A stretch of DNA of 64,000 bases, from the NCBI GenBank assembly GCA_030248295.1, contig JASANH010001438.1:434001-498000 (forward strand), written 5' to 3'. The DNA comes from Mesodorylaimus sp. YZB2_4 (lineage: Eukaryota > Nematoda > Enoplea > Dorylaimida > Dorylaimidae). How positions within the stretch are numbered: position 1 is the first letter of the stretch; each line of letters starts with the position of its first letter. This document shows, piece after piece, positions 1 through 64,000 of the stretch. The translations under genes and the position numbers were made by a program. Below the pieces are notes generated by a model, which saw nothing but the letters and a program-made list of their open reading frames with translations, was not told the DNA's origin and did not search any database.

Positions 1-654
1 GATGGCTGCTGTGTGTCTGACCGTGAGCCGATTGTGAGCAGGTTTCAAAATTACGGCCTAAATTACGCAGCACGCGCGAAGTAAGAATGATTCAATGAGC
101 ACACGTATGTCCATACGCTGGCAGATAGTAATAAGTGCGCCATTGAGGCCATTTTGCGCGCTTCTGATGTTCAAGCGAAGTGCGACACGGGGTGCATGAG
201 TGAGCGAGCAGAAAAATAGTTGGCCCAGTTTGGCTTAGTTTTGATACTTTGAATAAGAATACCAGTCGTTTTGTGTCAGTTGACGTCAGTCTATAGATAG
301 CTAAGCATGTGGTATGTTGTTGACAGAGTTTGTAACTGGTTCTTTTAATCAAGTACGCAAACTTCATCGAATTGGATGGCACGACTGGACTGTGTATATC
401 AGGATTTCGACAAATGTGCAACCATGGCATCATCACGAATCATGGTTAGACAAACTGTAAGTTATGCGTACATGCCCGCGCTAATCAAGCACGTTTAACA
501 CTCGGACTTATACGTTTTCAAGGATACAGGTGCTTGGAAGCTGAAATACACGTAGCTGTAGCACGCGGCATAATGAAGGTGCAGCAGCAGCCGAGGGGAT
601 GCCCCGACACTGTGAGTCAGCCAGTTTTCTTTCCAATGTGAGTATGTACATACA

Positions 655-902
655 TACATTGTATGGTATATGGGCGGGAACAGTGTATATGACAAGATCG
701 ATAGCGGATATAGTGGTGCCTGGACCATATTGTACAGTTTTATTCGGAGTCACAGTGACCCTGTGAAAAGTATCCAAACCACCTTCATCTTTGGGATTGG
801 AAGACTGTCTGTCGCAACTGCTTCGATGACAGCTGCTCTGGGCGTACAATACATTATATGGTATATGAGCGCGAACACCGTGTATGACAAGACGCTGTTC
901 CC
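655..902. repeat. Local direct repeat, two ~50-base units
   Basis: The segment at 655-706 (containing ATGGTATATGGGCGGGAACA) recurs with few changes at 850-902 in the same orientation, about 195 bases later. I see no coding role. It may be a remnant of a tandem array or of a mobile element end. Confidence 0.6.
795..846 (+). repeat. Dispersed repeat, inverted relative to 3017-3066
   Basis: This ~50-base segment (core GCAACTGCTTCGATGACAGC) is almost perfectly repeated as its reverse complement at 3017-3066. The two flank a 2.2-kb interval that contains the unrelated repeat at 1930-2500. They may be arms of a degraded element or independent insertions. Confidence 0.65.
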
Positions 903-1929
903 GCCAATCTCTTGCTACTGAAATGTGCGATGGACAGATAAGATAATTTTAGGTATTTTCTGCTGTACGCAGCCAACATCTCTGACAGTCTCTGATTTGC
1001 AATGTCCTTTGTCATTCGTTTTGTCCTTTGTTCTTGCAGTTGTGACATGCCACTGCCATGGGAATGGAAGAGAGATATTGTAAGGAGGATGTAAGATCTA
1101 GTTTAGGTGCCATGATAATGTCATCTGTGTGTGGTGCACTTATGCTATCTTTGCCTGTTAGGCCTAAGTCAACATCGGGTACAGGTCATGCTGATTGGTT
1201 CCATTGTCTTCCTGTTTTGTGAATTGCACTGATAACCTCCAGTTGGTATCCTAGTTAGTCTCATCAGTGTGTCCGTACGGTGCGGTCGTAGTAAACCAAT
1301 ATCAACATCTGAATTGTTGTGACTTACGTCTTACAAAACTGGGGCGTATTGATCTGAGAAGGCGATATACTCGTACAGGGCACTCTCTGGCGTCGGTCAA
1401 CTTTTTGTCATGTGTCATAAATATAAATGGGTAAAAATTTTTGTCTTTTCACCCCTGTTTTTCTTGCTTTTCGGCTTGTTGGCTACAAGCTAAATGACGC
1501 TAGATTTTTTTCTAGCGGGTTAGAAGATACACAAAATGAAAAACCTGACACACTTTGTCGGAATGGACCCTTTGAAATCAAAAGGAATGGCCACCATAGC
1601 AATACGATTCGTAAAAGTCAGCTTGACCAGAAGACGCATCTTGGATTTGATGTTATGTGCTCCAGATACCACGCACGCCACTGTGGTCAGCGCGATCAGG
1701 AAGCGAGATTGATTTGAGATTTTTAAACCAGCTAAAATTCCTCAAGGTGCCGCAAGCAAACGACGAGATGCGACGACCCGATCGAAGTGCTTTTTGCTTC
1801 GCAATTCGCTCGCCGCAAATACTGCACCACTGACGCTGAGCAGTGGTTCACAATCATTTGGTTGGGCGCGGTAGAACATGCTTGAGTACACCCATGCACA
1901 GTAGTGTACAGTACACACAACTGGCATGC

Positions 1930-2500
1930 CAAGGACAGCGCTATGTATTACTTCAGGACCTTGAACTTAACCCCCCCCCCCCCGTGATAAATGTAATATA
2001 GAGGTATGATTATCGACTTGAATAATGAATGCCCCGGGTTCGAATCCCGATGGCTTCAAGTCTTTACCAAGAAAAAGTTTGCGAATAAATACTGCAGCTA
2101 AAACTTGGAGTTGGTGGTTTCTGAATGCACTATTCTCGGTAAGAGGGGTTCCTGACGGCGCATCGACGACGCTCATACTTGCAGTGACCTCTGTGCTATC
2201 TTCTCCCAGTGAAGCTTGATCGCAGCCGCTCGACCCGTGGGTCATACGAGATCCCGCATCCTACCCTGAGCGGAATCGGCGATGGGGACGTTGCACTCCT
2301 CGAATCCTGACATGGCAGTGCGGCTGGCCGTTCCTAGAACCCACCAGCAACAATGGATAAGGCAGGGCCCGGGTAAGCTGAGAGGGAGACCGTGTCGCTA
2401 GGCGTGAGGGCGGCCCAGCGGGTCTATGATGAAAGAAAGGAGTCCCCATCGTTTTGTTGTTTGAGGCTGTTTGCAATTTCCCCAAATTGGGAGAATTTGT
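1930..2500 (+). repeat. Dispersed repeat family B, copy 1
   Basis: About 570 bases here recur at 11430-12000 in the same orientation with high similarity. Shared landmarks are a phrase ending in TATTACTTCAGGACC, a poly-C tract, the phrase GCGAATAAATACTGCAGCTA and a GC-rich 3' half. The sequence GGTTCGAATCC at about 2039 fits a tRNA box B, so a tRNA-related SINE is possible. I could not place a matching box A. Confidence 0.7.
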
Positions 2501-3302
2501 AGCCAAAAATCAGATGGATTACGAGAGCACGAAACAAGCAGCTTCAAACCCCTGTATTTCATTGTTTGCTCATTGATAAGCTTGTGTGTTTGTGCTGTGA
2601 CGGATATGAAGTAAGGATGAGGATCTGGCTGTTTTGTGTGGTGAGGTCAAAATATGTGTACTATGGTATATTCAATTGCTAAAGTGGTTTTGCGGGGTCT
2701 GCCAATTTTTTTGGTTTTTTAGGGTTGGGTTGGAGTTCCGCCACTGCACCTCAACAGTGTCTCTTTTGACAACAGCACTGCATCCAAAGTAGGAGCAGTA
2801 CCCTCTTTGATTCTTGCCCTCTTCACGCGTGGGTTTCGTTTGCATATCCTTCAGCACAATGGTGGCCCGTCAGGGTGTCACGTGGAAGGCATCGTTCACA
2901 CTAGGCACACGGCACGTGGAATTCTAGGCTCACTCCCATCAGCTGGTGAGGAATACATGGGCCAGCGTCACCCAGATTCTCTTCCCAGTGCAATTGAGAC
3001 CCTCCCATTTGCACGCCCAGAGCAGCTGTCATCGAAGCAGTTGCGACAGACAGTCTCCAATCCCCAATAGCAAAAACGAATGTTTGCTATTTTCTACACA
3101 TAGACCCTTGTGCATAGCAACCAGTTTGGGGGAAACATCGCTCTAAACAGGGGCTGTACTGAAACCTAGACCAGTTTTGTTTACTCGCCAGCGGAAATTT
3201 CTACTCGGCTTCACTGCCATCAAGACTTTCGACTCTTGCCTTGCTCTCATTTGCACAGAAATCAGTTGATTATTTTCTTTCTTACTAATATCTAACAAAA
3301 GA

Positions 3303-6300
3303 ATGGGATCAGATATCCGACCACCACAGTTGGATAACCTGCTTAATTTAGATGGTTATCTGCGTTTGCATGAAAAGGAAATTATAAGAAGGTAAGAAGA
3401 AAGAAATATAAAATGTGAAATTTTGCAAAAGTTGTAAACAAGTTTGCAGAATCAATTTTGAGTTTAGAATCGTATAAAATCTTTGGTTTTTTAGATACGG
3501 TGTTTTTAAACAATATTTAAATCGAATCGAGAAAGATGAAGGTGGTTTGGACAAATTCACACGTGGTTACGAAACGTACGGAATGCTGGTCACTCCAGAG
3601 AATGGTGTGCGATGTTACGAATGGGCTCCTGGCGCTGATAAGTTGGTTCTGAGAGGCGATTTTAGTAAGTTGGTTATGGAATTTCGGGATATGGGATGTG
3701 TCTTCTTGGTTGGTCAGGTTAGAGGGCATGGAAGAGGGAAACTTCCAACTGGGTCCGTAAGTCCGTTGTATGGGGCCTTCACAGCCCAGCCGCACAGTAG
3801 TGCTGACTCGTGAGTGAGTATGACATCAGCAGGGTCCCAGTAGTGGCAGGTAAAAAGGGAGAATGTATTCTGACGGGATTTTTGATTCGAGTCATGCATG
3901 GGCATTGAGCCTAGTCGCCTAAAAAGGTTTTCGAGTGCCCATATTCCTGAAATATTATAGTTCAGCAGGCCTTGAAAATTTGCAAGAATTTACAAATATA
4001 TGCTAATCCTTCAGTATCTGGACTGCCCATATTTGTGTAAGCACGGCGCTTGGTGGGTCATGGGGAGTCGGAGAGAATAATCGATCTCCCCTGGCTGGGA
4101 GACGTCAGCCCTTCGGATTGATGGTTTCACCGCTGGTGTAGTCGCAAGACTCACCTTGCTCCAGTCGGAATTTTTGTCCCAGGCGTCTGCCAGGCTAGGT
4201 TACGTTCATATAGTCCATGGTTATAAGGGCCCCTTACAATTTGTGGTGATAAATAGATTATTTAGGTTCAAATTTAACGCCTCCTTTCAGTTAAGCAGAG
4301 GTTTCGGTGACTCCTCGTCCCAATTACTGGAGCGAGTGACCAGTAGAGCTGGCAGGTCTTTTGACTTATGAAACATCACCTTGGCGAGTGACCCTGCTAG
4401 CGGCGGCCCCATCCAACCATTGCCAGGCCAGTCTCTACTAAAGTGTCCGATCTTTGACCATCGGGCTATAACGTTAATGGTACTTGTATCTTTTTAGATA
4501 AGTGGGACAAGGATGCGCACGTCTACAAAAAATTGGAATTTGGAAAATGGGAATTATATATCCCGCCGAATCCGGACGGGTCGTGTCCGATTCCGCACGA
4601 CAGCGTGATCAAGGTAAGGAGACCTAATCTTGTGTGATTCAGGCGCTGATTCGCGTGAGAGTGACCATCATTGCGGGTAAAGCAAGCTGACTTCCCTTTC
4701 ACCTCCGGCCTCGGCCCCACTGCTCTTGTCTTCAGGTTGGAGTGTGGAAAGATGGTCGTTTTTATGACAAATTATCGCCCTGGGCTCGTTACGTTTGCCG
4801 CCCACCGAAGAAAGAAGAGGTCACGTATCACCAAGTTCATTACAACCCGCCAGAAGGTCCTTACAAGTTCCAATATCCGAAAGTAAAGCAGCCGAAAAGT
4901 TTAAGAATTTATGAATCGCACGTTGGCATATCTTCGTGGGAAGGCAAGGTGGCCACTTACCGCCATTTCGCTGACAATGTAATACCGAGAATTGCAAAAC
5001 AAGGTACGTGCTGCCTACTTTTAGGTAGTGCAGTAAAAACGGAAAGTAACTTACGAGATGCATGCAGTTCGCCCAAATTTAAGTGTCAGTTAGTTCGCTG
5101 GGCCGGAAACCCAAGGGTGCGTGTTCAATTCCCGCTCGGAGCTCTTTTTTTCATTGTCTCTTAATTTATCAATGAAAACGTGGGTCGTAGGTCTTTTAAG
5201 GCAAGGGACTCTATGGGAAGCGAACGGCGATCGTTGGATGAGCGTATACAAAGGCTTCTTGGGTTCCTGATAGGCTTAGGATACCCTCCTCAGGGATGAA
5301 TTGGCAGACCCAACCTCAACGCAAGTGTCCTATTGGCGGCAGATGATAAGAAAAATGCTTTGTCATTCAGCAAAAGCTAAAGGCATTTCAGTCAAGACTC
5401 AAGTTTGTGCATTTCTTTTGATCAAAATTACGCACTGCAGATGCTTGTGACAGGTTGCCATCACGCCCCTCACGTTCTCTCCTGCCCTGCCGTGCATCCT
5501 AATCTAATAATCATGTGCTCGCTGCCCGTTACCGTGAATGAAATGCTCAAGTCACCTGGGAAATTATTTCAGATGGGTCGGGGGGGGGACTTGATGAGTA
5601 ATGGTATTTTGTTGCTCATCTTCAGGCTACAATGCTATTCAACTCATGGCCGTTATGGAGCACGCCTACTACGCGAGCTTCGGGTACCAAGTGACCAGTT
5701 TCTTCGCTGCTTCGAGTCGTTATGGTCCTCCCAACGATCTGAAATATATGGTCGATATGGCGCATAAGGCCGGCATTTTCATCCTATTGGATGTTGTCCA
5801 TAGCCATGCTAGCAAGAACGTGGAAGACGGGTTGAACCAATGGGACGGAACCAACGGAGCCTACTTTCATGACAATCAGCGTGGTTTCCACGATTTATGG
5901 GACAGTCGTCTGTTCAATTATACGGAGTAAGAGGGAAAAACACTTCCTCCAATTTACAATTTACGGCCCTTGTGTTTTTTAAAGAATCGAAACGCTACGT
6001 TTCTTGTTGTCCAATCTACGCTTGTGGGTTGAAGAATATAAATTTGATGGTTTCCGATTCGATGGTGTCACCTCTATGTTGTACCACTCGCATGGTCTTG
6101 GTCACGGATTCTCGGGCGATTACAACGAATATTTTGGATTGAACACGGACACGGACTCATTGGTCTATTTGATGCTGGCTAATCACGTCTTGCACACGCT
6201 CCATCCCGAGGTGGTCACTATCGCTGAGGTATGTACTCGCTGAGTGCATTCGTAAGGGCCTGTGAAGGAGGCAATGCATCGATACCTCCATGCGAGACGC

Positions 6301-8153
6301 AAACCCGTCGGGATGATGTCTCTGCCTCCTATGACTAGCAGGCCTGCCTGGAGACTCATCAAGACCATCCGCTCCGCACGGTATCTTCTCCAATGTGAGA
6401 GCCGCGGTGGTTCATTTGGTTTAGGCGTTGGTCCCGCATTGCTTGGGCCAGCAACCCTGACAACATTGGCGTTCTGTTCTGGCTTAGAACGGCAGTTTAG
6501 TAAGCCCATTCTCAGAGTTGGGACTGGTCTTCGGCGGCGATTTAGTAAGCTCGTCGCTGGTCTTGCGTACCTGGCCATGGGCGACTCACAGGGTATCTTC
6601 AAGTGGCTGACGGCGAACGAGTAGAGAATCAGTAAACACCAGTCGTGAAGGTCCCTCTCTTCCCGCCCAGTATCATCCTGGGACGCTGGTGATGGCCCAG
6701 GATGCTCTCGTGTGTAGATGCTCCTAGTGGAGACACACAGAGGGAAGCTGCCATGAGAGCTAGTCACCTCACGGCCTCGCTTATCATATCAGGACTGTTG
6801 GCTGGCTATGGGCAAACCGGGTGGAAGTCCCGTGGGGCTGGGAAAGCGCGGGGCCCTACCAACAAAAAAAATTTAAAAATCCTCTTTAATGTCGGGCTAT
6901 TCAGCCTATTAGACTCGTCAGGCTAAGATATGCTTGGCTGTTTTGCAGGACGTGTCGGGCATGCCAGCACTGTGTCGACCAGTGGCCGAAGGTGGTCAAG
7001 GCTTTGACTATCGCCTAGCCATGGCTATACCAGACAAGTGGATTCAGTTACTGAAGGAGAAGTCGGACGACCAGTGGGATATTAGCGAAATCGTGCATAC
7101 CCTGGAAAACAGACGATATGGGGAAAAATGCGTGGCTTATGCGGAATCGCACGATCAAGCCTTGGTAGGGGATAAGACTTTGGCCTTTTGGTTAATGGAC
7201 AAAGGTGAGGTGCAGTCGGCCTCTGATGGGGTGGTACTTAGAGTAGAACTACGTTTAGAAATGTACGACTTCATGTCAACCATGACTCCAATGACACCAA
7301 TTATCGATCGAGGGTTGCAACTGCATAAGATGATTCGTCTGATCACGCATGCATTGGGTGGCGAAGGATGGTTGAATTTTATGGGTAAGTCTGTGGGTAT
7401 GTCTCAGGGTGGCTACCTATCCACTGTGGTCGTCGCGTCTGAGAGGGCCGGATGGTCCAACCTTAGTGTCCTCGGCAATCAGTGCACTCTGGCGGTGAGA
7501 AATGAGAGACTGGCCGCCTGAAACACCAGACCAGCTGGCCTGATGCCTCCCGTAGAGAATGTAGATGTAACAAACACTCTTGGGAAATTCTCATATCAGC
7601 GTGTCATCTTTAAGGGAACGAATTCGGTCATCCCGAATGGTTGGACTTTCCTCGCGTGGGCAATAACGAGAGTTACCATTACTGCCGAAGGCAATGGAAT
7701 TTAGTCGATGACGATCTGCTTCGCTACAAATTCTTGAACAATTGGGATCGTGCTATGAATTTGGCCGAAGAAAAATATGGATGGCTGCACGCTGCGCCCG
7801 GCTGGGTTTCGTGGAAACACCAAAGCGATAAGGTGATTGCGTTCGAAAGGGCCGGAGTCGTGTTTGTGTTCAATTTTCATCCGCATCAAAGTTTCACCGA
7901 TTACAAAATCGGAGTCGACGTGCCTGGAAAGTAAGCCCTGTTCATTCTGTGGCCCCTGAGCAGTGCACTGATTCTCTGTTTCAGATACAAATTGATCTTG
8001 GACAGTGACGAAGCCCAGTACGCGGGTCACAGTCGTCTGGACCACAACACCCGCTGGTTTACTTTCCCGCACGGCTATGCTGGTCGACAGAACCACATTT
8101 GCGTCTATGCGCCGAGCAGAGTCTGCTTCGCATTGGCCTTGGATACTGAATAG
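3303..8153 (+). CDS. GBE1: 1,4-alpha-glucan (glycogen) branching enzyme
   Basis: This enzyme cuts alpha-1,4 glucan chains and rejoins them through alpha-1,6 bonds, making the branches of glycogen in the cytosol. Exons: 3303-3391, 3495-3664, 4498-4613, 4736-5003, 5626-5926, 5985-6228, 6949-7204, 7259-7384, 7615-7930 and 7985-8153. Phases agree at every junction and give 684 residues, close to the usual ~700 of animal GBE1. The N-terminal carbohydrate-binding region reads EWAPGAD and GDFNKWD. The GH13 barrel has [20 protein letters not shown] (nucleophile Asp), TIAEDVSGMP (acid/base Glu, split by an intron) and [30 protein letters not shown] follows, then the C-terminal all-beta domain ending in LALDTE. 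The protein looks complete and catalytically intact. Introns 2 and 6 are long, and intron 6 carries repeats. Confidence 0.96.
5070..5145 (+). repeat. tRNA-like repeat fragment in GBE1 intron 4
   Basis: The sequence has a box-B-like GTGTTCAATTCCCGC preceded by a possible anticodon stem-loop (TGGG, seven-base loop, CCCA). The T stem is imperfect, the base before the anticodon is not T and no acceptor stem closes. I read it as a tRNA-derived relic, not a working tRNA gene. Confidence 0.25.
6240..6660 (+). repeat. Dispersed repeat family C, copy 1 (GBE1 intron 6)
   Basis: This segment resembles 52735-53000. Shared phrases are AACCCGTCGGG-TGATGTCTCT, GCCTGCCTGGAG and TATCTTCTCCAATGT, in the same order and orientation. 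It lies wholly within intron 6 of the branching enzyme gene. The family is not recognised. Confidence 0.55.
6665..6885 (+). repeat. SINE family A, 3' half only (GBE1 intron 6)
   Basis: The sequence matches the 3' half of the full element at 50569-51022: GATGCTCCTAGTGGAGAC, then GTCACCTCACGGCC, TTATCATATCA, and an end in GCGCGGGGCCC followed by A-rich sequence. The tRNA-like 5' half is missing, so this is a truncated copy. Confidence 0.7.
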
Positions 8154-8921
8154 TCAGTAATGTGATGGGACGGTGATCAGGTGAAAAGGGTTGCTGTAGT
8201 GCATTAGCTCTTAGTCGATAGAGACTAGTACTTTCTTACATTTATCTATTGCTCAATGAGATATACGAGGTGAGGTGCTTCTGATCAGCTTTTCTATAGC
8301 GAAACAACGTGATTATTGCCACCTTATCGTTAGAGTTGGTTCTTGTATCAGGACCTTGCATGCGATCGAAAACTGCTACATGTTGGTAAAATAAAAATAT
8401 CTGTGATGTGATATGGCGATATAGCTAATTACCATTCGAGTACTAGTTTCCCAAAAACCTCTGCTGCTGTGTGGATGTCCGGCAGCTTTTAGGGCACAAT
8501 ACAGCCACATGTAGTAGCTCCTATCAGAAAATACTTTAAAAAATTATGAAATAATTTCACATGGGTAAGTACTCAAAATGATATCTCGATGAAATAATTA
8601 AAAAGGATCCTATAGTACGTGTATGAATACTAGCAAAATCTGGTGACCACTTGATTTCCAGATCCACTTGCAAAAATAAAAAAACAGTGTCGCAGGTCGC
8701 TGGCCATGCCCTATTGACTAATCGTTTGGCGCCTCTCGCTGGAGATTCAAATAATGCTGGTAGCAAAAAAGTGTAAACACTTAACACTGCACTTGCGGGG
8801 GCTTCTCCGGCCATCATCGAGTGGCTCATTCGTTCTCTGCTTGGCTTGAGGAGCGGTGGCTCAGACTTATTGCGGCGAGTAAGGCAGTCATCCTCGAATC
8901 GACGGGCCGAGTGACAAGTCG
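8154..8921. other. GBE1 3' flank and intergenic spacer
   Basis: A canonical polyadenylation hexamer AATAAA lies at 8390-8395, about 240 bases after the GBE1 stop, and plausibly ends that transcript. The rest shows no exon that I can support, up to the start codon at 8922. Confidence 0.5.
8390..8395 (+). terminator. Putative poly(A) signal of GBE1
   Basis: An exact AATAAA sits 237 bases downstream of the branching-enzyme stop codon on the same strand and is the first such hexamer I noticed after it. The assignment rests on position alone. Confidence 0.45.
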
Positions 8922-9658
8922 ATGGCGCCGATCGTGGCTCAGTTCAGTCCTCTGCAAGAATCGTCTTTGCTGCTCGTGGCGTTGGCCGCGGGCGGTGCCG
9001 CTGCCGTCGTCCTCGGTCTGGCCTTGACGGCCCTCATGTGCGCCTGCGGAGAAAAGAAGAAAGAGGAGCAGCCGACCGAAGAGCAGCCCAGGGCATCCGC
9101 GCCGGAACCAGAGCCCCAGCCGGAACCTGCCCCCGCCCCGCCGCCCGAAGAACCGAAATCGGCAATGACGGCTCGCGAACCAGCGTCGCAAGTGTCTGGC
9201 GTCCAACCGAGCATGGTGGCCGAGGCGAACCAGGCGAGTCAGCTGCAGCTCATGTCAAAGATGGTAAGTGACCGTTGTTAGTGCCAGGCCGGGTCGCAGC
9301 AGCTCGCCCCCTGCAGGCTGATGCGCCATCGATGGCCCCGTCGATCACTCCTCTGCGCAAGGGCGCTGGTAGCACGGCCCATTTGAACCAGCCCAGTCTC
9401 AATCTCGAACAACGATCGACAGCCCTGCCAGAAAAATCGATCATAGGGAAATCGACGAGATCGGTGGTGGGACCGACCCCGAAACAGAGTGGAGGAAAAT
9501 CGATTTCGGTGGCGCAGCAATCCGCTATGGCCGGAGGCAAGTCGACCGTGTCTGCCGTCGGCTCGGTGTCCGTCGCCCAGGTGTCCGTAGCCCAGTCGGC
9601 GCGAAGCAAGTCTGTGGCTCCTTCCTTCAAAGGAAAGTCGGTGTCGGTGGTCACCTGA
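8922..9658 (+). CDS. Single-pass membrane protein with KS/SV-rich tail
   Basis: Two exons, 8922-9263 and 9317-9658, join in phase 0 through a 53-base GT-AG intron and encode 227 residues. A hydrophobic segment at about residues 15-40 (SLLLVALAAGGAAAVVLGLA) ends in CACGEKKK, which suggests an uncleaved membrane anchor. An acidic, Pro/Glu-rich stretch follows (about residues 42-80). The whole second exon is low complexity, with repeated Gly-Lys-Ser and Ser-Val pairs such as GGKSISVAQQ and KGKSVSVVT. The family is not recognised. The tail resembles in composition that of the membrane protein ending at 31860. The ATG is the first in frame, and the N-terminus is likely outside or lumenal by the positive-inside rule. 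Coding nature is supported by the clean intron and a GC-rich codon bias unlike its flanks. Confidence 0.7.
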
Positions 9659-12288
9659 ACAAGTCGACTGGTGATGCTGATCAGTTTCGAGATCTACGAT
9701 GTGCTTTCGTGCCATGGTGCCGTGCGAGTCGTTGCGCGTGTTTGGGATGTGTCTCGTGGTTGGTGTCTCCCTAAGTCAGATGGTAGGCAAGACCGCGGCA
9801 AGCATACGCACTCCGCATAAAACTCATCGACAGAGCAGTAATCTCTGCCATGGCAGTACATTGCAGCCATTACATTATTTATAAGAAGGGATTGGTGACT
9901 TCGGCGGTCCAAGCAAACGGGTTCATCCTTCCACCCAACCAGAAGTATCACGCGAGGATGTCCTTGTAACGAGGGTTGCTTGATCTTGTCAGAAGTCCAG
10001 TGGATGAGGACAACCCAAGTCACATACGCTCATTGCTTACCCAACGTGCGGTGCGACGGGGCCCAATAAGGCATGGCGGAGGCCCGGATCTGAAACAGGT
10101 GCTCATAGCTCAATAGGTGAGCTAGTCGTGCACCAAAACTATGCCAATGGGTCGTGTCTCATGTCAACGGGTGGGAAAAACGGATCCCTATTCTTCCCAC
10201 TACCAGCAGAATTAGATTCTCTTGCGCTCTGGGGTGAACCATGGCTAACTTGAGGAATCTCGGGCTTCCCTATCTGAAGGGATAAAACTTGTTTAGAGGC
10301 TATAAAACGGATAGAACAGGCCTATATCTGTTTTCATTTGTGGCACGTGCATTTTTCTTTCGAGTCTGCGTGCACCCGCCCGAGAGCAAGTTTGTTGTTT
10401 CAGGTATCAGTAAAACAAGATGAATAGGTCGATTCTACCCGTGTCCAGCCTGCTGAACAGTTTTGTTGATGCGAAGGGAGCCTGAGATTCCTCAGATAGT
10501 CATGGACTGATTGTGAGCTACAGTATGTCTTATCAAACCATCAGGCGCAGATGACCAGTAATTTATGCGGGCAGTGAGTGACGAAGCAAACCAAAAAAGC
10601 ACAAGGCAATGAGGAATCAGGAAGCGGGTAAAAGTGCCTAACAAGGACGAGTTAGATCCTACCTACATACTGTATGTGCCTGCACGTATGTGCGAGTACG
10701 ATAATTGTGGATGCGCAGGTTCGGTGTCGAGCCAGCATTCCAGAGGCCCTGACATTCCTGAAATGTGCCACGATGATCAATGCTACATCCTGCGGAGGTT
10801 ACGGGCATGTGTCCGACTGCTTGCTCATGCTAGCCTCAGCTGCATGAGCGTGGCTCCTCATGATCCCAAGGACGTCATATAGGCAAATGCAGTGGCTCTC
10901 GAAATTTCGCTCAAGGCTTCGTGTGGTGGTAGCAACAACGCCACATGCATGCGCGCCCAGCACTGTACAGACCCAGAGACTGTCTGCTGGCCAGCCCTCT
11001 TGGCCTATGCTTAATGTGCTCGACATACTGTGATCCATCAGCCGTAAATCTCGATCAGCCCACGCCTTAATATCCATAATATACGTACAGTACAATAGCT
11101 AACTAACATCGTGCAGCCGATAAAGAATCATGAGTGTTCACTGGACCCTAGGACATCCATTGTATATCCAGATCGACCGATGCTCGTGTTCCCTTCTTAG
11201 AATTAACTGGAAGAGACGAAAAAGCTGAATGATGAGTTCCAATACCCTTCTTATATATACATATTTAATGGCGACCAAAGAAGGTGCTCACAGCATTGAC
11301 ACCAAGAACAACCACCCGACCCTAGTGTGTTTCGTATATTTGGTAGATTGCTCCCATCCTTCGCATACAGCTGGTTCCTGAAGAGGTTGGAATAGTGTAC
11401 TGAATAGTAGGTCCAACTGGCATACTGGCTGTAAGGCCAGCCCTATGTATTACTTCAGGACCTCGAACTGGAACCCCAGCTCACGCCCCCCCCCGTGATA
11501 TATATAATATTTGTATGACCTTTGTGGTCGAGAAGTATGATTTTTGACTTGTAGAATAAATTCCCCGGCTCGAATTCCGGTGGCTCCATGTCTTCATCAA
11601 GAAACAGTTTGCGAATAAATACTGCAGCTAAAACTTGGAGTTGGGGGTTCCTGAATGCACTATTCTCGGTAAGACCGGTTCCTGACGGCGCATGTGCGAC
11701 GCTTATACTTTCAGTGACCTCTGCGCAAGACATCTTCCCCCAGTAATGCTTGATCGCAGCCGCGCGACCCCTGGGTCATACGAGATCTCGCATCCTCCCC
11801 TGAGCGGGATCGACGATGAGGACATTGCATTCCTCGAATCCTGGCGAGGACATGGCAGTGCGGCTGGCCGTTGCTCTTAGAGCCCACCAGCAACACTGGG
11901 TATAGCAGGGCCCGGGTAAGCTGAGGCGAGAGGGCGGCCCAGCGGGTCCATGATCAAAGAAAGGAGTCCCCATCGTTTTGTTTTAGGTTGTTCCAAAATT
12001 AGGAGAGTTTCCAATCAATAGTATATCGATTGGGCGAAAACAAAATACACAGTTTCTACTCTGAGGATATGCTGATGTGGTGGATGGCTGATATGTCATC
12101 ACACTCGCTACTCCACGCTGCTCCACCACAGCGACAGCTGTAAGGCCTACGTCGCCACGAGCGTACACTGGCAGGGATAGGAGTACTGTATGTCAGGAAT
12201 GGTGATGCAATGATTGTAAGAATACAGGAGCAGACGGCACGACGGACGTCCGTTTACTCAGATAAACATTTGGAAATTGAAAGAATCT
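9659..12288. other. Intergenic region, no gene seen
   Basis: There is no exon chain on either strand. Short open frames here (up to about 100 codons) lack splice support and similarity. One copy of dispersed repeat B occupies 11430-12000. The right edge is the 3' end of the kinase-Deltex gene, which is on the minus strand. Confidence 0.5.
11430..12000 (+). repeat. Dispersed repeat family B, copy 2
   Basis: This is the second copy of the element at 1930-2500, in the same orientation. It starts with CTATGTATTACTTCAGGACC, has a shorter poly-C tract near 11487 and carries a degraded box-B-like CGGCTCGAATTCCGG near 11568. The 3' portion, including CCCGGGTAAGCTGA and GAAAGGAGTCCCCATCGTTT, is nearly identical to copy 1. 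Confidence 0.75.
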
Positions 12289-15200
12289 TTATATCGTCAA
12301 TATCGATCTCTCAATACCAATTTTGGCCAACGCATTTTCCAAAGCGCATAAATCTTGTTTATCTTTAAATGTATACACCCAATTGCCGATTAAATTAGCA
12401 TCGAATCGGTGCACTCCGTCGTTGATATCAGTTCTAAAACTCCAAACTAAGCAATCCGAGGGTCCAATATCAAATAGCAGTCGGCGATTGAAAGCCAGTC
12501 GCAACAACTGCACGATCACTCTGCCATGTTTCGACATTGGCAAATAGACGGTGCAGCAAGTTTGAGGAAAGGGGCGGCCGGGTGATGGATGCAGAATGGA
12601 TTGAATACCAGACGGAATTTGGAACGTGCAACGTATGCAACCTCGAGTTTGGACATCGCCTTTGATAACCAGCACTTGCATGGTGCCATGCGGCTGGCAG
12701 CTGAATGTATCTTCGACGAGGGTTGTTGAGAGAGGAGAAATGGAGGAGCAAGAGGGCTTGGATGAGGTTGGAGATGAAGTCGAATCTGAGGAGATGGTTG
12801 AGTTCGGATGGGATTTGGCAAAGAGTTCGACAGTGCTTGACTAAAACGATAGAGATGTGGATAGATGGCCCAAAGATAACGTTAGTCAGGCATGAAGATC
12901 TGACGCAGGTGAGGGGGAGACCCACATTTTACCAGAGGATCTAAAGTAGACAGAATTTAGAAACCTTGGGTTCATGGAAGCGCCTGCGACTATCTGCACC
13001 TTTTTGCTTCTGAAAGCAATACCATGCAGCATTTAGGCATTTGTGGGTTGTATAACTGAGGAGGCATATACAATTTCAATTTTCCCGGAGGAATAACTTT
13101 GGGCCCATTAAGTGCACAAATAGTGAGTTCGGTCCAAAAATTAGTGAGATTAGAGTCTGCAGCTCAGTCAGTTTTGGCTCGCGGATTCTCAACTGGCTTT
13201 TGGATACCAGCGGGATGGGTGCTTTAAAGGGTATTGCGGTGTCTTACCAGAGCACCCGCTTAGGGTCATTGGGGGTACTCACACAACTTTCAACATCGCT
13301 CACACTGCAGCATGCCGTCTTCCCTCAAGTATAATGGTACCAAGTATGGCGAGACTAACGATAGTCAAGCCTCGAAAGTGATTACCTCCAACTCTGCTTG
13401 GAACACTGCCAGCACATGTGATGCCGACGGTCGCTGCTGGCGATCAAAATGCACACTTCGCCTAACGACGTCCCTAATTGGTAGCGGGCAGTCGCATTCG
13501 TCCAGTGCAACGGCGCCTGGTCCCCATTCCACTTCGTTATCAAAGGACACATCAGAGTTGGGTCTCTGATTCACCAATACCAACTTGTACAGAATCTGAA
13601 AGAGCAGCAGGTTATTAATCCACACCTCGTCACCTACCTGCCTGCCTGTGGTACGAGCACGCTAAGGCAAGAGCTGATTTGCACAAATGGGCAGGTATAT
13701 ACTGCGCTATTTCGAGTGATACTACTTTACGAGTATGGTGCGCACGTTTTCATACCCCAGTAGGACCCTGAGCACCAAGAATAGTGGCAAGGCTTACCTG
13801 GCAATCTTCCAGTCTTCTCTGGTCGCCCGGGTTGTGCCAAAAGTACTTGTTTGTGAACAGTTCGCATAAAGTGACGCCTAACGAGTACACATCCGCCTTC
13901 TGGGGGTTCCGTTTGGACTCAGCGAATTCGGGTGGATAATACATGAAAGTGCCAACTACGCTAGTTTCTTCCGTGATCGTCATCGTGGTTTTAATTTTAG
14001 CTAGTCCAAAATCGCACAGCTTTGCAAGCAGACGGTCGTCGATTGTCTTGTGAAGCTGAAATGGTAGAAGGAGCCTAGCTCGCTGGCATACAGACGCCTG
14101 TCAGTGCAGACAAGGCGTTGCCTTCCAGAACACACATATTGATGAGTAATCAACGCTCCATTGGTCGGTTGTAGGTCTCATCCGCTTTTAAATATTTTGT
14201 CCTTAAGTAAAGGTGTGGCTATTGGTAGTCTTATCGTTGATAATCATTTTATGTTAGCGTGTATTTTGAATGTGCGTATTTGATAATGACTGGGACGGGT
14301 AGAGGGTCACCAGTCTAAGCTAATTCTCATCGAAATCTGGATTTCAACTGTTCTAGTCATGGCTTCGGTCCTTGACCGTGTGAGTCTATCCAGTTAGGGG
14401 CCCAATGTTGGGCCGAGTCCCTCGTTGTGGTGACCCAAAGGCTAAGAAGACCTCGGTAACAGGAGCGAGATCCTGGTGCCGTCGAGACTTCTACCGACTG
14501 GTGGACAGTGGAAGTCCACAGATTGTGGGCATGTAAGGGTGTGGCTATTCGAATTTGGTTAGCCCCTCTCTTTCTTTTTCGATCTGGTGACCCAGACGGC
14601 CTTGCTGGTGAGTCAGACACTTCCTTCCTGCCCGTTTCTTGTTCGTCTGATTGGTTGTTGTGCCTTGCCCGTTAGTGCCTTGTTGTCTGTCGAGGTTTCG
14701 GCAGTCAGTCTGTATTGTGTGAGTGTCCCGTGCGGTTGTAGAAGTAAAGTCTCGTTGATAAGTCTTACGTTTGCTATCGCACAGCACCTAGCTTGACTCG
14801 CTAGGTTGCCACACCAATGCCATCTTTTGGCCAAGTGGATAGTCGAATAGGGCATGCAATAGAGTATCAGTTTACCTCAATGGCAGCTGCCAGCATCTAC
14901 CCAACAGCTCAAAAAGCATGTCAGACTCACAAAGTCAGCCTCACGTTGCAGCCTATCCCATCTGGGAGTTTTTCATGTTTTCGGATTTATAGTGTGTCTG
15001 CCCCACTGACGATGAGTGCGCTCCTGCTACTTTCAGTCGCAGTAAAGCTTTAACTTGTGACCTAACAATTAATCCATCCCCCATCCCAACTCGAAAACTG
15101 CTCGGTCACTCACCAATATATTCTCAGGTTTAATATCCTTATGCGTAATCTTAGCCCGATCGTGCAAGTACTCTAATGCCATCCAGCAATGCACTCCAAT

Positions 15201-15584
15201 CTCCAACTTCTGCACTGCAGCCAACTGTTCACAGCCGGTACAATACGGCCTCAACGATCCTCCATTCAGTAACTCAGTCACGATCCAAATCTCTCCAATT
15301 TCCAAATTATCCACAACTCCCAAAATCGATAAAACATACGGATGATCAACCGACCTAAAACACTCCATTTCTCCACTCCGACCTTGAATAGTAGCAATGA
15401 CTCACCTCAAAATTTCAACTTCTTTTCTTAAACTCTTTTCATTATTTACATTAGCTGGTAACTTTTTCAAAGCCACTTTTTGATTAGATTTTTTTAAAGT
15501 AGCTTCATAAACTTTACCAAAAGCGCCTTGATTTAGGAATCGTTCTTGGAAAAAATCCAAAGGCCTCATTACAACGTTACACAT
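12289..15584 (-). CDS. Protein kinase fused to a Deltex C-terminal domain
   Basis: Five minus-strand exons (15584-15406, 15354-15114, 14055-13798, 13595-13386, 12840-12289) join with consistent phase to give 479 residues. Residues ~10-290 are a protein kinase domain: glycine loop LNQGAFGKVY, Lys40 in VALKK, the Glu of RKEVEIL, HKD at 131-133 (HKDIKPEN), DFG at 155-157, and PPE in place of APE. It looks TKL/RIPK-like. A Ser/Pro-rich linker (~297-340) leads to a Deltex C-terminal (DTC) fold, ~341-479: QPHGTM, IPSGIQSILHPSPGRPF, VYLP, RRLLFDIG and CLVWSFRTD. In known Deltex ligases this fold sits after a RING finger and binds ADP-ribose; no RING is present here. The first glycine of the loop is Asn and HRD is HKD. 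An upstream exon cannot be excluded. Confidence 0.85.
14540..14813 (+). mobile_element. Possible solo LTR in a kinase-gene intron
   Basis: A 274-base block begins TGTGGC and ends GCCACA, a perfect 6-base inverted terminus of the TG...CA type. It contains an AGTAAAGTCTC phrase near the 3' part, as in an R/U5 region. A related start (TGTGGCTATTGG) occurs at 14214. I found no matching target-site duplication and no internal retrotransposon genes, so this is tentative. It lies between kinase exons 2 and 3. Confidence 0.35.
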
Positions 15585-15984
15585 TTCTGCACTCTACTTC
15601 AGTCGATTGGACAGTCTTTAGTGCCAGTCCCTGCCACAGTACAGAAGGCCTTGAAAACACGACAGGCCTGACCTCGTCTTTTTGTGCCTACACGGCGACT
15701 AGACGTGGCGCCACCCCGCGCATTCTTCTTTTACGGAGTGTGGAGGTGGCGGCCATGATAAAAGTACACATGCACTTGCTGTCCTGTCAGCCATATCAGT
15801 CGAATACATTGCATTATCTACACTCTCCCACAGTAGATTTTTAAATGCGCACCATGAATCCTCACAGCCGGTCCCCTCTGAAGATTCAAGCCCTGTATGC
15901 ACTAACTTATTTCCCCCAGCGGGATCTCTAAAGTCCTATGGAGCAGACGGCCTGGTCCTGTTTCGCCCTCAAACCCGTTTTGCC

Positions 15985-16235
15985 TCTGGCCAGTTAGCAA
16001 TCAAACCTCCCAAGCAAGGCAGCGTCCCTGTGTGCGCCTTCACTACTGGACACCAGACTCCTTGGACGATGGCGGATGGGCTGTGCCCCCTGTCGGTGTT
16101 CGAGAACCGAACTGTCCTTGTCTGGATTCCGCCCATTTACTTGCAGCACGCATTATCTGACGTCCGTCAGTAGGAATCGTACCCTGGACGACCCCAGCCA
16201 CTTGCTGCAAGGCAATATGGGTTTTTCAAAATTTT
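15985..16235 (-). repeat. SINE family A, degraded copy
   Basis: On the minus strand this matches the 5' portion of the element at 50569-51022. The box B region has decayed (AGGGTACGATTCC in place of the consensus) and the copy stops near a phrase matching CATCGTCCAAGGAGTC. It lies directly beside a better-preserved copy, giving a tandem pair. Confidence 0.6.
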
Positions 16236-16672
16236 TGTGGGTTGGGCCCCGCTCGGCCCAGGTCCCCACGGCACTTCCAACCCGCTTTGCCTATAGCTAG
16301 CTAGCAGTCATGTCATGATAAGCGAGGCCATGAGGTGACCGGCACACACAGCAGCGTCCCTCGGTGCGTCTCCACTAGGAGCACCTCCACGCCAGGGCAT
16401 CGTGGACTGGACACCGACTTCCTCGGACAATGGCGGGTTGGCTGTGAGTGTACCCTGCCAGTGTTCGACAGCCGAGACTGTATCCTCGTTTGGCTTCCGT
16501 CTCTCCACTCAGAGAGACTGACCCACGGCCTGGCGTGCAAGGTCAGCGAGGGTTTATGGTTCGCAAACCGACCTCCATCACCGGGGATCGAACCCGGGAC
16601 GAGTCCAGCCACTCGCTCCCAAGCAATACCGAGAGACAAATGCCGACCCGCTGCACCACCGCGGCCGCAAAA
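16236..16672 (-). repeat. SINE family A, near-complete copy
   Basis: Read on the minus strand it starts GCGGCCGCGGTGGTGCAGC and has box B in CCGGGTTCGATCCCCGG. It then follows the whole length of the 50569-51022 copy to the end phrase GTGCCGGTCACCTCATGGCC and GCTTATCATGACATG. A tRNA-derived head with an unrelated body is typical of a SINE transcribed by RNA polymerase III. Confidence 0.75.
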
Positions 16673-16983
16673 GCAATATGGGTTGACGAATGTCCAACCG
16701 CGGCCCCATGTGGCCCAAGATGGCCAAAACTGTCCCTACAAGACTCTTCCACGCAGTACATACTTTCTTCACACTCGATCCGCACTCTATCAGTGAGCCA
16801 TTATAGCAAGGTATACAATATCCAAGAATTCTAGGACCCGCTAAAGGCAGATAACACTCACAAGGGTCAATTCACTCCGTTAGAACACGAAGGCGAAAAA
16901 AAGTTAGAACTATAACTCACAAATAAAGACGACTTTTACACAAAAAAGCGTTACACGCCTTCGTATTGCCTCGTGCAAGCATT

Positions 16984-19900
16984 TCACCACAAATGCTCGT
17001 ACATACGACTAATCTCTTGCTTGAACCGTTCTTTGACTGCAGCTCGTTTCGTTTTCATAGTCGGCGTCAACAGATCATTTTCGATGCTGAATGGTTCTGG
17101 GAACAAATAAATATCTTTGACTTGTTCGAACGATTGCAACCCGCCTTTCTGGCCTTGAGCTTTCATATCGTCCATAATCAATCTTTTTATCTTCTAAAAA
17201 CGAGCCAGAATCACAGCCTTATTATCCCTTCAGTATTCAAATACATACCTCATCCTTGCAAAGTTCTTGCATGTTAACATTCAATTTCAAACTCTTCTTG
17301 GCATGCGGCACCAAAACTTCAGCATCCGGAGCCACAATAGCTACGAGACAAGATTTCAAACTTTCGCCGTGAACGAACACTTGGCCAACAAATTTGCTTC
17401 GAGCATAAACATTTTCGATTTTCTCCGGAGCTATGTATTCACCCTGCAAAGCCCACGTCAATCCGCTTGTATACCAGCAAATACAAATTCTCAATCAACC
17501 CACATACCTGTGCCAATTTGAAAATATGCTTCTTCCTGTCAATAATCTTCAATGTTCCCGTTTCCGTCCAAAGCCCGATATCGCCCGTATGAAGCCAGCC
17601 GTTCGAATCGATCGTTTCGGCCGTTTTCTCCGGGTCCTTGTAATATCCTTTAAAGACGTTGTGCCCTTTTATGCACACTTCGCCTTTATTTTCCTTCGCA
17701 AAATAATTCATATCCGGCACATCGACCAGTTTGATTTGGCAACACGGAGTCGGTGGCCCAACGTGGCCTGAAACGTAACTTGTATCATTATAGGCTGTAC
17801 GACCAAAGCTGACTGATTGGACTTTCGAGGGTATCGCAATACCCGCGAAATTCAAAATTTGTTAGTTAAGATTTGGGCGCCAAATACTAATTAAAAAACT
17901 TCGATCCCTTACCAGGAATATGATCGCCCTCCATTCCCACCGTGCATGCTGCCACAGCTTCAGTTTGCCCGTATCCTTCCAACACGACACATCCCATAGC
18001 AGCTCGAATAAAGGTCAATATCTCTGGGGCCAACGGAGCGCTACCAGTAATCATAAGACGAATACGACCACCCATTCCTTCTCGAATGCGCTTGAATACC
18101 ACTTTGTCCCAAATCGTGTCATTTCGAACCACACCCCTGAAAACTATCCATCAATCTCCACCTTTTTAAAATGTCATAAAATCTTACCGATTCAAATCTT
18201 CTAATTTAGCCTGCGTGGCCCTCTCGACCAAGTACTTCTTCAATTTGCTATGCTGCGTTTCTTGCATGACCTTATCATAGATACGATTCAATACTCGAGG
18301 GACGACGGCGAACAAGGTCGGACGCAGTGTTTGTAAATCGTCCGGCAAGTTTTTGATGTCGCCGCTGTAAAAGCCGACTCGGCCACCAACCGAAAATACC
18401 ATGGCTTCGATAATACGTTCGAACATATGAGCCAATGGTAGAAAGGACAAGAGCACATCGGAAGACTGCAGGGCCATGTACTTGACAACGGCCAGCGACG
18501 TACAATCCGAGACAACATTGCCGTGCGTCAACATGACCCCCTTCGGATTGCCCGTCGTCCCGCTAGTATATGATATGGTGGCCAAATCATCCGGGCTCGG
18601 CGGTTGAGCTGCTGGCGTCCGACCAACTGCCGATGAGCCAAGCTTCTCCAATTCGCTGAACATAATCACTTCGACACCAGTCTTTTTCGCCAATTCAGTC
18701 AATGCCGGATCACGCGCGTCCATTAGAACAATTATGCTCAAGCTTGGACACGAATCGCGTTTTTCCAACAATTCGATGCCTTTCTTCGCTTTATCCACCA
18801 CTACCAAGGTCATATTGGCTAGAAAAAACAGTTTAGATCAAAAGAATACACAGAAAAAACAAATTTACTTTGGTTTATAATAAACGAGCACGTATCGGGA
18901 CCCAACGTATCGTACAATGGCACGATAACCATCGAGTAGAAATAGCACGCTTGTTCCGCAATAATCCACTAAAAGAAGAAACAGTTGCGGACTTAAGTTC
19001 TACCCTGTCTGCCAGCCATGCCATGGGCCACCCACTCTGATGAGCCATGAGGTTGTGCCTGTTTCCCCCTCTTCCTCCACCTCTATTCTCATTATTCCTA
19101 TGCCTTTATTTTTCAGTCTCGCCCCTGGAGTGCACGAATTTGCTTAGGCATCGAGTAAGCCATGCTCATTGAGAATTCCATATGCCATTTTCTGGTTGGT
19201 CAATTTTTTGAATGTGCAGAAAGAAACACGATTTTCCCGCCAAACATTTGAATTTCACAAATTGCGGGAACCTTGCCTAGGCATGTACATACAGGTCAAT
19301 AAGATGCACAGTCACCAACATCGGCGAAGGGGGTATGTTTTCACGAGGGCCTATGCAACGTACTTGACGAGCAAAACAAACTTTTCAGTGTCTAGATTTT
19401 GAGGGCCCCAAAATCATCAAAAACCCCTGGATCTCAACAAACATTTTGGACACTGCCTTGGATTTTCAAATGGGTCAGTTCTGGAAATCTAAATTCACTA
19501 CCCACTCGTACATGCCCGTTGATGACTATGCATCATTGTGACTGGCCGTGTACATGCAAAGGAACCGATCTGTCTAATGCTAATGCGGCGAGTTTTCCCG
19601 CCATTTTCGAAATACAAATTTTTGACGAGAAACTTGAACTTTTTTGGTAAATTTCAAGGAATAGAGTTGTTAGATACTTGGAATGCACTATAGTACCAGG
19701 GGCCCAGCCTCCTTTTCTGGAGTACCATGGCCAACGAAGGCCCTACAGTGAACAGTGGACAAAGGCACACGCATCTCGAATAGGCCACATACCTCTGGTC
19801 GATTTTGAGCATATATTCCAACGAAGGTTTCTTGGCCCGGCTTCAATCCCTTCTCCACGCATCCCCGAGCCAGGTATTCGCTTCTTCGAATAACATCAGC

Positions 19901-21127
19901 ATAGCTTATCCACTTGTACGGGCCGGCATTCTTTCGTCCATTCGTTGCCTGTGCCACACGATATCCCAAACATTCGCCCGTCGTCGACTGTTTTGCACCT
20001 CTTCGAAATAAATCGTACAATGTTTTCGCATCTTCGTGCAACCATCTTTTTAATCCGGCTTCCGATCCCACTAGCGCCGAGACACGCGCGTGTTCAGTCT
20101 GCGAGTGAAAAAGTTAGTTGCACTTGGCTTTCGAATAAAAACCAACGTTTATAAATCAAAATAGAAAAGAATTGGACTTTGGACCCGCCCTATAAGCCAG
20201 ACTATCAAAACTGTGTTCGAGCGGCTACATGAACGAATTAGGAGGGGAGATTACGGAGATGAAAGGAACCCAAATCAATGTCCTGCCCTGATAAGCATTC
20301 AGCAAGCACAAATTGGACGCAGCTTCTCACGAGGCCATTTCTGACCAGGTGTGAAAACTCACACGAAAAAGGTCAAAAATCAATATCGTTTGGCAGACAC
20401 AAAAACCAAGAATCGAAGACTTACCCCGATCTCGATACTTTGTTTATTCAAATCGATGATCGGCTCGATCTTGAGATAGAGCTTATTCGAATCTTTCTTA
20501 GACTTGGCCATGTAGACGATGATTGCTCCAATACTGATTACCCCAACTGCACCCACGATCGGTACGAATTTTCCGGACGGAAATAATCGTTTAAGAAGCT
20601 GCGAAATGCTAAAATAACAGAAATTGGAAAATCAAAGACTAATTTTTACGAAAAGTATAAGAAAGTTGGCAAACTTAGAGAACATGAAGCCGTTTAAAAA
20701 AATACTCAAAAATAATATTCTGGAAACCGGTTTTTTAAAACATCAGGAAGTTGATAAAAAGTTGCTGAGCTTCAAAAAACTTGAAAATAATAATGCTTCT
20801 GCAAACTTTAAACAAAGTTTCCGCAAGTTGCAGTGAAAGCTCAAAAGTCCTTTTTAATTGTCTGAAACCTCCACAAATTTTGATTGTCTCCTGACTAAAC
20901 GCAGACAACATTTTTTGCGGTTTCCCCTCATTAACTTTTCGAACTCAGAAGTTTCCTCCCATAGTGACCCAGATTAACGCCCATTTCAAACAAAAAAGCA
21001 TTCAAATCGACAATTTTTCTCTCACAAACCTTTCCGAAGTAGCATTTAACTGATCAATTATCCATTTTAAAAAGGATGAATTGGATGCGGTCGATGTATG
21101 AGATACGGTGTGAACCGAAGATGCCAT
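16984..21127 (-). CDS. Long-chain fatty-acid--CoA ligase (ACSL1/5/6 type)
   Basis: This enzyme activates long-chain fatty acids to acyl-CoA with ATP, usually on ER, mitochondrial or peroxisomal membranes. Minus-strand exons: 21127-21030, 20608-20425, 20098-19793, 18968-18869, 18818-18188, 18136-17913, 17767-17508, 17443-17249 and 17193-16984. They are in phase and encode 735 residues, slightly longer than the usual ~700. Exon 2 holds a membrane anchor (FVPIVGAVGVISIGAIIVY). The AMP-binding signature is YTSGTTGNPKGVM, followed by GYGQTEA, GWLHTGDIG and IIDRKKHIFKLAQGEYIAPE. The C-terminal lid has the Lys of LLTPTMKTKR. All motifs needed for adenylate formation are present. The arrangement YFYSMVIVPLYDTLGP is typical of the ACSL1/5/6 branch, not ACSL3/4. 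It converges with nothing nearby; the kinase gene lies downstream on the same strand. Confidence 0.95.
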
Positions 21128-24100
21128 ATCACCTTATCACTAATCGATAAGCCTGCCTGCCTATTAGATTCAATCGAAATCACTTTTTCTGCCACGCCGC
21201 GCCAATGAAACGCAGACACACGCGGTAGACACGAGGCGATATGAAAGTGTGACCGAGCCCCAGTCGTACTGTGCGGTCTGGGTTTGAAGGGGGCGGGCGA
21301 GTGGCGAGATTCTTTGTCAACGAAGGCGACGAGAGCGAACGAAAAACTGGGCCAATAGCGGAGCTTGGTTGTCTGCTGTGCGGCTGTGCCAAGATTTCAG
21401 TAGAATTCGACGAAAAGTACGAAGTCCATTTCTTTGCTTCCAACGCGCAACGTGACTGCGACGACGTCAATTTGAAAGAGTTTTCCAAAGAGCAGTTGAA
21501 AACAATGCCAGCACTAGGACTAGGTTAAAGTTCAAACTAGACAAGAAAATGACGTTTTAGCGACAGTCGTATATTTCGTCCGTGCGAGAATGCCAGGCGT
21601 GCATAGTCGTCAGCAGTCAGAACTGGTCATGGGAAAAGCACCGAGAAAATTCAACGTCTGTTCACAAAGTACACAAAAATAAGCATGCTATTCAGTCAGC
21701 GAGTGGGGAGGAGCGAGTAAGCTGCCAGAGTCTAGTCGCCCACAAATCGATACGACCAATGCGAGCTGATCCGTTGCTCGCGGGTTTGAACCCGTGCCAA
21801 TATGCATCGCAAACTTTGCCCTTCTCTTTGACGTCATCGAAAGGAAAGGAGTCGGCAATGAAGTTTCGGAAATCCATTGACGCGAAATAAAAACGTGATC
21901 CTTCGGGTTTTAGCAGAGGTATACTTAGTGGCTGGAGCCATTCCTCTTGCGTGGCATGACACTAATGTTGGCACGTGGCCAACGATCTTACACCCACCAT
22001 GGCCAATGCAGAAAGCTGCTGTCCCGTGTTTCAGGACCTGCTACTTGAAGGAACGAATGGGAAATGAAAATTATTCTGAAAGCGCTTGGCCTGGAGCGGC
22101 GGACATCAGACAGGGACCGTCCAAGATAAGATCTACAGCATAGACATTATCGACAAAGTACAGAAGTGTTGTACTGTACAGTACTGCAGCTTTGCGTAGA
22201 CGCGCACGTGTTACCAAGGTTAGGGTTTCAAAGCGGTTCGACCAGGGAAGATGCAAGCGACGATCTACAGCAGCCTATCCAATTGATAACGTTACTGACG
22301 ATGAGACAATTGTGCGCCCACCACATTCAGTCATTCAGTCACTCAGTCACTGTCTACCCTCATCGTCACACACAAGTACACAGAGATTGCTAGAAGTACC
22401 TGTAAGAGGCAGTCCAACCCAGGTAGCATTGCCTGTGTCCCATCGCTGCCCACTGATACTGGCGCTGATAGTGAGGCCACCACTACATATGGCATCTGCA
22501 TGTTTCAGTCACCTAATCACTTTGTCGTTGCTATGTCCCATCGTTGAGAGGCCTACCCCCACCACGTGGTCCGCCTATCATTTAGTCTCCCTAAAAGGTA
22601 TAACACAGACCCTTTCTGTGGTCCTGCTTGTGAGAGTTACCTACCTGCTGCATGGCATGATCCTGACCTGACCAGACCAGCCGAGCACACACACAAACTA
22701 CTTACCACGATCAGGAATTACCGAACCGAGTCTTCCACCAATTCCTTGCTGACGACTACAGTCAGTCGTGATCACCGCAAATTGTGATGTTCGCTTGAAA
22801 GCACTGCAATCAGTCACCTGAAACCAGAGCAGCGTGCAGACCCCGACTATTCACTGTTGCATCCTGCTTCAGCCAACTCTGCTGGATACCATACCCCGTT
22901 CCACATACTTTAATACAAACGCAAAAACACAGACTATTAAAAAATAAGAACTGGCTTCGAGCCAGCTGCCATCCAGCCGCGCGAGAAAACGGAGGCTGAA
23001 AAAGGGCCGAGGAAACTAGTTCTTCGAGGCGAACTCCTGATGGGCGGTTACATAGCAACGGACTTAATACCTAGTTATTATTATGTCCATTTATAGCCTC
23101 GTGTGTCAACAAGCCAAGTTTGGAAACATGTTACGTGTTTGGACGGAAAACATCGAGGGCGATGCCCTATGGCTTGTGTACGATTGTCGTTGCGCTGATG
23201 AATTGAAGTTCGCATTGTTTGCACTGCACGCTTCGGGAAAGTTCCAACCAGAGTGACTTTTCTAGAAGCAGAGTGGAAAAGGTCAACATGCAGTATGACT
23301 CACGGACTGGTGCACGACAGGTTAGGATGACTTTTTGCGACTGTGCACTTGAACCAAGCAAAGCGAAGCACTATTCTTCTCTACTGTATGTTGCAACCAT
23401 GCCTGGCTGGCACGAGTGGAGCAAGACAAACCTTGCGACGGCGCGTCCAGCTGAAACATCAACCTGACATGTTGACGTCTCCCAGCCAAGGAAGATCATT
23501 GATTCTCTCTCACTGCCATGGCCCGCCAGCCGATGAGGCTGCAATGTCCCAAACTATCTGATACGGGTATCGTAGAGCGCGTGGACCCTTTCCTGTGGCA
23601 AGCCCTAGTTCACCCTGGGGCGAGCCAAGCATTTTACTGACGGGACTTCCTGAATCAAGTGGGCCACTCATTACCATAAAAGCCTGGCTATGAGTCCTCT
23701 AGTGACCCGCTGACTTGCCCAGGGTTCTCAGAGATGGAAGTCGATTCAGGAACCCCGCATGTCTAACTCTTCGGGTACCACTAAGGTGCTCCAAACGAAG
23801 GCGTGCAGGTGGTGAACACAGTCAGGGTCAGAGCTAACTCGCCTCCAGCATGTGTGCTCAGATACACTGCCACAATATGCACATACGACGCAGTGGCTAG
23901 CACAGCACACAGGACCAGACCCTCACCCATGTACATACTGTCCGTAGAGGTGATGCATGCGCAAAATGCCGTGCGGCTATTCCCTAAAAGCATAGCTTCG
24001 TTCGACTGCTATGCAGAAGTTGGAGGGGGCAAAATGGCAAAGCACCGCACCTCGTCTGCTTGCCCTGACTGTGTAATAACATGACATCCTGCTTTGTCCC

Positions 24101-24807
24101 CTCGAATTTGCCCCGGGTCCAGCGCCCCGCCCCAAGGCAGCTGTGCACATACGGATACGATGCAGTGGGTGGGCACAGCACACTAGACCAGATGGGCTGG
24201 GGTTCGACTCCTGCTCAAGCCTCTAAATTTTGTGTCTTGATTGTGAAATTATGATGCCATTTTCTATGACTTGACGATGTATGATTGACATGCGCTCAGA
24301 GGGTAACAAGGCGAAAACTTTTCTCCCTCCGTTAGTTCCATTATCTGCCTATGTTGGGGGTAAAAAAACATGAGTCACTCAGTATCTTCTTGCTGAAATG
24401 GTGCCAGAAGGCGCTTGCTTTTCTTCGAAAGCCATGGCTCAGGGAAGCATGTATATCAAATTCGTATTGCTCCGCTATGTAGCAGACAAATCAAGTTCGC
24501 TACACTTTCAACGGGTGAGAAATAGCTGCATGCTGAGTCAAGAGTGCCCCACTTCTTCGAGGAAAAATCTTTGCGTGGGTTGGTCCAGCTCCTCATCTCG
24601 CTCGATTGAATATACTCGCTCGTCATTATGATTCGTCATCGCCACTAACGTCATCAAAGCATTTATCATCAGTCGCTCTTGTAATTTTCTTTTTACTTCG
24701 CTGTCGGAGACTTTTCCTCATTTCTTTGAAACAGTCCTCTCTACGATCCTCTGATTTTTTTGATGGGTGATTCGAGATTGGAGTGAATCTCAAGGTATAG
24801 TACGTTT
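21128..24807. other. Divergent spacer between ACSL and CS-domain genes
   Basis: No gene that I can support. ACSL reads leftward from 21127 and the CS-domain gene rightward from 24808, so promoters of both may lie here. Weak repeat content: two related segments at about 23820-23930 and 24120-24230 (each with GCACATACG and CAGCACAC phrases), the second with a box-B-like GGGTTCGACTCC near 24206. Near 21780, CGGGTTTGAACCCG is a short perfect palindrome. An antisense open stretch at 24540-24700 looks partly coding but has no start or splice partner. Confidence 0.45.
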
Positions 24808-25494
24808 ATGGCCAAGCATACTTTGCGGTACGGGGATGGTATGGGAGATATGGCCGGCGCTGCATGTTCAACTTGCGTCGATAATAGCGCCGATGATTCG
24901 ATTCCTGGTCCTTTAGGAGGTAAGATTTCCAATTTTATGGTTTCTAACTAAGGATAAGGTAAAGTACCCTAATTCCGAACATCTAAGCCGCCAATTAATG
25001 TTGCCCCTGTAGATGTAGTGGCCAAAGTTCCTGCCTGAAAATATTTCCCGATCAAAATTCAGAATAGTCGCAATATCGTTTCTAAGACTAAAAATATTTT
25101 TCAAATGTTCTGTAAATTTTTGTTTAAATTTTTAGTAAAAATTGACGATAACGATTACAAAGTCACTGTCGCCTTGGCTATTCGCGGTGTCAAGAAACCG
25201 GGAATTTTCGGCAGTGGCAAGAATACCTACGTTGACGCAAAGTTTTACGAACAATCGTTACGCGTTTTGGTTGAAATAGAAGCTGGTAAATCAAAAACGA
25301 GCAAGGAAACGGCTGGAAAATATTTATATAAAGTGAAGAAACTTCCCGATCGTATTGTTCCAGAGCAGTGTCGATTCGAATTACGTAAGAATCAAGTTAT
25401 TCTTACTTTACTCAAGGCTAAAATCGGTTCGTGGCAACGCATATTGGATCAGCAAGGATTGGATACGTATATCGAAGAAGAAGATCAGAAATAG
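24808..25494 (+). CDS. CS (p23/HSP20-like) domain protein
   Basis: Two exons, 24808-24919 and 25136-25494, join in phase 1 (GGA G | TA AAA) and encode 156 residues. A short, Cys-containing acidic N-terminus (~37 residues) precedes a CS-type beta sandwich: VTVALAIRGVKK, YEQSLRVLVEIE, YLYKVKKLPDRIVPEQC, ELRKNQVILTLLKAK and GSWQRIL. The order of strands and the hydrophobic spacing resemble the CS domain of calcyclin-binding protein, but the Siah-binding head and SGS tail of that protein are absent. A role as a co-chaperone or adaptor is inferred from the fold only. Its stop codon is only 98 bases before the next start on the same strand. Confidence 0.7.
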
Positions 25495-25558
25495 TCTTTT
25501 TCGCCGTCTAATCGAATTCTTCCATTTATTTCGTTTTCATTCCTTTTTCTTTGAGTTT

Positions 25559-25560
25559 AG
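25559..25560 (+). promoter_or_regulatory. Possible trans-splice/5'UTR acceptor before TAF5-like gene
   Basis: A T-rich tract ending CTTTGAGTTTAG lies 32 bases upstream of the TAF5-like ATG and 65 bases after the stop of the CS-domain gene. It looks like a splice acceptor with no obvious donor between the two genes. In animals that use spliced leaders this is where an operon's downstream gene would be trans-spliced. This is inference only. Confidence 0.25.
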
Positions 25561-25592
25561 CCCCAATAACTTCAAATCCACTGCTTTCGGTA

Positions 25593-27419
25593 ATGACGTT
25601 TCATCCTTTCGTTCTCGCCTACGGCCGACGTCGAGGCTACTCCATGGCCGATCTGAACCGCTTATTATCTCAAGAATCGCAACTATTTGATTCTAGTGCT
25701 AGTCAAGCGGCCAGTGTTAACAATTCGCCCACCGATTTTTTACTAGCGTCCGATTTGACCTTAAATTTAAGTGAGCCATCCAATTATTTAAAGGAACTCC
25801 ATCTTTTCGCTTCATTTTATAATTCATTACCAACTGCCATTCGACGACGGCTTCGATCGCACGCTGACGGAATCATTGCATATTTCTCTCAGAAACTTTC
25901 CACGTCTGGTCAATCGACCGATATTCTGTCGTCAGCCGTTAAAGAATTCCATTTCCCCATCGAAAACGATTCGATGTTGGAGCAAGAATACTCTTTATCG
26001 ATCAGTGATCAATATCAGGATATCGATCTGGTGATGAAGAAATTCCTCGTTGAATTTCGAACGCCATTAATTTGCGAGTACTTCCGGTCGGAAACCGCAC
26101 TTTTGAATGGTAAGGAGGCATCGACTAAAAGTGAGAATGACAATGCGCCAGTTCTGGTAGCGAAGGGAAAGAAGGATGAAGACTCTGAAAACGAGGATGA
26201 CGATGGGGAGGATCCATTTTGGTGGAGGAGCGGGGTTAAATCTACAGAAGATACAGACAGTGAAGTAACGAAATCGATCGATTTGGAGTCGACGCTGGAT
26301 GAAATGCGGGAAATCTGTTCAAAACTGTCCAGCAAAGAAGCGATCGATAACGGGTCTTTCCCGTATTCAGTAATGCTATACACTTTCTCGTCGAATCACC
26401 CTGGGCCAACTCGAGGACGTGGTCATCGATCTGCGGCCGTATGTGCCGAGCTGACATCCGATGGACGTTTGGCCTGTTTTGGTTGTGATAACGAGTCGTC
26501 GATTCGATGTTTCCCGATACGTCATTCCTCCCATTCAGCGTCACCGATGGCATCGTCGGCAGATAAACCATTTATTCTACGCCCTGGATCAACATCGGGT
26601 ATTGTGTATCGATTGGGAATAATAGAGAATTCAATCGATAAATCATTCTTGCTTTCTACATCCGACGATCCTTGCCGTCCGATCAGTCTGTTCGATTTGA
26701 CCTCGAGGATGAAGGTGTACGAATATTGTGGTCACCAATGGCCAGTGTGGGCGTTGGACGTGACAGAACAAGCTGGTGGTTTGTTCGTGACTGGCTCCTA
26801 CGATCGGACGGCTCGATTGTTCTCGTTGGATCGGAAAGATCCAATGCGTGTGTTCGTTGGGCACGAGTCGAGTGTGGATTGCGTCCAGTTTGTTCCAAGT
26901 CTTCAAGATCAAGAAATGAGCGAGGACGGATATCCGCCCTTCGTCGCTACTGCCTCGTCGGACAATACAGTTCGAGTTTGGTCATTAACGGATGCGATCG
27001 CTGTGCGTGTATTCCATGGCATGAAGGTACGAATGAGGGTGCTTTTTGCTTCATAACTAACGCTCGACATATTTTAGGGTTGGCCAACTGCACTGGCGTA
27101 CGCATCGGTTAGTGGCTCTGGTGACAAGTTGTTGGCCTGCGCCACCACGGAAGGAAAGATATTTGTGTGGGAGTTGAACTCTGGTCGAGTATATCAAATC
27201 TTGGAGGGCGTGTTGGCGAATGATGTGCAGTTTAGCCCCGATGGACAATATTTGGCGGCTGGCGGAGATGGCGGATGGTTAAAGATATATCAGTTGTCGA
27301 ATACAGGTAGTCAATTTGTTGAAATGCAAATCTCAGATAATCTACTTTTTCATAATACAGAGGCAAAATTTTTGAAAATTAAGTTTATATATGACGAATT
27401 AGTTTGCTTGGCGGCGTAA
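25593..27419 (+). CDS. TAF5-like WD40 protein (TFIID/SAGA subunit)
   Basis: Three exons, 25593-27026, 27078-27306 and 27361-27419, are in phase and encode 573 residues. TAF5 scaffolds the general transcription factor TFIID in the nucleus; its paralogue serves SAGA. The N-terminus has a LisH-like VLAYGRRRGYSMADLNRLL. An alpha-helical middle follows, with an acidic EDSENEDDDGED linker. The C-terminal half is a WD40 propeller: YCGHQWPVWALDV, TGSYDRTARLFSLD, PMRVFVGHESSVDCVQF, TASSDNTVRVW, TTEGKIFVWEL, and an ending FLKIKFIYDELVCLAA that matches the way TAF5 closes its propeller. It is shorter than vertebrate TAF5 (~800) and close to TAF5L (~590), so which paralogue it is remains open. The ATG is the first in frame. 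Confidence 0.75.
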
Positions 27420-29324
27420 TTTGGTAAATTGTTTTCTGAAATGTGCTCGTGAGAGTTGAGCTATAGTTTTTGTATTGAAGTCTGAGATGGCACGAGTGTT
27501 TCGTTGGATGCCGCACATTTGAATGACGAAACTCACTTGCCCAGTCCTGCTCTTGGTAGGTTATGGATTTTGTGGTGTTTGGCGTAGATTGTGGTGTCGA
27601 GAGATCGTGGCTTTAGTGAGGGCAGTTTTGATTTTGTGCTTTGCGCATTGCCTGCCAGATGAATTGAGCTATTGATAGCACTCGTAGCGTGTAGGATACA
27701 CAAGATGTTAAAACTGGTGGCTGGTACTTTGTAAATGCGGTATCTACATAGAAACATGGCTAGCTCATTCATCTGAAACATGCGCGACAATCAGTAGTGC
27801 TGGAACAGAGTTCGTACAAGGCTGGGAAAGTCAGGGAAAACCTAACAAAATAAAAAAATTTATAGCCAAGCTTAGGGAAAACTCGGTGGCAAACTGCATC
27901 TCAAGGTTTCAAATTTTGAATCGCCCACCTTTTTGTGTGCCTGATGATCATAATCATCTAATGTAAATTGGTTAGGCGCAAAAACCAGTGTGAAAAATCA
28001 GGCTGAAATCTAATTTTATCTTAAAAAATCACTTTCAGTTTTTTGTATGAGCCCTATAAAATACTTCTTGGTACTTCATCAAGTTTTGGCCGATACTTGG
28101 TTAAAAACCTGCTCGACTGGCATAGTTCTGGGCATGCAGGTCCTCGCTAAACACGAAGGCCTGGTTCAGCGCAGTGCATCTGCTGAAGTGATAATGAGGA
28201 GTCAGGTAGTGGGTTGGCACTACGGAATCCGACACCGATGGTCGAAGAGGAGGGGACGAACGGCTGGTTTGGACAGGACCTATCAGCCAGGCAGGATACA
28301 GTTCGGAATTTAATTCAGATGAGGACGCCTTGAGCGCACTTTTGAATTTGAGGTGATTTGCGAAGACAATGAAATGTGATGAGTTCTATGAGTTGTTTGT
28401 ATGTGAAAACAAATTCATGACCGCAATTCAAAGGCCCAACTCTCGCAAAGTGTAAATTCCCGTATTGCAGTGTAAAGTAGGGGGCGGAGCTGGTCGGGTC
28501 CTTCTGTTCGCTCATTATACAGTATGTGGGCATCGTCGCCTCGTTGTTGTGACCATTGCCGCTTGGGGGCGCCTGAAATTCCTGGGGGTGTGGCTTGGGC
28601 AGTTGGCTCGGTGAGGAGGAGCCGGGGCGGTATACGAGCGAACCCCGGGAGAGATCGGGGCTCTCCCTTGCTTGTCTTTCGCTCGATTCGGTTCGGTTCC
28701 ATCTGATTGTTCTACTTTTGGGGAGCCACCCTCCGTATTTGTCCAACCCATTCGGCAGAATCGTGGGGCAGGCCAGGCGCCCGCCAGGGACTTCGATTAG
28801 CATACTCTCAAAGGGCCTCTACGGTCGTCGTTTCCTTTGGTTCATACTGGAATAGTCCAGGAGTTGACTGCAGGGCAGGTACTTGGTTTGTCTGCGGATT
28901 TGTCGGTGGGTAAGATCTAGGACCGTTGAGACATCGTCGTGCATTGTTGTGCTTCGTAAAAAGGATCCTCTGGTGCTGACGGAAGTCTTTACTGCGCCAC
29001 CGACTGTGGAACTGTTCGCCAGCGTAGGCATCTTAGGGCCGGGTGCATTCGACCAGCAGCCAGGCTAGTGTATCTGCACAGAGCAGTTGCACGCACCCTT
29101 GGGAGGCGCGGCAGACACGCCTGAGGGGTTTGTTGAGGAATCGGGACCTTAGTGATCGATACTCTGCAGGATTAAGCCTTTCTACCAGGGTTGGGCTATC
29201 GAAGACCTTCGACCGCCCGCTTGTAAGACCAGCCCGAACCCGCCGTAACGTGAGCGTAGAAGATCTGTCGCACGCTCAAACCCAAACGTAACATCGTTCA
29301 GTCTTTTGGAGTGCGTCTCTTCAA
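27420..29324. other. Intergenic region, no gene seen
   Basis: No exon chain on either strand. Between 28500 and 28900 several frames are open on both strands because the sequence is GC-rich. None has splice support or a recognisable motif. Confidence 0.45.
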
Positions 29325-29990
29325 TTGCTAAGGTTGCATTCGAAGACGACTTGCTCGATCAAATCGAAATCGGTGGGAATGGTGCGTCGAAGGACCAAGG
29401 TGGAGTGGGCGAAGCTGCTGGGTGTCCTCAACGGCTTGTGGGTGGCGGCGAGCACGGAGATGGTGATGGTGTGGTGCCTGATCGGTGTGTTGGCCGACAT
29501 GGCGCCGGCGATCGCGGTGTTCGGGTGGAACGTGGCAGTGGCTCTCATGAGCGTGCTGTGGCTGGCGATGATGGTCGTGGTCGATGGAGGGCGAGACATG
29601 ATGGGGGAACAGTGGATGAAAGCGAAGCCTATCTTCGACATGGTGTCAGTGGTGGTGGCGAGCTGGGTGTGGAGCGATGCGTGGATCGCCGTGGTCTTGT
29701 TCAAGATCGCCATGACGACCATCGACGAGATCGGCGCGAAGTCTTTTCTGATCATCGCTGGTGAACTGGCGGCGTTGGGAACGCGCAAGGTGGCGAGGCT
29801 GGCTTGGATCGGTGCTCGGAAGATGGTCGGGATGAAAAAGCGAAAATCAAAAAGATGGATGCAAATTCGACGGGTGAAGAAAGTCAGCAGGAACAGAGCA
29901 CCATCTGCGATGGGTGTGGAGCGCGGCCATTCTGCTGTCGATCTTCGTCGTCTCCGCGACCGCACGATTCGTCGACCCAGCGCTAGGTAA
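29325..29990 (+). CDS. Hypothetical multi-pass membrane ORF, frame uncertain
   Basis: One long open frame (start likely at the ATG near 29379, MVRRRTKVEW) encodes about 200 residues. It has three or four hydrophobic stretches (GVLNGLWVAAS, VMVWCLIGVLAD, WNVAVALMSVLWLAMMVVV, SVVVASWVWSDAWIAVVL) and then a strongly basic end. All three plus frames and one minus frame are largely open here, so coding status is not certain. Its 3' end overlaps in another frame the exon that starts the next gene, which suggests it is the first exon(s) of that gene or a separate gene with an unseen splice. A donor at 29761 joined to an acceptor after 29890 would link the two frames, but the acceptor is poor. Confidence 0.35.
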   Translation: MLRLHSKTTCSIKSKSVGMVRRRTKVEWAKLLGVLNGLWVAASTEMVMVWCLIGVLADMAPAIAVFGWNVAVALMSVLWLAMMVVVDGGRDMMGEQWMKAKPIFDMVSVVVASWVWSDAWIAVVLFKIAMTTIDEIGAKSFLIIAGELAALGTRKVARLAWIGARKMVGMKKRKSKRWMQIRRVKKVSRNRAPSAMGVERGHSAVDLRRLRDRTIRRPSAR

Positions 29991-31860
29991 AAAATTTACT
30001 CGTTAATATTATTTGAGCGCTACGAATTCGCATCGATTTCTTAGATTCCATGATCGTGAAGTCCGAGTTTTTTGACAAGAACAACGAAAAGGTGAGCCTG
30101 ATTCCCAACGAGGAAAAGGTCGGGATCGCGTTCAAAGTATACAATGCGAAGCCGAACGACGAGCTCGAACTCGTGGATGCCGATGGAAATGTGGTGGCCT
30201 CCGGGGTCCTCGACGCTCATCTCAATATCACGATGTCGTTCGGATTCAACGTCAAAAGTACCTACATCAAAATGCACGCAGCTTGAATATTTTAGAAGAC
30301 GAGGACTCGACCTCGAACTCGAACTTGACCATCGTCATCATCGTGATCTGCGTCCTGGCGCTCATCGTCGTCCTCATCGTCGTCCTGGCTGTCGTCCTGT
30401 GTCGCAGGAAGACCAAAGCTGGTGAGTCGATAACAGGTGCTTATTGCGTGCAAGATAGTTCCACCTTTTTGTTGCTGGAGGCGTCGCTTCGGAAGCCAGG
30501 CCTCTGCCGACAGTGGACAAGAACCTCGAACTATCGCACCCGTTCAAGCTCCGTTTCGGGTCCGGCTACACGTCGACCCACTGGACGGAAGCTAACGGTG
30601 AATATGAGACAGCGGCGAAGGCCGTGAAAGGAAAATACCAAACAACGAAGGCTTTTCTTGACGACGAAAGCAACCCGCAGACTCCTGGGAAGGAAAGCGA
30701 CAAGCTGCAGGCTGTCGAAAGTCGCTCGAAAATCTACCGGATCCTGAAAGAGTTCATGGTGAAGGTGGGTGACGTCATCGTGTGCTGGTCTCGCATGTAC
30801 ACTCCGTACAGCGACGCCCTCTACTGCGGCGCCAACCCAGAATCTGACAAAGCGGCTAAAACTCTGGAGGCCATCGTGCAGGAAAAGGTAGCCTCCTTAA
30901 TCTTATTTCAATTTACCAGCTTCGACTCGGGCGTCTGTCACTCAGGTCGGCGTGGTGGTGCCCATCGGGGTGACCAAAAAAGACCTGTTGGGTCCGAAGG
31001 TGACGAAGGAGCCAGTCAAGGCCAAGGGGCATCCTGGCAAGACTGTCACCATCACCACCAAGTCCAAAAAAGTCAGCAAGGAGTACGAGTTCACCCTGAG
31101 CGAGGAGACCATCGTCATCCGAAACGGCGTTCGTATCGCTGGAACCCGCGATCATGAGGTAGCAGCTCTAGTGTAGCAGGGCTGGGGAAAGACTGCATTC
31201 CGATTTCAGATCTTCAACATCTCGCTGCCTCGCGAGCCAGATCCAAAGATAACGCAAGACTTGGCCATGGCGGGCGAGGCGATCGTGGAGGCCGCCCACT
31301 GGTACCTGCAACAGATCGCTAAGAAACAGGGCGAACCGAAACTGACTGGAATCGCGTTCCTGGACAACCACGGTGGCAAACAGTACGCGGTCGTGTTCGG
31401 GGTGGCCTTCAACGTCTACCTGACCTACCTGCACAAGGATCTGATCAGTCTGGGCCCGGCAATCAAAGCCGCTCGCGAGTGTGTGTGGGGCTCGTTCTCG
31501 GCCGATGAAATGTCCGGGGACGAAGTGGTGAAGATGATGGATCTGTTGCTGGCCCTGGTCAGGTACCTGGTCCAGAGGGTGGACAACGGAAAAAGTGAGT
31601 CGATTGCCCTCGCTTTGATCTAACATGCAGCTTGCACTTTGGTTCTAGTCGGTCGATGCGGGGATGTGTCGATCATGGAACCCAGTCCGAAGAAGTCGGC
31701 TGGCAGCAAATCACAACGGGTCATCGGAACGCCAAAGGTCTCGACCCAGTCGAAGGCCAGGTCGCAATCGGTGCCAGCCTCAAGGAAGTCGATGGTGCCA
31801 GTGTCGGCCAGCAGCAAGTCCACGAAGCCAAAGAGCAGCGGGGGCAAGTCGAAGATGTGA
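29878..31860 (+). CDS. Unrecognised membrane protein with KS-rich tail, 5' end unresolved
   Basis: Exons: about 29878-29986 (5' limit unknown), 30045-30257, 30296-30421, 30481-30887, 30946-31158, 31210-31594 and 31649-31860, all in phase from the first junction on. The first visible exon encodes a signal-like VWSAAILLSIFVVSATA. A compact extracellular region of about 75 residues follows (FFDKNNEKVSLIPNEEKVG...). Next come an acidic Asp/Ser/Asn stretch and a clear transmembrane helix (IVIIVICVLALIVVLIVVLA) with stop-transfer CRRKTK. A cytosolic region of about 330 residues holds an alpha-helical segment (LAMAGEAIVEAAHWYLQQIA). The tail is rich in Lys-Ser pairs (GSKSQRV, SSKSTKPKSSGGKSKM). I do not recognise the family. 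The intron at 30258-30295 is only 38 bases. Confidence 0.7.
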
Positions 31861-33099
31861 TCAGATGCAGTGACACGATCATGATGAACTTTTTTCCACT
31901 CTTTTCTAGGTCTTGTTTACTCACACAGATGCCTGATTCAATGCTCGATGCTATTCACTAACGTGGCCGTCAGTAAAACTGAAACACCAATTGTCGAGCG
32001 AGTTGATTCGTCCGATCAGGTCGGACTGATGCTGGCCAGTCCAGCTTACAGCTTTCGTGACCACGTTTTAGCAGAGTCGCTGGTTGCACACTCGGAACAT
32101 TTGGCAGCTATGTATTCTAGACAGGGAAAAGGGTGGAGCTGTGGATTGCAAAGCCTCTGGCAGTCATTTGCATCCAGCAGTGCGGCCAACCAATTTTGCA
32201 TCCACTTGGCTTTTTACAAAATCCACATCTGAGAACATTTGGCAGCTCTTCTAGGCAAGGAGAAAATGATTGCGTTGCGGATTCTGATGCCTCAGAAATT
32301 GCATAGATTAGTGCGCCCAGCCAATCACTGCTTTTCCAAATATTTATGCCAGGACAGATACTAAATGTATCATCAAAAGGGTACTAAATGAGCCAGCTAA
32401 TCCAAAACGTAAAACAGTCAACTTACAAAAATATACTGTCGTTATAACCCTTTCACTTTTCATAAAAGCCATGCCATAAATGTGCAAAACAACAAATTAC
32501 TATTCTTATCCGCATACTCAAGCAAGCCAAAAAGGGTGGTTAGCACCTACTCTGAGCAACAAAACGCTGCTTGACGTCTAAAAAAACCAAAACTTATGTC
32601 GGCTAGATTATTGCGCAGCACTCTCCTTACGTGTCACCTGACCACCTCCACGGATCTTTGGTCTAAGAGATGGCAAACGGCAGTGCGACAAAAGCGATTG
32701 CCCAGAGAAATAGCTTATATCTGAAACGTGCCTGCTCTCATTCGAGAAGCCCAAAAATGCATCAACAATAAAACGCAACACAAACGAGCCTAAAAGCAGA
32801 ACCTAACGATTTGTACGTCAGAGCCGTGCATAGTCAATGTGGCAGACAATTTATCATACTATAAAAACCGCATAAAAGTGTAAATGCTCAGTAAGTAAAA
32901 CACGTGAAAAGATTGAAAGCTATGAAAAATGGACACTGCACACCAACGGTCCAAAAATACAACAGTGTGAAAAACGCACCTTTAGAATCAGAATTCGATC
33001 GATTGGAGATACAGGAAATAACGGGCAGTGGAGCCAGGTAGAATGACAGACGAAACATGGACAACAAATAAAACGCCACTCACGTACTCACGGGCAGTC
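31861..33099. other. Convergent spacer between membrane gene and laminin
   Basis: No gene seen. The neighbouring genes end on either side (stops at 31860 on plus and 33100 on minus), so this holds their 3' flanks. It is AT-rich with no distinct repeat. Confidence 0.5.
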
Positions 33100-36000
33100 C
33101 TAACGTCGACTGTTATCCTGCTCCAATTCGATGATGTTATAACACTGCTGGGGCAGACTATTTCGAATCTTCTCCACGTTCTCCACTTCTTGTCTCAACT
33201 TGTCGATATCCGACTGGAACTGAGAAATACGTTTCTGCTGCTCCAACTGTTTCTCCTTCATTGTGCCCACTTCTTTCTCTAATCTGACATCGTCCAAGAT
33301 CGCCGCCGCTTTCGCTAACTCCTCATCCAATTTATCCAAATCTTCATCCTTCACGCCGTCCAAGTTACCTGAAAAACGTCAGTAGTTAAATCTACCCCGA
33401 GACAACCATCCTGATCTGCACTTACGCAATTCGTCTAAGATCTTGTTCAACGTGTCCTTCGCCTCATCGACCGCCTGGTACGTTTTGTTCGCTGTCAGTT
33501 CCGCCTGACTGGCTTGATCCAGGGCCTGGAAAGACCAACCCAAGTTTACATCTCCAATGCACACTTGAACCACAGGATATAAAAATGGTTTGGACAAAGA
33601 AAAACATCCAAAAACCTGGCCTTACCTCCTTCGTCTTCCGCTTATCATCGGCAGCCAAATCCTTGTAATTGGCCAACGTGTTGGTTGCCTTTGTCGCATC
33701 TTCTTTCACATTCTCTGCCTTATCTTTCGTTTCCCTCGCGACAGTTTTAGTAGCTGCAATTTGCTGACGTACTTCCATTGCAGCCTGAATGTAACCCCCG
33801 AATCAAAATCGCCTCGCGACTCCTTAATTTATTCCCTTACTTTTGACGCTTCCTCGGCAACGAGTTGGGCCTGCTCCGCTGTTCTAGCAGCGTTCTCTGC
33901 TCCTATCTGAGCATTACCCAAAGCAGCTTCGGCCGTCTTCGTGCGATTCTCGGCATCTTCAATCAGCCGACGGGTCTCTGGGACGAGTTTCCACGCCTCC
34001 ATTGCTTCCGCCTTACTACGCTGCACCAAATCATCAAATTCTAAAAAAACCGAATCAATCTTATTACTTCACCCAGCGACTAAACATAGCCTCATCAAGC
34101 CGCCATGACCAAATCAATAGCGCGCACCTTCAAGAGTCCTCAACGTGTTGTTAGCCTCCCTCAACGTATTCTCGGCCAATTCGACCGCATTGCGTGCGCG
34201 CACACGCGCAGCGTCCACGTCCGCCAACAGCGATGCTGCAATTTGACGCTGGCCTTCTGCGCGTTTCAAATCATACTCAGCTTCTGCCTTGATGCGCTCC
34301 GACTCATCAACGATCGGCTTGTTTTCAGTGGCCAAATTCTCCGCCTCGTCTTTAGCCCCTTTGGCCTAGGATGGATAAATAGAGAGATTATTACACCTGA
34401 GGGGCAGATTGTTTTCTAAAAACTAGGAGCTTACGTCCTGCGAAATTTCCGCAGCGTCAGTCGAAATCTTCTTTGTGTCCACGTCAGGCAATTTCAACGA
34501 ATCGACTGTGTTCAGAATCTCCGCAGTTTCTTTGAACACTTTATCCGCTCGTTCCTTTTGTTCCTTCGCCATGGCTTCGGTTTGATTCAACAGCGCTTGG
34601 GCCACTTGAAACCTAAAACACAGATCAACTCAGCGTTTACTGCGCCTGCTGCATAGTCATCGACTTACTCTTGCTTCAGTCGATTGATTTCCTGACTCGT
34701 CGCCTCCCCGCCATACACAGCTTCGTCAGCTCCTTTCTGAGCCTGCAAGGACGTGTTCAGTGCTTTCTTGGCATTCTCCTCGATCTTCGATGAATCGTTC
34801 TTATGCCTAAATCAGACAACAAAATACATTCTATAAATCCATCTAAAAAACTTGAATTACTTTTCGGCCAATCGGCGGGCTTCAGCCGCAATACTCGTCA
34901 TCTGTTCCGACTGACGCCCGTATTTACTGGCTGCCAGTTTCGCTTTCTCCCACGCATCTCGTCCTTCGGTCTCCAAAAAGTAAATAGCATCCCGCAGCTG
35001 TTGCGTAGCATGGTCTGAAAAACCCAACTCCATTAGGCTCTGCACTATGCCACAAATCAATGCCAGCTTACCTCTCACTGCCTCCCATCTATCCAACGCA
35101 GATTTCGTCCGATCGGCGCTGGCATTAGCCGCACGTAATACGCCATCCGCATCCCGGAGGACATCACCTGCCATTTTCAAGTCGTCTCGTAGTTGTCGTA
35201 TTTGACTGACCAAGGCAGTGTCATCGCCAGCTAAAAGCCAAAACCAGTCTTCGAAGCCATGTTATCATTTCAAAAACATGCCAACTCACCCAAGCTCATT
35301 TTGACGGACCCCGCCAAGTCCTTTACAGCTTGCATAACGTTCTTCAATTTATTATCGAAGTTAGTATCATTGACCACAGTCGGATTCTCGAGAATATCTT
35401 GCAGCAATGTTCGCAGCCGCTGCAACTTCTCTCGGTGATCATTGACTCGTTTTTTGATCAATCCGTAGCACGCGTCGCATTCGATACATCCGGCATCCAA
35501 GTTGTACATGTTCTCTACGCACCGGTCGCATGTTCGACCTTCCACATTCGGTCGGCATTGACATTGACCACTCACCAAGTCGCACTGACGCGACGTCGAG
35601 CCACGGCCGTAGCAGTCGCACGCGCTGCACCCTACAAACAAAACCCGAGTCCATCTTCAACTCACACCCATATCATACCATCCCACCTTTGGCACTGAAT
35701 CCGAAATGCAAGGCCTGACACTGATCGCATCGTCGTCCAGTTATTCCTGGCTTGCACAAACACTGGCCAGTGATAACGTCGCACGTTGTATTCAAGGATC
35801 CCAATGGATCGCAATTGCACGAATGACATCCCGAGCCCGAAGTAATGTTATAATAGCCAGGTTCGCACAAATCGCATTGCCGTCCAGTAACGTGAGGCAA
35901 GCACGTACACTGTCCAGACGTCTGCTCGCATTCCAACAGTTTGTAATCACCACTCGGTTTTCGAGTGCCCGGCGCATAGCACATGCACGCTAGAATCAGA

Positions 36001-39000
36001 ATCCTCATTACCGATCCGCCTGATTCAAACCAAAACGGGTTATACTCACGTTTGCAATCCCCTTTCGGTTCCAGTAACGCGTCACCATAGAATCCTGGCA
36101 AGCATTTCTCGCAATGCGATCCATGCGTATTATGAATACATTTCTTGCACTCGCCCGTCACTCTAAAACAACAGACCTCGTTTAGAACCATGTTCAACAA
36201 ATTGTCAATACTCCTTACGTGTGACAATTTCCAACAGAATTCGGATCGATATTGCCACTACAATCGCACGGTTTGCACGATACGTCGTTCGAAGGATCGC
36301 CGAAATAACCATCCGTGCACTGATCGCAATATCGGCCAGTGTACCCGGACGGACATTCCGTACAGAACGGTTCGCCAGTGACGATCGTACACCGACCACC
36401 CTGAGGACACGGGCACGGCTTACAATCATCGGGCGTTCCTTTCAATGCATTTCCATAATAGCCATCGGCGCAGCGATCGCAATTCGCACCAGTCGTATGA
36501 TGTTCGCAGATACAAGCACCTGTCCAGACAATCTATATTCTCCACTGTACAACAGCAGCCACTGAATCCTTACCAGATTCCGAATCGCAAATATCCGCAT
36601 GTCCATTGCATTGACAAGCTACGCACCTCGCGAAAGGACCGCCGTAACGAGGCTCACGTCGATAACCAGGAGCGCACGATTCGCAATTCTGTCCCACATA
36701 CTCGGCTGGGCACGTGCAAGATTCGACCCACTTAGCGTAACCATTGCCATTGCCATTCTCACTACCGGCATGATGCGTAGGAGTCGAACTAGCTGATCCG
36801 AGAGAAACGTCGTCCAAGAAACCAACATCTGCAACAAATGACAGATTAAAAATTCAACGTTCCCTTCACCAATTCCCCTTGACTTACCCCCAGGACTAAA
36901 AGTGCCACGAATTTTTAAAGCGGTCAAATTGGACAAAATGCTCATAAAATCTAAGCTCGATAATCTCGGCGTCCATTGAAACTGCGGATCCTCGTGCAAA
37001 CGATACCGATACACCTAAAACAACCGAAATGCACTTCTTTCATCATCATGACTGGCAACACCGTCTCACCTGCTCATAGGGTCCAGGAGGTGGATTATTC
37101 TGAGCAAATATGGGAACAGAAACCGATCGACCATTCGCTCCTTGCAAAACGATATCCGTCACCGAAGCACGCGCATTTTGTTCGATAACACGCAGACGGA
37201 ATGTCAAAAATTGATTGTACGACGATCTTTGATTGCCCAAATATTTATCTAAAAAAACCGATTTCAAACATCAATAAATCCCATTTCCCCACAATTTATA
37301 CCCGGTGCTACGAAAAATGTCGGCCCCGAATATTCTGGTACAAAAATATGCCGATCACGTTCGCTGTATTGTACATCTACTTTTCGTTGACCGTACGCTT
37401 CGGCTTTCCAATTTTCCGATCCTAAAATAACATAAATTGTTCCAATTTTTTCCCAACACAATACGACACTTGTTTTTTAACGCTTCGTTTACCTCGTCCA
37501 AAATCGGATGTCAAATTAGTTTTGTAGTAACCAGGCGCCGTGTCGCATACCGAAGCGTGTCCGTAGCAAAAACACGGCGTACATCCGAATTCATTCGTCA
37601 AATCCAGATTGAAATAACCAGGTTTACACCTAAACGCAAAAATTGAAAATATGTATCGCGTTTTCTTGTCTATGACTAGTCCGAAAATAAGGCCTCCATA
37701 AAAATAGACACTAAAGGATCTCCGCACTCGTACCTGTCACATCGCTGTCCCTCAACATTCGTCTTACACGCGCAATGGCCCGTATCCGGTCGGCAATTCG
37801 GCTGGTTGTTATGACTGCCAGCTGTAATGCAGCCGCAGTGCCTACAAGCCAGAAAATCAGCATGAAAACAGTCTTATCACTACTTAGCATTTCCTCAGAA
37901 ATCTCTCATATTTCCACTTCCTTACTTGCATCCCTGCGCTGAAAATTCGTAAAAGCCAGGCAAGCATCTATCGCAATATTGTCCACCCACGCCCGGTTTA
38001 CAAGGGCATTGGCCTTGGTCGTTGCATTGCAATGAAAGAGAACCTGAAAGTCAATAAAATACCTCTGATATTCTTCTCCCTTCCACCCTTATTGACACTT
38101 ACCAATGTCATTGCAATTGCATGCCGTACAAACGTATTCGCCCGGTCGACGCCAATGATTCTCCAAACAATGTTCGCAATGAGGACCCCTCGTATTGCCT
38201 TGACAATCGATGCAATGACCACCACTTCCGGTCCTCTGGTACATATCGGCATCGAAATAGCATCGACTCGAAAGATTGTTGCAATCGCACGCTACAAAAT
38301 TTTGTCAACATAGTAAAGTCAACAAAAAATAGTCAACTTTTCACAATATTCAATGTCCATACCTTTGCATTCATTCGCGTCTTCCGCCGTGGCCGCTTTC
38401 CATGGACGATCATTGAAAAATGGCATACATTGTTGACAATCCTCGCCCATGGTATTGTGCTCGCAACGGCACACCAATCGTTCGGTGGCCCCTTGTCCCG
38501 TACTCTTCACACATTCACTCGCGTGCCCATTGCACTTACATCTATACACACATACATTCCAAAGTTACACTCAATTCTCACTTATCCTTATTCTTGAGTC
38601 CAAAAAAAACCAACTAGAGCGTGAATAATCCATTCCTTATTTACCTTCCACCAACAGCAAAGTCCGAAATGGCGTAATAATACGATCGCAATACTTTGTC
38701 ATCGCGAAATACTTCGTCGCCGAACGTGTTCAAACGATTCAATACGATCCTGATCGACACCGCCGTCACCCAATCCTGCAAAAAACCAATTCTTTCCTTT
38801 TTCACAACTACAGATTACAAACCTCTTCCTCCCTAACCCTCCAATCCACCAAAAAACGGTTCCTTTTGCGCACAATTAAACACCTTTACCCTACTCCTAT
38901 CCTAAAGCACAGCACGCTACAAGTCACGCGCTTTGTTTTCTTTCTCGTCCACGTCTCAGCTCTATATTCATTCCGTAAACACGGGGTGCCCCATTAGAAA

Positions 39001-42000
39001 GGATTTTCAAGGATTACCGTGACCATTTGCAACGCCGATTAGAGACCGTACGCCTACCCTTCCCAAATACATGTTCGCAAAATGCCAAGAATGCGCCTGC
39101 TGGCCAAGCAAACATTTACTTTACCCCTGTTGCACAGCTAATAGGCCCATGCAAGTCGAAAAACCGCACCCTACCGAGTAGAAGTTGCACGAAAAAAATC
39201 GGCACCTTGCCGCGTTAAAACTCACTTTACACTTGGCTTAAAAACTTTGTCGGAAAAACCATCAAAAAACACCAAGCGCCAAAAATACACACTCAAGAAA
39301 AATTCGACGAGACACTAACTGGCCGAGACTGACTAATCAGCAGACACTTTCATCATGGCCCAGACAGTGGTTTTATGTTCGTCGTAACCAATCGTAAACA
39401 CTGTCAATCTTTCTTCCTTCACCCAACAACTGCTTATTTGTTTTAAGAGACAAGCTTTAGAAAATTCCGCATTTTCGTGCCCCCAGGACAACAAAGGCTG
39501 ACTACATCTTGCGTTTGTGTTTCAAGCGCTTTTCATAAAGTCTCGCCGCTAATTCTTTGTTTTAGCAACTCTTCTTCTCATTAGCCCGCCTAATTCTATC
39601 ACCTTAGGCCTCAAATGGCTGCCCAGCAGGTTTTTATTAAAAATTCACAAGCAGCCTGGTCGGAAACGCTGCCAGGAGGTGTCACTTTAGCACACTGACT
39701 ATACTCAGACTACCAGTCCAGACCTACACGTCCCCGGTCCTACTACTGTAGTACACTCGCTCACAATGGTCGACAGCCGTCGAGTTTCACGCCGTCAAAC
39801 ACAGTACCGACTATCCTTATCGAAAATGTCAAGCAAACAATTCCGACGGCAGATACTTTATAGCTCTGCTGGCTTTTGAACAAACAAGGTAAAGCTAAAC
39901 GCTAAACCTATTGTAAAACGGTCTCCGATACGTTCGATGCGGTTCCCTTTTTGCCAGCTATACGCACAACAGTCTGTCCCCTACTAGCGCAAATTTCGAT
40001 TGCGCTGCGCCTCGAGGGTCTCTTGGCCAGCCCACCACAACGAATGAATGGACACCACTCGCTCTACACATTTCCGATCTTGACCCTTTGCATCTTTTCA
40101 AGACGTCCAAAATGATAAATGAGCATCAATAGTCCAAGTCGGGTGACGATGGTAGGCGTTTCTTCGACGCGCGTTTCGAATCGACTGCCCAACGCGTCAC
40201 GCAGGTCAATGGCGATCTTTTATCATTCTTGGCCAGTTTGGCATTTGGGAGGACGAAGTTGTGCGGCATCTGCTTGCATATGTAATTTTACCTTGCCTAC
40301 TCATCTATGCACCCAACAACAACGTAACCAGCAAACCAATAAAACGACCGTCAAACTACGACTTAGCACGAATTATTACGAACGATGCCTCTCTCGACCA
40401 AAAGCTCTGACGAAAAGCCAACACATGGCAGCGGACTTGCGAATACACGAGTTTACGGTCGACGACGAGAACCGCCAACACCGAGGTGGAAGAAGGGCGA
40501 GAGCTCAACCGATACTACAACATGTACGTACTCGGACTGGTTCGTCGAAAACCGGTCGCCCTTCGCTCTCTCCAAACACAATCCCAAAGCATTAAAACCT
40601 AATTCCAAATCGCAATACGTGAAAAGCTGTACAAAAACCGGCCACCCCTCTTTTCGTAGCGCCAAAGCAAATCATTCTAAGAAACCGTGACGATAAAGAG
40701 GAAAAAAGAAGCTCAACCATTTCACGCGTAAATATTACTGTATTCAAAAAACTACTACCCTATTCAACTTGAAGTAAGGAATTTTCGCCAAAAAGTGTTT
40801 AAAAACATTTCGAATCCCCACCGAGTGCAACAAACAGAAATCTAAATTAAGGAAACCATAGAAAAAAAGCATCCCGACAGATGCGCAAAAGCCCATCCTA
40901 AAAGCGCCCACTTGCATAGACACCAGATGTCACCAGCGAGTGTTTATTCAAAAATGATAGAAAACGAAAACATCTGCTTTCAAAAACCAACCAACACTTA
41001 CTTGTAGGACGGGTGAGATTTCGAAATTCTGAGCACTAGGACGTCCTTCTAATGTTGAATATGCGACGTTGGCTCCGGTCAAAGGAGATATATCTGAGTA
41101 TTCCGATGTACACTGGGCCACAGTTTCGGCATTCAACATTATCGGGGCTCGATCGGGAACACCGTACGTACTGCGGCACGTGGCACTAAAATTAAAATGA
41201 AGGTAATGAACTAACTTCACAGGGCAAAAAATCGATAATATACCTGTAATATTGCCATGGAATCCATTCGTCGGTGGGAGTACGTTTCTTATAAATGGCA
41301 AAACTTTCTGGTCGTGGGCTTCGAAATTTCAATCGTACATAGGTGATATCGAACGATTTGCCTGAAACAAAAGAGCAATGACTCAAGAATTCTTGTTAAA
41401 ACAGACATTCCAGCGGTATAAATGTTACAGAGCCTATTAACTAGAACTGGACATGTGAATTTAATCAATCTTAGTCGCGTACTCGTCAAAATAGCCCGCA
41501 GCGATGGGCGTCCTATGGCGCACCAATGCGGTCATCAGTTATGTCTATATGCGAATGTCTCGCGTAGAATCCAATGGCAAGCGTCAAGGTTGTTGGCGCG
41601 CCCGATAATGATGGCCGACAGTAGACATAAGTATAGGAATAGAACTGTAGCTCCAAATCATAAACAAGTAATAAATGCTGTCATATATTGGCTATTTATC
41701 GTCAAGCAAGGTACTGAATGTTTCAAAAAGGAAAGGGCGAATTCGGACAACTCCTACAGAACTAAAGATACGCCTTACCCAAATGCAATGTCAAATTGAC
41801 CATATTAGGATGTTGTATTCCTTCGGCCATTGTTTCTGACGCCCACCAAGTTTCGGCTTGTGGGTTATTGAAATCAGTTAAAAACGCGGAAGGATGTTGT
41901 TGAGATGCTACACGTGCATCGCAAACATCACACGTTTTCGTCATCCCTGAATGACCGGTCTGGACGCAATATTCGGTTGGTCGATTCACACCGCAAGTGT

Positions 42001-42329
42001 TCGATACTTCAACCCGACGATTGAATGCGGCATTTACGAATTCAGGAACGCATCGTTGTGGTCTTCCAGACTCGTCGTAGCAGGCATTTGCGCCTAAAAA
42101 CGAGCAAGCACATACTGTATGGATAGCAAGTACGCCATACCTTTCTCTAAACAGATTTTTTAGCCTCCAAGATTTTTTGAAGGCGGCCTTCAGAATCGTT
42201 GTCTACTAAATATAATCCCGGCTTACCTCCGTAACTCCGGATAATTTCATCGTCGTCGTAGGATTGTGCAAATGCTGACGAAATTTGCAAAATGAAAAAA
42301 AGCGATGAGATTACTCGTCTACGCCTCAT
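33100..42329 (-). CDS. Laminin subunit gamma, full length
   Basis: A secreted chain of the basement-membrane laminin trimer. I traced 27 exons in phase, 1,638 residues against 1,609 for human LAMC1. Exons: 42329-42227, 42093-41779, 41361-41244, 41185-41002, 38775-38645, 38541-38363, 38291-38103, 38043-37926, 37841-37734, 37629-37493, 37421-37302, 37248-37070, 37014-36888, 36828-36574, 36519-36219, 36162-36050, 35989-35687, 35631-35290, 35230-35072, 35014-34861, 34806-34669, 34612-34435, 34365-34128, 34040-33841, 33784-33626, 33525-33426, 33368-33100. A signal peptide ([14 protein letters not shown]) leads to the LN domain ([36 protein letters not shown]). EGF-like LE modules flank an L4 domain (exons 11-13). 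The nidogen-binding loop reads NIDPNSV. A heptad-rich coiled coil ends LPQQCYN, with the Cys that links to the beta chain. Intron 4 is 2.2 kb. Confidence 0.97.
38776..41001. other. Long intron 4 of laminin gamma
   Basis: This 2.2-kb intron splits the LN domain and is far longer than the gene's other introns (about 45-200 bases). I found no gene, SINE or inverted repeat in it. Small open frames around 40119-40690 on both strands overlap one another and lack splice logic. Confidence 0.5.
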
Positions 42330-42893
42330 TGTCAAAATCGACGTCCTCTATTAGAGAGGGCAAAATCTGACAAGTGTAGCTTTCGCAATTTTTTTCCCAA
42401 TCGCCTTTGCTCTCAAGAGTCCGCCAAAACACGAAAAAATTCAATGAAGAATCGAAATTGCTGCACAAACCATATGTAAGTCTATTCAAGTTCTTTGCCC
42501 GCAATTCAACAAGTGGAAGACGGAAACAAACGAACTGCACAGCGGCCCCGACCAGACAAGCAAAAGCGATTGCGCCCGAAACCGCACAACCAAGGGAATG
42601 GAATCTGGCGACGGCTGCGCCATACAGTAAAATGCTATAAGAATTTAAACCTGCGTTAAAAATGGCGGGAATTTCAAAAAGCCAATATATGTGTAGCAGT
42701 AAAAGGCAATTTACTTCATCCCGACCAACAAAGCATTTTCTTCACATTTGTAAGAAACATATGCGCTACATAAGCACCATATTCCGAAGCTAGGTTAGCA
42801 TTGTCTGGCTGACAAGAGGCTTACACAGCACAGCACCTGGCAAAAGATCACACAGCCTCCATATCTAATCAATATCAAAAACTGAAACAGTGC

Positions 42894-43187
42894 TCACGAA
42901 GCTTCCCTGACTTCTCTAATCGGCGAAATACTGTTGTACGCATCGACATATTTGAGTATGGTTTCTCGACTCGTTCGCAATGGTGGCGTATTGAATCCAT
43001 TCTCAACTGGTGACAGCTCCTTGTCCAAGAGCTCCATGCGTTGGCGTTGTTGACGAGCCCGTTCACGTCTGGCCATAAGAATTCCAAAAATTGATAATGA
43101 TCCAACGAAAATCAAGGTCATCGATGCAAAAGTAACCAAGCCGACGATGTAGCCGTAGGACAGGCAAAATGATGCTAGCTTTTCCAT
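42894..43187 (-). CDS. Small single-pass membrane protein
   Basis: One uninterrupted frame of 97 residues. It has a hydrophobic span at about residues 9-38 (YGYIVGLVTFASMTLIFVGS), then a basic ARRERARQQRQR stretch and a polar tail ending REVREAS. The charge pattern places the C-terminal tail in the cytosol. It lies about 565 bases upstream of the laminin start on the same strand and diverges from the gene at 43842. The family is not recognised. Because it is short and intronless it could be chance, but the membrane-then-arginine pattern and a good start context argue that it is real. Confidence 0.5.
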   Translation of the reverse strand: MEKLASFCLSYGYIVGLVTFASMTLIFVGSLSIFGILMARRERARQQRQRMELLDKELSPVENGFNTPPLRTSRETILKYVDAYNSISPIREVREAS

Positions 43188-43841
43188 GACTACTTCGAAA
43201 TTATATGAATCACATTGCAGAAATTAGTGGACACGAAAGCAGGCGGTTCGTGCAGACTTGGAAGAGACTAGTTTTCTTGCGCAAAATCACCAAGGTGCAC
43301 CATTCCGCAAGAAGAGCTGGTGCTGGGGTGGAGGGGGGGGCTGCTCGTGCAAGAGTGATCAGCATATGCTGGACAGGCTGCAAGGGTGCTGTAGTGCTGT
43401 GAGGGCCTGTTTCTGCGGTTGATCTCAATTTTCATGAAACTGCTTATGGTTTCTGCTTGCCATCCATCGTACCTATGCACGAGTGCTGCAGATGTGATGC
43501 AGTAAGTGAGGCACTCTCTTCTCCATTCTAAACATGACAGAATGTCCATGAACTGACAATAGATCATAGCATACACTGGCGCAGTAAATCGATTCCCCAC
43601 ACCACGGGGAAACTAAACGAGTATTATGCATGGTTTACAGCTAAAGATGGTCGAATAGTGGAGGTGCCGTCTCGAACGTTTACCTTGGAGTAGATGCATA
43701 TAACACATGCTGAGATCACCACCAACAGGGAGCAATCAACCCATCCTAGCCATAGGCTTTACACTGTTCTGTAAGCTCCTCCTTCCTGTCTGCCCCGCGT
43801 GATTCCCATTGAAGGTTGCGAAGCAGGAAGGATTAGCTGTG

Positions 43842-45098
43842 ATGGCTAAAATTCCAGAAAGTATGAGCCTGCTAGCCGCGGGTTCATTTCCGGCATTGGT
43901 GTCTCTCCAGTTTGGCGCCACGATCTACGATTTCTACAGGAAGTGGTCGAAAACGCGTGGGACGAAAACGACAGATTTCGATCGTATTCTCAGCGGAGAA
44001 ACCCGTCATGGTTGGCGTCAAGTTTTGAAAAAGAGGTACGCCAATTTTATTTGCGAATACAGCTATTTCTATTTGGTATCGTCATGCTTGACTAATTTCG
44101 AGGAGACTCAAAATCCATCATCGTTTCTCGGATCGAGTGCCACAGTGTGGATCGAAGATCCATTGCCCGATGGTGGCAAATTATTCACGATTGAACGACG
44201 ATCAATGATTCGAACTGCCAAAACGGCTCTAGTCAACATCAGTTACCATCCCGATGACTTCGACTGGCAATTTTCGTCCTATGTAAATCCTCGTACGATC
44301 ATCACAGTCTTCAAATGCATTCCCGATACGGCAGTGTTCCACATTGTGCTATCGGATATATTTCGCCTGACCTCCGAAGTGCGCAGGATCCACTGTCCTG
44401 CTGGGCCGAGAGCGTTCGCCTTATTCGCTTACACTGAACCGAATCTGAACCCGATCTTACATATCGTTTTCGAAAAACTAGTGTTCTCTGATCCCGACGA
44501 AGCCATGCTCCGACGCGAGTTTATAGACGTAGTCTATGAATTACCCTTCGACGACCGTGATCTGATCCGCTCGTCATCGTGGCAAGTGGTTTCTGTCCCG
44601 ATTGGGGATCGCCCTTCTTGGTTTCATTGTTACTGCGGTGATTCGAAAGTCATTCTGGTGTACAGCAGTTCCAGAGTGGACGACGATCACGACAGCTTGT
44701 GCCTATCGTTCGACCACACGAGAACTTGGCGCCTCCAAACTGTGGCTCAATGGCTAGCAGCGTTCCAGCGTACGACGTTGGGCGCCCAAATTCTGGAAGC
44801 GGCTCGCACCTTCTTGTTACTCCCACCATCATCAGAACCTTCTGAAGGACCTGCGAAACACCTCTTTGGTTCAATTTACCCCTACCCGATTGGTGGTGCT
44901 GCCTTGGCTCCAGTCAGTCGAAATGGCGTTTTCCAGCGCTTGGTTGCTCCGCCATCTTTGAAACGAGTAGCTTTTGAAGCCTTGTTCAAAGCAGATCCGA
45001 ATCTCGACGTGACCCAATTGGTAGATGCCCTCGGTTTTGGCTTGTTGGATGGAATAGGTGAAGAGAAAGGGGAAGCCTGTCTCATCACCTTGATGTGA
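43842..45098 (+). CDS. Unrecognised intronless 418-residue protein
   Basis: One open frame of 418 codons with balanced composition, no low complexity and no stop, which is very unlikely by chance here. It opens MAKIPESMSLLAAGSF. I see no signal peptide or certain membrane span, and the body looks like a soluble beta-rich fold (LFTIERRSMIRTAKTALVNI, AVFHIVLSDIFRLTSEV, WFHCYCGDSKVILVYSSS). The C-terminal part (PSLKRVAFEALFKADPNLDV, then TQLVDALGFGLLDGI) is helical. It faintly recalls a SOCS or F-box-like adaptor end, which I do not rely on. Lack of introns is unusual in this window and could point to a retrocopy or a fast-evolving lineage gene. A degraded copy of its 3' coding end lies 150 bases downstream. 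Confidence 0.75.
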   Translation: MAKIPESMSLLAAGSFPALVSLQFGATIYDFYRKWSKTRGTKTTDFDRILSGETRHGWRQVLKKRYANFICEYSYFYLVSSCLTNFEETQNPSSFLGSSATVWIEDPLPDGGKLFTIERRSMIRTAKTALVNISYHPDDFDWQFSSYVNPRTIITVFKCIPDTAVFHIVLSDIFRLTSEVRRIHCPAGPRAFALFAYTEPNLNPILHIVFEKLVFSDPDEAMLRREFIDVVYELPFDDRDLIRSSSWQVVSVPIGDRPSWFHCYCGDSKVILVYSSSRVDDDHDSLCLSFDHTRTWRLQTVAQWLAAFQRTTLGAQILEAARTFLLLPPSSEPSEGPAKHLFGSIYPYPIGGAALAPVSRNGVFQRLVAPPSLKRVAFEALFKADPNLDVTQLVDALGFGLLDGIGEEKGEACLITLM

Positions 45099-45248
45099 CT
45101 GCTGTGAAAGTGATACTAGTCGTGATGGCAAAGTCTAATTTTTGCAGCATGTCTTTCATAACCCAGAAAACACTTATCTTGCTGGAATGTATTTCGTTTA
45201 GGTTACCACTAATGGTAATTTGAATGTCCCGCGCGCCTGAGTATCCTA

Positions 45249-45298
45249 AAGCCCTGTTTAAAGCGCATCCGAATCTCGACGTGATTCAATTGGTGGCA
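45249..45298 (+). pseudogene. Partial duplicate of the 43842-45098 gene's 3' end
   Basis: About 50 bases match 44976-45025 closely, including the identical run ATCCGAATCTCGACGTGA. In frame it would encode KALFKAHPNLDVIQLV against EALFKADPNLDVTQLV. The sequence before and after is unrelated or too diverged to align by eye. It is a broken tail of a former tandem copy or a small segmental duplication. Confidence 0.65.
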
Positions 45299-46182
45299 AA
45301 TCTTGCTTGGCGCCAACAGCGTAAAATGAGGTATATCTTACAAGAGCGCCATACACCTTCATACTGTTTTAGTTTTAGCAGTATACTGTATTTTTAAAAC
45401 TGATCCTACTTCAGGTAATGAGGTAATTCGCAAGTCGCCGAGACTGTTAGCTCATTAGGCAGAACAGAATGGCGCAGAATTGCAGAAGAGGCGCAACGAC
45501 GACAAATAGTGCTGAACAGGTTTGTTGCCTGCTCATGAAACAGTTCTCAGGGTCAATGTAATAGGTGTGGTTGGCCGGGCCAACGTCTCTGGTTCCTGCA
45601 TACGGCTACGAGGTCTGCCTGAAGGGTCTTTGAGACCATTCATGCCACAATATGTTCTCCAACGAATAGTACGTACATAGATCAGCCTATTACAGCACAT
45701 CGGTGTCGGCAAATATACAGTACAGTAGTCGTTGAAGCAAGCAAGGTACTTTGTGTAGCTCTGTTAAGCAGAGGCGGGTGTGAAGGATGGCTTGACAGAA
45801 CCACAGCCGCCCACGTTGAAATGCCTGTGAGACTTGGTAATGAGGTGGCAGGTATACAGTGGTGTAAAATACTGCGTTAGGTACCCAAATCATATATTAA
45901 TCAGCAGCACAACAACGACCCAACTCTCACTCTTACTGTATGCTCAGATCTGTGGCGGGTTTAGTCTAATTCGCACTGACGTGAGGAACGGGTCAAATGT
46001 GATTCGGGCTAACTTGAGGAAGAAGCCGTATACGTAGGGTGCGCTGGCGTGGATCCTGTCCCACTGGCGTTTTGTGCGGTAAATCAAGAGGACGCACTCC
46101 GCGAAATAAAAGTGAATGTTACTTTTCCATCGTCCCATATTTTTAATCAAGATACAAATTGTATCTACGGGGGGGGGGGGGG

Positions 46183-46300
46183 TTGTGCCACTTGTGCACG
46201 TGCATTGTACTTTTGACCTGAGTCGCTTGTGCACGCCAACCGCGCCACTTGTGCACACGCATATACTTTATACATGCTATAGTAAGGCAAGCAATTGAAA
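46183..46300 (+). repeat. Terminal-repeat unit A
   Basis: The unit contains GCTTGTGCACGCCAACCGCG, then GCCACTTGTGCAC and CATATACTTTATACATGCTA. It directly follows a poly-G run. It is matched in the same orientation at 47641-47770 and inverted at 46975-47105 and 48536-48632, so it can form the left end of an element with long terminal inverted repeats. Confidence 0.65.
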
Positions 46301-46342
46301 AGATACAAAATATCTATCATGCACCCAAAGAATAAAGCCCAA

Positions 46343-46468
46343 AGTATACTTCGATGCGACGCGTCAAATAAGCGTGCCATGCGACACTTTTGGGTCAACT
46401 GACAATGTAAAAAGGTGCCTAAAATGTCGCATCGCAAGCTTATTTGACGCATCGCATCGAACTATACT
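46343..46468. mobile_element. Palindromic (foldback) MITE-like insertion
   Basis: A 126-base block whose ends, 46343-46373 and 46438-46468, are near-perfect reverse complements (AGTATACTTCGATGCG against AGTATAGTTCGATGCG). Pairing extends inward over roughly 50 bases per arm. Compared with the related arm at 48470-48545 (inverted), the block is extra sequence, so it looks like an insertion into an older element. I could not settle the target duplication. Confidence 0.55.
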
Positions 46469-46974
46469 TCCAGTTTAAAGGACCTCTTTTTAAATTGCCG
46501 CGTAATTTGCTATTTTGCCTCAGTTTAAGGTCACTCACTGAACGCGCACTTTAACACTGGGTAAAGCTGTCTTGGCGTGTCATTGCCTCTGTCTTGCAAT
46601 GTAAAATGGCGTCTGCCTTTGGAGTTCCTGAGAAATTTACGACGCAGACTTTGAAAACTGTACTGTACTGATTCGAGTAAGATCTGATTACGACGAGAAA
46701 CAAAGCGTACATATTTCGTCGTACAAAGCCACCCCACGAAGTTGGCGATATCATGAAAAGCCCTCGATCTTGCATGTAATGCAAGCGTCTCCGTAAAGAA
46801 GATCAGGCTTTGCAATTCGGCGGTTCAGTTTGTCGGCTTAACATCCAACATGTCCATCACAAGCTGGCCATGTCGTTCGTGGCGTTGGAGAGTCGAATGC
46901 CAGCATTGAAGCTAAGAAACTTCAGAGGGAAATGAACAAGGATGTCCGAGTGTGTAGAAAGTGTATACACCCTA

Positions 46975-47105
46975 TATTTTCCATTGCTCATGTCTTACCA
47001 TACCATGGAGAAAGTATATGCGCGTGCAAAACGGTTGGCGTCCACAAGTGACTCAGGTCACGAGAACAATGCGCGTGCACAAGTAGCTCACGATCGTCTA
47101 CTGTA
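46975..47105 (-). repeat. Terminal-repeat unit B (inverted)
   Basis: The reverse complement matches units A and C: CATATACTTTCTCCATGGTA, ACGCCAACCG, ACCTGAGTCACTTGTG and GCACGCGCATTGTTCTCGTG. With unit A it brackets about 920 bases. Confidence 0.65.
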
Positions 47106-47640
47106 GGGGCGGGGGTCTTGATCAATGACATGTACATGGTTATTTTGCTGAATTTCTCCGGTGAGCTGTATGAAGAGCCAAAAAAGAACATTTTTCCAGT
47201 CTCGAAAATCCACTCTCGATTTACAACTGTCCTTTGCATGCTTCCTTCCGGCCCGCATGCACTAACATATCAATCGTTCGAATCCTCACGATGGCCATAT
47301 TGGGGCGTACATACCAGGGAGGAAAGAAAAATTGTCAAGTTATTTTGTTTGCTGTGGCCAGAAAAACGAACTGGCGTTAGTGAGTAGCTGTGGTACAGTG
47401 AAATTTTTTGCCACTGTTCTTGCAAAGGTCTGCATGAGCAGGTCCGAATAGGGCTTGACGGACCATGGAAATTTAGTGCCAACCTTTGCAGCAGCAATAA
47501 GCAGCAAGATGTGATGAGGCGCCCGCCAACTACATCTCGGGCTGCGTGCACTTGTGACCGCTTTGACTAATCCTATTCATCGCTTTATGCCCGAACTTGT
47601 TTCCCGCACAATGACCTTATTCGCGACTGCATTTCTGTGC

Positions 47641-47770
47641 GGGGGGTTGTGAGCCACGTGTGCACGCGCATTGTTCTCGTGAGCCGAGTCACTTGTGCAC
47701 GCCAACCGCGCCACTTGTGCACGCGCATATACTTTCTACATGCTATGGTAAGACATAGGCAATGTAAAAG
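47641..47770 (+). repeat. Terminal-repeat unit C
   Basis: This has the same order of phrases as unit A with fewer differences from unit B: GCGCATTGTTCTCGTGAGCC, CACGCCAACCGCGCCACTTG and CATATACTTTCTACATGCTA. It also begins beside a G run. Confidence 0.65.
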
Positions 47771-48535
47771 ATAGGGCGTATACGCTTTCTACACACTCGT
47801 ACCAGAATTATGGTTATTTTTCGTCATAAAATAGCAGATCGCAAAACACAACATAATAATCAAATACAAATTAATCCGCTGGTGGCGGACGTTGCTGGCG
47901 GACGTTGTGAGACTTCTGTAAAGCATCCAAAAAATTCCGTTAAGCTGGGTGAACTTGGCTTATCTCGCTCTCTTGCAAGGCGTGGTGGTACCCTTCGGCG
48001 TGGTTCGTGGCTCGGAGGTGTTGGCAACCACTGATTCCACACATGCATTGGAGTCCGGCGCCCATTGAGCCACTAATTCGAAAATTAGTTAACGAAAGCT
48101 TCTAGTTTGGCTTGATCAGCCTATGCTAGCTGCAGCCGCCTTTCCAATAACATATGCCAACCCAATGAGACCAACTGCACGGGCAGCAGGGCCAAGCTTT
48201 TCACCATCCCAAACCAAACGCGCAATGGATGTTCTTCCTCGCGTAGTTCTCCAGGACCCGGATGAGGCGGCTTTGCCAGGTAGTTCTTCAACCCAAGCTC
48301 TCCCATCTTTCTCACCATGGCCCGGCAAAAGTGGAAGTTGCAATCAGCAATCCGAACGAAGGGTAAGATTTTCCTTGCTGCCTAGTGCATTGATATTTCA
48401 AAATCGACGAGGACCGTGTTGACTTGACCAATCGACCCGCATTGGTTAATCAGCGCGTTTATTGTAAGTGACCTCAAACTGAGGAAAACTAGCAAATTAC
48501 GCGGCAATTTAAAATCAGATCCTTTTATTCTTTGC

Positions 48536-48632
48536 TTGCATGATGTTTTGTATCTTTTCCATTGCCTATGTCTTACCATAGCATGTAGAAAGTATATGCG
48601 CGTGCACAAGTGGCACAGTCACGGCCGGGGGG
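48536..48632 (-). repeat. Terminal-repeat unit D (inverted)
   Basis: The reverse complement matches the unit A/C end (GCCACTTGTGCACGCGCATA, then CATGCTATGGTAAGACATAG). The adjoining inner sequence at 48430-48540 is the reverse complement of the inner sequence of unit A (about 46480-46560, with ATTGCCGCGTAATTTGCTA). It therefore behaves as the partner arm of A. Confidence 0.6.
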
Positions 48633-49748
48633 GTGGCTCTGCATACACCAATAATAATATTCGTAATTCGAAAAACCAAAGTTCGTGTCACACGCTGCAC
48701 ACTAGTATCTTCTGCTGCACATTGCTAATTACGCACGCTTCCTACAAAAATTTTTGGGCATATAGTTGCCTGCCAGCTGCGTCCCGTTCTCGTCCCTTGC
48801 TTCGTCATTGCGTGACTCACTAATGATTGAGGTACCCGTCTAATTACGCTACTATCCCTACGGGCATGTGCTAGTTGCAGTATGACTCACCTCGCGACCG
48901 CCCGGCCTGTTGCTTGGCTGCAGGATATAGTTCCCGGAACCGACCCTAATACGGCTTGAACGGGTGCATCAGTGTGTATGCGGCTGCTCAAATGCCGTTC
49001 TAGTAAATCATGGCCTAACTTTATTACGCGCATCGACTAGGCCCAATAAAGGCAGAGTGTTTAGTCAGGTTCAGTGCCGCGTAGGTGTCCCGCGTCGAGA
49101 GGCGAGCTACGCACGCTCATGGCGACTTCGGACTCAAAAGCTTTATTTTTTGGAATGAGGGAAGTTAGGTGATGAACCTGACATGCGCCTGTTTGGTCCT
49201 TTGAGCATAAACAACAACTTAGTTATTCCTCGTCATAAAACGATTATTTATGAGCTTTCGCCCTCGCATTTTTTGAATTTCACAAAACGTGAACTGGCTC
49301 GTGAAAATGGAAAATGAGTGCTTTAAAATGAACATTGGAAAGTTTGTTTGAGACAACAGCTGTTTAAACTTTATCTCTGGCTTCTTCGAAGATGAGTTTG
49401 CGCTGGCCAGTCGTTGAATGGGTGCAGTGTATGCTAGTTATGAAGGTTAGCATTGTTCTAACCCCCACGTATGCCCGTAGGCGTTTACTCTTGCGTCGTG
49501 CAGTATCCGTTTTCATCTAAGCTGTCCCGCCGTGAACCAAAAGTTTTTGGCGCAAAATTTGTCCCGTTTGCGAAACGGATGCTTGAAAAGTTTTTGTTCA
49601 CAGATTAGCCATATGTTGGTGGGCGTACGTGGGTGATGTATTATGAGACTGCGATCATGACAGTGACTCCAATGTTGGAAAAAAAATGCCGGTTTGTACA
49701 AGTTAAAAGTCTGCAATAAACTTGCAACTATCATTCGCTTCTGTGAAT

Positions 49749-52700
49749 ATGGCCCGGGCTCCTCGCTCAGTATTCTTCCTCGTTCTCATTATGTGTGCGG
49801 TGCAAGTTCGCATGCAGAGGAGGAAGTAAGTGGACTTTGATCACCGAACATATTTCGAACCTTCCACAGAGTTTCTGATTTAGTGCCTCGCCCTCAGTGG
49901 TCATCATCTTGCCGCCTGGTTTGCGAAGCAACAAGCCTAACTTTCTTTCAATCGCAGTGACTGAATCGTCTGAGGCCTATATCAAAGTTAACGATGCCTC
50001 AATTATGCTAGCTTATAAAAGATTTGAGATTCAGGCAGGTAAGAGATTGCAAGTGCGCGTAAAATGTCCCGCATTGTCTTGTTCTCATTTTTACAAACTG
50101 ATGACACCAATGTGATGTGGCCAAAAAACTTTGATCTGCCAACAGCTATGTTGGGACAAGAATTTTTCCCACTCACCCAACTTGGTAGATAAAATCATTT
50201 GTGTCCGTAGGCGAACCCGCCAACATCACCATTGGTCCGTTCGCGGCTAATCCCCCGTCGTACGTGGTTCGAGTGGACTTAAAACGATCTAGTCGAAGTG
50301 ATATCTTCTATACGCAAACTGTTCACTTGCCTCGAATATCGGACATTATCGAAACGCATTTGGAAACTGAAAAATCCTTTTATCGACCGATGGAGACGGG
50401 TGAGTCGTGTTAAGTGGTCACTCAGTGGGTTCTGCAGTAGTACGACTGGGTCCGTGGTGCCAGCCGAGACTCTACACTGTGAGTGACCATTATGATGCCT
50501 AGCACCCAAGTTGCAGCGCTGAAAAGGGTGATCATATGTGGAGGAAGGTATGCATAAGAAAAAGGCTCAACGGCCGCGGTGGTGCAGCTGTTCGGCATTC
50601 GTCTCCGTATTGCTTGAGAGCGAGTGGCTGGAAAAGTCCCGGGTTCGATCCCTGGTGATGGAGGTCGGCTTGGGAACCGTAAACCCTCGCTTATCTTGCA
50701 CGCCAGGCCGTGGGTGACTCATGCAGTACCGCCGAGGTGCTCCGAGTGGAGAGACGGATGCCAAAGGAGTAGACAGTCTCGGCTGTCGAACACCGACAGG
50801 GTCAAAAGCCCACCCGCCATCGTCCAAGGAGGTCGGTTTCCAGTCCATGGTGCCCTGACGTGGAGGTGCTCCTAGTGGAGACGCGTAGAGGGACGCTGCC
50901 GTGAGAGCTGGTCACCTCACGGCCTTGCTTATCATATCATGACTGCGGGTCGGCTATAGGCAAAAAACGGGTTGGAAGTCTTGTGGGGAACTGGGATGGC
51001 GCGGGGCCCAACCCACAAAATTTTATCAGCAGGATAAGGAAAAGGCTCTGGTTCAAATGTATACAAAATTTTGCTGTTCATTTAGTTATGGTGCAAAGAA
51101 CCACACTGTATGTAGACCAGTGTTAAAATGTCCTTTGGCGAGTGGCATACAATTAGTGTGGTAGGCATCAGTGTGGGTCTGGAAATCCCATTGACACCAG
51201 GGATGGCTTTCACCATCAGCAAAGACATGCCCCGATAAAACAGCTGCCGCAATTCTTGTTTTACCGCCCATTGTTCAGTGCCTTGCCCTTCTCGTTACGG
51301 AAGAAGCCGTTCCTTTTCAGTCCGCTTCCGTATCTTGCCATTATCGTCGGACTATCGCGCAAGTTCGTCACCAGTCACCGTCCTTGTGGAGGTAAGCTTG
51401 GACGTCGAACCCGTGATCGCCAAATCTGGAGTCGTTCATTTATAGAACTCAGATAGACTGATTGTGTGGCGTGAAACGTTCACTGGGTCAAGTACCAAGC
51501 CATATATCAAGTCGTCATTTCAATTACCTCAGCATCTTGCTGAGGGAAAGTGGAAAATTATGGTTAGGGATGCTTCCACAGATGCGTTATTGACAGAGAA
51601 ATTATTTGAAGTGGCTCGTTATGGTATGACAGTAACATTTCTTTTTGACGAAGTGTCAAATTTTTTCCTTTCAGAACTTCCTAAATTCGAAGTCTTGGCG
51701 ATAACAAACATATCTTACTACGCGACTGGAAGAGAAAATGTCCAGTTGCTTGTACTTTCGAGGTGGGGTAGACCAATTTGCGCCAGAGTTCACAATACAT
51801 GGTGTTATCTATTTGCAGATTAGCCACTGGCCGGCCAGTATCCGGCCCATTGATTGTTTCCTGTACTTCTAATCCCAGCAGTTACTACAGAAGTGTACAA
51901 GTGAGATTAATTTACGATAGCCGTACCCTCAGTTGAAGGTCCTTTCGCTTTTAGATCCAAGATGGCAATGCCACAGTCTCGCTTAACTTGCAACGGTGCT
52001 GGCCACCTTCAGGAATTACGCCTCCTGAGATTAACGTCCGCGTAGAAGTCAGGGACTATGGTAGCGGAGAAAAGCATTTTACTACGGTCAAGTTGGTGTG
52101 GAAAGAGAAACCATACGTTGTCAAAGTGCTCCCACTGAAGCCTGGATTGACAACACGAGTTGACTCCAATCCCCTGAATGCACCGCTTCTGGTACGGCTC
52201 TTAAGACAGATGATGGTCTCTTTATGCGCTCAACTTTATTAAAAAAATATTGCAGGTTAGTGTCTTCCGTCCGAATGGGCTGCCAGCAGAAAATGTCCCA
52301 GTGCAGGCCAGCGTTACTTGCATTCAGAAGGGTAATCATATCGACGACTTGTACGTCAATCGAAGTTTGGGGAGCACCTACGAGAATGGCGAGTACTTGA
52401 TCAACTTGCCATTGAAACAGAAATGCCTCGTTCTAGTGATTGAGGTAAGCTATATTGTTCCAAAGGCATTAGGCCTGGTTAAGTGCAACATGTTGGCTTG
52501 CAATCGAACTCCTACCTCGTCATAGAAGTTACCAATATTTGTCCCGTGTATTAGGGTATGGATGTTGCTCAAGGGCGGATGGGCGGATGTAAGGCCACGG
52601 GCCATGGGCACGGTGCCCGGCTCGTGACCTGGTGAGTTTATCCTAAGTGTATTTGAGGAGACAGTGTATTTGATTGGCTTAGCTGGTCACCTTTGTACAC

Positions 52701-55700
52701 GGAGCAGTATGTGGTTGCCTTGACTCGCTGCATACAGCCTATCAGCTACCTGCGTTGGACGCTCGATACGCTTCTCCAGGAGAGACAGAACCCGTCGGGT
52801 TGATGTCTCTGGCTTGCTTCTACGATTAGGAAGCCTGCCTGGAGGCGTTTTGAGGTCTTAGGTCCCTGTGTTATCTTCTCCAATGTACTGCTGGGCTATC
52901 CAGCCTATCACACGAGTTACAAGGCCGCTGCGCACTCAACAGCGAGTTCTCGACTCGTGGTTGGGTAAATCTGCTCGTTTGAAGTGTGCCCCTTCACCCT
53001 TGAGTACGACTGCGCTGGTGAACCTATGAACATGTAAATGCAACGCGAAATTTCTGTAAGCTCTTCCGAAACAGCCTTCTGTCCTTCTTAGGTTTCAACC
53101 AACGATCCTCAACTGACCATCGAGCGACAACCTTCGGCTCGCCTGCTCTTGCCGTTGTTCTCTTCCGACTCTCTCTCCTTGTTGGGCTTTGATAAACTAC
53201 AGTATCAGGTATCCCATATATATGCCCCGCAAAAATATAAAAAACCGTAGGAACTTTCTCCTGCTTCAGATCGGAGAGACCATCTCAATACGAATCCTTC
53301 GATCACAGGCACCTTTTGAAACTGGTGTCAATTTTCGTCTTCTCGTACGCAATGCTGATAAGTACGCATAAACAATACAAAAAATCTCTGTTTAGGTCAT
53401 CTCGCAATCAAATATCGTTGCCCACTTGCCAGTCACCACCGACACTATCAGGCTCCAAGTGATTAGTGAAATGATACCAGAAGTTGCCTTTGTCCTGTAC
53501 CACACCATCAGTAACTCTTCAGCCGCAATAATCGATGACATCACTCGCATTCTCGTCTCGTATGGATGCAGAAAAGACAGGGTTAGAGTAGCGCTCGCTC
53601 GACCTACCTTTGCACTCATCTGACCCGTGTTTCCTTCAGACCACCCTAAGAATCGAAGATCCGTACCAGCCCTTCAATAGTCAATCCATGCATCAGCCAG
53701 GATCCAGAGCCATGCTTGTCTTACAATCGAGCCAAGGAACGTTTGTTGCCACAAAAGCTGCTGACAAGAAACTAGACCAGCTCGCCAGACAGTTCCAGCT
53801 TTTTGACCAGGCAAGCTTCATTTTTACTTTTTTTGGGCTTATCTGCAACGAGTGGTTTCAGAATCAAAAGGGCATACCTCGAAAAATTGACGTCTTCGAG
53901 AACCTGTTCGACAAGGTAAGCCGATAGGAGATTCTTAGAGTCACGTACTGTAGCTCACATTCGGCCTCCTTTAGACGATGGATGGCTTTGACATCGATTT
54001 GAAAAAGGCCAATGCAGGTAAAAAAAACCGACACTGAATTTTATGTGCCCTCTTCTCATGTCTGTACTTTCAGTGGACACTTGCTGCTCTTCTGGCCGCA
54101 TTTGGTTGCAGCTTCGTGAATACGAATACTGCGCTAACCTTCAGACGGAAATCTCCTACTTGAAAGAATGCCACCAACAATTTGTCAATTGCTGCACTCG
54201 CACGGAAATGCCAAGTAAGCATGACAGTGCAGTCTGATGCATCATGTTGTCGGGTATAGTGGCGGCCTTCGAACAATGTAGTGGCTTTCTCCAGGACCAG
54301 GTCCAGCATGCCAGCGGGGCCAAACCTGTCGCCAGATTGTGATCGCTGGTGCTGCTTCGATCAACTCGAGGATGCACCTGCCAAAGACAACATTTTACGC
54401 TTCACCAGTGGCTACTCATGATCACAAGGAACCTGATCAAGACATTGTAAGGCGCTACTTTCCAGAAGTGTGGCTATTTGACGAGTATTATTTCGGGTAA
54501 GAACCTGATTGATCTCTGTTTGTATTCGGTCTAGGCTTGTATTCTCTTAATTCGAAGGCTGTCATTTTAGTGAAAGCTCAGTCTTGGCCAGTCCTATTAA
54601 CCTACCCCACAGCATCACAAACTGGACTATCACTGGTCGATTCTGGACTCCTAGCGCACCCGTATGTCAAGTTCAAACAGAGATTGGAATCGATATGTCG
54701 ACGTACATGGATATCGATTTACCCTCTACTGTCTATGTGGGTGATCAGATGCTAACCAAAGTGGTCATACATAATTTTGAAACTTCAAACAAGAACGTAT
54801 GGGACTGTGAAATTTTGTTCAATAAAATGCTGTTCCAAGTCTATTTTTAGGTCATATTCAATGCTACCAAACCTAAGGGGCTGTGCACGTCCAGTTCGGC
54901 CGTTGATTGGCATCTGGCATTAAATGCTAATTCGACCACAGTCGTCACAGTGCCTTTCGAATTCATGCGCCCTGATCGGCATGAAATAGTGTTTACATTG
55001 ACTGAAGTCCTGGGCCATTCTCGTTATCGACAGTTGGATCAAGTAGTCAAGGAAGTCTATGCCATGGTGACCGCCTCAGTGTGTGCGACCTATCCATGAC
55101 CATGAACACTTGCCCTTCTCTCTAGGCTCGCGAAAACATCGACTCATCATTAGAATATAACTTCTCCTGGGACCTCGGTGCAGGTGATAACGTAAACAAA
55201 TGGATCAATGACACTGTGCTATGTAAGCACAGCCATAGTGTATCGATTGTAGCCTAATCTCAGCCCCTGCCCTATCTTAGCCCTAATCTCGATTGCTCTC
55301 TTTAGCCTACAACTTCGTCAGGCTCAAAGATCCTGACACAGCAGAAATCAACGCCTCAATTTACCTGACTGACGAAGTCCTCTCCAATATCAAAGTGAAC
55401 AAGCTGATTGCTCAGTTTACGCGTATGTGCTCCATATCTCTCATATAAACCTGGGCCACGACGCCTTCCATTTCAGCATTGCCTGCAGCAGCCAAACGCG
55501 CTCGTTGGTCCAAACTGCGGCTAGGCAATGACACCTGGCGTGACTTTGTCATGGCCACGAGTCTGAATGATGTTCTGATCCGAGCTCCGAGTGTACTGCA
55601 GACGGTGGAGGACATTAAGGAGAGTGACCAGACGATTCCCAATAAGCTTTTGGTGCAGTCGACTCAGCTGTTGCATCTCTGTGAGGACAAGATTTGTTAC

Positions 55701-58700
55701 TTCTGGTTCAAACTTTAAGCGCCACGTTTTTCAGGTCAAATGGAGACCTTGAGTTTCCGACTCCAAACAGGTGCCTACTCTTCGTTTCGAGTGAAGGAGC
55801 CAGAAGTGGAAAATTCGGTACCAGTTTCTGTGTGGTACGTCGGCTTGCCTTGTTCTGTGGCTTTGGACACCTTCATATGCTTGTTATCAGGTCTGTGATC
55901 GTGATTCCTTTGCAGGCTGACAGTCCTTGCCACTGCCTTGCACTGCCGCGCACACATGGACGAAAGTGTGGTGTGCCCCTCCCTGCTGTAAGGATCAAAC
56001 TAATCTTTGAAGACGTGGTCAAAAGAATGCGGTTTCAGGTGGATAACAGACGTTCAGAATCCAGATGGAAGTTTCACGTCGTTCGATTCACCTGAGATCA
56101 CTACTTTGGTATGCCGATATAAGCTTTCATCTGCTAGCTAATGTGACTCAGCCCAGTTTTCAGACTAATCAAACCGAAAATGCCGTCATTCTGACATCAT
56201 TCACTCTTTTAACATTGCGAGTCTGCGCGAATTATGGAAATAAGTGTTGGGTAAGGTTTACGCCTTTTTTTACACTCTCCGATCTCTCGGCGATCATGAT
56301 GGCCGACTGGCGATGATGCGAGGGGATCGATCATCGGTGATCTCCGAGGGATCGGCGATGATAATGTTCGGAGTTGATGGCGCGACCATAGAATCTGTGC
56401 CCTCAATTCTCGCCGCGCTACTAGCCTTCACCTGCATCAGATACGTAATTTATAGAGGGATGATGAATCCCCTCGGCGGGCGACTATCCGCAAAGCACTG
56501 GGATTCCTGGCCAATGTGGACACAAAGAAAACTGATCCAATGGTTTTGGGCAGCGTAGCCCTGAGCTTCTCCGCCTGGAAGTACCCATTCGCTCGCCCAG
56601 AAAATGATGCGTTGCTGAAATTGCTAGAGGAAGGATGTAAGCATAGCTTCTGCTGATCGCATGCTAGGTCTACAGTGACTTGAGTGCTGTCTTTTTCAGC
56701 GGATTATCCATATTGGACTTACCGAAGACAGATGAACGGGTGGTGGGACAAAGTCAAGCACGGTGCCAAAGGCTGGTTCTCGGCAGAATATCGCAATAAA
56801 ATGCTATCGTGTCAAATTTCACTAAACGCCATGGGACTTATGACTCAATTGCTTCTGGGCAATCCAAGACGACTGAATCTGGAACAGGTGGGTTTGTGGT
56901 TAATTGAACACCGAAGAAGGGATGGCACCTTCGTCCGTCTGTTGGTAAGTGATCACAGCCAGAATCTTGAAGTCTCCAAAATTTGTTCTGTTCCTGTTTT
57001 AGGATACAATCTTAGCCTCTCGAGCTGTATATGAACTACAGCGATCATTGGTAGAGCACGAGTCGAACATCGTGACTCGTATTTCAGTTCACTGTGAGAA
57101 CTCGGGTGAATGCCCGTCTCTCGATATCACACCGCAGAATGCGGAATTGACCCAGACATTAAATGTATGATGTAACTTATTTCCATGACTGCATTCCAAA
57201 TCGATCATTATGCATTACAAAATACATTTTAGCTAAACATCGACTCCCATGGCGTCACGTTCCTGGTCACAGGAAGAGGTGCTGTATATGTGAAGTTTCA
57301 ACTGATTGGTACTCCGCCATTGCGGAATTCGAATTATTATCCAGTTCAGCTGATTGCGAATACAAGTGCAGAGAGTGCGAGCATTTTCGGCCATGACCTA
57401 TGCTTCTTGTAAGCTGCTCGGTTGTCAGCTTTTCATGAAGTCTCAGGCTAACGATGTTCTTATTTCAGGTCAGCGGAACACTCAATCACATTCTTCGTTG
57501 TCGAGCACAGTTTCGGAAGTGGGTTGTCGTTTGTACCTGGGTCTTTCAATTTAGTAAGTCCCTCAATCTCGTTTCATCTGTTGGTTAAAAAGGTCCATTT
57601 CAGACAAAAGGAAATGCCACCGTGCACCCACCAGAGCCTAGTTCCCATTCAGTCCATATTCTATTCTCCGACCTGAGGAAGAAAGTCGAATACTGTTACT
57701 CTTTTCAAACAGTGAAGTCACAAGCCAATACTGTATTCAGTCTCCGGCGTCCCATCGTAGCTCGACATCCCGCATTGGGCATCGTCGGCATGACTTTGTC
57801 TCTTGGCCAGAATCAGGGCACCCAAGTGCCCCTACTTGAGAAGTACTGTCCAGCAAATTCGAGTGACTGCATTTGCGCCGAAGGTACAGTAGATAGAAAG
57901 AACTGGTCTAATGTGAAAATGGTACTGTAGCAGTTTGTTGTTCCAGCTGCCTGCCCACCGCCACAGGCCGAATGCAATACGGACATGTGCACTCAATCGC
58001 ATATCAAGAATCTGATGAGAGCCTTATGCAACCCTGATAATGCAGGTACAATACATAGCATGCCTGAGCTGTGCCATTTTTTATTGATGGTCTTTTACAG
58101 GTTGCGTGGTCAAGGTGCTTGCGCAAGAAGAGGAGAACACTGGGCGCACTGTGTACAGAAAATACATCACCAGCAAGCACTTCGCCCTGTCTCCAAGTAG
58201 GCCGCAACCACTTTCCCTTTGTCCTTTTGTCCATTCTTCCCTTCGTTACTAGACGCAACTGACGACGAGTGTCAAGATTTGAATGTCCTTGTTCGGTCGA
58301 CGTGTTCATGTCCACATTTTCTACGAAATTACTACTACATGCTGGTTGTCAGGCGAGATGCATTACAGGAAAAAAGTGGGAACGGGTTCAGGTACTGTAT
58401 TTTGTGATTAGTCGTGCCAAAACTATGTTGCACATAACCCATATGTAATCCTTGGATTAGCAGGTTGGCCGCTAATAAAATAGGGTCAAGCCTCGAAATA
58501 CTAGGCGTTGCCAGGGTGTACATACAGTAGGCGTTTATTGCATAGTTCCAAAGACCTTTTGCAGCTTAAAGTAACCCTGGCAGCTGCTGTAGGGGTAGTG
58601 TCACAAACCTCTGGCTCCGCTGAAACACATATCCTGCAATTAATTACTCGATATGTAGGGGACACCCGATAGGAAGTATCCGATTCATACAGGCGTATGA

Positions 58701-59136
58701 GTTCGCCATTTATGGTACAATAGATGAGACCCAGGGGGCAAGTTCAAACACACTTTGGTTTCGGGAAAATCTCTGAACGCTCGGGGCAAACTGCTCACCT
58801 CAGTGAGTGATAGAGAGGAAATTACTTGCATGAAATCAGACAAAGCTAGAATAGCTATATTAAAACTCTATTGCTCATGGATCATTGACCCAGGTTGATG
58901 TAGCTCGTTTTTTTTCCGCTCACTTATGGTATCTGTCATTCGTAATGTTGCTCACATTAGCCTGTGGAGTGATCATACCAAAATAAGGCAAGATTTGCTT
59001 TTTCAGGCCGACAGTATTGGCTGGTGAACACGGGTTTTTCGAGCCATTTTTCGCTTGCTCCGATAACCGACAAAGCGATATTCACAAACTGGTTCAAGAG
59101 AATCATCGACACAAGATTTGTGCCAATCTAACTTGA
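49749..59136 (+). CDS. Complement C3-like protein, thioester motif absent
   Basis: A secreted macroglobulin-fold protein of about 1,690 residues. Some 37 exons run in phase from 49749-49825 to 59007-59136; the junctions between 54215 and about 54400 are unresolved. Domains: signal peptide (SVFLVLIMCAVQV); MG1-MG6 with ELPKFEV (51675-51801); an anaphylatoxin module (54074-54214) with CCSSGR, three further spaced Cys and a closing FVNCC; the alpha' region IVRRYFPEVWLFD; MG7 (54571-55066); CUB halves; and a TED-like helical domain (55477-57164: GAYSSF, VWLTVLATALHC, QNPDGSF). MG8 follows, then a C-terminal NTR/C345C module (57883-59136: CICAE, STCSCPHFLRNYYYMLVV). Anaphylatoxin plus C345C define the C3/C4/C5 class. 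GCGEQ should lie about 50 residues before the TED segment ending LSFR; that stretch (about 55540-55600) has no Cys or GEQ. No multibasic Arg site is clear before the anaphylatoxin module. Confidence 0.9.
50569..51022 (+). repeat. SINE family A, full-length reference copy
   Basis: It starts GGCCGCGGTGGTGCAGCTG (box-A-like), has box B in GGGTTCGATCCCTGG at about 50640-50654 and carries a 350-base unrelated body ending GCGCGGGGCCCAACCCACAA. It lies in the third intron of the C3-like gene. Other copies are at 16236-16672 (minus), 15985-16235 (minus, degraded) and 6665-6885 (3' half). Confidence 0.8.
52735..53000 (+). repeat. Dispersed repeat family C, copy 2
   Basis: It shares ordered phrases with 6240-6660 (AACCCGTCGGGTTGATGTCT, GCCTGCCTGGAG, TATCTTCTCCAATGT). 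It occupies the 650-base intron between exons ending 52444 and starting 53092 of the C3-like gene. Confidence 0.55.
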
Positions 59137-60019
59137 ACATGTATGAAATGGGTCTCGCTCCTAAGTGCGCACTCATGTACTTGCCGTCGTTTGAGGACAA
59201 TTTCTGATTCGCTTTGACGAATCTTGTACTGTACTGTATTTTGTGCTTTTCGTCTCGCCCCGTTAATGCTCTACGTACTGTATGACCTGCGTCACCTGTC
59301 GCTAAAATACAGTTATAACTGGAGTGTTTTTCCATGACCCTTGCCCAATAATTGAAAGGCGGTCGTGTCTGGTCACTGTTGGCATGACTTTGGCGAGTGA
59401 CAATCGGCAAAGCAGTGGACTCGGGTTCTTCGAGGAACAGTGTAAAAAATCGAAACGGGGGATGATGGTTTCTGAAAGAGACGGACATGGGCTTATTTTG
59501 CGCGAGTCGTGTTCGAGACGTCCTCTTCTATCCTCCTTCCTGCACGAAGGGGATCAGCGGACACGACTGTGTGTGTCCAGCGGCGCCAGTCCCACGCTTT
59601 TTCGGCGCCCCCTGGACTCTTGACTGCATGCACGTACAGTGTGGTCAGTTTACTTTGGCTTCGTCAAGCGGACGCGTTAACGGCCTGTAAGTTACGGCTG
59701 CGAGCCCTCATGCAAGTCCCCGAACAAAGTTTACCCTTCGATTTTGGCTTAGGCGCAGAGAGGTGGCGAGGATGTCGGTTAATGTTGCTCGTGTGGGGTT
59801 GAGTGTCAGGTCGACCGATAGCCGGCCCTCGTAACCAATAGACCGCCACGGCTAGACCATAGAGCCCTTTAATGTGTACCAGCTAACGGTTCGTCGAAAC
59901 AAACTTCCGTCCACGCTTGTTTTCATATTGAGCTCGATTGGCCACCACTTTTCTACTTCCTCCGACATTCCATCCGTCCAGGCGAGGACTAGGAATCTCG
60001 GGCGTGGATAACATTTGAA
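59137..60019. other. Spacer between C3-like and chitin-binding/LDL-A genes
   Basis: No exon is seen. The sequence has several GTACTGTA phrases but no clear element. The next start codon on the same strand is at 60020. Confidence 0.5.
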
Positions 60020-62408
60020 ATGCAACCGTATCAAGACACGTTCCTAGTCACATTGGTCATTTTGGCCGCACTCCCTTGGTTTTCGCCTTGTCATTGTAAG
60101 TACAGTACAGCAGGGCTGGTAGCTATATATAACGTTTGTTGTGATTTTTGTGGATCTTGCGTACCTTCTCAACTACAGTGCAACTACATTTCAGGCCGCA
60201 CCATTCATGCGAACGAGTCAGAGCTTATCGATGAAGGCGACTATTTCGACGGCGAAGACGAAGGTCCTGAGGATACGGATGGACAACGGCGCCAGCCGCT
60301 CCTGCAACGATCTCCCCAACAAGCGCAGCAATTTGCACCCTTATATAATGCTATGCTGGCTCCCACCGCTAACGTGCAACCAAATCCACTCCGGTTACCC
60401 AATGTCCTAAATCTACCGCCAGGTGCTCCAGCACGTTGGGTGCAGCCAGTCGGTAATGGCCTTCCCACTAATCCTGGCTTGGCCGTTGTACCAGCAAACC
60501 CCAACTTGCCATCTGGCGGCCAACGCTACGTTCTCATGCCTGTTACATCGCCCGAGATCAAGACTACACCTCCAACTTCCGCCATATCGACAAAACCCGC
60601 AGCTCAACAGCAGAATGCTCGGTTAGCTCCAGCTCCACCACCAGCCCCAGCCCCAGCTCCAGTTGTATCAGGAGCAGATCCAACAGTGGGCAGGCCTTGG
60701 GAACTTGTACCTGCTCCAGCTCCGTTCGGCGCCTTGCCCGGAGCTCCTTTAACCCAAAACGTTGGCCAGAGGCTGATTGTACTGCCGAGCGGCAGTAAGC
60801 CTTCGGTCAGTCTTATCCCACCTGCTGATAATTCGAAACTGCCCAGACAACAGCCGTTCTTGCAACCTTCACCATCAGTGTCAGCAATAGAAAGGCCAGT
60901 ATATCCGCAAGTGTTAACTCCAGCACCGGCACCAGCAGCCAGTCCTTCTGCCAAAGTGACTGTCCCTGCTCAACAACAAACGGCCACAGTGGTTCGGATA
61001 CAACCCACGTTTCAACCAGAACAGCCTCAGCAGGTATTGCCTAATGTCCAATTGCCCTAATGCTTCTCACGCTGTCTCTCTAGCTCTCCCTCCCCCAAGG
61101 AGCATTCAATGAAAGCGGGCAAACATCTGACGAAGACCTGGACATAAAACCAAGCAAGCCGTCTGGTATTGGAAAAGTGAGTCCAGTCCCATGCCTAACT
61201 AACACCCTCTAAAGTCAGAGTTATAGGTAGGCCGTCCAATCGGTGTACATACAACACACGGCAGATTGTTGCTAGAACCCTACTTAGAAAACTTCTGTGA
61301 CATTCGTCAGTACACAGACGACCAATTATTGTCAAAAAATCTTCAACGTGTCGAATACTTCGTGGCCAATTTGACGTGCAGTCGTTACTTTTTCGAATGC
61401 GCTATTGGGCAAACATTCTTGCTCAACTGCACCAGCAAAGACCAAGTATTCGATATCAACACCGTCAATTGCAATTTTAAGTACAATGTGAAATCATGCA
61501 ATGAATACGATCACATTTTACATTGCAGTAAGAAAACACTTTTTCGTTCAAACTTTATTCTACTTTAGTTTTTTGGTGAAAGGTATTCGGGAGGAATGCC
61601 AACAAGAGCAATTCGCCTGCTGCGCCGAGCCCCAACAATGTATTCCATATGCGAAACGATGCGATGGTATCGCCGATTGCAATGACGGTAAGGCGGTCCT
61701 GTGGACAGGGTACAATACTGTAGATCGAAAATACTCATCGTAAAGTTTTATTTTAGGGGAGGACGAGAATAACTGCCGTAAGAATATTGTTACCTAAATC
61801 GGAAATGAAAAAGTATACTGAGGTTGGATAGTTTTATTTTAGCGTCCTGCGGTGTAGACGAATTCCCATGCGTGAAAAGTGGAAAGTGTATTTCCTGGGA
61901 TAAACGATGTAACGGCATCCCCGACGAATGTTTCGATCAGACAAATCTGGACGAGCAAAATTGCGGGGGTTAGTCGAGGTTCATGTCACACATTGTCTCA
62001 ATTTGAAACAGAGCTTTCTTCTTAGGATGTCCACCAGAGAAATTCACGTGTGGTCGAGCGGACGCAGGTCAAACTGCGACCTGTATTGATGTCAGCCTAA
62101 GGTGTAACGGCATTCGGGACTGTCCACGAGGAGAAGATGAACTTAATTGCAGTAAGGGTCTTATACCTGCCATGGGCACGCATAGTGTCACTTGGAACAC
62201 GGGCCTTCATGAGACCGTGCGCGTTTCAGAATCAAAAGGCCAAAAATACTTATTGTGTGAAAATCAAAAGCAAAGCGTGTCCAAGGAGCAGTGGTGCGAC
62301 GGCTACGAGGACTGCCTTGATGGTATTTAAATTGTGACATGCACGATGGCACTCGAATATAATTCACTTTCTTTTCCAGGCTCCGACGAGAAGTACTGCG
62401 TTTATTGA
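60020..62408 (+). CDS. Secreted chitin-binding (CBM14) and LDL-receptor-A protein
   Basis: Ten exons in phase (60020-60095, 60195-61033, 61084-61176, 61227-61527, 61583-61687, 61757-61777, 61843-61968, 62026-62151, 62230-62322, 62380-62408) encode 602 residues. A signal peptide (FLVTLVILAALPWFSPC) is followed by an acidic stretch and about 270 residues rich in Pro, Gln and Ala. Next comes a peritrophin-A/CBM14 module (CSRYFFECAIGQTFLLNC, VFDINTVNC) and four LDL-A modules. These carry the calcium-site ends DCNDGEDENNC, NLDEQNC, DCPRGEDELNC and DCLDGSDEKYC. No catalytic domain follows: in arthropod chitin deacetylases this pair precedes a deacetylase, which is missing here. A matrix or cuticle-binding role is inferred. 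Exon 6 is only 21 bases. Confidence 0.88.
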
Positions 62409-63600
62409 TGATGAGTGTGCAGCATGCGTTGCTGTGCGAACCTGAAAATCTCGACCTAATGGCGTGAAATTTCTGAACGGGCACTTTTGCGTTGTACTTA
62501 TGCCTTATGCTTTGTGATGAAAACTGTTTTTGCGTGACTGGCTGAAGTGAATTCGCGTGCCATAATGTGCTATAGGTACGACTTGGTTTAGTATGACTGC
62601 CGTGGGCTCGAATAACAATCTGCTGACTATTTCGATGCCTTCTGGAGCGATTTCGTGAGTGAATCGCATGTGCGAGAACATTTGACAAATGCAGGTGTGA
62701 GAAGCAGGTATGAAGGTGTGTGCAGGTATGTAATCTGCCGTGTAAAACGGAATTTTCTATTCTGCTATAAATTCGCCTTTTCTCCATTCCCAAGCAAGAA
62801 AGAAATTACATCAGCTGAGAAAATGAAATACAGTGCTAAAGTTGTTGTATTCCATGTCTTCTGTACGGGTGTCAAGTGCAGTAATACTGTGATGCATACA
62901 GTACATGTGTAGCGAACCAGCACACCTTTGCCTGCTGACTATCCCAAGAAATTCAATCCGAATGAGGGAGGGGTGCATTGTTTTTGCTCTGATTCAGCCT
63001 CGAATTTGTATGGGCGTGAAATGAATGGAACTTGGAACTGCAATAATGTTGCCATTTATGTTCAGGAATCGGAGCAAGAAAGATGATAATCAGTGACCAT
63101 CAAGTCCACTCTCTTCCCAGACGGCTACAGGCAGCAGCGCTCCTGGCAATGATTTGCACACCAAGCACACACTGACTTCTACAGCACATAGATGATCTTT
63201 CTGGGTCAGCTTTTTTTGTCTATTGCAGTCGCACGCAAAACCAATAGCTGGTTATTATGGTACATCATTTGGCCAAGCGGAATTGCATTCCACATATGTA
63301 CATACATGACATATCAAATATGCTCAGCCTGTTTTATTGTATGCAGTGCTGTATATACTGCGCAATAAACCGCAAGTGCCTTGATCGTCGGCCCTTTATC
63401 CATTGACACCATAACGTGGTACACAGCTGCGCGTATCTAAAAACGGTAGGTACCAAGGTGTGCAATCACTAGTTCGATGCCACACGCTCATCACGCTGTG
63501 CTGTACACTGCAGTTCGGTCCATCGCTTAGTTCCGTAGGAAGTAGTCACTCATGCTTGACCAGTGCGGCTCCTACAGTCGTATCCACGCCAGTGTCAGAA
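62409..63600. other. Intergenic spacer, no gene seen
   Basis: It lies between the LDL-A protein stop and the phosphatase start. Open frames are short and without splice support. I see no distinct repeat. Confidence 0.5.
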
Positions 63601-64000
63601 ATGTGGAAATTTTGGAAAAACAAGAGCACAATCCGCTCAGGCAATGGAAAAGAAAAGCGGGCGGAAGTTCTAGACGACATGCTGGATCGACTGCTGTGCC
63701 GTTTCGGTCGTGTTCCTGTGCCGCTGAAGTTCACACTGGAAGAAGTGACCACGTTGAACGAAGCCGCGCGCGAAGTGTTTAAAAAGCAGCCCATGCTCAT
63801 CGAAACCGACTCCCCCATTAGAGTGAGTAAGGTCTTTGAAAATATCAATCAAATTAAAGCGGCCTGTTTCAGATCGTAGGGGACATTCACGGACAGTTCT
63901 ACGACCTGCTGCGATTGTTTGACTTCTGCGGCGACCCAACGAAGATAAAGTACTTGTTTTTGGGCGACTATGTGGATCGCGGTCAATTGTCCTTGGAAAC
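63601..64000 (+). CDS. Ser/Thr protein phosphatase PP1-type, N-terminal part
   Basis: A metal-dependent PPP-family phosphatase cut by the window end. Exon 1 is 63601-63822 and exon 2 starts at 63873 and continues past 64000, joined in phase 0. Visible motifs are [19 protein letters not shown] and [14 protein letters not shown], the first two PPP signature blocks with the metal-binding Asp and His. The [14 protein letters not shown] leader resembles PP1, but residues around it differ from the highly conserved PP1 catalytic subunits, so a diverged PP1-like paralogue is more likely than the canonical enzyme. The N-terminal [20 protein letters not shown] is an unusual basic extension. The third catalytic block (GNHE) lies outside the window. 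Confidence 0.88.

Follow-up and report, generated by a model that had tools for sequence, protein, structure and literature searches.

A predicted protein kinase with a C-terminal Deltex domain and no RING match in the nematode Mesodorylaimus sp. YZB2_4

Gene model and neighbouring features

The window analysed here is a stretch of 64,000 nucleotides, and on its minus strand five exons splice into a single open frame of 479 codons and a stop, with all four introns being GT-AG and in phases 2, 0, 0 and 0. Exon 1 (15406..15584, 179 nt) opens with the start ATG at 15584, encodes the glycine-rich loop and the VALK lysine K40 and ends at the donor GTGAGT. The kinase N-lobe up to the HKD loop (D133) and NIL is encoded by exon 2 (15114..15354, 241 nt), the DFG (D155), the PPE (181-183) and the C-lobe by exon 3 (13798..14055, 258 nt), and the end of the kinase domain by exon 4 (13386..13595, 210 nt). 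Intron 4 (12841..13385, 545 nt) lies between the kinase exons and the intronless exon 5 (12289..12840), which holds a linker at residues 297-344, half of it Ser or Thr, followed by a Deltex C-terminal (DTC) domain at 345-472 and the stop. Exon coordinates, splice sites and domain calls had been given in a preliminary description of this DNA, and re-splicing together with Pfam found them correct, including the phase-0 donor GAG|GTAATC and the acceptor CGTTTTAG|TCA of the joining intron.

Just upstream of the kinase gene, at 16222-16668, lies a dispersed repeat of about 450 bases which was found at 82-87% identity in at least 39 further places when 40 of 3963 candidates were scored. By eye it contains GGTTCGATCCC, which we take to be tRNA-promoter-like, and the repeat looks like a SINE. 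On the same strand as the kinase gene, 16966-18837 is the 3' part of an AMP-binding enzyme gene (AMP-binding E 1.2e-38), presumably acyl-CoA synthetase-like, with a C-terminal domain at 24.2 bits, just below its cut-off. Laminin-type EGF repeats occur at 35676-36257 on the minus strand and a WD40 frame at 25512-27053 on the plus strand, which, like a CARD elsewhere in the genome, point to animal DNA. Five cathepsin-like active-site stretches, from 81 Peptidase_C1 matches, were inspected with silicatein in mind, and each carries Cys.

Kinase and DTC domains and their relatives in the same genome

In the spliced product the Pfam Pkinase model matched residues 15-288 with 155.7 bits (cut-off 31.7, E 2e-45), and a tyrosine-kinase-like Pfam model overlaps this match. 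Since the catalytic residues Lys40 (VALK), Asp133 (HKD) and Asp155 (DFG) are all present, the kinase is predicted to be active, as it should be from its residues. Plant receptor-like kinases rank first among the PDB matches and STE20 kinases lower down. The earlier label 'TKL-like' would agree with these best matches, placement being judged here from the nearest PDB matches and the same-genome paralogues.

Across the 145 Mb and 1067 contigs of the genome, the closest kinase relatives are C487, two copies on C26 and two on C12. C487 is 54% and 47% identical to the window kinase in two pieces. The position of the exon 1 intron is common to both genes, as are introns after ILR and after NIL (read by eye), and by eye three intron positions of C487 are as in the window kinase exons, although its third donor, GTTGTC, is unusual. 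In contrast to the window gene, C487 reaches a stop a little beyond its kinase domain, and its locus has no DTC match. The window kinase model is thus backed by a paralogue, and the ancestral form may well have been kinase-only. The more distant C26 CARD-kinase gene, whose kinase domain is 38-43% identical in matched pieces, differs in lacking a DTC and in having a borderline CARD match before the kinase in one C26 copy (E 3.9e-5, 24.0 bits against a cut-off of 23.9), a layout which we assume to be RIPK2-like. Pfam found no CARD in the stretches tested ahead of the second C26 copy and of one C12 copy. These genes belong to a small family of related kinases at C26:192-196 kb and C12:724-744 kb (L034, L039, L036, L037).

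The DTC domain (PF18102) scored 62.6 bits in the spliced product (cut-off 25, E 5.7e-17) and 65.5 bits for exon 5 by itself. The preliminary description had placed the domain within residues 341-479, and the profile match at 345-472 falls there. When all 145 Mb of the genome were searched in six frames, the window match covered model positions 4-133 of 133 within one stop-free exon, and phmmer with exon 5 against the PDB gave three matches at E <= 0.001, namely DTX3L (5.4e-14), DTX2 and DTX1. The core DTC motifs SGIQ, HPSPGRPF, YLP, LLRLAF, RRLLF and IGPS are recognisable. Folding exon 5 from its sequence alone gave an uninformative mean pLDDT of 34; by model, the domain has the three-dimensional fold of a DTC, exon 5 residues 46-177 aligning structurally with DTX3L 607-740 and the C-terminal end falling in the same register as in the sequence alignments. 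The DTC match is far beyond chance, and a weak or chance profile match is ruled out by the Pfam scores, the PDB matches and the structure comparison.

At E <= 0.001 no RING family was found by Pfam in the spliced product, nor any match beyond the kinase and DTC models. To detect a RING concealed elsewhere on this strand, four RING-like patterns were scanned against the single minus-strand frames from 16966 to 11000, and none matched. The earlier claim of a kinase joined to a DTC without a RING is supported as far as DNA goes. The window protein shares the fold and core motifs of the Deltex family E3 ligases DTX1, DTX2, DTX3, DTX3L and DTX4 (RING-DTC) and in most alignments also the His and the aromatic residue of their pocket, but differs from them in the missing RING, in the change of the catalytic Glu to Ala and in the kinase domain in front.

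DTC matches, eight in the six-frame search, occur at six genomic places: C60, the window, two at C43 and two at C26. The C60 gene, examined from behind its N-terminal part onwards, is a canonical RING-DTC. Its DTC is 39.7% identical to that of the window over 68 residues and the C-termini are alike (GIDRSML in C60, GIERSIL in the window), whereas C60 has a RING (zf-RING_2 E 7.9e-12), keeps all three active-site residues and, spliced by eye, has two introns within the DTC. The two C26 DTC genes, at C26:674-677 kb and C26:863-865 kb (L013, L014), are 97% identical over 4.6 kb and by eye have IPHKT in place of IHHKT, with Pro at the pocket-His position. The two C43 frames, at C43:70.8-71.8 kb and C43:205-206.4 kb (L011, L012), are 89% identical in DNA over 1.5 kb and near-identical as proteins by eye, and their DTC ends in VLRSFGIE, where by eye Val seemingly takes the catalytic-Glu position. 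In the genes at C43 and C26 the DTC is preceded by a Cys-rich stretch which scored below every RING cut-off. With the His seemingly lost in C26 and the Glu in C43, DTC residues appear to drift in this genome.

Residues of the ADP-ribose pocket

According to the excerpted text of Zhu et al. (PMC7615817), His582 of DTX2 contacts the ADP-ribose hydroxyls, and Glu608 is required for ubiquitin transfer without direct contact. The DTX3L counterparts given in the excerpted text of Dearlove et al. (PMC11460948) are His707, Tyr719 and Glu733; Tyr719, the counterpart of DTX2 His594, is described there as important for the interaction with ADP-ribose, and all three residues are said to coordinate it. In one place of the excerpted PMC13061329 mutants of the E608R/E733R type are termed ADPr-binding deficient. 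As far as these excerpts go, the published statements disagree on whether loss of the Glu spares ADP-ribose binding, and by the statements in PMC11460948 and PMC13061329 such a loss might weaken it.

In most alignments the window residues at the places of the pocket His, the pocket aromatic residue and the Glu are His440, Tyr452 and Ala466. The DTX3L phmmer alignment gave this register, all six MAFFT settings agreed with it, and so did a profile of 39 other rows and BLASTP with shark DTX3. The 39 rows comprise C60, DTX1, DTX2, DTX3L and 35 proteins chosen from 120 listed, the C26 and C43 paralogues being left out. Among them the pocket His position holds His in 38 and Ser in one, the aromatic position His in 14, Phe in 14 and Tyr in 11, and the Glu position Glu in 34, Asp in four and Lys in one. 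The catalytic His-Glu pair (H582/E608 in DTX2, H707/E733 in DTX3L) is not intact in the window, the Glu being A466. Taken together, an absent RING, a lost transfer Glu and apparently kept binding residues form the pattern expected of a ligase-free reader.

The preliminary description had proposed that a kinase, instead of a ligase, may be recruited to ADP-ribosylated targets, or else that phosphorylation may gate the DTC. The presence of His440 and Tyr452 at the pocket positions in most alignments and the change of Glu to Ala466 lend support to the recruitment proposal, while the altered loops, the shifted alignments and the papers which count the Glu in binding tell against it. We consider it marginally probable that the window holds a single gene for a protein kinase that ends in a DTC serving as a reader of ADP-ribose or a related nucleotide, and if the fusion is granted, a reader function is in our judgement fairly probable. 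The DTC would bind ADP-ribosylated proteins and so bring the kinase to them or, alternatively, ligand binding at the DTC would regulate the kinase. An ADP-ribose-guided kinase is the best reading, with conserved residues of a remodelled loop and a junction predicted from DNA as its basis.

That the fusion is real and its DTC does not read ADP-ribose is rather unlikely in our estimate; the domain would then be a module for docking or regulation, with dimerisation or the binding of a Deltex or PARP partner as examples. The motif changes in the window DTC would fit such a module, HHKT having become HRFD and GYPD TFKD and the TTG loop being altered, as would the rearranged loop of His440, which was modelled with low confidence (mean pLDDT 55 for exon 5 residues 141-150). 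In two of the three phmmer alignments (DTX2 and DTX1) the His is moved by one, so that Val439 pairs with the leading His of HHKT and His440 with the one after it, and the DTX1 alignment places Asn449 opposite the H594-equivalent. The Pro at the His position of the C26 paralogues further indicates that pocket residues do get lost in this genome. Against a module of this kind stand the His and Tyr found at the pocket positions in all MAFFT settings and in the profile, and the Ala at the Glu position.

Exon junction, origin and wider occurrence

The joining donor is rather weak because it lacks the G at +5. Five GTs are found at the end of exon 4, and only the one at 13385 reads GTAA, in phase 0. 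The frame of exon 5 runs for 183 codons with no stop inside and is closed upstream by the TAG of its own acceptor, and upstream acceptors are therefore unable to read it. The gene model predicts one mRNA in which exon 4 is joined to exon 5; in our judgement the kinase-DTC fusion is quite likely real, and the locus as predicted is a real, unusual gene model. Retention of intron 4 would give a 302-residue kinase resembling the apparently kinase-only C487.

Two transcription units, that is a kinase ending within intron 4 beside an adjoining DTC gene or alternative exon with an unseen first exon of its own, are an improbable account of the locus. In their favour the unspliced kinase frame reaches a stop six codons past the exon 4 donor (ORF 13365-13661), the paralogue C487 likewise stops shortly past its kinase domain, and one of 12 ATG-to-GT phase-0 readings in intron 4 is a plausible mini exon (13032-13000, donor AAG|GTGCAG). 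Published 'novel' kinase architectures have also proved to be gene-model artefacts in cases given in the excerpted text of PMC2823696. However, none of the six poly(A)-signal hexamers searched for occurs in the 545 nt of intron 4, the first in-frame ATG of exon 5 sits inside the DTC with none ahead of it, the phases match, and a clean acceptor lies exactly where the exon 5 frame begins. That a Deltex retrocopy is decaying beside the kinase gene is highly improbable, for although the DTC exon is intronless, diverged from C60 and devoid of the catalytic Glu, its domain frame is open and nearly the whole Pfam model and the core motifs can still be recognised.

The preferred reading of one fused gene includes an origin in which a Deltex 3' end with its own stop codon would have been inserted behind a kinase gene and captured as the new last exon. 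The window protein ends in GIERSILTI-stop as C60 does in GIDRSMLQ-stop, and the Deltex C-terminus with its stop was therefore seemingly carried along. Retroposition is possible since the window DTC lies in one exon and two introns interrupt the DTC of the canonical copy. A captured Deltex 3' end, perhaps a retrocopy, would fit these gene structures.

Searches of proteins with the window DTC region gave no match at E <= 0.001 among 89 candidates, and exon 5 by itself none among 29. A canonical DTC query returned 832 proteins, and neither PF00069 nor PF07714 was found among the best 120 of the 832. The protein search covered lengths of 0.55-1.75 times that of the query and shared exact words, and a kinase-DTC protein that is longer or more diverged could therefore escape it. 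As these searches turned up no relative that pairs the two domains, conservation is unable to vouch for the fusion. A kinase-DTC fusion was not found in the literature searched, a weak negative given its thin coverage of subscription journals, and the excerpted main text of PMC4177888 makes no mention of Deltex or DTC. In the excerpts of the literature examined DTC domains stand behind a RING and help to place ubiquitin on ADP-ribose. The window gene would combine two known domains in a new way, one of them with an apparent loss of function.

More tentatively, the gene may hold an ADP-ribose-to-phosphate relay in one polypeptide, in which a Deltex ligase module has become a pure reader by losing the RING and the Glu, an idea we hold possible at somewhat less than even confidence. 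If true, the DTC module would be separable from ubiquitin transfer and usable as a plain reader, the gene would be a natural case of cross-talk between ADP-ribosylation and phosphorylation, and its DTC would offer a ready-made domain to steer other enzymes to ADP-ribosylated sites.
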